A DNA stretch of 64,000 bases from Thuidium tamariscinum (taxonomy: Eukaryota > Streptophyta > Bryopsida > Hypnales > Thuidiaceae): NCBI GenBank assembly GCA_947034885.2, contig OX344753.2:868001-932000 (forward strand), given 5' to 3'. The notes below the pieces were generated by a model. It was not told where the DNA came from, did no database searches, and was given only the letters and a program-made list of their open reading frames with translations. Shown piece by piece: positions 1 through 64,000 of this stretch; the first letter of the stretch is position 1, and each line of letters starts with the position of its first letter. Position numbers and translations under genes: made by a program.

Positions 1-400
1 TGATGAGATGTGTGGTTGGGTCCGAGCACTGAGACTTATATACAATGCACAAGGGAGGCCTAGCTGATCGATGAGAGCGTGACGTGAGCGGCGTCGGCAA
101 CAATTTGTGATTTGGTGAGGCAATCCAACGTACCTCATCATGAACCAGTCTGTGGAGGGAATCTGGTTCAGGCAGCTCCAGTTCAATTGACGCGGTGAAG
201 CAATTACGGAAGCCGGAAAGGGCCGAAGTGCGTGCAGTGCAGATGAGACGACGTATTTCGGGAACAGTTACTTTGCGGTGGCCGAGCCAGCAAGGAGCGA
301 TGGAAGTGTCAGGGTCGAGTTCCCAAAACCGTGTGACATCAACGTCGCTTCAGTTTGGCTCGTCCATCCGGAGGTCCCTTCTTGAAGAAGTCTTACCGCG
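1..400 (-). promoter_or_regulatory. Leftward promoter of a gene outside the window (probably a germin-like paralogue)
   Basis: Read on the minus strand, positions 34-43 give a TATA box (TATATAAG core), which would start transcription within the first few bases and run out of the window. The minus-strand sequence about 300-375 matches the region 5850-5915 upstream of the germin-like gene: both carry a block of the form TCAC-CGGTTT-GGGAACT followed after a short gap by ACTTCC. The region is also richer in GC than its surroundings, as is the germin promoter. The short open frames here look incidental. That the neighbour is a germin-like gene is inferred from promoter similarity only. Confidence 0.45.
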
Positions 401-540
401 GCCGCGCGGCCGGCCGGGTAGTTCTTCCATTTGACGGCGAGCTCACTTTTGGTGGATTTTGGTCCAAGGAGCAAGGTTTTTCATTTCATCTTGAAAAGCA
501 GTGCAGAAAGTATTCTTCGCTGAACCTATGGACATCTATG

Positions 541-666
541 ATCTCAAAACTGGCTAAATTTTGCTCATTTTCTACTTAATTTTTTCATGCCCTTTGTATA
601 AATTTTTAAAAATCTTCCAAAAATGAACATTTGGCTAAAAACTTTGAATCTGTTCTGAGATCACTG
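541..666 (+). repeat. Dispersed repeat, copy a (126 bp)
   Basis: Almost identical to 13659-13784, with a few substitutions. It is AT-rich and non-coding. No terminal inverted repeats or target duplications are visible, so the parent element is unknown. Confidence 0.75.
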
Positions 667-3164
667 ATGGACATCGATGCCCATAGAGGCATAGATGAAA
701 GAAGGAAATGTGGATGATAATTCATTATTTCATCCACATGTGCATACCCTATATATGCGATGGTCACATTCGGCATATATTGTGTCACATGTCATCTTGT
801 GATTGGTGTGAGGTGACATGGATTTATGGATCATCGGATCCTTGAAACTTTAATGTGGAAAATTGGGAATTCAATTTTTGGCACCTAAGTGCCAATCAAA
901 CCTTGACATATGGATGTATGGCTTTTTCAATTCAAACTAGTGTAATTTGTGTCATTGTCATAGCTAAAATTAAAATTAAAGTAATTTTCTAATTTTGAAT
1001 TTCATAAAAACTATGAAATTCAATATTTTCACACTTTTACAACTTTAGGTTCAAATGCCACGAAACAAAGCTTGTAGACCCCTCTTCAATGAGGGCTTTG
1101 TGATATTATCAAGAATGTGATTAGAAGACATATGGTGATGGATAGTTGGAGATCTCACCTTATCAAGCAAAACAAAGAATTTCATTTAAAGGTAGAAATA
1201 GAGACTATTGTAAGATATTCTTCAAAGATATTGAATGTAGCAATTTAGTGATTCCATTTATTGCAAAATCAAGTTTCAAAGTTTGAATATATTGTCAAAT
1301 ATTTCATCAAATTTTATTTATTTATAGAAGACAATAAGTCTCAAGAAAAAAAAACTAACAAAGATCTTTACAAACTTCAATTTCTTTATCATATTTGTGA
1401 ATGAGATTCAAAATTGATTTAGTAAAGTAACACTCTTGGTAAATTAATTAACTCTTAAGGACCAAGGGATAGTCCAAATTTTTTAAATTGTTGTGAAGAT
1501 AGATGCATTTTATGAGGCATTATAATAAAATGCAACTTAAAATAATAATTTATTTATTGACCCTCAAGCAATGTTGTAACACATATTCCATAGATCATTT
1601 CTATACAACCAAAATATCATTTAAGTAATTAAGTTTACTACTTTATAATTTCAATCAATTTTGAAGCCCAAAATTGAAGATGTTGAATTTTCATAACAGT
1701 TATTTTTGGAAGTTTATTTATTTATTTTTAATCACGTCATTTTAAAAAAGCTTTTTTTGGACTTCAAATGCAAATATCTTGTAATCTATGTGGTTAAGGG
1801 TTTTGAAATTTCTTTCACACATTTTGACAATAGTTTAGTTTAAGTCTTAAGATTGTATCGTTATATATATCACATATACACAAAACCATTCATAAAATGT
1901 TTTGATGTTTGCAATAAAAGTGATGGTTTTGAGAGTTTTTTTAAACAAAAAAGAGGCCTTAATTGGGACCACAAGAGTTTATTTTAGGTAGGCCATTGGC
2001 ATGTTAATTAATTTAGTTTGGTTATTATAAAATTTATGGATGAATGCTTTAATTTTCATAGATTAATTCTTCTCAATTCTCAAAGACTAGATTTCTTAGT
2101 AATTCAATACCGATTCATTTCACTTCCTAATACAAATCGACTACAATTAATTGAAATAATTGTGAGAGTGATTGTAAATTTTGACATAACATTGACTCTA
2201 TTATTTTTAAGGACTAAGGATTGTTTTGATGTAACATTGACTCCATTACTCTTAAGGACTAAAGATAGTTTTGATTTTCAAAATTGTTGAGATATATTAC
2301 AATTTACAAACTTAGGTATGTATGTAACTCTCATTTTAAACACAAGGATATTAATTGGCATTAAAATGGATTTTAGGATGGCTATTGTAAAATTATATCA
2401 TGTTAAATGAACAAAAAGTTAGGTGATGATCAAATTTTTTTTAAATGAGATGTAAAAAATGTTAAATTGCATATTTATTGAAAAAACAATTGTGAATATA
2501 CATGAAGAAACAAAACACCTATACTTAATTTTTAAAAATCTATATTAGAATTTTTCTTTGATTAAATTTTAAAATTTATTTCTAATTTTTTAGTTTAATA
2601 GAAAAACCTAAATTTTTATTAAAATTCTTCTAAACTTTAAGGTTAGGTAGCTTAACCTATGTTATGTACATGTATTAAAGAAATTCATATAGTTAGATTT
2701 TTAATTCTACTATTGTCTTCAAAGAATATAAATTTCATATACATAATTATATTTTTCAATTCTTTTATGAAAGGGCTATAGGAATTTTTATATTATAGTA
2801 AATTATCTTCCTAAAAATTAGACTTGAATGCATTGTAAATTATTATAATCACGAACATGTAATATGAAAGTTGTATATCCAAGTACACATATATTTAAAA
2901 AAATCATATAATTAGATTTTTAATGCTATTATTAGTGTCTTTCGTGAATATTCATCTTATGTATATAATTATATTTCTTGAATCTTTCTTGGAAGAGCTA
3001 CAAAAAAATTTCTTCATCAAAGTAAATTTTATTCTTTGAAATTGGACAAAAATGCATTAATAATTTAATTATAGATTACAAAAGAAGCTGTAAAATATAT
3101 TCCATAAATTATATCCATATAGCTAAGTCAACTACTAGACAAACCAATAGTTAAAAATTCCTTC
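667..3164. other. AT-rich gene-free stretch
   Basis: No supportable gene: the only open frame of note (2018-2290) is AT-driven and has no recognisable domain. About 935-1180 is a diverged relative of 58540-58830: both run through a CATAGCTAAAAT-type block, a run of AAAGTAATTTT, and an AGATCTCA block in the same order. This is an unclassified dispersed repeat. Confidence 0.5.
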
Positions 3165-3168
3165 TAAA

Positions 3169-3907
3169 GGGTCATTGCAAGAAACACTGTCCATTTTCCA
3201 TAGTATTTTGGAAATGGATGCTTTTTTCTTTGGGAGTACTATTTAATTAGAAAATCAATTTTAAGAAATACAAAAAATATGTCCAATGTTTACACCTTGA
3301 AGAAGAAGAGACCCTATGAAGGAAAAGCTTAGGAAAATTCTCTAAGTAGGAGAACTAGAAAAGTGGAAAATCTCATGAAAATGGGCATATTTACATTTTA
3401 ATTTGTAAAAAATAGAAATAGTTATTTTTCTAAAAACTGAAAATTTTTTATTTGGGAAGAATTGATGGTGATGAGATTTCATGAAAAAAATAATCTTGAT
3501 GCCATTATCAATGGTCCAAAATTGCATGCAATAGGAGTACTGTTTGCATGCATGTGGAGGACATAAAATAATGTGTTTTAAGATTCCCTTTGGTAGGAAT
3601 ATGCTTTCCTACTATGCAAATGCACCATGAAAATTTCAACTTTAGATCATTAAATTTAGGGACTCCTAATATAGTAAAAAATCCTAAACCCTCAATTTGT
3701 GACAAATTAACAAAAATTAATTTTAAATATATACATATTTTTTTACATTTAAAAATAAGGGATGTATGAACCATAAAGATAGAGAAGTCCAATAATTATT
3801 TCATATTCTCAAATATTTTAGTTCAAAAGTTATAGTAGAAAAGATCAAAGTCATTCCAATTATAAGTTTATAATAGGAAATAGGGCCGGTGTTTCTTGCA
3901 ATCACCC
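3169..3907. mobile_element. Non-autonomous TIR transposon, family 1 copy A (739 bp)
   Basis: Starts GGGTCATTGCAAGAAACAC and ends with its inverse, ...GTTTCTTGCAATCACCC. The 4-bp target duplication is TAAA at 3165-3168 and 3908-3911. The same ends, length class and internal sequence recur at 7260, 9686, 10191 and 29651. Short open frames inside share similar translations between copies only because the DNA is homologous. No transposase is present. The superfamily is unassigned; 4-bp duplications occur in several DNA-transposon groups. Confidence 0.85.
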
Positions 3908-3911
3908 TAAA

Positions 3912-4628
3912 ATTCATTGTATATTGGATATTTGTAGCCATTAGTTTTCACAAGAATATTTCAATTTCAAAATATTGTATTCTATTTATAGTGATTTTTG
4001 AAGTTAACTTATTTTCTTGATTTTTTAATTCAAGTCATTTACTTATTTTTGAACTAAAAATTTACTATTTGAAGCAAGTATACTAGTACTATAGAATTAT
4101 AGAGTACTTGCAAAGCAAAATCTCCAAAATCTTTATTGTATGCAAATGTTAAGAAAATAGCAAAATAATAGATGAATCTCAAAAAAATAATGAATGAAAA
4201 AATGTGTTGATTTTATATATTTGGGATGTATTTGTATTCATGTACTATTCAAAATTGAATGTTTAGTCCTTAAACCTAGGTTAATCAGACATCTTACATG
4301 AAGAGCACAACTTCTAACATTTAGAATTGAATATTCAATGAAATATATTTGATCAATTTACTTGGATTTAATTTAACTAATCAAGTCAAACATTGGACAA
4401 AAGGTGCAAAATAATAAAATAATTTGGAAGAATACAATTTTGAAAATATAAAGCTGATTCAATGTAACTATATTCATCTAAAGTTGAAAGTTACATGAGA
4501 AATATATAGTAAAAATATGTCTTATTAAAATAATTGCAATGTTATGCAACTTGGCAAATATAAAATTATAAATGTTGGATGTCAAAATGTAAAAACTACT
4601 CAAATCATTGATAAAAGTTATGTATAAA
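3912..4628. other. AT-rich gene-free stretch
   Basis: No gene, RNA or element with defined ends is visible here. Confidence 0.5.
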
Positions 4629-4631
4629 ATC

Positions 4632-4847
4632 CACTAGTAAAAATCCCCATTTAAAGTGATAAGACCTAATTTTTTTTAACAAATTTCGTTAAACATCAAA
4701 GGTAACAACCTATGTTTTTATGTCAGCATTGATGTTATGTTGAATGTTTTTGTTGACATAAAAACATGAATTGTTATATTTGATGTCTATCAAAATCCGT
4801 CAAGAAAAATTAGGTCTTGTTACATTAAACAAGATTTTCTACTAGTG
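4632..4847. mobile_element. CACTA-like MITE (216 bp)
   Basis: Begins CACTAGTAAAAATC and ends with the near-inverse GATTTTCTACTAGTG. A 3-bp duplication ATC lies at 4629-4631 and 4848-4850. The interior is close to a palindrome and is related to 38987-39204 (shared TTTTTATGT and TAGG-CTTGTTA blocks). CACTA-type ends with a 3-bp duplication are the hallmark of the CMC/EnSpm superfamily. Confidence 0.8.
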
Positions 4848-4850
4848 ATC

Positions 4851-5530
4851 TGAACTATTACCTACCTCATATTTTGGATGAGCTTTTGTTAATAAAATTA
4901 GATTCAAAGAAATCTCACTAGAGTACTAAGCAGTCTATAAAATGACTATGATCTACAAGAATTTTTGATTTGATAAAGGGATACATATTATTTTTTCTTC
5001 CATATACCAAGTGCACTCATCAAAGATCTAACACTTAAAATATTATGAGATGAACCAAGTCTAATGTAATTTCAACTTCAAAATCTGACTAAATCCGCAA
5101 AGCTCCAAAAAAATTTATGAAACAACTTGGATTTTCCTGACTTGTCAAATGCATCTCTCTTTCAAGAAACATTCACTAAAACATAAGGGAGAAACATCCA
5201 TTTTCATCCCTGTACCTATTCATATACCCTAGAGTATTACTTAATCTGTCCATAAGTATTCATTAAAGTGTTTGACAAATGTTTAATTCTAATTAGCTGA
5301 TGCAGTTGTAAGACACATGTATAATTTTCATTCACTGACAACTGATTTCAACAGAGTTTAGGGTACACCTATAGGACGGTTTCAGTGGTCTAAGGAACCA
5401 ATACTTTGAAAATTTATAGAAATTACATACTGATTCCAAAAATTTTAATTTTTTTTTAATATTCATGATTTTCACTTGCTAATAGTAGAAAAATATGATT
5501 TTTAGAAAAAGATGCCTTCAACTATGCTGA
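4851..5530. other. AT-rich gene-free stretch
   Basis: Nothing supportable seen on either strand. Confidence 0.5.
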
Positions 5531-6140
5531 ATTCCTTATGACGGTTTTGGGTGTTTCCACCGTAATTCAGTCAAGAAATCAAACTCCCCCAAACGGTCAC
5601 ATTGCGGACCTTGGAACTGCCTTTGCTTCTCAACGTCCGCGACGATCGAAGTCGTTTCACCAATTAAGCTGACCCTCACTGTGTCATGCATCGAACATGG
5701 CCCCTTTCCGGAGTTCGTAGCTTCCTCCGGAAACTGCGTGCCTGGATGACTCACCAGCGAATTGCTGGAACTCGGCGCCGCGGCAACGAGGACGGAGTCA
5801 CGGAGTTCCACAGGACTTGCACTCTACAAAGCTCAAATGACATCAGGTCAATGTCCCGTTGACATCACTCGGTTTCGGGAACTTGGGGGTACCACTTCCT
5901 TCCCTCGATCGACCCGCAGAACCGAATATTCCGAAAGTGCGACTACGGAAACGACGAGTGCCTCTATCGGAAGTCAAAACAATCCTTTTTTTCACCGTGT
6001 CATGCGCCAAGCCATCGATCAGCCGCCTTCCATCGCAGTACCTCAGGTGGCGCTCACTGTTGCTGGTGCCGCTCATTCAGGACTCCTCCGTGCATTTGCT
6101 TGAGGGTGCTATATAAGCCACAGCTCTGCATCCGAATTGC
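5531..6140 (+). promoter_or_regulatory. Promoter and upstream region of the germin-like gene
   Basis: GC content rises sharply here relative to the AT-rich flank. A TATA box (CTATATAAGC) lies at 6109-6118, about 245 bases before the start codon, implying a 5' leader of roughly 200 bases. The block at about 5850-5915 is shared with the leftward promoter at the window edge. Open frames in this stretch on both strands overlap each other and show no domain, so I treat them as chance frames in GC-richer DNA. Confidence 0.55.
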
Positions 6141-6360
6141 CCATCTCACCAGCAGTTCATCCTTCAGATCAATCGAGTCTAACTCAACTGAACTTCATTC
6201 GGTGTCCATCCAACTTACCATTCGTTGCAGCTCATATTGTCCGCGCGCTTCAGCACGCTACTGAGCGTACTGATAGTTACTACCCGCACTTCAATTCCTT
6301 CCTTAGCTCTCGTCTACACGACCTGATCGAATTCAGCTTTGCAGCCAGCGAGATTGCAAG

Positions 6361-7032
6361 ATGGCCTCACTGAAGCGCATGGCGCTGGCGGCCCTCCTGG
6401 TGCAAGCGACGCTTCTCATCCTGCTGCCCGTGATCACACTCGCCACGGACGCCGATCCCCTCCAAGACTTCTGCGTGGCCGACGCCACAAGCAAGATCAC
6501 CGTCAACGGACTCGTGTGCAAGAACACCGCCGACGCCGAGGTCACGGACTTCCTGTTCCGCGGACTCAACAAGGCCGGGAACACCCACAACCCCACCGCC
6601 AGCGCCGTCACGCCCGTCTTCGCCGCGCAGCTGCCAGGACTCAACACGCTGGGCATCTCCATGGCGCGCCTGGACTTCGCCAAGGGCGGCATCGTCGTTC
6701 CCCACACGCACCCGCGCGCCACCGAGCTCCTGACGGTGCTGCAGGGCGAGCTGTACGTGGGCTTCGTGAGCACGGCCAACAAGCTTTTCGCCACTACATT
6801 GTACGCGGGCGATGTGTTCGTGTTTCCGAAGGGCCTGGTGCACTTCCAGCTGAATGTGGGCAAGGGTCGGGCCGTGGCGTTGGCAGCCCTGAACAGCCAG
6901 AACCCGGGCGTGCAGCTGGTGGCGCCTGCGCTTTTCGGCGCTACCCCTCCCATGAGCGACGAGGTGCTGGAGAAGGCGTTCAAGGTGAACCAGAAGACCG
7001 TGCAGCAGATCAAAGCCAACTTCCAGGCTTGA
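6361..7032 (+). CDS. Germin-like protein (secreted cupin)
   Basis: Single-exon gene of 223 residues, the usual length for germin-like proteins. Residues 1-28 are a hydrophobic signal peptide, so the product should be secreted to the cell wall. C38 and C53 match the conserved disulfide pair near the mature N-terminus. The cupin metal site is complete: H115 and H117 in a PHTHPRATE motif, E122, and H161 in a PKGLVHFQ motif. These bind manganese in barley germin and support oxalate oxidase or superoxide dismutase activity in some members; which activity this one has cannot be told. The start follows a TATA box at 6109-6118, and the signal peptide begins directly at this ATG. The coding GC content is much higher than the flanks. 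A large minus-strand frame over the same bases is a shadow. Confidence 0.95.
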   Translation: MASLKRMALAALLVQATLLILLPVITLATDADPLQDFCVADATSKITVNGLVCKNTADAEVTDFLFRGLNKAGNTHNPTASAVTPVFAAQLPGLNTLGISMARLDFAKGGIVVPHTHPRATELLTVLQGELYVGFVSTANKLFATTLYAGDVFVFPKGLVHFQLNVGKGRAVALAALNSQNPGVQLVAPALFGATPPMSDEVLEKAFKVNQKTVQQIKANFQA

Positions 7033-7259
7033 GGAGTTCATGTATAATTTTTAGTTTACTTACTTTAGTTGACTTACTGAAGTCATCATTATTTTTTTAT
7101 CAAGGGAATTTGAACATGGGAAGTCACACTATTTTTTTTAGTTACTGCCAAGTAAGCACTAGTGTGCACTCGATATCGGATACTACAAACCTGATCTTAC
7201 ATGATCTTGAGGTACGTAGTCTTCATGCACGATGTGTGAAACTATACTTAGCTAGCATT

Positions 7260-7993
7260 GGGTGAATGCAAGAAACACTTGTACTATTTGTTGCGTTTTA
7301 CTACAGTACTCATGACTTTTTCTGGAGTACTTTAAAATTAGAAAATTAATTTGAAAAATATTTGAAAAATATGAAAAATATATAGACCTCTAAGATGAAG
7401 GTTTTCACCGAAGGAAATTGATAGAAAAATTCTCTAAGTAGGAGAATCTAAAAAGTGCCAAACCTCAAGAAAATACATACCTTCATGTTTTAATTCGGGA
7501 AAAATAGAAAAAATAAGTAAATACAAAAAGTAAAAAGTGTCCATTTGCAACAACTCTATGGAGATGGTCATCGACCAAAAAAAACACCAAAATAATATTT
7601 TATATGTTTCAAAATTCAAGCAGAAAGAAGCTCACTTTGTAGACTTCCACACCATATAAAAATAACTTTTTTCAAAATCCCTCACGTGGAGTGATGTAAA
7701 ACTACTAGAAGACCATCTCATCCAAATTTCATCTCAAAATCATTAAAAAAAAGGTACTCCTTAGTACTAAAAACCTCCAAATTGGTATTTGTGACATTTA
7801 ATCACTAGTACTATTTTAGTATTAAATTATTTTTGAAAATTATGAAAAAATTATCTAAGGTGTATGATAGTCATGAGTACCTTCTCTAGAAATCTTGAGT
7901 CATTTCGAGCAAAAATGCAAAAGTTATGGCCAAAAAATAGATCAGCACTTAGGTGGTGACGGGAAATAGTACAAATGTTTCTTGCATTTACCC
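7260..7993. mobile_element. Non-autonomous TIR transposon, family 1 copy B (734 bp)
   Basis: Begins GGGTGAATGCAAGAAACAC and ends GTTTCTTGCATTTACCC. The 4-bp duplication is CATT at 7256-7259 and 7994-7997. It sits about 230 bases downstream of the germin-like gene. No coding capacity. Confidence 0.85.
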
Positions 7994-7997
7994 CATT

Positions 7998-8570
7998 AGG
8001 CCCAAGCATTGGCGCCGTTTGTTTAATGGAATTATTTGCATTGAACTACTCATTCAATCAAGTGGATTTTGTGACTTGTATTCTGTTTCAATCTTGTTCA
8101 TTGGATAACCGCTTGAGGCTGAGTGAGCCTGCTCGGACCTCAGAATTGTTTGATCAGTGATATACATACACACTCAGTCTAGAGCTTGATAGCAAAGAGC
8201 AATTAAGCTATGTTTGAGGATCGAAGTTTGATCCAACTTGTAAGTTGCTCTCATTTGGACTTTTTCGTGCACCAGCCTCTTTCACCCACCACTGGTAAGA
8301 CAGAAGTCGGAGGGAACCCTCGCTCGAGAACTCGGAAGTATCTGAATGCATTCGAGAGTCCACGACAACAATCAGGAGGCTTGCAAGACTAATCCCACTC
8401 ACACTGTTCTTCACTTTTGCCCACAAGTAGTTCTTCATATCAGTTGCAGTACGTTCATCAAATTCACGACTAAGCAAGTATCAATGCAGAAATTTTTTTT
8501 GAGCAGCCTGGGTTATCAATTTCGGCCCTAGTTAAGTTTCTGGTATTTACGTAACTGAGGTTAAATTTGT
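7998..8570. other. Unassigned sequence between transposon copy B and a kinase-hydrolase remnant
   Basis: About 8160-8480 is somewhat GC-richer and carries overlapping frames on both strands (8208-8477 minus is the longest, 89 codons). None shows a recognisable domain, and no splice or promoter context supports a gene. It might be part of the decayed gene copy whose 3' end follows at 8571, but I could not match it to either complete copy. Confidence 0.3.
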
Positions 8571-8785
8571 CACTTTGGCAAATTTCCGTAGATTGACACT
8601 TTAATTTTCCAGATCGATGCATGTGGAATCAACTTGAGATGTACTCCGGTCCAAAGTTTTAGGACTCATACATTCCACTTGAACTAGATCAGAGTCACAT
8701 TTTTTGGTCTTTTGGAGATGTGACACATGCTTTACAGAATATACGTCATCAAATGAAACGTCAATTTCGTTAGTGTGGCGCGATT
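8571..8785 (+). pseudogene. Remnant of a third kinase-hydrolase gene copy (3' part)
   Basis: Aligns with 26431-26590 and, more patchily, with 57180-57265 plus 57790-57835. Shared blocks in the same order include CTTTGGCAAATTTC, TTTTCCAGATCGATGCATGTGG, GGTCCAAAGTTTTAGG, and the ACACATG-TTTACAGA-CATCAAAT tail. In the other copies this sequence lies directly after the truncated hydrolase exon, so this is probably a leftover of an additional copy. No coding exon of the kinase or hydrolase can be recognised here. Confidence 0.65.
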
Positions 8786-9681
8786 GTGACATATATGCGC
8801 TGCACATAAATGTGTCCAACGTATTATAAGTACAGAAGTATCATATAATTACGTGTGAAACTGTGAAAGTGCTTAACCCCTCATCGCTCGAGGGGATCAA
8901 AAGTGTCGTCACATATTCTGGCAGTCCAATTCAAAGTGATGTAACTTTTGTGCATGATGTTCTAATTCAATAAAAATTGTTGGGAAAGTTGTGCATAGTA
9001 GTGTAGTTTATTTGATAGAAATTTCAGACCAATGCAAGTTTGTAGGTTTAATTTGATTGTTCACCAAACTGCATTTGATGGTTGCAACTTCAAGGACTTG
9101 CATCTCTTTCATTCAATCATTTTTTTCAATAAAATTAATTGAATTATATTCCCCTTAATTAAAGTCTAGTTATTGGGGGTGTAAAATATTCATGTCAATC
9201 TAAGTTGTTTAGAATATTTGAGAACAATTCAAAGTTCAACATCTAGACATTTTTGGATTACATTGATGAATTGCAACAGTTTATTTCTTCTTCATAGAAT
9301 GTTTGATTTTAATAATTATTTTTGGAATTGTGCATGTTAGATGAGTTTTGTTTGGTTCAAATTGCATATGAATCCAAGAATTTACGAGTGGCTAAGATAC
9401 ACATTAGTAGAGGGAGGTTCAACCATAGATTTGTTTTTGCACCTTTTTTCCCCTATTTATTAACATTTCAAAACAATTTCAAAGACACAAGGAGTCAATT
9501 GAATGATAATTCCTTTCACCAATGTGTTTCTGTGCTAGCTTTGAATCACTTCACACTTCAAAATTTTATTTTTGAGTAGGTTTAGAAATCAAATTTCACC
9601 TCCAAATGTGTTCCCAAGAAAATTTTAGCATCACTTTTTTCAACACTTAAACAAATATAACCTTACAATCTATATAACCAA
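8786..9681. other. AT-rich gene-free stretch
   Basis: Nothing supportable seen. The open frame at 9322-9579 is AT-driven without domain signal. Confidence 0.45.
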
Positions 9682-9685
9682 ATGA

Positions 9686-11155
9686 GGGTGATTGCAAGAA
9701 AGGCCTCCCATTTTGGAATAGTACTAATTTTTTTTCTAGAATACTTTAAAATTAGAAGAACAATTTTTTTTTTAAATGAAAAATATGTTCAATGTGTATT
9801 TCTTGAAGAAGAAGGTACCCTATGAAGGAAAAGTGTAGGAAAATTTTCTAAGTAGGTGAACTCTAGACAAGTGCAAAATATCATGAAAATGAGCACTTTT
9901 ACATTTCTTTTGTAATAATTTGTAAAAAATAGTAAAAAATATTTTTTTCTTAAAAGTAAAAATTGAAAATTTGAGAAGAATTGATGGTGATGATATTTCA
10001 CCAAAAAAATGATTTTGAAACTATTTTCAATGTTCAAAATTGCATGTGTAAGAGGTCCCTATTTGCATGAATGTAGAGGATATAAAATAATGTTTTTTTT
10101 AATTCTTTTTGGTGGACATATGAATCTCTAGTGTGGAAGTAGACCATATAAATTTCAAGTCTACATCACTAATTTTGGATACTCCACTATGGGTCATTGC
10201 AAGAAACACCGGTCCCATTTCATGTCACAATGAGAACCACTTTTTTGTTGTTTACTATAACTTTTGGAGAATAAGTCCAGTGAACATGAAATTTTTATTG
10301 AACATACCTAACTTGAAGGTTATTAGATCCCTTATTTTTCAGAAATTAAAAAAAATCATTTTATATTTAAAAAACATTTTCGTTGAGCGTCACAAAATTA
10401 CGTTTATGGTTATCATTACGTTCACAGTGTCTAAATTTAATGATTTGAAGACAAAAATTTCATGGTCTATTTGCATAGGTGTAAAACCTATAAATTCCAA
10501 ATAAAAATCTAAAAATATGTTTTTTTATGTCCTCCACATGAGTACAATTTTTTTCCCGTGGCATGCAATTTTTGAACATTGATGATGGTTCTAAGATCAT
10601 TCTTTTGGTCAAATCTCATCAAAATCAACTTTCCTCAAATGGACAATTTTTAGTTTTTCTTAAAATTTATTTTCCTATTTTTTACAAATTAAAATGTGGA
10701 AGTACTAATTTTCATGAGATTTTGCACTTTTCTGAATTTCCTACTTAGAGATTTTTCCTATGCCTTTCCTTTCTAGGGTACCTTCTTCTTAAAGGTTTAT
10801 ACATGAAACATATTTTTCACTTTTTTTAAAACTTGTTTTTCTAATTTTAAAGTACTCCCGAAAAAAAAAAGACTACGTTCAAAAACGCTACACTTTTTGG
10901 TCGGTGTTTCTTGCAACAACCCCTATACTAAAAAACCCTAAATTACAAAGTGTAACAAACTAGCTAAATTAAAATTTAATTAGAAAATATTTTTTGTAAA
11001 TTTCTGAAAAATAAGGAATCTTATTATTATCAAGTTGTTCATCTTCAATAAAAATTTCAAGTAAATTAGTTTAATTTCCCAAAAGTTAAAACCAATGGCA
11101 CGAAAATCACTTCGATTGTGATGCCAAATAGTACAACCCTTTCTTGCAATCACCC
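9686..11155. mobile_element. Non-autonomous TIR transposon, family 1 copy C, split by copy D
   Basis: Begins GGGTGATTGCAAGAAA and ends TTTCTTGCAATCACCC, flanked by ATGA at 9682-9685 and 11156-11159. The element is interrupted by copy D at 10191-10922. Removing D and one CTAT leaves 734 bp, the family length. It belongs to the same family as the element inserted in it. Confidence 0.85.
10191..10922. mobile_element. Non-autonomous TIR transposon, family 1 copy D, nested in C (732 bp)
   Basis: Begins GGGTCATTGCAAGAAACACC and ends GGTGTTTCTTGCAACAACCC. The duplicated target CTAT lies at 10187-10190 and 10923-10926. It inserted into copy C and is therefore the younger of the two. Confidence 0.88.
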
Positions 11156-11159
11156 ATGA

Positions 11160-12009
11160 TTTCAAATTTGATTCAAGTTATCTACAAAACACACACACTA
11201 CAAGATTGTACAATTGAGATTTTCATACATTAGTGGCATTCGGTGATTTAGACTTATAACACTTCAAAAGCAAGGATGCTTTTAGATATAAAATGACTTT
11301 GGTGATGAGTTGGTAAGTATTGAAATTCTACTAATTTAACAAAATTGAGGTTACATGCCTTGAATATAACAATTTTTAACATCCATTTTGTAAAATTAGT
11401 GACATTCAAATATTTTGACGTAATTTAGGTTGCATGGCATAAATCACAAAATACATACTTGTTTTAGTTTTTTCCTTAAAATTATACCATTTGAAAAAAT
11501 ATGTAATAATTTTTGACTTGTGAAATATTATCAATTCAATAAAATGAATGTAGGTTGTGGAATTGATGTTGTGTATTTTTTTCATTTAGCAATAAGAAAA
11601 ACCATAAATAAAATTGAATCCAAGCATGCAAAAATGGTGAACTCATGAACTAATTATTTCAATCCTGAGTAGTTTAACTCCTCAAGCTTAAGCAAATTTT
11701 TAACAATGAAGGTTTTTGTCACAACCCAAATGATACTTACAATACCAAATAGCTTAATGGGTTCACTATAAATCACTCACAACATCGGTTGGGTCACAAA
11801 TTGCTTAACATTGCATATACTAAGCACACATAGCATTAGTCCATATTTTCAAGTCATTCTACTAACTTCTAGTCACTAGATTTACTAGCAAACATTCCCT
11901 ATGAGACACTAGATATGTCATTTGGTAATACGGGGTAGAACTTTTGTCTTAATATGTAAGGACCTATGAAGGCACTATTTATTATAGTCCTAAGTGCCTA
12001 TTGGATATT
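11160..12009. other. AT-rich gene-free stretch
   Basis: Nothing supportable seen apart from a short (CA)n run near 11190. Confidence 0.45.
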
Positions 12010-12503
12010 GGATCATTGCAAGAAACAGTGACCACTTTTGTAGCGCTTTGTAAAATTGATACTTGTCCAATGCTATAATTTTTTATTGATGAATCTAATA
12101 CCCAAAACAGAAAAAATTGTTTCTAGAGTTTTTGATTGCAATCATTTTTTTTAAAAATCATTTTATATTTAAAAATTATTTTTGCTAATTTGTCAAACCT
12201 TTAAGATTAGGGTCTTTTTTTATTTAATTGAGTGATTAAAATTAATGATTTTTAGTTGAAATTTTAGTGGTATGTTTTAATAGTAGGTAGACATATCTCT
12301 ACCAAAGGACATCTAAAAAAACATTATTGTATAATCTCTACATTAGTGCAAATAGGCCTTCCTTGTGCACACACTTCTAAACATTAGAAATGGTTTTGAG
12401 CTCATTTTTTTTAGTCAAATCTCATTACCAAGAAGTCTTTTCAAATAGACAATTTTTAGTTTTGTTCAAATTTGTTTATCCTATTTTTTACAAATTTAAT
12501 CGT
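12010..12503 (+). mobile_element. Truncated family 1 transposon copy
   Basis: Left end GGATCATTGCAAGAAACAG and internal sequence follow the family, up to a CTATTTTTTACAAATTTAA block also found in copy D near 10676. The right end is missing. The sequence breaks at about 12503 into a stretch beginning CATTAG, which resembles the ends of another MITE family in this window (14266, 35230). Confidence 0.6.
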
Positions 12504-13658
12504 CACATTAGAGGGGATTTGGAGCAATAGAGGGTTGTTTTACGGCCACATTTATCACAATCTAACAAATCAACAATGGTCCCTTCCAAAATTGGCCACT
12601 ACAGTGAAGCCAAGAAGGGGATTCTGGTAAAAAAGGCCTTGATCCGGGATAAACATTACACTTGCAGTGCCTTCCATCCCAAAAACTTTGGTAGAGTTCT
12701 AAGGGAGGAGGCTTAGAAACCACTCATTTAAGGGCTGGTCCGCTTTTTTCATGTATTTTCTTAGATGGTAATATTTTTTGTTCATTTTTGAGTGAAAAAA
12801 AAAATCTAACACAAGTCATTTTTTAACTTTTAGAGCATTTATGAATTACTTAAGAATTTTCAAATGAAATCTGGCATAGGTCCCTATAACCCTATTTGTG
12901 ATTTGTAGACCTTGGAAACCCACACATGCTTAGTTTTAAAAAAAAATTGGTTTTGTTCCAAACTAGCATTACAACATGTAAAAAGTAGTAGAGATGGTTT
13001 CTAAATGCAACCCTTTCTAAAGTTGAAATGAATGCTTGAATCAATCATTATTTCAGATTTTGTAACATTTGTAAGTAGATAATTGGACTACCAATTCTTA
13101 TTTTGAATAAAGTTATTAGACACCTATCCACTTAGTTAAGAAAAAACCCATTGTGGCTCTTACATCATCTATTGAAGAAGTAAAAAACAACTCTTGTCAT
13201 GCTCTGATGTAATGAAGAGTCCATTTCCCTACAATCCAGTATCCATTTTAGAGGCATCTAGAGCTTTTTTTTTTGCTTTTTGGTGCCAGATTGCACTAGA
13301 AGAAATAATCGAGCTAAAAAACATTAAAAAAAATGCCAAGAAACTTGGATGAAATCACAAGACAACTTTAAAATTAAAAAAATTATTAGATGAAATCGCT
13401 AGATTGTGGATGGAAACCATACTATACATCCAATAGGTGGATGAATGTTGCAATTTGGAGCACCACTATAACATTTTATATCGCCACTATGATACTTCTT
13501 CAAAATTGAAAAAAAAGAAGCTCTGGAACCATCTACAGTATGAAACAGTTTGAAAAGCCTGCACCACTGATTTTCGAGCCCTCTCCTATATTGCTAGTCG
13601 CAAGACACATCTGTCAGCGGTTTTTACATCCATGCTTCCGCTTCCTGCCTCAGCAATG
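12504..13658. other. Gene-free stretch
   Basis: No gene or complete element seen. The stretch begins with a CATTAG-type end, but I could not find the matching right end. Confidence 0.4.
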
Positions 13659-13784
13659 ATCGCAAAACTGGCTAAATTTTGCTCATTTTCTACTTAATTT
13701 TTTCATGCCCTTTGTATAAATTTTAAAAAATCTTCCGAAAATGAACATTTGGCTAAAAACCTTGAATCTATTCTGAGATTACTG
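13659..13784 (+). repeat. Dispersed repeat, copy b (126 bp)
   Basis: Nearly identical to 541-666 in the same orientation, beginning AAAACTGGCTAAATTTTGC after the first few bases. Non-coding. Confidence 0.75.
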
Positions 13785-14265
13785 CTCTGTAGTGTGAAAT
13801 CCAACTTGGATTTGTGACCCATCAAAATTTTAAAAACGCACTTGTCGCCTGTCTTGTTGGCTAAGGTAGGAACCCAAAAGCGTCACTTATTCATACTGAG
13901 CCTAATTCCTTCTATTAATGAGTTCAAATTTTGATGTAGTCTTGTTGGCAAGTGAAAGCATGTTCCAACGCACCAAAGAACGCAGGATTCAGATACCGTA
14001 TGCAAAAGTTATTAACAGTCAAAGTCTGTTTCTGAAAGCGCCATGTAGAATCTGTGAACATGACTGATTTTAGAAATGTATGTGCACTGTAGATGGCGCT
14101 TTTAGAAACAAGGTGTTTTTGGGTGTACCTACCTTACTTGTCATGTGAAGTGGGCCTAAGTTACTTGAATCCGGCCAATATCGCCTTTAACCCTTAAACG
14201 ACGCCCAAGCCATTTTATGGTCGATGAACTTCAGGGAATCTTTCTATATAGGATAGAATTGCAAT
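13785..14265. other. Gene-free stretch
   Basis: Nothing supportable seen on either strand. Confidence 0.4.
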
Positions 14266-14361
14266 CATTAGATGAAATCTGAGGGCATTAGGAGACCGTT
14301 TCGGGTCTGTTCCCGAAACGGCTCCCAATGCCGCAGATCCTCGTCAGGCCGATTTTTATGG

Positions 14362-14395
<34 letters not shown>

Positions 14396-14566
14396 GGTCC
14401 TGAAATATGAAAATAAATCCAAAAAAAAAAAAAAATTTTGAAAAAAAAAAAAAAATATTACGTGGCAGTGTCCCGACCACGTAGGATTCGGGTTCACAGG
14501 GCAGAAACTGCGTTCCCGCAGTCCGGGAACCCGCAGTCTCCTAATGCCCTCAAATTTCTTCTAATG
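14266..14566. mobile_element. MITE with CATTAG ends (301 bp)
   Basis: Left end CATTAGATGAAATCTGAGGG and right end inverse AATTTCTTCTAATG form a 31-bp imperfect inverted repeat that also includes GCATTAGGAGAC. The middle contains three long adenine runs (about 14360-14455). Relatives are 35230-35464 and a fragment ending near 29650. I see no clear target duplication. The minus-strand poly-Phe frames here come from the adenine runs. Confidence 0.6.
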
Positions 14567-14730
14567 TATTCATCCTCAGAATTAGGGGTGGAAAAGGAAG
14601 ATCTTCTACAGTGCTTTGACTTCCAACGTGTGTTTTTAGATTTTTTTGAACTAATGATTCCCACGGTATCAAAATTCCTCAATTCCACGGCCACCGGCTC
14701 GTCGTTTAGGGGTTAAATAGGACATTGGAC

Positions 14731-17373
14731 CATGCCCTTCGAACAGTGCGTCCCCAGCTTCACATAGCCGCCATCGCAGTGCAAATCTCTTGTTAGTGTC
14801 CCTGGAGAGCGAGTGGGAGAGATCCAACACCTGCGGCGCACGAGCTAGGGTTCACCATCACGTCAACGATGCGCAAATCCGAAGCGCTCGGCAGTGGTGG
14901 GAATTCGGTGTCGGTAGAGCTTCACTGCTTTTGATTTCGCTCAAGTTTAAGATTCCTCTGTCCTGCCAGGTACAGAACACACGGTCGGGTACTCTGAGGG
15001 TTTCTGTCGTACAGTAGAAGGATTCAGGGCGCGTGAGAGCGAGATGTAGCACTGGACGCTTTGCCTGTCGGTTTTGACCTTTAAGCATCAACTGTACGAG
15101 GTTAGGAAATCGGTGCTTTCCACGAATTTCCGGTGTCCTTTCAACTCTCTTGGGGTACGTCGTGATTTTGTCCTGTTTTGTTAGATTTGTATGCAGTACT
15201 CCGATTTGCGGGGTTGTAGATGTGTTTCTTCAATTGATTTCGAGGTTCCTTGCTTGTGCTCGTGCGGATACATGTATGTGAAGTTCTTGCTGCGGTTACG
15301 TGTTTCTCTGCACTTTAGAAATGCAAAGTGATCTGCGAAAATTTACTGACGGACAGAATAATATTCTGGATCGTCTTGTAATTAATATGTGATAGTCAAG
15401 AGAATTACATTTGCATTCTTCGAATGTTGAATTCTCCCGCTTCAGACTCGTTCATTGCATTAAAAGTCATTGTACTGATAGTATGTCCGTGTCTCCGCCT
15501 AGCTGTCTGAGTAGCTCGAAAAGTATCATATCACGTTTCCTGCGTTTCTTTGCAGGCTCTTGTCTAAGAATCATTATTAAAATGGTTTTAACATGTCGTT
15601 CTTGTCTTTGCAGGGTCTTGCGCCGTAGTTCTCCAGCGTGCAGTTGCGGATTTCGATTGGAATCACATGCTATCTGAAGGTAAGATTTGTTGCTTGCAGT
15701 CGAAATTTGTGATGTTTCCCGTCTTTGTGAATCCTGGTGCCGCCCTTGCAGTTGGGGGGGTGAGTTTTAGACAGAGAATTTTTGTTTTCTATTCTGCTGA
15801 GGGCATGATGTAGGTCCTCCTTGAGTTGTTTGGTGATGCATTGCAAGTCGAAGTTGCTATTAATAGTGCTTTCATCGTCCGAAGACCGAACATCAAACCA
15901 ATTTTGACCAGGGAAATGTTGGGCTAGGGTTTGAAGTTTGTCAAGTCTGGGGTGTCCTTCAATTTATAGATCTTGAAATTTCTAAAAGTTGAGTATTTGA
16001 TTGTTTATGTTGTCTCGGTCGAGGGCAAAACTTGTTTACCTAGCAACTTTTGAATCAACTGTTTATCTAGACTTTGTATGAATATTAGTCTATATCCTTC
16101 AATTTCTCAATGTAACTTGCAACATTCCCCCAAAATTAAGATGTTAATTTTCTAAATAATATGGATTTAAAATGTACTCGACGTAAAAAATTTTGATTGG
16201 GATGCAAAAAAATGCATATTGGTGTACTTGGGATGTGTTTGCTTTCATCCATTGTTCAAAATTTGAATGTTTGGTCATAAGTCTTCACTTCAATCTAGTA
16301 CCTATACCTCCTAAATAATTGTCAACTTAATTGGAATGATTCTACTGTATGTGCTAATTTATTTTCACTTTATTCTACAAAATTTATAACAATGACAATT
16401 TTTCACCAAACCAATTGCAAATTTTCAGTAATAGACAAAACATAATGTCCCACTATAAAAATATAAGATTGATAATCGAACACAGTTTGAAAGTCTAAAT
16501 TGAGCTCAAGCATGATGTTCTGATCATGTCCCAATGGATCTGGGTTAAGTTCTTGAGATCAATAGGTATACGTAAACTTGCGTGCTTGTGCATGTGACGT
16601 GGCTGCGAGCATTTATCTGGTGACTGGTCTCAGGTCTTGCGAGATATGTGGTACAGGGTTTTCAATATTGCAGTTTCGTGCAGCTTCTGTCGAGGCTTTG
16701 GAAGAGATGCGACGCTGGCCCCTTTTTTTGTGTCATGGTTGATTTGCGACTAATTGCTTCTTCGAAGCCTACCAAGTGGTAGGTGATGGTCGGAATTACA
16801 ACCCGATTCAAACTTCCTCTTGTTTGTAAACTTGCTAGAGCCACTATAGCTAGGCCTTTTTGAAAGTACTGGATTACAGGACCTTAGAGAATGCTCAAGA
16901 GAATGTGCCTAAGTGATGACAGTAGTAAGCAACGGTAGGATTGCGATGCCCCCTGGTGCAATTATTTGTGGTGACAAGATGCTTTTATAAGTTCAAGCTG
17001 TAGTATTGAAGACAATGCAGATGCGATTGATGTGACAGTCATAATTTGTTAGACATTGAGTATCTAGGTTGACTCATAGCAATGAAGAAGAAATTAACGT
17101 CAATTTGTAAAAATTTCTTGGAATTTGTGTAGCATCCTTGCAATTTAGATTTATTCATAATTGGGGTTGTTGTGGCTTCATGTGCAGCCTTGTAGAGATT
17201 GGATGCTGTGTCACACCTTGCAAGCTTTGGCCAGGGTGAACTACACGGAGGGAGCCTTAAGCATTTTCAAGTGTGAGGCAGAAACTTTGCACTTCTATAC
17301 AGAGATGCAAGAAGCAAGTATTGGGCACTCTCTACTTTCATCGTGAAGAAGAATCTAGATTCTGGATATTCAA
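14731..17373 (+). other. 5' region of the kinase-hydrolase gene, copy 1
   Basis: Conserved between the two segmental copies, with gaps. It holds a 66-base exon candidate (separate entry) and splice-like signals, for example an acceptor CTTTGCAG at 15613. The sequence up to about 15150 is GC-richer and could be a first exon with leader, but I cannot fix its frame. The promoter was not located. Confidence 0.4.
15614..15679 (+). CDS. Candidate small upstream exon, copy 1
   Basis: Bounded by a pyrimidine-rich acceptor TCTTTGCAG and a consensus donor GAAG|GTAAGA. In the third frame it is open and reads about 21 residues including LQRAVADFDW. The same exon in copy 2 (48385-48450) has identical length, the same splice sites and a translation differing at a few positions. 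This suggests an upstream exon of the kinase gene or of an adjacent small gene. It could also be leader sequence. The linkage to the kinase start at 17374 is not shown. Confidence 0.4.
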
Positions 17374-19044
17374 ATGGCGAGTTCACGGTGTCCACTTTGG
17401 CCATTTGGTGCAAGTGCACCTACAAATTTTCTGCTTCTCTCGAGGACAAACATCGAGAGAATATGTGAATTGATAAGGCATGAGGAACCTTTGAATCCAC
17501 ATCAATGTTCAAGTATGTCATCCAAGCTAAAAGAGACCATTGAAAATATTGAGTGCTTGGCATCTTTCTATGAAGACGTCAGCCCTTTCTACGGGTGTGT
17601 GGCTTTGGAGAACTTCTACCGAGTGTCTGAGAAGGCGAAGAAGCTTGTGGAGAACTGTTGCAGTGTAGATTGGTGCCATTGGTGCCGGGCATCTGCATTT
17701 CAAATCCAAAACGAGGAGGCATTTAGGGAGATTTTGTTGGAGACAAGCCTAAGTTACAGCACCATCTATGAACTCTTGGGAAACATCAACAAGGGAAATT
17801 CCCATTTGGATCTTCGAAGTTCTTCTATCTTTGATCCCCCAATTCCAAAGGAGGTTTTTGATGATCGCATTGCTTTAAGGGATAGGCTCCAGGGCCTTGT
17901 CAATGCCGCACGAGATGCCGCAAATATATCCAGCAGTGACCGCCGATCCCTTCAGCTTGGGAAGTATTTGCTGGGGAGAGTGGAATTTGCTCTCAAACAA
18001 TCCATCGACGAGGATTTTGATGTGAGGTCTTCCAATTTGTCATTGGATGGGGATGTCCTTGATGAAGAGTGGAGTAAGGAGGGAGATCTTCTCGGGGGTA
18101 ACGTTATGAAGACAGCTTGGCTTGATGTACCTTGTGCAAAGAAGGTGTTTGAGGATACATTGCGGGAGGATGAATGGCTAGCGGAAGCCAATGTTTTAGC
18201 CAGTCTCAATCACCCCAACATCGTGAAGTTTCTTTATTGCAACAAATACGAGAAAGCTCATACAAGTGGCCATTTCATTGCAATGGAGCAAATGGAAACT
18301 GGTCTTCATTCTTTTATTAGGGGGCGGAAGAGAAGAGGAGCGAAGCTGTCTTTGTTTTTAGCTCTTGACATTATTTTGCAAATTGGATATAGCATGTGCT
18401 ACCTTCATGACAATGGAATTGCTCATCGGGACCTCAAGCCTACCAACGTGGTTTGTAATTTCAATCAACAGTTTCTTGAGGTGAAGGTTGTTGATTTTGG
18501 TCTTGCTAAAATCAAATTGAACCAGAACAAGTCAAATACAATATCACACCCCAAAAGGGGTACCACACTGTACATGGCCCCGGAGGCATTCTTGAATGGC
18601 AGAGCAAATTGGTTCAAGGCTGACGTCTACAGCTTCTCCGTGATGTGCTCAGCGATTCTCTCAGGAGAGGAACCATTTCAAAACATAAAGAGGAATGATG
18701 TGTATGCTGCACTTTGCTCAGGACAGAGGCCCAAACTCCCTGTTAACACTCCAAAGGAGTTGGCTTCACTCATCAAGGAAGGTTGGGCCCAGGATAGGTA
18801 TTTGAGACCCAGTTTTCTGGACATTTGTGCGAGACTCGAGAAGCTCAGGCACAGGCTTTTGAGGAAGCATTCATTGCCTTCTTTGGGTTTACGATTAAAA
18901 GGAGAGGATCTGTACGATGAAGAGTCTCCTGGTGATTTGTACATTGAAAAAAGGATGAATAAGCGGTCTGAGCTTCGACAACTGAATCGCTCTCCTCAAA
19001 TAGCTACGAACTTGACCACAGAGGATTGCTTTGATGGGGATGAG
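17374..19044 (+). CDS. Kinase module A of the kinase-kinase-hydrolase gene, copy 1 (exon)
   Basis: Exon of 557 codons. Residues about 20-200 form a Cys/Trp-containing helical domain resembling the DUF1221/MLKL-type N-terminal domain found in front of plant TKL-like kinases. Residues about 235-500 are a protein kinase domain: the ATP-anchoring lysine is in a CAKK motif (K256), the catalytic loop HRDLKPTN has D353, DFG is at 374-376 and APE at 402-404. The glycine loop is poor (LGGNVMKT instead of GxGxxG), so activity is uncertain. The ATG is preceded by an in-frame stop at 17356. The exon ends at a consensus donor GAG|GTGAGT in phase 0, joining the linker exon at 19204. Without splicing the frame would run to 19143. 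Confidence 0.85.
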
Positions 19045-19203
19045 GTGAGTCCCACTCGTTGTGAAGAAGAATGCCTCTTATTTCGTCTCTTGTCTAGTGG
19101 GGTCATTTTCACAGCTCTCTTATTTAATTTGCATATGATTTGAATGTCAGTTTAGGTATTTGATTTGAGCTTTGACCGACGGAAGTTGTTGTGAGCCGAG
19201 CAG

Positions 19204-19581
19204 GTTGAGAAGCTACAGCCGTCCGTTGAAGACCCGCAGCAGCTTCAGGGAGGAATTGCAATTGCTGAGGATGGCCGGGGTGGCATCAATGGAAGCTCCT
19301 CCTGTGGTGGGTTGCAAGAGTCTCATTGGGGCTCCTCTAGTGGTGTCGGTGCTGGTGGTGTAGATTCTCCTCAGAGTGCTGGAAACTCCTTGCATCTGTC
19401 TAGCACATCACCTTTCTGGTCAAGTCCAACCGATAGAGGGACGGTGGAGTGGTTGAGTGAATCCCCTCCATGGATTACATCACATCCGTTGAGTGTAGAG
19501 CCTATGCAGGCGCAAGCGGGGCTGCGGGCGCTAGCGATTCCCCGGGCGACAGCTCTCTGCAGATGTACCTTTCAACTCTGA
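19204..19581 (+). CDS. Linker exon following kinase A, copy 1 (frame ends early)
   Basis: After an acceptor GCCGAGCAG the phase-0 frame continues as a Gly/Ser/Gln-rich linker containing GVDSPQSAG and TSPFWSSPTDRG, matching the start of exon 2 in copy 2 (50926 on). In copy 1 the frame meets TGA at 19579. A sensible continuation exists in the +1 frame from about 19536, so a frameshift in 19535-19579 separates module A from module B. About 130 bases here (19535-19670) have no counterpart in copy 2. Confidence 0.7.
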   Translation, partial: VEKLQPSVEDPQQLQGGIAIAEDGRGGINGSSSCGGLQESHWGSSSGVGAGGVDSPQSAGNSLHLSSTSPFWSSPTDRGTVEWLSESPPWITSHPLSVEPMQAQAGLRALAIPRATALCRCTFQL

Positions 19582-20029
19582 ATTACCGAGAGTCACTGCT
19601 GAATCGTTGCAAGCCAATAGAAAACAATCCTCACTTCTGCAACATCACTCTACCCCATTGCAAGTTGCACCATCGAGTGGGCAATTGGAATCCAACCCCG
19701 CAGCTAGTGTGACACAGCCATCCTCCTCAGGTGCTTACCAGTGCCGCGAGAGACCTTCGCGAGTGTCTCGAAATGGGTTGCAGATGAACTACCTCGACGT
19801 GGACTACTGGAGGGAAGCGTTGTCGTCTATCAAACTCGTCCAGGAGTTGCTATCCGGGCGGCGCGTGAAACTGCATCTACGTCAATGCCAGTACCTCTCG
19901 CCGAGATGAGCTACACCGGGAACTTCCTGAAGGCGAAGTCGAACTCTCTTGTTGGCATTAGCAGCGGCGATGACATCCGGCGGAAGGCTTTGCGGCAGCT
20001 GCATTTCACGGTGAAGTGCGCTGAGACTG
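19582..20029 (+). pseudogene. Broken front of kinase module B, copy 1
   Basis: Homologous to residues in front of kinase B in copy 2, but the reading frame changes twice. The segment up to QCQYLS (about 19900) is in one frame and ends at TGA 19907-19909. The segment with GDDIRRKALRQLHF (about 19910-20015) is in another. From about 20028 the first frame resumes. Pairwise comparison with copy 2 shows a 1-base and a 2-base deletion at these points. Unless these are assembly errors, copy 1 cannot make the double-kinase protein. Confidence 0.75.
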
Positions 20030-21497
20030 GTGCGCGGTTGTTGCTGCGAGATGGAGCCTTCGTGGATGGAGTCCGCCGTAACGCTCACCCAAATCAAGGA
20101 GAACATCGTGCATATCCTTCTCGACCTTCGCTGGTGGACGTCCATGGTGGACATCGCCATCGCGTCGGTCACGTGGATGACTAGTGGGGGGAAATTGGAA
20201 CAGGAGCTCCTGGAAGTGGCAAAGAAGGATTTCCAGAAGCTGCTGCAGGAGTTCAAGTCGCCCGACAATGAGCTCGATGAGGCGTTCGTCGAGGACAAGC
20301 AGCAGCTGCTCCGTCGTGTGCAGGAAGTTCTGAGTTCGTATTCTGGCAAGCCCCGCGACCTCGACTATCTCCTCGCGACCCATGTGCGGACACGACTGGC
20401 GAATACCGACCTCGTTGAGTCCATGGCGAATGTGGAGCTCAACGCGCATGAAATCTCGAGTTTCATCGGCATGGGCAGCTTCGGCGCCGTGATGAACGTA
20501 AAATGGTTGGGACGCAGCTGCGCATTGAAAGTTCTCAACTACAAGTGCGTGAAGGAAGCCACGAGCTTGAGTTCTTTCCAGCATCCGCACATCGTGCAGT
20601 TTTTCCGGTACTGGGAAGCACCGGTCTCGTCCACCCCCTACAGCACGCCTCGCGATGCGTCCGTCGCACCTCCGGACCTGAACTTGACCATACAATCACA
20701 CATTCTGATGGAGCTCCTGCCGACTGACCTGGCGAAGCACATTCGCGACCCCGAGACCAACGCCATGCCGCAGGACGTCGCGATTGACGTGATGCTTCAA
20801 GTGACCAAGGCGATGTGGCATTTGAACAACTTCAACGTCTCGCACCGCGATTTGAAGCCCAGCAACGTGCTGCTGGAACCCGTGAACCGTGGGGAGGTTC
20901 CCGAGCTCGCGGAGCGCGGCTACGTGCGTGTGAAGCTCTGCGATTTCGGCTTGGTGAATACCGAGGCCAAAAGTATCGTGAACACCACGTTAACGAAAAA
21001 TGTGGGGACGAGGAGGTACGCAGCGCCAGAGGTTTTCATTAAAGCTTCCCCGTTCTTCAAGGAATCGCCGAGGTTTCCTAGGTTAACGGATGTGTGGAGC
21101 TTCGGGATCATGTTCAACGAGATGCTCAGTGGGCAACCTCCATTCCTGGTAGAACAGCAGGCACACATCATGAGCGATTTGCACACCAAGATCCCGAAAG
21201 GCCTGCGGCCGCAGCTTCCAGTGAATTGTCCTGACTACTTGAAGTTCTGCATTACGAGTTGCTGGCAGCTCCGGCCGCAAGACAGGCCCAGCTTCGCCGA
21301 TTTGTGGAAGCTGCTGCGGTTTGCGCAGGTCCGGAGCCTGGGGATCATTCGCGAGGATCACGACCTCTTCACGTTCACCACCAGACAGGGCGTGGTGAAA
21401 CGGTTGCACAAACCGAGACAGTTGGCCCCGGACAATTATCCGAAATCCAGCTCCTTCTGGTTGATGTACTTGCGGGTCACGTTCCTCTTTGCTAGAA
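20030..21497 (+). CDS. Kinase module B of the kinase-kinase-hydrolase gene, copy 1 (exon)
   Basis: Open frame with the second half of a helical front domain (motif EMEPSW at 20049 on, then DLRWWTSMVD) followed by a canonical protein kinase domain: glycine loop GMGSFGAV near 20470-20490, CALK lysine motif, HRDLKPSN near 20843, DFG at 20942-20950 and APE near 21022. All catalytic residues are present, unlike kinase A's weak glycine loop. The exon ends at a strong donor AGAA|GTAAGT (21498) in phase 1. The next exons continue the same frame into a hydrolase. Read without splicing, the frame stops at 21652. A true start is uncertain because upstream frameshifts cut it from module A. Confidence 0.85.
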
Positions 21498-21762
21498 GTA
21501 AGTATTATATGACAACACTTGCTTCCTTTACATTTGCTCAACCCGAGTTTTCGTGGCCAATTGCATCGCTCGTTGAGTCTGGAGAAATTGGAGTGCAGAT
21601 GAGGCCAAGATTTATTCTGCTCTTGAAGAATATGGCATGCTTTGGTGATTAAACGGGTTGAATTGGACGGAAGGAAATCCTCATAAAAGTACAGGAAGAC
21701 CAATTTGGGCCTAACTGCCCATGGAGAACGATCTAGCTCATTTTTGTGATGCATGTGTTCAG

Positions 21763-21822
21763 GGCGCGACGCCAGCTTCCACCAATCCAGCCAACACTTC
21801 TACAGGAAAACGTCCGAAGCAG
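21763..21822 (+). CDS. Small connecting exon, kinase B to hydrolase, copy 1
   Basis: A 60-base exon between acceptor TGTGTTCAG and donor GCAG|GTCAGT. It takes phase 1 from kinase B and passes phase 1 to the hydrolase exon at 22401, giving an open joined frame. The same acceptor region is recognisable in both decayed 3' fragments (about 26024 and 56780) and, truncated, in copy 2 (53629). Phase agreement across three exons is the main evidence that kinase and hydrolase form one protein. Confidence 0.7.
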
Positions 21823-21897
21823 GTCAGTGACCGAATTTGGCAATCTGATTCTGTGTGATTGCTTATGAATGTGATTGTATGTTTGGAATTGGGGATT

Positions 21898-22400
21898 CTT
21901 AATATCAGTATGGTGAAATGCTTGCCGCAGATTCTATGTGGTTTCTTGTTCAGAATTGCCGAATCTTAGCATCAGTATACCGAAATACTTGCTGCAGATT
22001 TTATGTGATTGCATGTTCGAAATTGCTGATTCTTAGCATCAGTATGGTGAAATGCTTGCCGCAGATTCTGTGTGGTTTCTTGTTCAGAATAGTCGATTCT
22101 TAGCATCAGTATACCGAAATGCTTGCTGCAGATTTTATGTGATTACATGTTCGAAATTGCTGATTCTTAGCATTGGTATTCCGAAATGCTTGCTGCAGAT
22201 TTTGTGTGGTTCCTTGTTCAGAGATACCGATTCCTAGTATCAGTATAGTGAAATTCTTGCTGCAGATTCTGTGTGGTTCCTTGTTCGGATTTACTGATCC
22301 TTCGTATCAGTATAGTGAAATGCTTGCTGCAAATTTTTATGTGATTGCATGCTCGGAATTGTCGATTCCTAGTATCAGTGTGGTGAAATGATTGCTGCAG
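21898..22400 (+). repeat. Intronic minisatellite with a splice acceptor in each unit
   Basis: About 7.5 tandem units of 67 bases with a two-unit (about 134 base) higher-order pattern. Each unit holds GAAATGCTTGCTGCAG or a close variant (near 21914, 21982, 22049, 22117, 22184, 22250, 22318, 22385). The last unit provides the actual acceptor of the hydrolase exon at 22401. The two decayed gene fragments have only one unit at the same place, so the array expanded in copy 1. Confidence 0.9.
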
Positions 22401-22711
22401 GTTCTTCAACGGCGCGAGCAGACGACAAGCCGCTGGGCTATCTCGTGAACCTCGTGGGGCCGCAGGACACCATGCGGGACGAGGCCCCGGAAAAGACCAA
22501 GCTGGACGTGATTTTCTTTGAAGGCAACGTGGGACGAAAAAAGTACCTGTCATGCAAGGATACGTGGGTGCAGCGCGGCAAGCCGGACGTGTGGTGGCCG
22601 CGTGACTGGCTGTCGAAAGATTTCAATGGCGACATCCGCGTCTTGGTGCTGGAGTACAGCATCTCGGAGAGTGGCGTCGAAGGCGTTGTGGAGGAGTTGC
22701 AAAAACTCCTG
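22401..22711 (+). CDS. SERAC1-like hydrolase, front exon, copy 1
   Basis: Joined in phase to the connecting exon, it reads a segment with DVIFFEGN, a TWVQRGKPDVWWPRDWL block and DIRVLVLEYS. The pattern (first strand plus loop, then W-P-x-D-W-L and R-V-L-x-L-x-Y) is typical of the front of SERAC1/PGAP1-like alpha/beta-hydrolases, which act on lipid or ester substrates; the substrate here is unknown. The 3' splice boundary is uncertain. The frame stays open to TAA at 22721, and I found no consensus donor in the phase needed for the next exon at 23000, which may reflect decay. Confidence 0.65.
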
Positions 22712-22999
22712 GTCTTCATTTAAGTGAAAAAAAAACTGGACTTCCCGGATTTTGTGCGTCATGTGGAAGCTTTCTTTCTGTTCAATCTTTTTCGGTTTCA
22801 ACACATGCAATACCCTCTAGCGATTCTAGTGCCGTAATAATTGGCCCTATGTGAATTTCTACTATTTTCGCATAGGTAGCAATCAAATCGGTCATTTCAA
22901 ACCCATGAAATCTCGTTCCTTTAGGGTTTACCGAGGAATTTGAGATCCACGATTCGTATCTGATTTCAATCATACTTCTTGCTTGCTTTCTTGCTGCAG

Positions 23000-23399
23000 T
23001 GACCGGTGGAACCGAGGGCATACCTGGAACCGGCCCATTGTCCTCGTGGGTCAGAGTTCAGGGTGCGTGGTGATTGAGCAACTGGTGGTGGCGCTGAACG
23101 AAAAGGCGGAGTCGTTTGACAGCTTGATTGACGACTTCGAAGCGAACCGCGCCAAGGTCTCCAAGGCTTTCCTCGCAAGCCTGGCTGGATGCTTCTTCTA
23201 CGCTCCTCCTTACACCGGACTTGTGCCCAGTGAGGATCTGCTCAAGTACGTCTTCGGCGGCTTGAGCTACTCGCCTACTCTCTTCAACGATCTGTGTCTA
23301 AGTTCTCCCAAACTGAAGGAGCTTTCCGAGCGCTTCATGGAAGCGAGAAATGACGGCGTGAAATTGATGGCACTGATCTAGGGCTTTCACACCAGAGGG
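23000..23399 (+). CDS. SERAC1-like hydrolase, nucleophile exon, copy 1
   Basis: Follows acceptor CTTGCTGCAG. It carries the nucleophile-elbow strand RPIVLVGQSSG (GxSxG kept, although copy 2 has the more usual GHSLG), followed by a helical lid region with FFYAPPYTG. The frame has TAG at 23379-23381 where copy 2 has GAG. Beyond it the homologous frame continues GFHTRG to a donor GGG|GTAAGG. Copy 1 would therefore lose the last exon with the catalytic histidine unless the stop is read through or is an assembly error. Confidence 0.65.
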
Positions 23400-23561
23400 G
23401 TAAGGCTAGCTCGCGAGTCGTTTTGTTTACTCCCAGCTATTGTTGGGTTCTTAGATCTTTCCTGAGAAACTGTTTGAAATTGGAAATTGAAGTTGATTTC
23501 GGTAGAATCTGTTTCGAATTGAAGTTGTTAGGTTGTCATCTGAAGCGATTGGTATTTGCAG

Positions 23562-23738
23562 AGAACCGTTGTACCAGCAGCGTCGATGGATGATTTCAAA
23601 GCAAGTGGAGGCAGAGTAGAGGAGCTCAATGATTCGAATCACATTGATACGTGCAAGCCTGTGGACAAGAAGCACCCTGCTTATCGGTTTCTTTTTGAGT
23701 TTATTCAAGCGCTTTTGAAGGAGAGAATGGTGATGTAG
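23562..23738 (+). CDS. SERAC1-like hydrolase, last exon with catalytic His, copy 1
   Basis: After acceptor TTTGCAG, in phase 0 with the previous donor, it reads TVVPAASMDDF ... DSNHIDTCKPVDKKHPAY to TAG at 23736. The D-x-x-H-x-x-x-CKP block is the position of the catalytic histidine in SERAC1-like hydrolases. It is separated from the nucleophile exon by an intron of about 160 bases that is conserved in copy 2. Confidence 0.65.
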   Translation, partial: RTVVPAASMDDFKASGGRVEELNDSNHIDTCKPVDKKHPAYRFLFEFIQALLKERMVM

Positions 23739-25084
23739 CAAACGTCCCACTTGCCTGTTCAATTCACTTCTTGGGTTGCATACTTTTTAGGGTTTAGGGT
23801 TTGCAGTTCATAGAAGAGAATGAGTAAGAAAGGTTATAAATCAAGCGTTTTGCTGACCTGAGCTTTACATTTTGGATTAGCGTTAAGTGTTTTGGGTGTT
23901 CGTAGTGAAATCCGAGTGGTTAAGAGACGGCAGCAAGCATTTCTCTTACTGCAGTTTACATCGCATAGGGTTTAAGATTTCATCGGAGAGATTTTGAATG
24001 AGAGAGAATGGAGCAAGAATCTGGCCTAATTGATCAATCCCCTTCTCAATTCATTTGGACTTGTGTTTAGAGTTTATTGAAGAGAATTTTAGTGAAATTT
24101 AGATAATGCATGTTCTAGCATATGTGATCAGTGCACTCGGTAGTTTATATTGTTTAGAGGTGAGGGTTTGAAGTGAGCGGAGGTGATCCTGAGAGAGGAA
24201 GTTGTAATTTCAATGTACTATTCAGTTTCCTTGGTGCAGGGTCTAGGGTTTTAGAGTTTACTGAAGAAATTGAGTGAGAATAAGAATGCAACTTTTAACA
24301 CATGTAATCAACGCCCTACTCAGTTCACATGGTTTGGGGTTTGGGTTTTGGTGTTAATTAAAGAGATTGAGATAGAAAAGGGTACAGCAGCCTCCAGCAT
24401 ACTTGATTAACCCCTAAGCGTCCAGAGTCCTCTCCAGAATTTGCGGTTACGGAAAAACCATCATAAAGTACTATTTGGAAGAATATTTTGGAATTGTGAT
24501 ACAAATCAAAGTTGTAAACTTTGGATTTTGAGATTCCACTTGTATGGTTAGATTCACCAATGCTTTCATCAATATTTTTCTATAATTTTTGAGAGGGAAA
24601 TGTCAAAAAAAATTCTAAATTCATTATAAGCAAAATATTGGGTTTGAAATGAGGTTCTCTTGTTATGGTGATTTTTTGAAATTTTGTGTTCTTTAATTTT
24701 ATGACCTCACTTTTTCGAATCTGGTTTGGAACTAGATTCAATGCAATTTTGGCTTGGTCAACCACTTGACATATTTCTACATTTGTAGTACTAGAGAAAT
24801 ATATACTTTAGTAATACCAAATCCAACCCTTAAATAGGACAACTTGATACAATATCTCTAGAAATTAGGATGACTTTCACACCAGCTGTAACTAGAAAGA
24901 AAATTGATTTTCAATTTGTTCATCGTCCAGAAATTGGATGTCGGCTTGCTTCAGGGTTAAGTTCAAATGGCTTAAGGTTTTGGGCCAAGTACACCATTCC
25001 AATTTGTTCAATTCTTGCATATATTTGTTGAATGTATACATGGATTATCTTGTAGTAATACTGAAAATTGTATTGGAACTGCAG
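23739..25084 (+). other. 3' flank or long intron, copy 1
   Basis: Non-coding, with several AGGGTTTAGGG motifs (near 23785). Matches 54334-55691 at much higher identity than the kinase exons match. No separate gene seen. Confidence 0.5.
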
Positions 25085-25198
25085 GCCGTTCAGGATACAT
25101 CGGGTGACAAGGTGCCCGCTAGTGAAAAGGTGGCCTACGACCGAAGTGAGCGTGTTGGGCAAATGAACATCCCATCTCTTTCATTTCATGAAATCTGA
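25085..25198 (+). CDS. Candidate terminal exon conserved between copies (copy 1)
   Basis: Follows a good acceptor (TTGGAACTGCAG) and stays open for 37 codons to TGA, with a charged sequence including VQDTSGDKVPASEK. The copy-2 exon (55692-55805) encodes the same residues without change. It may be an alternative last exon of the hydrolase gene or the last exon of something lost. Because the surrounding non-coding DNA is equally conserved, identity alone does not prove it is coding. Confidence 0.35.
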   Translation, partial: AVQDTSGDKVPASEKVAYDRSERVGQMNIPSLSFHEI

Positions 25199-25339
25199 AG
25201 ATCAATTTCTCGAAGTTCTAGACTTTTGAAAAAGATGAGCTGATTAGTTATGGGTTAGGAGTTCTTAAATGCTCGCTGTAGAATTAGCCCATAATTCAAG
25301 AGAATCTGTGTACATACTTAACAAACAAATGCAAGAGAG

Positions 25340-26590
25340 TATTGGATCACGACCTCTTCACATTCACCACCAGCGAGGGCGTGGTGGAACGGTTGCATAA
25401 TCCGAAACCGTCGGCCCGGACAAGGATCCGAAACCCAGTTCTTTGGGGATGATATTCCGGCGGATCACTTCGCTCTCCACCAGAAGTATGTCGTTTATCT
25501 TGCAACCGTGTCACGGAGATTTTCTTCACACTAGCGTAACCCCCTTGTCGAAGCGACATTTCAAAACCATCACCGGTATGTTGGTTCAACTAGCTAGAAG
25601 GTTGAAACATCCCATTTTCTGTGTGTTTTCAATGTTTTCTCATTTAACCATTAAGTTACCAGAGAACGTCGCATGTTTGGCCCCGGAGTTGTTTTCATTT
25701 CCATCCATTCGTCAAAGAGTTCTGCGCTTATGTGGACTTAGAGTCCGTGGCAGTTTCTGTTACTCAATGCATCTGTCGTCATGCAGAAACGACGCTCGTT
25801 GTGGTTAAACAATAGTGCATGCAGGGAACTAAGACGCTTAGGATCGGACTAGCTAGACAGATAAGGATGAATGCTTCTGATGCTGGTGTTTCCACAAACT
25901 GGGGCTGAAACAGTATCCCGATTATGTTGCGTCAGGTGCTTTGCCCTAGTGTCGGTTTCCTTTTGCATCACTGTCCATGACCATTGATCCAGCATTTTTT
26001 TGTGATGTACTGTATGTGTTCAGGACGGGACCCCAGCAGGCCAGCATCGCAGCCATCTAAAACTCCTCCCGAAAGCAGTCGAGAGCAGGTCCGTGGCAGC
26101 GTTTGTTGATATGCTTTTGTGTTGTTTCAGTGTTCTGGATGTCCGATTCTTAGAGTCATAATGTACTGCTGCAGGTTCATCAAAGACGCAATCTGAGGGC
26201 AAGCCGCTTGGCTACCTCGTGAACCCCGTGGGTACGCAGGGCGCAACCTCGGGTAGGACGAAGGTGGACGTGATTTTCTTCGAAGGGAATGTCGGACGGT
26301 GGAGGAACCTGTCGTGCCCGGATAAGCCGGACGTGTAATGGCTGCTCGATTGGTTGTCGAAGGATTTCAGAGGCGACATCCGTGTCTTGCTGCTGGAATA
26401 TTGTACAGCATCGCGGAGAATGGCGTCACTTTGGCAAATTTCTAATGATTGGCACTTTTCCAGATCGATACATGTGGAACCAGAGATCTATCCTGGTCCA
26501 AAATTTCAGGGCTCATGCATTGAACTTGAACTATGTCACTCTCTTTGGCACTGTGACACATGGTTTACAGAGCATGCTCATCAAATCATG
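25340..26590 (+). pseudogene. Decayed 3' fragment of the kinase-hydrolase gene (within copy 1)
   Basis: 25348-25560 matches the C-terminal tail of kinase B (DHDLFTFTT region) with a 1-base loss. 25612-25825 matches the following intron. From about 26034 the connecting exon and from 26176 the hydrolase front exon follow (VDVIFFEGNVG, then DWLSKDFRGDIRVLLLEY). The hydrolase part has lost about 20 bases of the TWVQRGKP block and has TAA where the intact gene has a Trp codon (about 26337). No kinase core, nucleophile or histidine exon is present. It shows that the ancestral segment already had a partial tandem copy. Confidence 0.8.
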
Positions 26591-28052
26591 AGCCGCCTTG
26601 TACAGGTTGGGTTCTGTACTGGCCAATTTGAGTCATTGACATTCAATGTACATGACAGACTTGACAGAGTTGATATTGTGGAAATTTTCATTCAGCGACA
26701 AGCAAAACCCCAAATAAGACTGAGTTCGAGTTTATGGACACAGTGAGCTTGATTGACTAAGGTGATTGATTAAATACACCTAGTATGCTTTGCGGCATAT
26801 GCAATGTGTTGTAAAAAACGAACAATAGTTTTTGCACATTGGTGAAGGACTATGAATCAAAATGCAAGAGATTCCATGATTTATGGATGCATTGTGAATT
26901 AGTTACAAATTTTCAAAGGTGCAACATGTAGAGTGCTAAAAGTGTCATGTTGGAGATGCCAAAATGCATTTGATAGGCATGAAGAAATGACATTAATAGT
27001 ATCAAAGCATATAACAAAGAAGTGAAAACACCACAAGGTGTACTTAAAATGAACCACTTGTAAGGTTAACACCTCCTTAGTATTATGAATAGAGATGAGC
27101 GGTACTCAAAATGATCCCCAACTTGCCCTTGCACTTGTCCTTGTAATGTGCACCATTTTGAGTATCCTCCTTATTCATTTTCCCTTCCAAAATAGGGATT
27201 GAATTTGAAGAGTGATCCATTTTAGGTGGAGTAACTGTAGAGTGGTTTAATCTGTTGATATTCAAATTTGTCTGTCATCAAAATTGACCTCAATATCATA
27301 ATTTGAGCATTGTAAAAGGCAACCCTGCTTTGCACCATTATTGACGAATATCCTATATATGACAATTTGTGAGTTTGCCGGAGAAATTAAATTTGAAATA
27401 GGAATCCAAGCAGTTCACACCTGTACAGAATTCAATCTACACCTCTTTAATTTCAGAGCTCTAGGGTTTCAAGTTTCAAGTAGGCAACTTAATAAATCCA
27501 TCACATCGCTTTGAAAGTCTTAGTTTCCAGCACTTGAAATCAAACTTGAAATTGTCAAGAAAATGAATATGGCTAAAACAGAATCAGTGACCTATTGCGC
27601 AGGGCTTTGGCCATCATTTCCATTCCTTGCCATTCTAGCATTCAGTATCACCATCAGTCAGTGTTGCTGAGTAACTTACTCCGTATCTAGTTAAGTCAGT
27701 AGAAATTCCCTAGCTAGTCTTCTTTCATGATAAGCTCAAGATTAGATTAAGTTTTTCTTCTAGTGGCTATAATCAGTGATGCCCTGCTGTTGTCATTTTA
27801 TACTACTCTACCCTTTCAGAACCACAATAATTAATGACAACTTCAAGTGCATGTATAGGTGGTGAAATATGAGTTGGCAAAATTGAGTAATGCTCTCATC
27901 CCTTTGGGGTGGGTCTATCCAAGACCCTTTCTTATCAATTAGTTTGGGCTGTCACATGACACAATCCATACCTTTAAGATAGGTTGTTTGTTTGTTGCGT
28001 TGAAATCTTCCTAACTTTGCATCTTGCATGGTTGCAATCTTTGTACAATCAA
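26591..28052. other. End of segmental copy 1 and flank
   Basis: Gene-free. About 27290-27540 aligns with 57990-58536, and 27560-27870 aligns with 63700 to the window end, so homology spans the copy-2 insertions. Small frames (26354-26746, 27083-27265) have no domain signal. Confidence 0.5.
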
Positions 28053-28056
28053 AAAA

Positions 28057-28640
28057 CACAGGGAGGACACTTCCCGTGTTTGGGGAACCCACGTGCGGCG
28101 GAAAAAGTAATACAAGTAATGCACTTTAAAATTTAATTTTTTTTTCCAAAAAAAAATTATGAATAGATTGTGCTACTTTAAAAGTTTATGTTTTGAATTA
28201 TTGGTATTTTTTTATGATAATAGTAATTAGTTATAAATTTTTAAAGAAAAAAGATACATTGTAAAGCTGAAAATAACTTTCACACCCCTATATTACCTAA
28301 GAAAAAAAAATTTGAAAAATGAAAAAAAAATTCTATAGAATAGCTTTCTATTGAAAGTTTATTTTGAGTTGAATAGTGATGCAATAGTCATCATCATGTG
28401 ATCTCTATAAATATTTTAGTAGAAAAACATGTCATTTTAGTTCATTTTTCAACCCTTTCTGGACAACACATCTTATGTTATTTGGAATTGAAATTTTTGG
28501 CAATAGAATCCTTTAGTCATTGTCAAACAAAGTTCAAAATTGTAGGATGAAATTATAGTTCATTCCAAAGTATTACCTAGTCAAATTTTTCTTCCGCCGC
28601 ACGTGGGTTCCCCAAACATGCAAGGAGTGTCCTCCCCGTG
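28057..28640. mobile_element. hAT-like MITE (584 bp)
   Basis: Left end CACAGGGAGGACACTTCC and right end inverse AGTGTCCTCCCCGTG. The inverted repeats run about 50 bases and share TTTGGGGAACCCACGTGCGG. An exact 8-bp duplication TCAAAAAA flanks it at 28049-28056 and 28641-28648. An 8-bp duplication and short G-rich ends fit the hAT superfamily. The interior is AT-rich with no transposase. Confidence 0.82.
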
Positions 28641-28648
28641 TCAAAAAA

Positions 28649-29646
28649 CCCTCAACAAGGATAGGGTGTATGGGCCTTGTTTTGTGGCATTCGGACCTAT
28701 GGTGTGAAAGTTATCGAATCTCAAAGTTTATATGAGTTTCAAACAAATTAGAAAATGACTTTTACTTTTGTTTCCGATGTGGCAACAACACAATACACAC
28801 TAGTGTAGTTGAAATGAGGATGGAAGTTAGATTTATGGTTATATTCCCACTTGCCAGTACCAATAGGTAATATACAATATTTTCTTAAATTTCTATTGAA
28901 TTTCAAAGTTTAAAAATACAATCCATATGCTTTTTAGGATGAATATTTATATATGCCTCTAACACCACCTTATATACTTATTACAAGACTACAAGGTCAA
29001 TCCAAATAGTTACACACCAACTGTATGATCTTCAAAAAATAAAGTGTACAAATTGCATTTGCATACATTTCTATACATGTAATGATAGTATACTAGCATA
29101 CACTCCATTATATGAGGGTCTTATTAGTATATATTTGGTATACATAATAATTGTAGACTTTGGAAATCTTCAATAATTTGAAATGCATCAAAGGAGATTT
29201 GAAGGCATTACAACCAGGGTTTTTTTTTGGTATTGTTCATCTATAGTAAAGCCCTCTGTGCCCTCCCACCATAGGCCAATATTGGAAGGGAGCCACGAAC
29301 ACTGGTGAGCCAGAGCGGGAAGCTGGCGATAAATTGCCAGAAAAAAAAACCTAATTACAACACTATGAGGTCAAGAACTATAAGAACTCTAAGAACAATG
29401 ACACATCAACAATATGAAGTGGCTGAGGCAATGCAACATCACATATTAATTTAATTAAATAACTTTTAAATAACTTTTTTGAAAAAAAATTTGAATTATT
29501 TCTTGAAATTTTTGGAAAAAAGATTAATTTTTTTTCAAAAATTCAAAAAAACAAACAACAAAGGCTTGATCACAATTATTAGATAGAATAGGAATCAGTT
29601 AGAAGAATAACCCTAGAATGGCCCTTTCTTGCCCTCAAATCTCTCC
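28649..29646. other. Gene-free stretch with a small inverted repeat
   Basis: No gene. 29217-29352 is bounded by GGGTTTTTTTTTGG and an inverse CCAGAAAAAAAAACC and may be a small MITE. 29630-29650 is the end of a CATTAG-type element (TGCCCTCAAATCTCTCCTAATG) into which the next element inserted. Confidence 0.4.
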
Positions 29647-29650
29647 TAAT

Positions 29651-30373
29651 GGGTCGTTGCAAGAAACAGTTACCAGTTTTGGCTCAAAGTGGCCTAGTAC
29701 TAGGGTACTATGACTTTTGGAATAAATTTTTTTTAAATAAAATGAAATATGGATCATTTGTAAAGCATTAAAAAATTGAAGTGTGTGAAAATTCAAGTTC
29801 AAAAAAATTTATTTCTAAAAGTTATGCACACTGAAAGAGTGATGGAAAATACCATGAAAATAGACAATTTAATGTTTGATTTTTAAAAAATAGTAAAAAA
29901 ATTCAAAAAATTCTCAAAAAAAAATTTTAACATAAAGATTCTCTTTTTTAACAATTTTCATCTGTGGGAAAAATAAATTATGTTCTCTACACCTGCACAA
30001 TGGTACTCCACTTTGAGCGCATGTGGAAGTTGAAAAATTTAATATTTTTACAAAATCTCTTTGTAGGCTTATGTAACTTTAGTAGAATTCCTTTAATGCC
30101 AATTTTTAGCTTAAAATTTGCATTATTGAGTCAAGAATAGGACTAAAAAACCCCAAAATGGCCAAGATAGACATCTAATTGGGGGCTGATTAAAAATAAT
30201 AAAATAATTTTAAAAAATTTCAAAAAAATTATATAGTGTCTAGAAATATTATTTATATCTTTTTTTTCAAATTTTGTGTAAAATAAACTAATAATGCAAA
30301 AGTTATAAGTAAAAAATCACTTGCCCAAGCCCAAGGAGACAAGAAATAGGACAAGTATTTCTTGCAATCACCC
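29651..30373. mobile_element. Non-autonomous TIR transposon, family 1 copy E (723 bp)
   Basis: Begins GGGTCGTTGCAAGAAACAG and ends TATTTCTTGCAATCACCC. The duplication TAAT lies at 29647-29650 and 30374-30377. Same family as the four copies in the left third of the window. Confidence 0.85.
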
Positions 30374-30377
30374 TAAT

Positions 30378-33300
30378 GAAATACTTTTTGTACCATTTGA
30401 TATATTGCAAGATGTTCAACATTTGCCCAATTTACTTGGGGTTCTAAGTCTAAATAGATTTCATGATGTTCAAAATCACATGCTTACAAAGACCATTTTT
30501 GGCTCTCTAGGGATGTGAATGGTTAACTAATTTTTTTTTCCTTACAATAATTTGAGATTTAAATTTGGAGAATTGAATTTAAAATCTAGAAAAAAAATTC
30601 AAAGAATTCTAATTAACTAGTTTTTTTTAAAAACACACTAAATAGAAGTAGATACAAGATTGAGTATACTTTGAAGCTAGCAATATTTCAAAAATGTAGT
30701 CAAGAATTGACCATTTCACCATCTTCACACTTTGTTGAGATTTATAGGCTATGTAAATTTTTTATTTATGATGAATTCTATATTTACAAGTTGGATTGTG
30801 TTTGTTCCTAAAATTTGGGTAATTTTTGGCATCAAAAAAGTTACCAAACAAAGAAGGATAATTTTATATGAATTTAGGACTAAAAGCCTATGAGCCTAAA
30901 AAACTATACATTTATATTATAGGTGTCTATTATAGAAACTTTCTATAATTTTAGTATAACTATGTTATAGATACCTAACTATGTTAGTGTGTGTTAGTGT
31001 AACTATGTTATAGATACTAGGTATTACCATAGATAGTCACCATAGATAGTGAGGAACCATGTCAAAAACAATGAAAACCATACATGATTTATAGAAAGGG
31101 TACATGTGTCAATTTTCCATTGGTTGTAAAAATTTTATACATATTTCAAAAGGGATACAATACCCAATTTTCTATTGAACGTAAAACTTTTACATTCAAT
31201 CTAAAACCCTAATTTCTTCAACGACTTCGTCTTCAATCTCATGTCTTATTCTCCTTAGTTGTCCCTTCACGCTCCTATATTGTCTACAAATGACAAAGAA
31301 AGCATCATAAATACAAAAACAAGTGAATAAAAAAGCATTAACAACAAGAATACTGAAGACAATCAAATAATAATAATACAACTATCATAAAATGTCAACA
31401 TTCAAAATTTCAAACATACTCTAATACTAAATTCCTTATTCAAAATTCGCAAGCACTTCATTCTACCACAATTCAATTGAAAGAATCAACATGCTTACAA
31501 ATCGAGATACAAATTGCCAAACCCTAAATCTTCTAATTCACCTCCAAATACTACACACAGTGATGCAAATTGCTTAACATGACATTGTAGTGCAAAATCT
31601 TTTTCTACATGCATTAAGTTGGTTTTTTACTTTCGAAAATGATATCAAAATTACTGAATTTCAAGCAAATATAAAACAATAGGTAGTTGGCTCTTCCAAA
31701 AGAATATAATAGCTAACAACTTAGTGAAACACTTAAGGTCTTATGTTTCATCGTTGGCCTACTTTTTGTATTTTGGTTTGCTTTGTCTCCTTCCATAAAG
31801 AGCTTAGTGTTGTTGGCTTATTGCACAATAAGAAAAAATAAAAAACCATAGGTCTTAGCATGTTGCATTAAAAATAGCTTTCAAAAATTAAAAACTTCAT
31901 ATAGTACTTGCAAATATTGCTTGTTCAGAGTATCATTGCTATGACATTTAAACTCTCTTTAATGATTACAAAGAAGAACATATTCATCACTCAAATGTAC
32001 TCTACATTAAGTAGCAAGAACAACAATAATTAAAGCAAGAGCAATGATCATGTACTAATAGGGAAGAAAGATGTTAAAAAAGATTTGAATGATCAAGTAA
32101 TGTTAAGGAAAGAATGTGCATCCTTTGAACATTAAATCATATATTTGTAAAACCTTTGATTAGTATCCTCCCACCAAAATCTTTTCATCAGTAAGAGGGC
32201 CCTATGCACCGTGGATGGTAACCATCAACGGCCACCAAAATCTTTTCATACTTTGCAAGGAGGGGGGGAGAAAAGACACAGTTTGTAAATACCATAGATA
32301 GGTACTTATGTTATAGGTGCTTATATTATAAGAACCTTCAATAGTTGTAATATACTTAATTGTACATATGCTCACATGTTTTGCATTTCAATCACAGTTG
32401 TACACAAGCATTGTTGCCAAAGAAAGTCATTTTTATGGCATGTCACACTTACTAAAGAATATAAATACCAAAAAAATCATTCTTGTTATTACAATATAAT
32501 CTTTAAAAATCACTCATTTATTTTTGAAGTACAATAAAATTATTTTTTCAACTGAAAATTTAAGAATGCTTCTCTAATATATTTTTAATTAATGAGAACA
32601 TGAGAACATGAAAACCATATTTTTGGCATTTTGAATTTATTTTGGGCCTAAAAATAATTTGATAATGTAAGGTTTAGGTGTGAGAAAATTTATCTTACTA
32701 GTCATTAATCCTATTTTCTTGTAATTTAATTCACATCCAACTTTTAGTTGAAACCTTTTTTGAAACAATTTTGAAAAAGGGTATTTAAATCCCTAAATAT
32801 TTGCAATTCAACCTTCAGTTTTTTTAATCTTTGAAATAAGGTATGGCCTGCCCATAAATTAAATTTTTTATTTGTAAATTTATGTATTTTTAATTATAAG
32901 ATAGCTTATTATTAAACTTGTTTCCAAATGACCATTTAAGTAATAATGTCTCTATGTAAACACTGTAAATTAAAATCAACAATCCTACTCTTAAATCCAT
33001 TTGAAAATGCCATGGAAGGGAGAAATAAATTGTAAAGAGTTCTAAAAATCCTTTTTAAAAAAGGATTTTAAACATGCCAATCCTAGTAGTGAGATCGTTG
33101 TGACAAGTAATTTGCATCCTATGAATATTTTTTATTTTACAAGTGCTATTGAAATTGAGTCCAAAATCAAATCTTATATATTAATTTTCTAGAAAAATGC
33201 TTTGGTTGGATACAAAACAAGACTCATAATTTTAACATCCATAATCCTAATGCAATAGATTAAAGCTTTTAATGTAGACAAAAATATATTTATATAGAAA

Positions 33301-34149
33301 AATTATTGAAATAATAATAATTTCTTGAACTAACAATTAAGTAAGCAAGTAGATTTGACATAAGATGCATATATCAAGCACCTTTGAGGGAGAAAAAGAA
33401 AATCACTTGAATTTGCAAGTAAAAAGTTATATTGCCAAAAAATATTTGAACGGTTTAATGGAGCCCTTCATCAGCATGTATGACAAATTACATGTACGTA
33501 ATTAACATGAAAAATTAAGCAATTTAAAGATAATAATTTTACTTCAAAAATAACATTCCAAGACTGAGGAGTCAAATTTTGTTAACAATATTAGACAATT
33601 TTGAAAATAATCATTTTCTCCTAAGATCGATCTATGCAGTTAAAGGTTTTGAAAAAATTCAATGTAATCTTAATATTTGTCTCTTTGACTTCAATGTATA
33701 CAAAATGCAATTTAAAAAAAAAATTCTTAATGTACTTGAAATTTTCAAATGTTGCTAATGTATTACCAATTTACTTGACATCCTCATATTTCAAGGTGAT
33801 TTAGAATTAGATAGAATCCTTATTTGCTTTTGGTGATTTGTATGGACGCACCTAACAAGAATTATTATTCAACGGTACAAAGGTTCAGTTTCAAGTAAAG
33901 GAAAAATCTCACTTTGAGAAGGCTTGAAGTGTCATCACTTTTTTGGTGAAGGACAAAAAGGAACTTTTCTCATACTTCAAAATGTTATAACTATGCAATC
34001 TTCAATGTCAAACAGTGGGATGAAAATTTTCTATACATTGTCATAGAAGTCTAATACATCTTTGTACACTAGCTTGTAGTTCAAAAAGAAAGTTTTAATT
34101 TTCAATTGTGGTCAATGCACCAAAACATGACAATTTTGACAATAATTTT
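30378..34149. other. AT-rich gene desert
   Basis: No gene recognised. The minus-strand frame 31196-31381 has a hydrophobic stretch followed by a charged tail but is short and lacks splice or promoter context. 30960-31060 contains short repeats of AACTATGTTATAGATAC. No complete transposon ends found. Confidence 0.4.
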
Positions 34150-34520
34150 ACTTAATGACTAGAGGACCAAGATGCATTTTTTGGCAACCTAGAAATTTTG
34201 GGCAAGTACATGTGACTAGAGACTTCTATGCTTTGGGCCCAAATTTTAATAGATGATGTAGAAAAGGAATATCTTTAAGGCCCAACAATTTTTGTAATTT
34301 TGGACTACATGATTAAAAAATTATCACATGAGATGTTTTTGTTTTTCTTAACTTGGGTAGTTCAAGCTAATGAGAAAAATCATTTTTTCATAAACAAGAA
34401 TTTAAATTTGCTTTTCCTAGATTCATATATATGTAGAAAGCTTTGAATCATTCTATTTTGATGAATGAGTAAAAAGTTATGAAGAGTTTTAATTTGCGGT
34501 TAGTAATGGATTCCCTATTC
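34150..34520 (+). repeat. Single-arm relative of the fold-back element at 37.3-38.0 kb
   Basis: Shares with 37275-37635, in order: AGGACCAA, a TTTTTTGGCAA block, GGCCCAACAATTTT (GGCTCAACAATTTT), GACTACATG, an ATCACATGAGATG/ATTGCATGATGTG block and TTTGAATCATTC-ATTTTGAT. It is one arm only, so not a hairpin. Confidence 0.65.
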
Positions 34521-35229
34521 TAAAATAAACTTTGAAGTCCTATATTTAATTCAATTTTCAATATTTTTGGAAAAAAATAAAAACATTCCTTTTGATGTAG
34601 ATTGTTTAATACAACATTTGAACCATTGGGATTGACATTTTTCAATTTCATAACTAAATTTTTAACAATTTAGTGTTTTGAATCATTTGTTGCTTCTTTC
34701 TACTTACCATTTTTTCCTATATGTTGTGCAATTCAAAATTATTTGAAAATTTTCAAGAATATAGCCAACTTGCTTTGAAAAATGTATACGTAGGAGAACC
34801 ACCATTTGGGTCAATTTTTCATACAAATGTGAGCTTGTGAAGTGCAACAACTTGGTTTTTTGCAAGGCCAAAAAAGGATTTTGGTCAATTCAAACTTTTA
34901 TATCTTATCATTAACAAGGGAGAAATTTTGAAGTTTTTTTTCCGCCATCTTTTCAAACTAGCATACTACAAGATCCTATGGCTACATGTGTCTAAAAATA
35001 ATTTTTTTTAAAAATTTGGTATTTGTGTTAGAAATAGCAATTCTAGAGTCTTTTTGGTGAAAGTGTAGTCAAGGAACTTTAGGAATTAAGAAAGAGTCCT
35101 CCTTCTTCCAAGGGGTTGTAGTAAAATTCTTCATTACAAGAATTAGGCCAAAATCTTTAAACATCCATTATAAGACTTTGAATCTTTAGGAATTAGAAGG
35201 TTAATAAGAGCTCAAAAATGATGTTTGAG
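34521..35229. other. AT-rich gene-free stretch
   Basis: Nothing supportable seen. Confidence 0.4.
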
Positions 35230-35464
35230 CATTAGAAGAGATTTGGAAGGTGTAAGAGACTGCGAGTTCCTACAATCTGGGAATGTAGTAGAGTACAGAA
35301 TCACAGGAATTTGATGTGGCATAGGCAGTGCCATGTCATATTTTATTTGCATTTTAGGAACCAATTTAAAAAAAAATGCGGGCATGACAACGGCTGGTTG
35401 TTTTGGGAACTATTTCGGGAACAGTCTTGAACAACCTTTTAGAAGCCTCAGATTTCATTTAATG
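35230..35464. mobile_element. MITE with CATTAG ends, second copy (235 bp)
   Basis: Begins CATTAGAAGAGATTTGGAAGG and ends with the inverse CTCAGATTTCATTTAATG. Interior blocks GACTGCGAGTTCC and CGGGAACAGTC recall the GC-rich subterminal parts of the element at 14266. Target duplication not clear. Confidence 0.5.
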
Positions 35465-37270
35465 AGTATCAAAATTTTACAATGGCGATAAACATTCAAG
35501 TACTTTTGATTACATTTACTTCCAAAAGGAATAATATAAAATAAAAGGGATTTACATTTTAGATTCATATAAATTGAGTGCATCAAAGAAAGAAAATCTC
35601 CAATATAAATTTAAAGAATTGTATAACATGGTAATTAGACTATATCTTATATTCTTAAAAAAATATATCTTTATAGCTATATGGCATTCTAATTTTCAAA
35701 ATACTTAGATGTTGAAAGGGCCTACTTTATTATGTGTTCAATCATAGTTGTCAAAAAATAAATGCCAAAGTTTTTTAAAACACATATCTTTTTAAAGATA
35801 AAACAAAATAAATTTATGTACTTTTGGAAAATCAACAAAATCACATTTTAAAACTACTATTAATTGTTGAGAAGGAAATGCCAACCTTGCTCACTTCTTG
35901 AAGAATATATTTCCCCCCTTTTATGGAATTAATACTTGTAGAAATTTGGTCTTCTAAAACTTTGTTGTATAGAATAATTTGCTTATAAACACTTATAATT
36001 TATTCATAACAATTGAAAGTGAGGTGTTTAGCAATGAAATTTGAAATAATTTATACAAAACAACTTGTCTTTGTAAATACCAATCGTTTTTAACAAAATG
36101 AGTCATTTGTGACGGATTGCCAAAAAACAATTTTCTATTTGTGTAATTCTCAATCTTTAGAAGAATCCTTGCATGAGCTATGTTTTAATCTCTACATGGC
36201 CAAGGCATCATATTATAGTGTCAACATAATTTTAAAATAGCATAGAAGTCAAATGGATAATGTTTTTGTTGAAATGTTTTAACAAGTAAAAAGAAATTCA
36301 AGAATATCTTCTAAATCACTTTAAGTTTTGATGAAATATGTTCTCAATAACTCAAAAAAGAATTTTGAATGAAGGCATGAAATATGCTCTCTACGTCATC
36401 ATTATGGACAAGTTGATCTTTTCTAGAATTACAAACCCATGTACATTGATAGACTTGGACAAAATACACAAAATGAGGATGATAATTCATCTATTTCTCC
36501 AAACATACATATGTTGATCCAAATAGGAATGATTCCATTGAGGCGTTGAAATGCTTTGTAGTTTCTATAGTGATTTCATCCATTGCAAAGAGGGAAATAT
36601 AATGTCAAATATTTCTTTGAAGAAATTTTATTATAACTATTGTGTCATAAATTGATCAAAGAATCTTTCATTTTCTATGATTGGATTTTCCTATTAGTGT
36701 ATGCAACCTTGATTTTTCAAAGATACTATTTGAAAAATAATTGAGTTGACATCAATACTCAATAGTAATATTATTACATTGTACCTATGTCTATAAATTA
36801 TCTAATCAACAATGCTAGATTGTGAGTCTGGACATGCAAGTATGTGAGCCTTGAGCATGTGTATAAATAGATATCTTACAACCATTAAAAGTGCTTATCA
36901 TGTAAACACCTATAATAAGGGTATTTACAACATAATTACACAGTTCTTATAAAATGCTTTTATGATAGACACCTAATTATATCATAAGTGTATAATCTTC
37001 TAGCTTTCTATAATCTTCTTGTTTCATTAATTCATTTTAGTTGGTTTTGGAATGTTAATCTTATTTTGATATCATCATAAAATTCATATAATTGTAAGCA
37101 AATACACAAATATATTAGAACTGATCATCTATGACCATTACATATCATATATAGAGACCTCAATTCTAGGTGTAGCATTACACTACAAATCTCATGCATG
37201 ACAAGATTGTTTTTGGAATTTGATTTTTCTTATATCTAATTATATAAAAGTAAAATTTTTCAAAAAAAAC
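35465..37270. other. AT-rich gene desert
   Basis: Nothing supportable seen on either strand. Confidence 0.4.
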
Positions 37271-37271
37271 G

Positions 37272-37985
37272 TAACTCCTAAAGGACCAAATACTGTTTTT
37301 TTGGCAATATAGTGATTTTGGATAGCTTACTATAGATGGAGTTTGTTTTTCTTTGAGATTTTCACACAACATGTGCCCAAAGAATAGCTATAAGGCTCAA
37401 CAATTTTCATAATTTTTGACTACATGGCTAAAAAGTTATTGCATGATGTGTCATTTTCAAAATTTGGAGGGTAGCCCAAGCAACTCATAAAACTTCTTTA
37501 AAAATCATTTTTTTTAAAATAAAAAATTGAAATTGATTCTTTAGATTTATATATACATTGAAAAGTTTTGAATCATTCCATTTTGATTTAAGAGATGAAA
37601 TTTATGAGGAGTTTTAGTTTGTCGGTAGGTACAGCATCTATAAAAACCATACCTATCCACAAACTTAAGCTCCTCATAACTTTCATCTCTTAAATCAAAA
37701 CAAAATTATTCAAAGCTTCATATATATATAATCACTTTCAAATTTCAATTTTTAGAAAAAATGATTTTTAAAGAAGTTTTATGAATTGCTTGGGCTACCC
37801 TCCAAATTTTGAAAATGACACATCATGCAATAACTTTTTAACCATGTAGTCAAAAATTATGGAAATTGTTGAACCTTACAACTATTCTTTGGATACATGT
37901 TGTGTGAAAATTTCAAAGAAAAAAAATAGAATTATACCAAAAATTGCTATATTGCCAAAAATGGTGTTTGGACCTTTAGAGGTTA
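37272..37985. repeat. Fold-back element with ~350-base arms
   Basis: Two arms of about 350 bases face each other around 37635 with almost no loop. For example TTTGGAGGGTAGCCCAAGCA (37466 region) returns as its inverse GCTTGGGCTACCCTCCAAA (37789 region), and the outer ends are TAACTCCTAAAGGACCAAA and the inverse TTTGGACCTTTAGAGGTTA. A transcript would fold into one long hairpin. No open frame of note; target duplication not identified. Confidence 0.8.
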
Positions 37986-38686
37986 AGATTTTATAATGCT
38001 ATTAAGGTTTTGTATCTAATTATTATCCATTCAAATGTTAAGAATAGAAATTGTGTTTTTATGAAGTTTTGAAGTTTTATCTTCAAAATTCATTTGAAGA
38101 GAATCTTAAAATAATTTTATAATTTTGGTCATAGGGATGCTTTTTACTTTTTATGCTTTATATTATCTTCTTTTTATGTAAAATTCAAAAAAATGATTGA
38201 ACATACATTTTATGACAAATTTGTGATTTATCCAAACCTCTTGGACCTATAGAGGTCAATAAAACAATTATAAATTTTATTTAATTGTAGAAAATAGGTG
38301 ATTTCACCTTCTAAAATCTAAATAATACAAAATAAGAAATAAGATTTGTTTAAATTAATATGAAAAATCGACCATGTAGATTGATGGCTTTGAAGTGTAA
38401 CCACATGGTTGTAGACTTTATCCTAGAAAGTTTAGTATTGATAAAAAAATGAGATGACAAGACCTATCATCAAGCTATTTTTCCAATTAAAAAATGATTC
38501 AATTTTTGGACCATTAAGTGCATTCTTCAAATGCTCAATTAATTTTGAAAGTTATATATCCATCAATTTTTTTTGCCGTAAACATCCTTCAAAGGTGGTA
38601 GAATTAATCCTCAAAGGTTGCAACCTCTATGACTATGGTAGTCACTAAAATACTTTGATTACTGAACCAATATTCTAGGTTAATTG
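37986..38686. other. AT-rich gene-free stretch
   Basis: Contains a short GGACCTATAGAGGTCAA motif near 38240 that recalls the fold-back ends. No gene. Confidence 0.4.
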
Positions 38687-38917
38687 CACTACAAGAGAAA
38701 GGGGTGTTTTAAGTATATTCCTAGAGATAAGATTTTAAGCAATGAAATTTTTATGAGAATTCTAGTAAAAATTTACTAGAAATACATGTCTTTCTAGTAA
38801 CATTTTACTAGAAAGATATGTACTTCTAATAAATTCTTACTAAAATCTCTTAGAAAGGTCATTACTTAAAATCTTATCTCTAGAACTACACTTAAAACAC
38901 CCCATTCTATTGTAGTG
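38687..38917. mobile_element. CACTA-like MITE (231 bp)
   Basis: Begins CACTACAAGAGAAAGGGGTG and ends CACCCCATTCTATTGTAGTG. The 3-bp duplication TTG lies at 38684-38686 and 38918-38920. The interior is largely palindromic. CACTACAAG ends are classical for plant CACTA elements. Confidence 0.85.
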
Positions 38918-38986
38918 TTGTTATTTCTACAGTTGATTTTTAAAAAATGTGGAAGACAATGTGGAAATCATCCTCTCTGAAATTGT

Positions 38987-39204
38987 CACTATAAGAAAAC
39001 CCATGTTTCAAGTAACGAGCCCTAATTTTTTTAAACAAATTTTAAGAGATGTCAATGTTTACAATCTAATGTTTTTATGTAAATAAGAATGTTCAATATA
39101 ACATCAATGTTGACATAAAAATATTGGTTGTAAACATTGACATCACTTAAAATTCATTTAAAAGAATTAGGGCTTGTTATCCAAAACATCAGTTTTTTAG
39201 AATG
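38987..39204. mobile_element. CACTA-like MITE, eroded (218 bp)
   Basis: Begins CACTATAAGAAAACCC. The right end GTTTTTTAGAATG is degenerate. Interior relates to the MITE at 4632. No duplication left. It lies 69 bases after the previous MITE. Confidence 0.6.
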
Positions 39205-39499
39205 CATAGAAATCATCGGTATAAAAAACCCCAAAAGAACTCATTTGAAGTCAAAGTACTATAGAAAATTTCTACTTTCTACTCCTAAATTTGAGGATTA
39301 ATAATTGTTCTATATACACAAATACCTTGAATGTCATTCATTGGACACTAAATGTTTGTAGTGTCCTTAATGGATTAATAGCAAGGCTTTTTTGGAGACC
39401 ATTGTCTCCTTTGCTCGCTTGTGGATCCTTTATTTTCACCCTTGGAATGAAGCAAACACAACTAGATTCAATGCACATCTCAATGCTATAGGTATCTAA

Positions 39500-40260
39500 G
39501 CATCAATCCATTGTGCCTTTCAAGCAATAGATATTTTCTATCTACTCTATTTCTAGTTCATTTCTACTCAAATTTTGAAGTTCCTACTAACTCCAGTACC
39601 CACTCTTTTGTGTGACTTCATTAATCTAAAAGTATATCTTGATCCTACTTTCTATCTTGATTTTTCTATTCTAACTTTACCTCAAATTTTCTATTCTACT
39701 TCTATGTCAATTTCCTCTCCCAATTAATCCTATTCTACTTCAATGTTATTTCTATTTTAATTCTATATCTAATTCAATCCTCACTTTGATTTTCTATTTT
39801 AATTCTACTTGGTTCCTCTCTTCTAAACCTACTTCTAACTTGACTTCTTTCTATTCTAATTCTATTTTTATTTCATCTTTGCCTCTAATAGTCTAACTGG
39901 TCTTCCTATTTTAATTTGACTTGTGATTTGAATTTGATTTCTAATTTGATTTCCCTAATTTAGTTAGATGACCTTATTCTAAGTCTACTTCCACTTTGAT
40001 CTTCTATTCTAACTTTGATTTCTACTCTATCTCTACTTCTTGATTTATTAGTTTAATTTAACTTTCTCTTTTAGTCCTACTTCTACTTAGGTTTTTAATT
40101 CTAATTTGACTTTCTATTTTAATTCTATTCCTAATTTAATCTACTATTTCTAATTTAATTTATTATTCTTGATTTGATTCACTATTCTTAAGTTGATTTA
40201 TTATTTCTAATTTGATATAATATTTCTAATTCTATATCTACTTCCAAATCTATATTATTT
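39500..40260. repeat. Pyrimidine-rich low-complexity tract
   Basis: Several hundred bases built of degenerate TTCTAATTT, TTCTATTCTA and TTTGATTT words with few purine-rich breaks on the plus strand. A short (TTTTC)n microsatellite follows at about 40489-40508. Non-coding. Confidence 0.6.
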
Positions 40261-43200
40261 CTCAACATGCAACAATGAATGGAAGAAAGTTTTATAGGCA
40301 TACCTCCTCTATTATGATTGCCGTAGCTTCCCCTCCTAATTCTTCAACTGCTATTGTTGTCAATTTTGTAGTTTAAATGTCTTTAAATAGGGTGTCAAGG
40401 TTCCCATTCTTATACACCATGCCTAAGTCGGAGTTGATTGTTTGTGGTGAATATTCATTCCTACCCCTGTTGGCCTCCATCTTTCTTTTCTTTTCTTTTC
40501 TTTCCACCTCTTTCCTACTTGACTTTCTTCTTTGACCAAGTAGTTGGCTACCCTAACTTCCTCACACCACAATTTCCTTGAGAGATCCTAATGACCTAGT
40601 TTCTACTTGTAAGAATCTATTTACTTAGAAGTTCCTATGTATCACTACTTTGTAAGAACCTATGACATATAACCTACCTAATTGTTGACTTGCCTAGTCC
40701 TATGTGTTCCTAAACTAAAGGTTAGAATTGAATCTCAAGGCTTCCCGCCTCATAGCTAAATATTTGTCACTCTCTCTTCCTTTCTTTACTTTGTTGGAGA
40801 GTTTTCACTATGCAACAAGGGTCAAGGTTATGAGAAAGGCTTAGAAATCATAGTACTACTACTTCTCTCCCTTCACTTCCTTCTATTTTTTATCCCTTCT
40901 ATCCCTATGTCTATCTAGATTCTATTTGATAAAGAGGACTTGGACTAGGCCCCCTTCACCCCACTTAGCTGACTTTGGATTATAATCCCATTTTTTTTCA
41001 ATTTTCAAGCAATGGAAGTGTCTCAAATCCTACTGCCTTATAATTGCTACATTGACCCCAGTTGTCTTTGAATTATGTTGCTTGGCCTTGCTGTCCTAGC
41101 CACTACACTCCACTTTGCCTCTATTACCTAGCCTACTACAACCTAGCCACACTTTGAGACCCCTAGCATGGAATGTTGTAGTTGGAGGGTAGTTGGCTCA
41201 TTGGAAGTATTGGGGGTGTTAGTTGGTGTTTGGGGAATGCTGGGAGGTGTTAGGGTGTGTGAACCAGTACTAGGAAGTGCTGGTTTCCTTGCTTAGATAC
41301 AAGGAAAAGATACAAAAGACTCCCACAAAAACCAAGAGAAGTAAGGAGTAGAGGGTGAACAACTATAGTATGAGGACTTCAGACTTTTCCTATTTTCTAC
41401 CCTATCATTTATTGTAGCATACTACTATTTGGAGGCTAAACTTTGGATAGTTTTCCAAACATTTTAAAAACTAAACTTTGGACATGACCACTATCGGGGT
41501 CAAAACCTTGCTATAGGCCTCAGTTTCACATCCAATCAATTAAGACTTTCTCATGCATAAGGGGTTCAAAGCTTTGCCATCTTAATTTTGACATACCACT
41601 ACAACCTTTGACCTCTAGCGGTTTGAAGCTTTGTCATCCTAGTAGGACCTACTAATGTTGTTCGCAAATGAAGACAAAATTAGCATATATATATTATCCT
41701 AGGATACACCATGATACATAGCCGCAATAGGATTAATATGATCCTTGACCCTTGATAGTAGACACTCAAATACTCAAGCTGGAGACTCTTCAAAGTAGCA
41801 TTGCTAAGTTGTATGGAGAATTACTCTAAAGTTAGTACACAAGGTGACTTGACTCTACAACTTTGTAAAACTTCAACAAGTAAGATCTCAATGGACTTGA
41901 CTCAAAATAACTCAATAAAATTAATTAGTAAACAATGCCAAATTAAAGGAGCTCTATAAAACTTGACTCAAGACTCTAATTGACTCAATTTGATTAGTAA
42001 TCTCACCAACAAGACTCCAACACCTTACACAAGTAGTCAAAACCATCAACATCAATAAACACACACAAGGAAGGCTCTCAAACATCTAAAATGTAAAGAC
42101 TCTCATTGAAAGGGGCAATGAAGACCCAAAAATCACCATCAAAGGTTTTTGGGCCTAAAATGCCTATTGTTTTAATGTTAATTGGATCCAATTGCTCTAT
42201 ACATAAAAGTATAGATAAAGATAGAAAAATATAGGGAAATATGAGCACCTTTTTATATTTGCCCAAGGCACTCATCTCCCCTTTTCCTACCTAAAAATCC
42301 TAGATTTCACCTTGGATCTCTGGTTTTCATCCCAATCCATGGGTTCTCATCCAAATACATAGGTTTTCATCCAAATTTAAAATAAGGACCCCTATAACCA
42401 TGTTGCTACATCCTATATTTGGGCCTATATGCTAACTTTTAGAGATTAATTACAAATTACAAACGAATTGCGCTATTGAATCTAGAAGGCTATTTTCAAC
42501 CCATTGAAATCCTCCACCTCTTTTACTAAGCCTAAAATCTCAATGAAACCTAGTGTAAGTTTAAAAATCAAAATGAGTAAAGACCTAGTTTTTGGAATTC
42601 AACTTTTTTGCAAAAAAAACTTGAGTCGGCTCCTAAATGCATATAAAAAATAAAAAAGACCTAGCATTGACCTCATTCCAATTCTATATGCTTTTGGTGT
42701 GCCGGTCAACCTTTATTGCAACATTTGAATGCACTAGTTGTTGGGGAATCTTACCGGTTCGGATATTGATGACTATTGGAATGTGTTGAAGCTCATAGGG
42801 ATGTTTTATTAGCATAAAACAAACTATTCTAATTTTAGTGAGATTTTACCGCACTTTGGGGGGAAATTTTTAGGAATTTTTCATCAAAGATTTCAATACT
42901 TGACTGCTTGAAAAAACATTTTCTAACTATTAAAGAATTTCAAGGTTTTTTGTAAGACCTCTCACGGAATCCTCCAAAATAGGTGTAGATTGACATCCTC
43001 GCCCTCTGCTTTTGGAGAAAGAGGATAAAATCTCAATCCCTTCAAATGGCCTTGGTAATAGGAAAATCTTTTTCACCAAAAGAAATCCTAGAGAACTGAA
43101 CTTGCCACCAAGTCTTCAGTGCAAATCCAACCTTAGACCGCCATACTTTGTTATTAAATTCCTTCCGTTAGTTTGTCTTATGTGAGTATTATTCACATAC

Positions 43201-43332
43201 CTTCAATTGGAATTTTTTTATTTTGTCAATGTTATAGGAAAATTGAAATCTCTCCTTAGAACCCTATCCTAATGACCTCGTTAAGGATCTCTTGGACCAA
43301 TTAACAAAATTTAGTTGCATACAAGGCTAAAT
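40261..43332. other. Gene desert
   Basis: No gene recognised. Frames such as 42078-42275 (minus) are isolated and lack domain or splice context. Confidence 0.4.
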
Positions 43333-43335
43333 ACT

Positions 43336-43553
43336 CACTAGAAGAAAATCGTGTTAAAATCCATAGAAACACGTCACCTAGTTTATGTTGAATTCCTGTT
43401 TCAAAATGCAGTCAAAATGCCAAAAAATGCCAAAAAATCCTTTTTTTGCGTTTTATTGCGTTTTGATTGCATTTTGACTACGTTTTGAAACAGGAATTCA
43501 ACATAAACTAGGTGACATGTTTTCAGGGATTTTAACATGATTTTCTTCTAGTG
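43336..43553. mobile_element. CACTA-like MITE (218 bp)
   Basis: Begins CACTAGAAGAAAATCGTG and ends CATGATTTTCTTCTAGTG. Duplication ACT lies at 43333-43335 and 43554-43556. The arms are near-perfect palindromes including GAATTCCTGTTTCAAAA and its inverse. Confidence 0.85.
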
Positions 43554-43556
43554 ACT

Positions 43557-44330
43557 TGAGTATTCTAATTTTTTTACTAATTCTTGGTTTCCAACCTATT
43601 TATAAGTGGATTTGGTTCAAAACTATTTATGATATCCTAATCCAAATCAAATACAACATTAGTATGTAGCATGCCTATTTTGGTTCTACACTCTCTTTAG
43701 GGTTTTTTGTATGTTTTTTCCTACTTAATTTTGCAAGAAATTGAAAAAAAAAAGTGAACTTCACATACTAACAAATCGAGGGTTTACATAACCTTATTGC
43801 ATAGGTCAATTCTTGGAAGGACAATAGTTGGTTTGTCACATTTTGATAAATCTGATAAAATTTCCCCTAAAAAAAAGCCTTGGTTAGTAATGAAGTCAAC
43901 CAATAGAACTTTTAGGTCCGCAGCCTTCCTAGATGGTTAGCCCTTTATTGCCTATAGCTCCAATGTGTGTAAAAACATTCTTGTTCTTTAAGCCTTATAA
44001 GTTTGTATGTCACTAAAGTATGAAAATCTCAATGGTACGATCTTATAGTGTACATGTTGTAGATGACATGGATCAAATTTGGAGTTAGTTGGTTGCAAAG
44101 ATTGCAAGATTATAATGTTTTAGTGTTAGAAATAGATATTGAAATTTTTCTAAATACACACATAGAGGTGAAACTTGATTTTCTAACCTACTTGATTAAA
44201 TGAATTATAGACTATAAAGTATAAAGTGCTTCAAAACCAACATACAAACATATTGGTGAAAAATAATGTCATTCAATAGACTCATTGTGTTTGCAAAATG
44301 ACTTTGAAATGTCAAAAAAATAGAGACAAA
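43557..44330. other. AT-rich gene-free stretch
   Basis: Nothing supportable seen. Confidence 0.4.
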
Positions 44331-46490
44331 GGTGGGAGTGCTATTTTGTGAGCCTTAGAGCATGAGCCTATGAGCCTAAGAGCTTGTGAGCTTCTAATTT
44401 TTGGTGAAATTTTTAGTGGTTTTTAGAATGTCGACCTATTACCATGCTTTAGGAATTTAGGATTTTTATGGCTAGTAACCCCCCTGTGGGATTTGAAATT
44501 TGTGACTTTCAAATTTTTATTTTTTTTTAATTTTTATTTTTTTCAATAATTTTTTTCAATTCCTTTTCCATTTTTCCACTTTTTTTGCAACTCCATCACC
44601 CTCCAAAATTCCTCTCGATATTGAGAGGCCCCATGGAGGTAGAGGGACTTAGAGCTCTCAAAACTTTTGTTTTCATTTTTTCAAATTTTTTTTCTTTTTT
44701 TGTAACTATGTCACTAGTTCACCTAGGAAGTTCACTTAGAAAATTTTATTAGGTATGGTGTGATCAAAGATATGGTGGGTTTAATTCCTTGAACTAAAAA
44801 ACTTGAAATATTTTTGAAAATAATATAAGGTGCTAAAATATATAAAAAGTGTATTATAACTAAGATATGGTCCCTAATAATACATCCTATTTTAGTTTAT
44901 TTTTAATCTAAATGTATATAGTACAACTAGATATAAGATATAGGTAGGGGCATGCTACAACTAGTTGATAATTACAGTTGGAGGTATCCAAAGGGTAGAT
45001 GAATGGTTTCAAGTGTCTTGGGATGGATGGAATCTATTCCTTAGCAAATTTAGGTGACTATACGAGTAGGTGTAGATTGGCATGCTTATGATTTGATTTG
45101 AGGTTACACCTAGTGAATACTGAATGGTGAATTTTGGAGTATATGTGAACGTAGACAACTTTTCCTTCTTTTTCCAATTTAGTTTTAGTTCTTGCAAAGT
45201 TTATCACCATTTTGTGGTGATTGTTTGTTGTCTTGGTAGTATAGGTCCAGCAATGGTAATTTCTAGGCAAGTTGAATCCAAATTATAGAGTTCAGGTTTG
45301 AATAGATTGTCATTTTATAAGAGTTGCCATTCTTTTTTGGAGGGGACATTCCCATTTTCTTTTGATTACCAATTTTTTTTGGTGTTCTATGTGTTTTTTA
45401 ACACAATGGGATACAAAATCACAGTTTTGTACTTGCACCATTTTCATTGTTGCTCTAGATTAAGATGTTAGAACTCATTCTTAGCTCATTTCATTTCATT
45501 TGCAATTTACAGTACTATAATTTGTATGTGCATTCTTCTTTGTTAGGATTGTACCTTGTGCAAGATTGTAGTAGAGCAAGAAATCATGGTGTCGTTGTTT
45601 GGTTGAATGTTTGCACAATGTGTCGGATGGAAGAATTTGTGTTTGTTACTTGTGCTTGTCCTTCAAAGTTCTAGTTCTGAAAAGCATGTAATTTGTATAA
45701 TTTAGTTTCCAAAATCTTGTCATTTTGCGTACAAGGCAACTTGTGAATTCAATGAATTCTTTGCTAAACCTCCACATATGGATTTTGAACCTACTTAAGT
45801 CCATTTCAATATATTGTCTTCTATTGGAAATAATATATTTATAATGAAGATAGGGTGTGAAAAAATTGCCTCTCTTTTGAATTTGAAGTAAGTGTAGGGT
45901 ACTAAAAAATAGGCTAAATTAGAAAATTAGCTAATGATAGGGTGTCTTTAATTGGTCCCCTCCATCAAAATACCCCCCTAAAGATACCCCTTGTTCACAC
46001 ATGATATATGAACACCCTGAGTAGTGACTCCCCCAAGCTAGTTTACTTTTTTTGCAACTTTGTCAATTGTCACCCCTCACACCCTTCTCTTGGACAATTG
46101 GAGGGTGATAAAGTTGCAGAAAAAATATTAAAAAAAAAAAAAATGAGCAACTCCATCATCCTAGAAAATCCCTTGTCAAGTTTTGGATTTTGGACCTCAA
46201 AAAAAAATTCAAAATTTCAAATTATTTTTGGAAGGTATTGAAAGGCCCTTTAGAGATAGTAGGATTTGAAATTTTAAAATATATTAACCACACTTCCATG
46301 GTAATAGGTCCACGTTCATAAAGCTGAAATTTTACTATACATAGAATTTTTTAAAAATGACTTCACTTCTTTTCTCTTTTGGCCTAAAAAATTCAAAGTT
46401 TTGTTTGGTTAATGCTCTGGGCTCACAAGGCTTATGCTCATAGCTCTCAACCTCATGCTTTTAGGCTCACAAACTAGCATCGTTGCAACC
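44331..46490. mobile_element. Long-TIR DNA element (about 2.16 kb)
   Basis: The left terminal ~200 bases (GCTATTTTGTGAGCC, TTAGAGCATGAG, then GACCTATTACCATG and GGATTTGAAATTT) return as inverse sequence in the right terminal ~250 bases (GGCTCACAAACTAGC, CTCATGCTTTTAGG, CATGGTAATAGGTC). The interior has only short frames, for example 45009-45270 minus. Long TIRs suggest a Mutator-type non-autonomous element, but I found no clear 9-bp duplication. Confidence 0.55.
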
Positions 46491-47213
46491 AAAAAAAAAA
46501 CATCTATAATTGAACCTCCTTTTACTAAAATGCTTCTATATCATTCATAACTTATTGGATTGATATGAAATTTTAAACACACAAACTAAACTAGTATATG
46601 CAATTTTTCCAAAAGTTTTTTTAGTAGAAACAAACATTCTATAAGGAAGAAATAAGCTACGAAAGTTCAGTGTAATCTAAAAATGTTTAGATTTTAAACT
46701 TTGAATTCCTCCTAAACATTCAAAACAATTTGGATTGACATGAAAATTTTACCACAATAACTAGGCTTCAAAAAAAACATAATCCAACAAATTTTATGTA
46801 AAAATTAAAACTAACATTGCATGAAAAAGATACAAGCCCCTAAAGTTACAACCATCAAAATGCATTTTGGTAAACTCAAACTGAACTTGTGAACTTCAAA
46901 TAACTTTCAAAAAATCTATACATCTTGAATTGATCTAAAATTTTTAACACACAAAATAGACTAGTATGCGCAAATTTCCAAACAAGTTTGATTGAATTCA
47001 GAAATCAGATGCAAGTTTTTTAAAACACTTTAAATTGGACTATGAGACTATGTGAGGACACTTTTCGTCCCTAAGGCGATGATAGTTTCGTATCGGATGA
47101 ACTCAAAATTTTTGGAGGAAGATCATCCTTTCTCAAAGATGAAATACGCCGATCTCCATCAGCCACGGCTTGGCGGCTTTGACGGTCATCACCCCTTCGA
47201 ACTGGAGAATGGA
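46491..47213. other. Gene-free stretch left of segmental copy 2
   Basis: AT-rich up to about 47040, then GC content rises. Sequence 47040-47213 has no match in copy 1, so the duplication boundary lies near 47214. Confidence 0.4.
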
Positions 47214-48078
47214 AGTGCCCTCCAAACAGTGCGTGACCTTGCCGACAATTTTTCTCGGCAAATCTGTTGTGGTTAGTGTCCCTGGAAGCAAGTGGGAGAG
47301 ATGCAACACCTGCGGCGCACGAGGGTTCTCCATCACGTCGCGGAAGACGATGCGAAGATCCGAATCGCTTTGCAGTGGTGGGAATATATGTGGTGTCGGT
47401 AGAGGCTGGACTGATTTAAGAACGAATCGCTCGAGTTTGAGGTTCCTCTGTCCTGCATGGTGCAGAACGCTCTGAGAGTTTCTGTCGTAGAAGGATTCAC
47501 ACCGAGTGAGATCGAGGTGTAGCGTTGCATGCTATATGTCTGTCGGTTTTGACCTCAGGCGTGAGCAGTACGAGGTTAGAGATCGATATCTCAGCGCAGT
47601 GCTTGTGAATTTCGAAGAATCTGCGCATTCCACGAATTTCCGGTGTCGTTTCAAGGTTTGGGGGGCATGCAGTCAGGAGGTGATTCTGTCCTGCTTTGTT
47701 AGATTTGTATGCAGTACTCCGATTTAGGGGAGAGTTTTCAGACGTGGAAATGTGAGACGAGATTCGAGATAGACGAAGGAATCTCCGGCTAGGGTAAACA
47801 CACATTTCTGCGTCATCAATGTCCTGGCGGAACTGAACGAGGAATTAATCAGGAAAGTTAGAATCCGCTCTTCAGTCGGAGGGAAAGAGGCAACCGAACA
47901 GATGCGCTACAAATGAATTTTTCTGATTCCGAGGTTCCTTTCTTCTGCTCACGCGGATACATGTATGTGAGGTTCATGCTGCGGCTACGTTTTTTCCGTC
48001 ACCTTAGGAATGCACAGTGATCTGCAGGAAAATTTACTGGCAGGTAGAACAATATTCTGGATCATCTGGTAAGTAATA

Positions 48079-48146
48079 CCCCCTCCGTTTGGAAGTAGTG
48101 TATCCATTTTTCAGTGGTCAGATGCACTATTTCCAAATGGAGGTAG
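48079..48146. mobile_element. Very short Stowaway-like MITE (68 bp)
   Basis: Ends CCCCCTCCGTTTGGAAGTAG and inverse CTATTTCCAAATGGAGGTAG, flanked by TA at 48077-48078 and 48147-48148. The matching site in copy 1 (about 15385-15400) reads straight through without it. The CTCCGT-type ends and TA duplication fit Tc1/mariner-derived Stowaway MITEs. Confidence 0.8.
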
Positions 48147-48384
48147 TATGTGATAGGCAGTCAATGAGAGTTACATTTGCTTACTTAGAATGTTGAATTC
48201 TCCCGGTTCAGCCTCGTTCATTGTTTTGAATTGAAAGTCATTGTACTGATGGTATGCAGTCAGTGTCCCCTAGCTGTTTGAGGAGCTCGAAAACTATCAC
48301 ATCATGTTTTCTGCGTTTCTTTGCAGGCTCTTGTCGAAAAATCATTATCAAAATGGTTTTAACTTGTCGTTCTTGTCTTTTCAG

Positions 48385-48450
48385 GGTCTTGCGCCGTAGC
48401 TCTCCAGCGTGCAGTTGCGAATTTCGATTGGAGCCACATGCTACTTGAAG
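48385..48450 (+). CDS. Candidate small upstream exon, copy 2
   Basis: Same length (66 bases), acceptor (TTTTCAG) and donor (GAAG|GTAAGA) as 15614-15679. The third frame is open with LQRAVANFDW. See the copy-1 entry for the uncertainty about which gene it belongs to. Confidence 0.4.
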
Positions 48451-49079
48451 GTAAGATTTGTTGCTTGCAGTCGAATTTTGTGATGTTTCCCGCCTTCGTG
48501 AATTCTGGTGCCGCTTCTGCAAATTTTGTGATGTTTCCCGTCTTCGTGTCATTGGCAGTAGTGTTTTGGGTGAAAACAATTGAAACTACTAATCCTTGAA
48601 GGACTAGGGGGAATTCAAGTTTCCAAAGTTATGAAAGCAAATTGAAAATTTTCAGTGCTAGGCAATTCATAATGTCACACGATAAAAATATGAGATTGAT
48701 ATTTAAATACAGTTTGAATGTCTAAAGTAGCTCACACGTGAAGTTTTGATCATGTCCCAATACATCTGGTCCTTTAGGGGTAAGTTCCTGAGATATATGT
48801 AAAGATGTGCGCTTGTGTGTGATGTGGCAGTGAGCATTTCTGGTGACTGGTCTCCGGTCTTGCGAGGTGTTTGGTGCAAGGGTTTTCTGAATTGTAGTTT
48901 CATGCGGTTTTTGTGGAAGCTTCGGAAGAGATGTGACGCTGGACTACGCAAATGAAGGCTCTGAAAGCTTTTTGAAGCGTTCATCAGAAGCGTAGCATCT
49001 CTATACAGAGACGCAAGAAGCAAGTGTTGGCTACTCTCTGCTTTCATCCTAAAGAAGAATCTAGATATTGGATGTACAA

Positions 49080-50741
49080 ATGGCGAGTTCAGGGTGTTCA
49101 TTTTGGCCATTTGGTGCAAGTGCACCTTCTTCCCGTACAAATTTTCTGCTTCTCTCGAGGACAAACATCGAGAGAATTTGTGAATTGATAAGGCATGAAG
49201 AACCTTTGAACCCTCATCAGTGTTTAAGTATGTCATCCAAGCTAAAAAAGACCGTTGAAAATATTGAGTGCTTGGCATCTTTCTGTGAAGACGTCAACCC
49301 TTTCTACAGTTGTGTGGCTTTGGAGAACTTCTATCGAGTGTCTGAGAAGGCGAAGAAGCTTGTGGAGAACTGTTGCAGTGTGGATTGGTGCCATTGGTGC
49401 CGGGCATCTGCATTTCAAATCCAAAACGAGGAGGCGTTTAGGGAGATTTTGCTGGAGACAAGCCTCAGTTACAACATCATCTATGAACTTTTGGAAGACA
49501 TCAAGAAGGAAAATTCCCATTTGGATCTTCGTAGTTCTTCTACCTTTGATCCCCCAAGTGCAGAGGAAATTTTTGAGGATCGCATTGCTTTAAGGGATAG
49601 ACTCGAAGGCCTTGTCAATGCTGCAACTATCTCTAGCAGTGACCTCCGATCCCTACAGCTTGGAAAGTATTTGCTGGGGAGAGTGGAATTTGCTCTCAAA
49701 CAATCCATCGACGAGGATTTTGATGTGAGGTCTTCCAATTTGTCATTGGATGGGGATGTCCTTGATGAAGAGTGGAGTGAGAAGTCAGAACGCCTCGGGC
49801 CTAGTGTTATCAAGACAACTTGGCTTGATGTACCTTGTGCAAAGAAGGAGTTTGAGGATACATTGCAAGAGAAAGAATGGCTAGCAGAAGCCAATGTTTT
49901 AGCCAGTCTCAATCACCCCAACATCGTGAAGTTTCTTTGTTGCAACAAATATGAGACTGTTCACACAAGTGGCCATTTCATCGCAATGGAGCAAATGGAA
50001 ACTAGCCTTGGTTCTTTTATGAGGAGGCGGAAGGAAAGACTTCCTTTGTTTTTGGCTCTTGACGTCATTTTGCAGATTGGATACGGCATGTGCTACCTTC
50101 ATGATAATGGAATTGCTCATCGGGACCTCAAGACTCCCAATGTGGTTTGCAGTTATAATCAACCATTTCTTGAGGTGAAGGTTGTTGATTTTGGCCTTGC
50201 TAAAATCAAATTGAACGAGAACAAGTCAAATACAATTACACGCCCGAAAATTGGCACCACAACTTACATGGCCCCGGAGGCATTCTCGAATGGCAGAGCG
50301 AATTGGTTCAAGGCTGACGTCTACAGCTTCTCAATCATGTGCTCAGTGATTCTCTCAGGAGAGGAACCATTTCAAGACTTAAAGAGGGGAGATCTATGCG
50401 CAGCAATTCGCTCAGGACAGAGGCCAAATCTCCCTGTTGACACTCCAAAGGAGTTGGCATCTCTCATCAAGGATGGTTGGGCTATGGATAGGGATTTGAG
50501 ACCCAGTTTTCTGGACATTTGTGCAAGACTCGAGAAGCTGAGGCACAGGCTTTTGAGGCAGCATTCATTACATTCTTTGGGTTTACGACTAAAAGTAGAG
50601 GATCAATATGACGAAGAGTATCCTGATGATTTGTGTGTACAGAAAATGATGAAGAAGCGGTCTGAGTGTCGACAACTGGATCGCTCTCCTCAAATAGCTA
50701 TGAAAATGACCACTGAAGAGGAGTGGTTTGATGGGGATGAG
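49080..50741 (+). CDS. Kinase module A of the kinase-kinase-hydrolase gene, copy 2 (exon 1)
   Basis: 554 codons from ATG 49080 (start MASSGCSFWPFG, aligned with copy 1's start). Same layout as copy 1: DUF1221/MLKL-type helical domain with the CSVDWCHWC motif, then a kinase domain with CAKK, HRDLKTPN, DFG and APE motifs. The glycine loop is again degenerate (LGPSVIKT). Protein identity to copy 1 is roughly nine residues in ten. The exon ends at donor GAG|GTGAGT in phase 0 and joins exon 2 at 50926. Without splicing the frame would end at 50885 with a hydrophobic tail, probably intron sequence. Confidence 0.88.
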
Positions 50742-50925
50742 GTGAGTCCTACTCTTTGTGATCAAAGAAAAATGCCTCCTACTTCGTTTGGTCAAATGGG
50801 ATCATTTTCACAGTTGTTTTTTTGTCTAATTTGCTATACAATGGGTATGTTGGGGGATTTCTTGAATGCCAGTTTAAATATTTGATTTGAGCTTTGACCA
50901 GCGGAGGTTGTTGTGAGCCGAGCAG

Positions 50926-53086
50926 GTTGAGGAGCAAGAACAGTCCGTTCAAGCCCAGCAGCAGCTTCCACGAGGACTTGCTTTTCAGGAAGAAATTGCT
51001 ATTGGAATGGGTTTTGCTGAGGATGGCCGGGGCGGCAACGACGGTGGCTCCTCTGGTGTTGGTGTTAGTGGTGTAGATTCTCCTCAAAGTGCTGGAATCG
51101 CGTTGCATCTATCTAGTACATCACCTATATGGTCAAGTCCAACCGATGGAGGGACGGTGGAGTGGTTGAGTGCAACTCCTCCGTTGAGTGTAGAGGCTAT
51201 GCAGGCGGAAGCGGGGGTGCAAGTTGCACCTCCGTGCCGGCAATTCGAATCCAAACCTGCAGCTACTGCGACACGTCCATCCTCAGGTGCCAACCAGTGC
51301 TGCACGAGACCTTCGCTAGTGTCTCGAAATGGGTTGGAGATGGACTACCTCGACGTCGACTACTGGAGGGAGGCGTCGTCGTCTATCAAGCTTGTCCAAG
51401 AGTTGCTATCCGGGTGCCGCGTACAACTGCATCTGCGTCAATGCCAGTACCTCTCGACCAAGATGGGCAACATCGGGAACCTCTTGAAGGCGAAGGCGAA
51501 ATCTCTCGGTGGCATTACCAACGGCGATGACATTCGGCGGAAGGCTCTGCGGCAGCTGCATTTCACGGTGAAGTGCGCGGAGACGCTGGTGCGCAGCTGT
51601 AGCTGCGAGATGGAGCCTTCGTGGCTGGAGTCCGCCATGACGCTCACTCAAATCAAGGAGGACATCGTGCACATCCTTCTCGACCTTCGCTGGTGGACGT
51701 CTATGGTGGATATTGCCATCGCGTCCGTCTCGTGGATTACGAGCGGGGGGAGATTCGAACAAGTGCTTCTGGAGGTGGCGGAGAAGGATTTCCAGACGCT
51801 GCTAGAGGAGTATAAGTCGCCCGCCAATGAGCTCGATGAGGCGTTCGTCGAGGACAAGCAGCAGCTGCTCCAACGTGTGTGGGAGGTGCTGAGCTCGTAT
51901 TCTGGCAAACCCCACGACCTCGACTATCTCCTCGCAACCCATGTGAGGATGCGGCTGGAGAATACCGACCTTGTCCAATCCATGGTGAATGTGGAACTCA
52001 ACGAGTACAAAGTCGTGGAGTTCATCGGCAGTGGCAGCTTCGGCGCCGTGATGAACGTAGAATGGTTGGGACGCAACTGCGCTCTGAAAATTCTCAACTA
52101 CAAATGCGCGAGAGAAGCCACCAGCTTGAGCGCTTTCCATCATCCGCACATCGTGCAGTTCTTCCGCTACTGGGAAACCCCGGTATCGGGCAAAACTAAG
52201 GCCCACAGCATGACCCGTCGGAGCAGCACAGCAATGGGAAGCTCCCGATATTCTCGCGACGTGTCCATCACCCCAGAGCTCAGCTCGATCGCTCGATCGC
52301 ACATGCTTATGGAGCTTTTGCCGGCCGACCTAGCGAAGCACATGCGCCACGCCGCGACCGACGCCTTGCCGCAGGACGTCGCGATTGACGTGATGCTTCA
52401 AGTGACCACGGCAATGTGGCATTTGAACAACTACAACGTTGCGCACCGTGATTTGAAGCCCAGCAACGTGCTGGTGGAACCCGTGAGCTCTCAGGAGGTT
52501 CCCGAGCTCGCGGCACGCGGCTACTTGCGTGTGAAGCTCGGTGATTTTGGCTTGGTGAACATCAGGGCCATGAGCATGGTGAACACCAGTTTGACGAAAA
52601 ATGTAGGGACGAGGATTTACGGACCGCCAGAGGTTTTCATTAAAGGTTCCCCGTTCCCCAAGGAATCGTCGAGGTTTCCTAGGTTAACGGATGTGTGGAG
52701 CTTCGGGATCATGTTCAACGAGGTGCTCAGTGGGCAGCCTCCGTTCCTGATAGAACAGACACACGGCATGGGCGAGCTCCACACCAAGATCCAGAAAGGC
52801 CTGCGGCCGCAGCTCCCAGCGAATTGTCCTGACTACTTGAAGTTCTGCATCACGAGTTGCTGGCAGCTCCGACCGCAGGACAGGCCCAGCTTCGCCGATT
52901 TGTGGAAGCTGCTGCGCTTTGCGCAGGTCCGGAGCCTGGGGATCATTCGCGAGGATCACGACCTCTTCACGTTCACCACCAGAGAGGGCGTGGTGAAACG
53001 GTTGCATGAACCCAAACAGTCGGCCCCGGAGAAATTCAGCTCTTTGGGATTGCTTTTCCGGCAGATTACTCCACTCGCCACCAGAA
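50926..53086 (+). CDS. Linker and kinase module B, copy 2 (exon 2)
   Basis: After acceptor GCCGAGCAG the phase-0 frame is open throughout: a Gln/Gly/Ser-rich linker, a second helical front domain (DVDYWREA, GDDIRRKALRQLHF, EMEPSW, DLRWWTSMVD), then a canonical kinase with GSGSFGAV (52027 on), CALK, HRDLKPSN (D at 52450-52452), DFG (52543-52551) and PPE in place of APE (52624-52632). Joined to exon 1 this is a tandem-kinase protein of about 1,290 residues. A donor AGAA|GTATGT at 53087 (phase 1) matches copy 1, but the following exon in copy 2 is out of phase. If unspliced, translation ends at 53151 after a short tail. Confidence 0.87.
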
Positions 53087-53628
53087 GTATGTCATTCATC
53101 TTGCAACTGCGTGGAGATTCTCTTCACTCTACCGCAACCTGCCTGTCGTAGCGACATTTTGAAACCCCTTATGTCGATTTAACCAGAGGCTTGAAACAGC
53201 ATCCCATTTTCAGTGTGTTTTCAATGATTCTTCATTTAAGCATATTAAATTAGCCGAGAACGTCGCAGATTTGGCCCCACCACATAGTTCGATTCACTGC
53301 TATCCACTTGTCAATGAGTTTTACGCTTTTGAGGGATCAGAGTCTATGACAGCCAGGCACTTTTCGGTCACTCAATGAGTCAATGCATCTGTCGTCATGC
53401 AGAAACGACGCTCGTCGTGGGTTAAGCAATAGTGCATGCAGGGAACTCAGACGCTTGGAGACTAGATAAATAAGGAAGAATTCTTCTGATGGTTGCCAAC
53501 AAACTGGGGTTGATTAGAAACAAATTCCCGATTGTACTGCGTCAGGTGTTTTGCTCTAGTTTCAGTTTCCTCTTGCATCACTGTCTATGGGCAGTGATCC
53601 AACTTTTTCTTGTGACGTATGCGTTCAG

Positions 53629-53994
53629 GACGGGATCCTCGTGGGTCATAGTTTAGGGTGCGTGGTGATTGAGCAGCTGGTGGTGGCACTGAACAAAAGG
53701 GCGGAGTCGTTTGGCGTCTTGAAAGACGACTTCGAAGCCAACCGCACCAAGGTCTCCAAAGCTTTCCTCGCAAGCCTGGCTGGATGCTTCTTCTACGCTC
53801 CTCTTTACACCGGACTGGTGCCCAGTGAGGATCTGCTCAAGTACGTCTTCGGCCGCTTGACCTACTCGTCTACTCTGTTCAACGATCTGTGTGTACCTTC
53901 TCCCAAACTGAAGGAGCTTTCCGAGCGCTTCATGGAAGCGAGAAGTGACGGCGTGAAGTTGATGGCATTGATCGAGGGCTTTCACACCAGAGGG
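53629..53994 (+). pseudogene. SERAC1-like hydrolase nucleophile exon, front deleted, copy 2
   Basis: The acceptor GCGTTCAG belongs to the small connecting exon, but after 6-7 bases the sequence jumps to the middle of the nucleophile exon (DGILVGHSLGCVV). About 1.25 kb present in copy 1, with the hydrolase front exon, is missing. The nucleophile elbow GHSLG is perfect and the rest is open to donor GGG|GTAAGG. Splicing from kinase B (phase 1) meets TAG within eight codons, so the fusion is broken. Whether this exon is expressed separately is unknown. Confidence 0.75.
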
Positions 53995-54156
53995 GTAAGG
54001 GAAGCTATCGAGTCGTTTTGTTTACTGGCAACTATAGTTGGGTTCGTAGATCTTCCCTGAGAAGTTTTTTGAAATTGGAAATTGAAGTTGAATTGGGTAG
54101 AGTCTCTTTCGAATTGAAGTTGTTAGGTTGTCATCTGAAGCGTGTGGTATTTGTAG

Positions 54157-54333
54157 AAAACTGTTGTACCACCAGCGTCGATGGATGATTTCAAAGCAAG
54201 TGGAGGCACAGTGGTGGAGCTCATTGATTCCAATCACATTGATACGTGCAAACCTGTGGACAAGAAGCACCCTGCTTACCGGGTTTTTTTGGAGTTCATT
54301 CAAGAGCTTATGAAGGAGAGAAAGGTGATGTAG
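54157..54333 (+). CDS. SERAC1-like hydrolase, last exon with catalytic His, copy 2
   Basis: Acceptor TATTTGTAG, phase 0 with the previous donor. Reads TVVPPASMDDF ... DSNHIDTCKPVDKKHPAY to TAG at 54331. It is intact, but follows an exon that has lost its front, so a working hydrolase is unlikely. Confidence 0.6.
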   Translation, partial: KTVVPPASMDDFKASGGTVVELIDSNHIDTCKPVDKKHPAYRVFLEFIQELMKERKVM

Positions 54334-55691
54334 CAAACGTCTCGCTTGCCTGTTCAATGCACTTCTCAGGTTGCATACTTTAGGGTTTAGGGTTTAGGGT
54401 TTGCAGTTCATAGAAGAGAATTTGAGTAAGAAAGGTAATAAATCAAGCGTTTTGCTTACCTGACCTTTACATTTTGGATAAGCGTTAAGAGTTTTAGATG
54501 TTCGTAGCGAAATCGAGTGGGTAAGAGACGGCAGCGAGCATTTCTCTTACTGCAGTTTACATCGCATAGGGTTTAAGATTTCATCGGAGAGATTTTGAAT
54601 GAGAGAGAATGGAGCAAGAATCTGGCCTAATTGATCAATTCAATACTCAATTCATTTGGACTTGTGTTTAGAGTTTATTGAGGAGATGTTAGTGAAGTTT
54701 AGATACTGCAATTTCTAGCATATGTGATCAGTGTACTCGGTAGTTTATATTGTTTAGAGGTGAGGGTTTGAAGTGAGCGGAGGTGATCCTGAGAGAGGAA
54801 GTTGTAATTTCAATGTACTATTCAGTTTCTATGGTGCAGGGTCTAGGGTTTTAGAGTTTACTGAAGAAATTAAGGGAGAATAAAAATGCAACTTTTAACA
54901 CATGTAATCAACGCCCTAACTCCGTTCACATGGTTTGGGGTTTGGGTTTTGGTGTTAATTAAAGAGATTGAGATAGAAAAGGGTACAGCAGCCTCCAGCA
55001 TACTTGATTAACCCCTAAGCGTCCAGAGTCCTCTCCAGAATTTGCGGTTACGGAAAAACCATCATAAAGTACTATTTGGAAGAATATTTTGGAATTGTGA
55101 TACAAATCAAAGTTGTAAACTTTGGATTTTAGATTCCACTTGTATGGTTAGATTCACCAATGCGTTCATCAATATTTTTCTATAATTTTTGAGAGGGAAA
55201 TGTCAAAAAAAATTCTAAATTCAATTATAAGCAAAATATTGGGTTTGAAATGAGGTTCTCTTGTTAGGGTGATTTTTTGAATTTTTTTCGTGTTCTTTAA
55301 TTTTATAACCTCATTTTTTTTAATCTGGTTTGGAACTAGATTCAATGCAATTTCAGCTTGGTCAACCACTTGACATACTTCCACATTTATAGTATTAGAG
55401 AAATATATACTTTAGTAATATCAAATCCAACCCTTATATAGGACAACTTCTATTATAGTATCTCTAAAAATTAGGATGACTTTCGTACCAGCTGTAACTA
55501 GAAAGAAAATTGATTTTCAATTTGTTCATCGTCCAGAAATTGGACGTCGGCGTGCTTCAGGGTTAAGTTCAAATGGCTTAAGGTTTTGGGCCAAGTGCAC
55601 CTCTCCAATTTTGTTCAATTCTTTCATTTATTTGTTGAATGTATACATGGATTATCTTGTAGTAATACTGGAAATTGTATTGGAACTGCAG
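54334..55691 (+). other. 3' flank or long intron, copy 2, with telomere-like motif
   Basis: Four consecutive TTTAGGG-type units at about 54378-54402 (two in copy 1). Otherwise non-coding and nearly identical to 23739-25084. Confidence 0.5.
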
Positions 55692-55805
55692 GCCGTTCAG
55701 GATACATCGGGTGACAAGGTGCCCGCTAGTGAAAAGGTGGCCTACGACCGAAGTGAGCGTGTTGGGCAAATGAACATCCCATCTCTTTCATTTCATGAAA
55801 TCTGA
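55692..55805 (+). CDS. Candidate terminal exon conserved between copies (copy 2)
   Basis: Same acceptor and same 37-codon translation as 25085-25198, ending in TGA. See the copy-1 entry. Confidence 0.35.
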   Translation, partial: AVQDTSGDKVPASEKVAYDRSERVGQMNIPSLSFHEI

Positions 55806-55949
55806 AGATCAATTTCTCGAAGTTCTAGACTTTTGAAAAAGATGAGCTGATTAGTTATGGGTTAGGAGTTCTTAAATGCTCGCTGTAGAATTAGCCCATA
55901 ATTCAAGAGAATCTGTGTACATACTTAACAAACAAATGCAAGAGAGTAT

Positions 55950-57265
55950 TGGATCACGACCTCTTCACATTCACCACCAGCGAGGGCGTGGTGGAACGGT
56001 TGCATAATCCGAAACCGTCGGCCCGGACAAGGATCCGAAACCCAGTTCTTTGGGGATGATATTCCGGCGGATCACTTCGCTCTCCACCAGAAGTATGTCG
56101 TTTATCTTGCAACCGTGTCACGGAGATTTTCTTCACACTAGCGTAACCCCCCTGTCGAAGCGACATTCACCGGTATGTTGGTTCAACTAGCTAGAAGGTT
56201 GAAACATCCCATTTTCTGTATGTTTTCAATGTTTTCTCATTTAACCATTAAGTTACCAGAGAACGTCGCATATTTGGCCCCGGAGTTCTTTTCATTTCCA
56301 TCCATTCGTGAAAGAGTTCTGCGCTTATGTGGACTTAGAGTCCATGACAGTTTCTGTTACTCAATGCATCTGTCGTCATGCAGAAACGACGGTCGTTGTG
56401 GTTAAACAATAGTGCATGCAGGGAACAACAGATATTTCGATAAAATGGCGATATTACTGTGCCATTTTTTCATTCGTTTTCTAGGACGGGTATAGATTTC
56501 AGACTTCGAGGAGCGGTATACATTTTAGACCGCACGGTCTAAACCTGAAAATGCCAAGTTTGTGGCATACCGCCATTTTAACGAAATATCCGTTGAACTA
56601 AGACGCTCGGGACCAGACAGATAAGGATGAATGCTTCTGATGCTGGTGTTTCCACAAACTGGGGCTGAAACAGTATCCCGATTATGTTGCGTCAGGTGTT
56701 TTGCCCTAATGTCGGATTTCTTTTGCATCACTGTCCATGACCATTGATCCAAATATTTTTTGCGATGTATGTGTTCCGAACGGGACCCCAGCAGTCGTCC
56801 AAAACTCCGCCCAAAAGCAGTCGAGAGCAGGTCCGTGGCAGCATTAGTTGATCTGCTTTTGTGTTGTTCGGTGTTCTGGATGTCCGATTCTTACTGACAT
56901 GATTTACTTCTGCAGGTTTGTCAAAGACGCGATCCGAGGCCAAGTCGCAGGGCGTCCTGGTGAACCCAGCGGGTACGGAGGGCGCAACCTCGGGTAGTTC
57001 GAAGAGGGGCATGATTTTCTTCGAAGGGAACGGCCGACGGGAAGTACTTGTCGTGCAAGGATACGTGGGTGCAGCGTGGCAAGCCGGACGTGTGGTGGCC
57101 GCGCGATTGGTTGTCGAAGGATTTCAATGGCGACATCCGCGTCTTGCTGCTCTAGTAATGCATCCCGGAGGCTGTCGTCACTTCGGCAAAGTTTTCTAAG
57201 GATTGGCACATTTCCAGATCTATGCATGTGGAACCTGAGATCGATCTACTCTGGTCCAAAGTTTT
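55950..57265 (+). pseudogene. Decayed 3' fragment of the kinase-hydrolase gene (within copy 2)
   Basis: Counterpart of 25340-26590: kinase B tail (55955-56165, with a 10-base deletion against copy 1), intron, connecting exon (about 56785-56830) and hydrolase front exon (about 56915-57170). The hydrolase part keeps the GKPDVWWPRDWL block at the DNA level but is frameshifted before it and ends in TAG at about 57153. A 168-bp MITE sits inside (56427-56594). Confidence 0.8.
56427..56594. mobile_element. MITE with AAC-GATATTTCG ends, empty site known (168 bp)
   Basis: Ends AACAGATATTTCGATAAAAT and inverse TTTTAACGAAATATCCGTT. The 4-bp duplication GAAC lies at 56423-56426 and 56595-56598. Copy 1 has a single GAAC at 25826-25829 with no insertion. 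Confidence 0.85.
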
Positions 57266-57274
57266 ACTTTTAAC

Positions 57275-57770
57275 ATTGACTTTTAAAGGGTGAGTTGACT
57301 TTGCTTGGGTTTAGGGTATTTTTGAGTTTTGAGTTGATCTACCTCCTATTTGGGGGTATTAGGAATCCATTGGTGGTGTTGGATTTGGGAAAGAAGTTTA
57401 GGGTTAGGAGTTATAAGCGTTTCAAAAGTTGCAAATGGGATTGCTATCTTCTTAGGGTTTAGGAATTTTGAAGATTGGAAGGTACCTACCCCCCCATTTT
57501 CAAGTGGTGTGAACACAATGGAGTAATAAAAAGTCCAAACATAGGGCCTTTTTAGAAAGCTATGGCCGATTTGACTTTGGGTACCCCTAAAGTTGACTTT
57601 TTGGAGATGGCTGATTTTGGAAATGTGATGAAAAGTAAAGTTGTAGGGTTTGGAAAGGGGATTCCAAAAATGTAGGGCACTTGTTCATCCAACCTTGTAT
57701 GCAAAAGTTAAGGGTGGATGAAGTCTTTCAAATGCAAACTTCATCTGCCTATAACTTCTTCATTGCATTT
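57275..57770. other. Copy-2-only insertion of about 0.5 kb
   Basis: Breaks the homology with 26500-26560 between GGTCCAAAGTTTTA and the GGCACTGTGACA block. Contains GGGTTTAGGGTA and many GGGTTTGGA-type words. No terminal repeats or coding frame recognised. Confidence 0.55.
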
Positions 57771-58151
57771 AAAATATGCCACACGTTTCGGGCACTGTGA
57801 CAGATGGAATTACAGGGTTTGCTCATCAAATCATGAACCTTACACATGACAGTCTTTATGGAGTTGGTATTGTGGATATTTTCATTCAACGACAAGCAAA
57901 ACCCCGAACACAACTGAGTTCGAGTTTATGAATGAACCTGATCAACTAAAGCAGTTAAATCTGCTTAATTTCAAATGTGTTCGTCATTATATTTGACCAC
58001 AATATCAGAATTTAAGCATTGTTAATCGCAACCGTGCTCTGCACCATACATTATGATGAATGTATATGACATGATGTGTGTTTGCCAAAGAAATTAAAAT
58101 TGAATTAGGAATACAAGCGGTCCATGCTCGTACAGAATTCGATCTTCACCT

Positions 58152-58464
58152 ATGGCAAATTTCAAAAAAATGGCAATATTCACTATGCCATTTTTCGGAC
58201 TGCGTGGTCTGAATTAAAAGCTAACATCTAGGACAGGTATAGATTTTTAGACATCTTAGACATATGTAGGTTTACAAAATCTATGATGTTTTTAGATTTC
58301 AGACTGTATAGTCCAAAACATCTTGGACTAGTATATATTTCAGTCATCTACAGTGCATATAGATTTCAAAAATGTATAATAAGTTTAGATTTTGGACCTC
58401 ACGGTTTGAAGTGTAAAAACTGCCAAATTAATGGCATACCGCCATTTTAACGAAATTCGCCATG
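58152..58464. mobile_element. Related MITE, empty site known (313 bp)
   Basis: Ends ATGGCAAATTTC and inverse GAAATTCGCCAT, flanked by ACCT at 58148-58151 and 58465-58468. Copy 1 has a single ACCT at 27441-27444. It shares GGCATACCGCCATTTTAACG and a GGTATAGATTT block with the MITE at 56427. Confidence 0.8.
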
Positions 58465-58900
58465 ACCTCTTTAATTTCATAGCTCTAAGGTTTTACGTTT
58501 CAAGTAAGCAAATAATATTTCCATCACATCACTTTGACTAGTGTATCCTGTGCCATTGCCACAGCCAAAACAAAAGTAAAAGTAATTTCCTAGTGTATCC
58601 TGTGCTGTTTGCCATAGCTAAAATCAAAGTAAAAGTAATTTTATAATTTTAAAGAAAATTACACAATAACTCAAAAATTCATAACTTTTACGTCGTAAAT
58701 CCAAATGCTACAAAACCAAACCCATGCACCCCTCCTCGCCCAAAGCTTTCCTTTTACCATAGTACAAAGCACTTGACTAGAGGACACACAGTCCGGGAGA
58801 TCTCAACCTGACTCAAACAAATAAAACAAACAACATGGGTGAAGGTAAGAAAGTCATAACTTTCAACACTTATTAATTACTATCCTGGCAAAAGATGGCA

Positions 58901-61440
58901 CCACTCTTCATCAAAATCCCCCCCCCCAGAAAATAACCAGGGCCGTTGATTATGAAGTAGGGCCTAATCTGTCGTTGATCTCACAAGTAGAGAAAAAATG
59001 AGGACCGTTGATCCAGTGGTGGTCCGATGTCCACAACCGTCGATCTCAGGGTTTTTCACGTTGATTTTTGAAATTGGTCGACCTGAGGGTTTCTCACACA
59101 CCTCCACGCTCACACTTATCGATTTGCGCTCACCTCCGCGCTAAGGTCGATCCGGCGACATGCACGCTCACCTCCGTGCGTGATCAAATTGAGGTTGATC
59201 AGGTCTTGATCCTCTCAAATTTGGCACAATTTGTTTTCCAAATGTATATTGAAAGCTTTGGCATGGCTTCAACGAGGAGACCCTTTTTCACTCACTCAAG
59301 TTTGTTTGAGCAGATTGCAGATTGCAGATTGGATTCTAGGATTGGAGCACCAACGACTAAATTAGAAGCGAAGCTTGAATTCTGGTGTTTTGGTTCCAGC
59401 ATCAGGGGTTTCAAGGTGCACCTAGGGTTTTGCACAATCTGCCTCAAGTTTCAAAGGCTAGCTGGCTGCTTCTCAACGCTACTTCTTCCATTCGATAAGC
59501 TTGATTCTTCATCGTAGAAGGATAAGATATTAGGGTTGGGATCTTGTTTTATAGTTCAATTTCCCAATTCGATTCAACAATTGAGCTCAGTCGGAGCTTT
59601 GATGGTCGATTTGCTTTGTTGCAGTCGCATGCCATTCTGGCTAGATGCTCTCTCGGTCACAGGAGTAGGAGCAGGGTGACGAAGTAGAGAACGTCTTTGA
59701 ATCTAGGTGACCGACCTCGTAAGCATATTCATAGCTTCTCTCATGGCGTCTGTCGATCACAGGGAACTAGTCTCTATTTACATCTTTAGCACTATGGTGT
59801 GCACATTTATTAGTAGGAAATCCTGGCTCAAGGTTGTCACTTACCCAACCTCTACTCCAATTTCTGTAACTTGTACCAAACCAGATCTGTTACAAATTGA
59901 TCACCGTTTGTGATTGAAGATTCGATCCTACCGAGAGGAGCATCTCGATCACCCAACTGAGTTTGAATTGCGGGCCGAATATATATGCATAATATTGTCA
60001 GTAGCTAGAAATGTCCACACTTACTATTTCCTACCAATTTTGCGCGCCCAGCCGAAGTATGAGTTTGAATTATTTCGGGTGGCATGTGTCAAACCTCTAG
60101 TACCAGAGCTTCTCTGCTAAAGAGAATCAGAAAATTATAGCTCTAAATTGTCAGGACGACTTCTTCCATTCGGTAAGCTTGATTCTTCATCGTAGAAGGA
60201 TAAGATATTAGGGTTGGGATCTTGTTTTATAGTTTAATTTGGAATTTTTTGCTGAGTCCATTTGTAAACAAGATCCCGCCCTTCCAAAATACTCAGTATA
60301 CCACCCGTGTGTGTCCGGGCCCTTTTCAGCCATGTGATCATCGCGCCTCTATTTGTAATGACTTGGGAAGCGTGGAGCTGAAACAACAATTGGTGAGCCT
60401 GGGTATAAATGATTAGTTTATTGGTTGTTAGATCTACAGCTCAGAGGCAATCTTCCTTTCTTTCAATAACGTATGAGTTCTCCAACAGTGATTTATGGAG
60501 CTCATTCAATTGAACGGTGGAAGTCAGTGGATCCATGACTTAACCCACACTTGGAGGCACTCCATTTTTTACATCTGTGTGCTGCAAATGAAGTTTAGTT
60601 TTTATTTTCATTGCAATTCATCAGGAACTTCACAACATGTTTTTGTGAGATAAGTGATTTTGTGAGATTTGATGTCTTTGCAAATTCCTGTGCACCTACA
60701 GAGGTAAGTGAATTTGAATTTGGTGTTCCAGTTACTCACGATCAGCGTCTCTGTTTCAATTTTATAGTTTTCTCCTTTCCTATCGAGAAGCTCTGTCTTT
60801 AGCATTTCCAGTTAATGATCAGTGGTCATAGCCATTTAGCCAAGTCAGGCGTATACCTTTTGCTCATAAGTCCAAGTATAAGTCTTGTTGTTGATGGCAT
60901 TCAGACCAGTATAAGAGACAGGATCTGGTCCCTCACGTTTTGACTCTCCTCTTCTTTATTGCATCTGTAAATAATGAATTGCGGTCATGCAAAAAGTGAA
61001 TGGTCATTGCTGCTATGAATGGCAAGAAGCTTACTAGAATCAGAATTTCTTGTTGGCATTAGCTTATTTTGTTGGCAATTTGTTTTATGAAGGTGAGTTT
61101 GGTTGAGATTTTGTAAGATTTGATGTTAAATTCTTGTGCACATACAAAAGTTGATTGAAGTTTCATGTACTAAGTGTGATACTATTGTTGTTTCTGCTAT
61201 AGGTCAATTGGAGTTGCTGATTGGAGCTGACAAGGAGAGAGGCATAGGAATTTAGGGTTTAGCTTACAGCTGCAGGTTAGCTCCACTGTGCAGTATGTTG
61301 CACATGGTCTAAGTTAATGTTCTCAATGTTTGTATAAAATGTGTCTTCACCTCATTTCTATCAATTGTTTTTATTTTGTTCTTTCATTTTCTATACCTTC
61401 TTAGGGTGTAGGGGTTCATTTCTATCAATTGTCTTGATTT
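58901..61440 (+). other. 5' part of the Rep-carrying insertion
   Basis: No protein recognised. The longest frame (59068-59517) has no known domain. 59483-59567 and 60159-60239 are an almost identical direct repeat (ATTCTTCATCGTAGAAGGAT core) about 675 bases apart, and 60610-60720 resembles 61080-61160. It may contain leader exons and introns of the Rep-like gene. Confidence 0.4.
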
Positions 61441-61468
61441 TTTTGTTTCTTTTTTGTGCTTCTCAGTG

Positions 61469-62431
61469 ATGGGGTTGCCCCTGTCGCAGATTATTAAAGC
61501 ACAGGCCCGTAAGGGGAAAGTGTCTGTGATGGCTAGTGGAAGCAACCTCAAAGGAACTATAGGTGCAGGAACATCCGCTTCTGCACAGAAATCCGGAAAA
61601 AAATTGAAAGCAGTGAGGGAACCAATTCCCAAGAACACTGCAAAACGCATCCAAAAAACTCCTATTGCAACACCTACAAAGGTGTCTGTGCCAGAGGTAC
61701 AATTGGGATTGGAAGAAACCCTAGTCTCTCTAACAGTTGCAGTTCCTACATAGGTAACACAGTTGCCAAAACGTGTGAGGAAAAAATCTTTGGTCCCACC
61801 AAAAGAGCTGGAACTAAGTATTACCATTTCTGTTGGCAATTCACACATTCCTTTGTCATATTTACAGAAAATGGAAGAGTTTCTTGATACTGAATGCATC
61901 AGTGGATTGTGTTCCATTGAGAGAGGAGGAGCTCTCCAACGACTCCATCTTCAAATGGTTTGCCGAATCATGGTATCTTCTGCGGCTGTTGTTAGCAAAC
62001 GCATCAAGGCTCATCTTGGATGGGATAAAGTTGCCACTGCTCCAGTAGGGCACCACATTTTGAGCAAAACCCTCCGCAATACAGGTCTCCATACATTCAT
62101 TGGCATGCTTGGTTATTGCATCAAAGACAAAGGCAAAGATCACTTTGATTGCGTTCATCGAAACATTACTCCTCAACAAATGGATGAGGGTGTTGAGGAG
62201 TATATTAAGCATGGTACACCGTTTGCCAAGAATCGTGTCACTTTGACACACAAGAATCTTTTGGAGAAGGCTGGCACTTTTTGTAGATACAAATTGAAAA
62301 AACACTTGGGCTCTACACTTGCTGGTGTGCTCTTGGCCATGCTACAATCCGGTATATACATCCCTTCATCTTCATGGGTTATTCCTCCTCGGCAAGGTGG
62401 AATGGAATATACCAAGGCCTCTACATTGTAG
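61469..62431 (+). pseudogene. Rep-like HUH endonuclease, Replitron type
   Basis: A basic, disordered leader (61469-61750) is followed in the same frame by TAG (61751-61753), then an open frame to TAG (62429-62431). The second part has the three motifs of replication-initiator HUH nucleases: motif I (SITISVGN, about 61817), motif II (ERGGALQRLHLQ, His-x-Gln metal site, about 61921-61956) and motif III (GYCIKDKGK, Y-x-x-K catalytic tyrosine, about 62112). Such proteins cut single-stranded DNA and attach to its 5' end. This arrangement fits Replitron transposons described in algae and plants. No helicase domain is visible. The first TAG could lie in a 57-base GT-AG intron (61697-61753, phase 0). 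After the second stop the frame reads on sensibly to TGA 62510, suggesting a decayed gene. Confidence 0.7.
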
Positions 62432-62594
62432 AAGTGTATGATGCAACCATCCACTATTACTTTGGATGATGTGACACAAATTTTTTTCGAGCATACAACT
62501 CCTGGATCTTGATTGGCAGACTTAGGGAGGTAGAGGCTGGCGGAGACTTTACACGGTGCTCGAGAAGGAACTTCTTTTGACTATATTGTTCCAG

Positions 62595-62905
62595 GTGAGT
62601 TTTTATCCAATTATTATGTTTTCCTTCACTTTGTAGTTTTTACCTATAAGAATCATATGAAATTGTGTTCTAGTTTAATTCTTATCCAATTATTATGTTT
62701 TCCTTCACTTTGTAGTTTTTACCTCTAAGAGTCAAGTGCAACTATGTTTTAGTTTGATACTTATCTAATTATTAAGTTTTCCTTCATTTTGTAGTTTTTA
62801 CATCTAAGAATCAAGTGCAATTGTTTTCTAGTTTAATTCTTATCCAATTATGTTTTCCTTCACTTTGTAGTTTTCACTTCTAGAAATCAAGTGCAACTGT
62901 TTTTT
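62595..62905 (+). repeat. Tandem repeat, about 78 bases x 4
   Basis: Units contain TATCCAATTATTATGTTTTC, TTCACTTTGTAG and AAGAATCAAGTGCAA. A fifth, detached unit lies at about 62978-63042 after a similar CCAAGTGAGTT donor-like start. The pattern looks like multiplied intron sequence behind the Rep-like frame. Confidence 0.75.
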
Positions 62906-63301
62906 TAATCCACTTGTACCCTATTTTTCAGACACTGTAGTTGGTGATGTTAGGCAACAACGAGATGATGTTGTTCCAAGTGAGTTCTTACCCAATTATA
63001 ATATTTTTCTTCACTTTGTAGTTTTGAACTATAAGAATCACTTTGTTTTTTAATATACTTATATCGTTGCTCTCACACAATGTTATGGGTGATGTAGGGC
63101 AACAACCAAATGATGTCACCATAGTCGATGACTCTCAAGATGTAGCAATACCTTCTACAGCGGAAGTGGACACGATGTCTCACTCATTGGTGCACCGCAC
63201 TGAAGCCATGTTTATTCCTGTAGTCTATGGTGATCGCGATAATCTCAACAGTTTTCTCATCTAAAGACAAGGATTGAGACACTTCTTGTATTTACTGCAG
63301 G

Positions 63302-63417
63302 GCATCTCAAGAACTTTGACTTTTTGTTCCTTGAACTATCTCTGCCAATTTTGTGGATAGCATCTCAAGAACTTTGGCTTTTTGTTCCTTGAACTATCTC
63401 TGCCAATTTTGTGGATG
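63302..63417 (+). repeat. Exact tandem duplication, 58 bases x 2
   Basis: 63302-63359 and 63360-63417 differ at two positions. Non-coding. Lies near the right end of the insertion. Confidence 0.9.
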
Positions 63418-64000
63418 TCTATACTTTTATGGTTTTGAAATTCTCAAAAAACCATTTTGTTTTTCTACATTCACACTTGAATTTTCATTTGTTTATATAC
63501 TTGTTTTCATCCTTATATTCATGTTTGCTTTTGTATTGGTGAGTGAATTCTATGTACATGTTATTGGTTTACATTCTGGGGGGGCTTAAAATGTTCACAC
63601 ATTTCAGAACTTGGAACCTCTTGTGACTATCCACTCAAAAGATGGCATACAATACACAACTTTCAGCACTTATTAATCACATTGCCACCTTGAAACTTGT
63701 CAAAACAAAATTGAATATGGCTGTTATGGAACAGAATCAGTGACCCGTTGCAGAGGCATTGGCCATTATTTCCAATCCTTGCCTTTCTAATCAGCATCGG
63801 TATTGGTGTTGGGTAGCTAGTTAGTAGAACATTACGGACCCCGGCTTTTCCTCTTTCATGTTGGTCTCAGGATTAGAGTTTTTCTTTTTCTTCTTGAGGC
63901 TATGCTGGATTAGTGATGCTTGGCTATTGGTATTCCATACTATTCTACTCTTTGAAAACTACAATAATGACAACTTCACATGTGTACAATTAATAGTTGG

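Follow-up and report, generated by a model that had tools for sequence, protein, structure and literature searches.

A tandem pair of damaged copies of a kinase-fusion gene was found on the forward strand of the analyzed window, by which is meant the whole 64-kb stretch of Thuidium tamariscinum DNA. On balance, we consider it probable that the locus is a duplicated member of a small gene family whose ancestor united, across introns, two helical-domain kinases with a serine-hydrolase tail behind them, the first kinase (kinase A) being a pseudokinase that a flexible linker connected to the second, active one (kinase B); that copy 2 (49080-54330) encodes at present an A-B protein devoid of a working hydrolase, copy 1 (17374-23738) being a decayed form of the entire architecture; and that B-hydrolase genes lacking A persist in a second cluster. 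The initial annotation had predicted a (helical domain + kinase) x2 + hydrolase fusion in the window. Parts of it were recovered, as open (helical domain + kinase) x2 frames in copy 2 and in the loci L010 and L014, and as uninterrupted helical domain-kinase-hydrolase models in three other loci, but neither copy in the window encodes the whole protein. With fair confidence, the proposed layout may be taken as a reasonable picture of the ancestral gene.

Copy 2 is the better preserved of the two in its kinase portion. Its exon A (49080-50741) is open and encodes a helical domain and, after it, a kinase A that has no glycine loop. A phase-0 intron (50742-50925) separates it from a second open exon (50926-53086) that encodes the linker, the second helical domain and kinase B and ends on a phase-1 donor, GTATGT. 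Helical domain, kinase A, linker, helical domain and kinase B together form a single open frame of 1281-1295 amino acids, predicting two kinase domains in one protein. What follows is a hydrolase remnant (53629-54330) in which the start of the short exon is joined to the GHSLG-encoding exon, itself followed by the last exon; the 5′ hydrolase exons are missing, and splicing from the kinase B donor would enter the remnant in the wrong frame, reading RRDPRGS and then a stop. The most likely product of copy 2 is a pseudokinase and a kinase in tandem, some 1281-1295 residues long, with no functioning hydrolase. An extra degenerate fragment containing the kinase B tail and part of hydrolase exon 1 lies at 55945-57179. 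Rfam and tRNA scans of the 64-kb window yielded no matches.

Copy 1 is a decayed version of the entire A-linker-B-hydrolase architecture. Exon A (17374-19044), again open and encoding a helical domain and a kinase A without glycine loop, is followed by a phase-0 intron (19045-19203; GTGAGT...GAGCAG) and by a broken exon for the linker, second helical domain and kinase B (19204-21497). The latter ends with AGAA/GTAAGT at 21497 in phase 1 and is succeeded by a 60-base exon (21763-21822; phase 1 on both sides), by hydrolase exon 1 (22401-22719), entered in phase 1, by hydrolase exon 2 (23000-23399) and by a final hydrolase exon with its stop codon (23562-23738). The splice sites leading from kinase B through the 60-base exon into the hydrolase read as had been claimed. 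The joined frame meets its first stop at 19579-19581, in the linker/kinase B exon. This exon carries, in the linker, a 136-base block near 19522 that is absent from copy 2 and, in the second helical domain, one base fewer than copy 2 near 19901 (followed by a TGA at 19907-19909) and two fewer near 20027; three TGA lie inside it. Further downstream, the donor of the phase-2 hydrolase junction is lost at 22720 (CAT/TTAAGT, compared to CAG/GTAAAT, CAG/GTAAGT and CCG/GTAAAT in relatives), and a TAG at 23379-23381 in hydrolase exon 2 stands where copy 2 has GAG. Because these changes differ in kind, are widely spaced and include 1- and 2-base gaps located outside homopolymers, assembly or sequencing error is an unlikely source of the damage. 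A second degenerate fragment, made of the kinase B tail and hydrolase exon 1, is found at 25338-26410. A readable full fusion within the window was rejected in view of the frame breaks of copy 1 and of the missing 5′ exons and frame shift of the copy 2 hydrolase.

A search of the organism's own genome returned eight loci whose kinase B is at least 62% identical, all on C5; family members outside the window include those at C5 0.95, 1.00, 16.99, 17.01 and 17.05 Mb. The four near 0.9 Mb share the A-linker-B order and the same phase-0 junction, and the hydrolase tail is damaged in each of them. The four near 17 Mb are without A, and three of these give uninterrupted helical domain-kinase-hydrolase models of 915, 901 and 933 amino acids with GT-AG introns in phases 1, 1, 2 and 0, no internal stops, and the B-hydrolase junctions kept in all three. 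The counterparts of the 60-base exon of copy 1 measure 57, 60 and 60 bases in L009 (source of the 915-residue model), L011 and L013, respectively. Close matches to the hydrolase on C5 fall 3′ of kinase B or of its tail at nine of nine places, and close relatives were found only there. These relatives within the genome suggest a genuine kinase-plus-lipase fusion. In none of the eight loci were A, B and the hydrolase found in one uninterrupted gene.

The state of these loci bears on whether the window still encodes anything useful. It is conceivable, if rather unlikely in our judgment, that the locus is a decaying remnant devoid of present protein function, with function confined to the B-hydrolase genes at 17 Mb and to A-like kinases that stand alone. 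The several breaks of copy 1 and the damaged hydrolase of all four A-bearing loci fit such a scenario, as does kinase A of L010 and L014, which reads DFS and DFD, respectively, in place of DFG, and whose comparison, that of the closest A pair, gives a dN/dS of 0.75. Against it, the A and B frames are open in copy 2, L010 and L014, and dN/dS is well below 1 in most pairs. For A, B and hydrolase exons 1-2, dN/dS was below 1 in every pair; values for the last hydrolase exon ranged from 0.21 to 1.40.

The hydrolase itself proved difficult to classify. Its GxSxG motif reads GHSLG in the three uninterrupted genes and in the copy 2 remnant, and GQSSG in hydrolase exon 2 of copy 1. No alpha/beta-hydrolase Pfam family was matched above cut-off (best Abhydrolase_6, E 0.0061 among four members, the matches listed for the first member all falling below); no NCBIfam match was obtained, and a PDB profile search was unproductive. 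The tail had initially been likened to SERAC1. This identity was not recovered, as Pfam returned sub-cut-off alpha/beta-hydrolase matches in a search limited to profiles other than SERAC1- or SesB-specific ones, and SERAC1 was rejected as a firm assignment given that known families match weakly. The tail might alternatively be an integrated decoy that mimics a pathogen-attacked enzyme rather than an effector, a proposition we regard as doubtful. Added domains of wheat kinase fusion proteins have been proposed to be decoys in passages of PMC10260399, and the loss or damage of the hydrolase in the four A-bearing loci would agree with this idea, but GHSLG is kept in all three uninterrupted genes and hydrolase exons 1-2 are under constraint.

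The union of A and B in one predicted protein depends on the junction and linker between them. As claimed at the outset, kinase A is joined to the linker in phase 0 in both copies (donor GATGAG/GTGAGT, acceptor GAGCAG/GTT), and the same donor, acceptor and phase are kept in L010 and L014, that is, in the four A-bearing loci. The linker is open in the predicted frame alone in all three undamaged loci; when the copy 2 linker was base-shuffled 5000 times, 10 of the resulting sequences stayed open. Indels separating copy 1 from copy 2 are multiples of three in 4/4 cases in exon A and 5/6 in the linker, compared to 1/5 in the intron. Linker dN/dS (0.84, 0.93 and 1.33 in three pairs) fits a disordered linker but equally non-coding DNA. 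In the 2.1-2.3 kb upstream of the helical domain of the four 17 Mb loci, the linker found no match except for the helical start and three 17-21-base matches at E 0.046-0.74, and the reading that it belongs to the 5′ part of an independent B gene was rejected on account of this absence. That A and B are separate neighboring genes, their phase-0 junction reflecting coincidence or occasional read-through, appears improbable to us. Such an arrangement would accommodate the linker dN/dS, the existence both of an A-like kinase with no kinase B behind it (L029) and of B without A, and the Met that B retains where its helical domain begins, close to the initiation site chosen for the models of the 17 Mb relatives. 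It is difficult to reconcile, however, with the conservation of the junction in four of four loci at a synonymous divergence of up to about 0.55 in A, with the linker being open in the right frame wherever undamaged, and with the absence of linker DNA in front of the B genes at 17 Mb.

The two kinases of the favored A-linker-B arrangement differ in their motifs. Both belong to the protein kinase fold by Pfam (best match per kinase ORF, 2.2e-33 to 7.8e-40). The glycine loop is missing from the four fused A kinases but kept in eight of nine sampled stand-alone A-like kinases and in all eight B kinases; DFG is altered in two of the four fused A (L010 and L014). By motif reading, the loop, lysine, glutamate, HRD and DFG are all present in the eight B kinases. 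The tandem thus looks like a pseudokinase followed by a kinase, and shows the combination used to define tandem kinase-pseudokinases (TKPs), one kinase with the key residues and the other lacking some. A PDB search with kinase B returned 6ka4 first (E 4.2e-28) and 6lba second (E 7.8e-18), both of which we take to be Arabidopsis MLKLs; kinase B accordingly appears closest to plant MLKL kinases. Kinase A is not clearly MLKL-like in any specific way, 6lba ranking second (3.2e-27) behind 9p9u, filed as EGF receptor, and narrowly above Eph receptors. Structure predictions of kinase B and kinase A of copy 2 from four-row alignments reached mean pLDDT values of 34.4 and 38.1, too low for a usable model.

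At E up to 10, DUF1221 matched six of seven B helical domains (best E 7.5e-5) and RPW8 four of four A helical domains (best E 6.2e-4), the scores listed for the first members lying below the curated cut-offs; in copy 2, the unrelated model DUF2564 outscored DUF1221. The A and B helical domains aligned to each other with an hhalign probability of 71.8, and PDB profile searches with them yielded nothing credible.

Among known systems, plant MLKLs and Pm13-type kinase fusion proteins (HeLo/DUF1221/MLKL_NTD + kinase) likewise place a helical N-terminal domain before a kinase. Kinase B has 6ka4 and 6lba as its best PDB matches and, similar to what passages of PMC10951266 describe for Pm13, retains the kinase motifs that were checked; the present family differs in having two helical-kinase units per predicted protein, a hydrolase tail in relatives, and helical domains that match below Pfam cut-offs only. 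TKPs such as WTK1/Yr15 and RPG1, along with Lr9 (WTK6-vWA), also combine two kinase domains of which one lacks key residues (PMC6170490, PMC10260399), and Lr9 further bears an additional C-terminal domain (PMC10260399). Here, in contrast, a helical domain accompanies each of the two kinases, and the pseudokinase precedes kinase B, which is MLKL-like; in PMC6170490, 175 of 184 TKP kinase domains are RLK-associated and 92 TKPs carry no additional domains. Bryophyte hydrolase-NLRs (HNL) and kinase-NLRs (PNL) have either an alpha/beta hydrolase or a kinase attached (PMC3352924, PMC11218826), and the hydrolase of the present family matches, at 34% identity and E 2.7e-5, a frame on C7 that adjoins an NB-ARC frame. 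Among the window ORFs put through Pfam, none showed an NB-ARC, and the three B-hydrolase models as read end after the hydrolase; in contrast to HNL and PNL, kinase and hydrolase here occur together. Fungal SesB-like and human SERAC1 lipase domains resemble the tail in their GxSxG and in its weak alpha/beta-hydrolase profile matches, although it lacks a match above cut-off among the families searched. SesB-like domains are carried by NLR-like proteins in fungi (passages of PMC4986451). The architecture described here is absent from the titles and abstract openings among the literature matches listed, which is weak evidence of absence as subscription journals lay mostly outside the search.

If transcribed and spliced as read, the A-B and B-hydrolase genes would yield proteins that may be enzymatically active and have a putative role in immunity. 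We envision these proteins as intracellular sensors and executors. Kinase A, having lost its ATP-binding loop, would serve as bait or brake; its disturbance would free kinase B, which would in turn release the helical domains at membranes, and the lipase-like tail of the B-hydrolase genes would add an attack on membrane lipids. More speculatively, and with clear reservations as to its likelihood, the family may represent a non-NLR cell-death machine with two weapons per chain, kinase-controlled membrane-attacking helical domains and a membrane-lipid hydrolase, onto which a catalytically dead second kinase was grafted as pathogen bait, the A-bearing line later dropping the hydrolase and keeping the bait.

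The number of disease-resistance proteins recognized as kinase fusions is growing, most of them described from cereals. In this moss, uninterrupted and decayed family members stand side by side, and the three uninterrupted B-hydrolase models offer test genes for a possible joint action of their helical domain, kinase and hydrolase in cell death. If our reading is correct, kinase fusions would have arisen outside flowering plants too, in a moss-type family combining MLKL-like kinases in tandem with a lipase-like tail.

The two copies of the predicted fusion gene in the window (copy 1, 17374-23738; copy 2, from 49080) lie ~31.6 kb apart and are 82-94% identical over their five longest corresponding blocks. 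In both, exon A, encoding the first helical domain and kinase, is joined to the linker at a phase-0 junction (GATGAG/GTGAGT at the end of exon A, GAGCAG/GTTGAG at the start of the next exon). In copy 1, a phase-1 donor closes the kinase B exon at 21497; a short exon of 60 bases (21763-21822) comes next, and then hydrolase exon 1, starting at 22401. The initial annotation had predicted these phases correctly, from kinase A to the linker (phase 0) in both copies and from kinase B through the 60-base exon to the hydrolase (phase 1) in copy 1; its reading of one protein with two helical domain-kinase units and a hydrolase takes no account of the damage to the copies. Alignment of copy 1 with copy 2 revealed a 136-base block of difference in the linker and a second helical domain short by 1 and then by 2 bases in copy 1, the joined frame of which meets a stop at 19579 and the next frame one at 19907. 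The hydrolase requires one more junction, of phase 2, for which the donor is CAG/GTAAAT, CAG/GTAAGT or CCG/GTAAAT in relatives and CAT/TTAAGT in copy 1, and position 23379 reads TAG in copy 1 versus GAG in copy 2. In copy 2, A, linker and B form one open frame of 1295 codons with the last intron retained, or of 1281 codons if that intron is removed, in which case a stop follows immediately in the hydrolase remnant. The intron 5′ of the copy 1 hydrolase exon holds ~8 repeats of a 67-base unit (21869-22405) that includes CTGCAG-like motifs similar to the acceptor.

Elsewhere in the window, the forward strand at 61754-62428 matches the HUH endonuclease domain of Replitrons (PF21859, E 1.7e-21) and, more weakly, a C-terminal domain; a 79-base tandem repeat (62603-62900) lies nearby. 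An open frame at 6307-7029, also on the forward strand, encodes a cupin (Cupin_1, E 1.3e-49), and 37342-37926 and 38687-38917 are long foldback repeats, matching their own reverse complement at ~85%.

Relatives were sought in the same genome (363,211,507 bases, 19 contigs). Kinase B of copy 1, as a DNA query, yielded 12 matches, every one on contig C5. Kinase B of copy 2, as a protein query, yielded at least 97 (best 75 of 610 candidates scored, the lower ranks being a lower bound); eight loci, all on C5, showed at least 62% identity, and the next best, on C10, 34-42%. The six loci outside the window were read as stretches of 9.9 kb each. Near 0.9 Mb, A precedes B in copy 1, copy 2, L010 and L014; near 17.0 Mb, L009, L011, L012 and L013 carry kinase B with no A within these stretches. 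With start codons and last-exon ends chosen by us, L009, L011 and L013 gave gene models of 915, 901 and 933 residues, with no internal stops, GT-AG introns of phases 1,1,2,0 and short exons of 57, 60 and 60 bases, respectively. The kinase C-lobe of L013 contains an apparent internal repeat in a B-hydrolase model that is otherwise uninterrupted. No hydrolase was found in the L012 stretch or nearby among the genome search matches. L010 has hydrolase exon 1 divided between two frames, TAG for the relatives' TGG in exon 2, where clear similarity fades after ~50 residues, and a short exon of 59 bases by manual count. In L014, kinase B terminates ahead of its donor and the hydrolase is a degenerate remnant. 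By this tally, an uninterrupted hydrolase is present in none of the four loci with A and in three of the four without it, a pattern among loci that share kinship rather than a test.

The L009 hydrolase as query returned 23 matches at E ≤0.001, 19 in the C5 family loci and four distant (one on C7, three on C2). Those on C5 fall in nine places, including window fragments at 25.3 and 55.9 kb, each 3′ of kinase B or a kinase B tail. Because of this placement and the conserved phases, the B-hydrolase fusion is the best-supported claim of our analysis. Profile hits of the hydrolase comprised Abhydrolase_6, C2orf69, Ser_hydrolase, PGAP1 and DUF676, which lie below the cut-off where scores were printed. 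The SERAC1 label of the initial annotation is plausible, though not established. The hydrolase relative on C7 adjoins an NB-ARC frame. On the minus strand of L028 (C7:17406500-17411500), a Peptidase_C14 caspase domain (E 7.3e-17) and a hydrolase-like region share one open frame. An NB-ARC frame (E 4.5e-32) comes after it, so that the whole may be a caspase-hydrolase-NLR; the nucleophile position (AHGLGG) seems to have lost its serine.

Whether A belongs to the same gene could be doubted, and linker dN/dS values of 0.84, 0.93 and 1.33 (3 pairs) count against the union. Against this doubt, the A-B junction is kept in all four A-bearing loci (the L014 donor being altered to GTAAGT), and in copy 2, L010 and L014 stops close both alternative frames of the linker but not the predicted one; when the bases of the copy 2 linker were shuffled 5000 times, 10 of the shuffled sequences stayed open. 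Indels between the two copies are multiples of 3 in 4/4 cases in exon A, 5/6 in the linker and 1/5 in the intron. Outside this tally, the remaining kinase B exon has, in addition to the 1- and 2-base gaps, a gap-rich loop (single gaps mostly not multiples of 3, total 42) and gaps 3 and 9 bases long. In the 2.1-2.3 kb up to the helical-domain start at the four 17 Mb loci, the linker matched nothing except that start and three short hits (E 0.046-0.74), one falling in the intron.

Selection was estimated on readable segments by Nei-Gojobori dN/dS, which was 0.36-0.75 for exon A (6 pairs; the copy 1 segment with one surplus intron codon), 0.21-0.76 for the B helical domain (28 pairs; 135 codons in copy 1) and 0.25-0.64 for kinase B (28 pairs). 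Hydrolase exon 1, exon 2 and the last exon gave 0.21-0.60, 0.24-0.62 and 0.21-1.40 (10 pairs each), leaving out copy 2 exon 1 and the L012 and L014 hydrolases, with L010 exon 1 partial. Values from damaged copies reflect past constraint. L009 groups with copies 1 and 2 in the kinase tree; in the helical-domain tree its position, intermediate to the two clusters, is weakly supported (0.71). L009 and L011 are separated by synonymous distances of 0.15 (helical domain) and 0.85 (kinase). Exchange between the 0.9 Mb and 17 Mb clusters is likely.

Four fused A, nine A-like (C8, C6, C2, C7) and eight B kinases were aligned, the nine being drawn from the upper part of at least 83 matches (best 78 of 771 candidates scored). 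Every fused A retains the lysine, alpha-C glutamate and HRD, and DFG is replaced by DFS and DFD in two. With the glycine-rich loop (five alignment columns) absent from all four fused A, and loop, lysine, glutamate, HRD and DFG present in all eight B, kinase A appears pseudokinase-like and kinase B is probably an active kinase, as judged by motifs. Eight of the nine A-like kinases possess the loop, the exception, L035, being also devoid of HRD. L029, the sole A-like kinase read with its flanks, has no kinase B within 5.5 kb; the stand-alone state of the others is assumed from search lists. On C8, at ~15.5-15.8 Mb, A-like kinases with helical domains are clustered, most of them sharing 42-47% identity with kinase A.

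In PDB searches, 6ka4 (F22L4.1 protein; 4.2e-28) and 6lba (protein kinase family protein; 7.8e-18) led all others for kinase B; for kinase A, 6lba came second (3.2e-27) to 9p9u, an entry labelled epidermal growth factor receptor, and Eph receptors ranked shortly below. We take 6ka4 and 6lba to be Arabidopsis MLKLs. Profile searches of PDB with the helical domains returned nothing credible. At E up to 10, DUF1221 matched 6/7 B helical domains (best E 7.5e-5; in copy 2, E 0.017, outscored by DUF2564) and RPW8 matched 4/4 A helical domains (best E 6.2e-4); A and B helical domains aligned with an hhalign probability of 71.8 (E 3.5e-5).

Single features each have precedent in the portions of the literature searched, where the combination was not found. 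Published accounts describe 92 TKPs, one from Physcomitrella and none with additional domains (PMC6170490), Pm13, a helical-domain kinase with the full set of key kinase residues (PMC10951266), and a tandem kinase bearing C-terminal vWA and Vwaint domains (PMC10260399).

The anatomy suggests that the protein would be an intracellular sensor-executor, in which the dead kinase A may serve as bait or brake, the live kinase B as switch, with both the helical domains and the hydrolase aimed at membranes; we infer all of these functional steps from family resemblance. Our overall confidence is moderate and applies chiefly to the anatomy; an immune role, taken alone, would be a tentative reading to which we give somewhat less than even credence.
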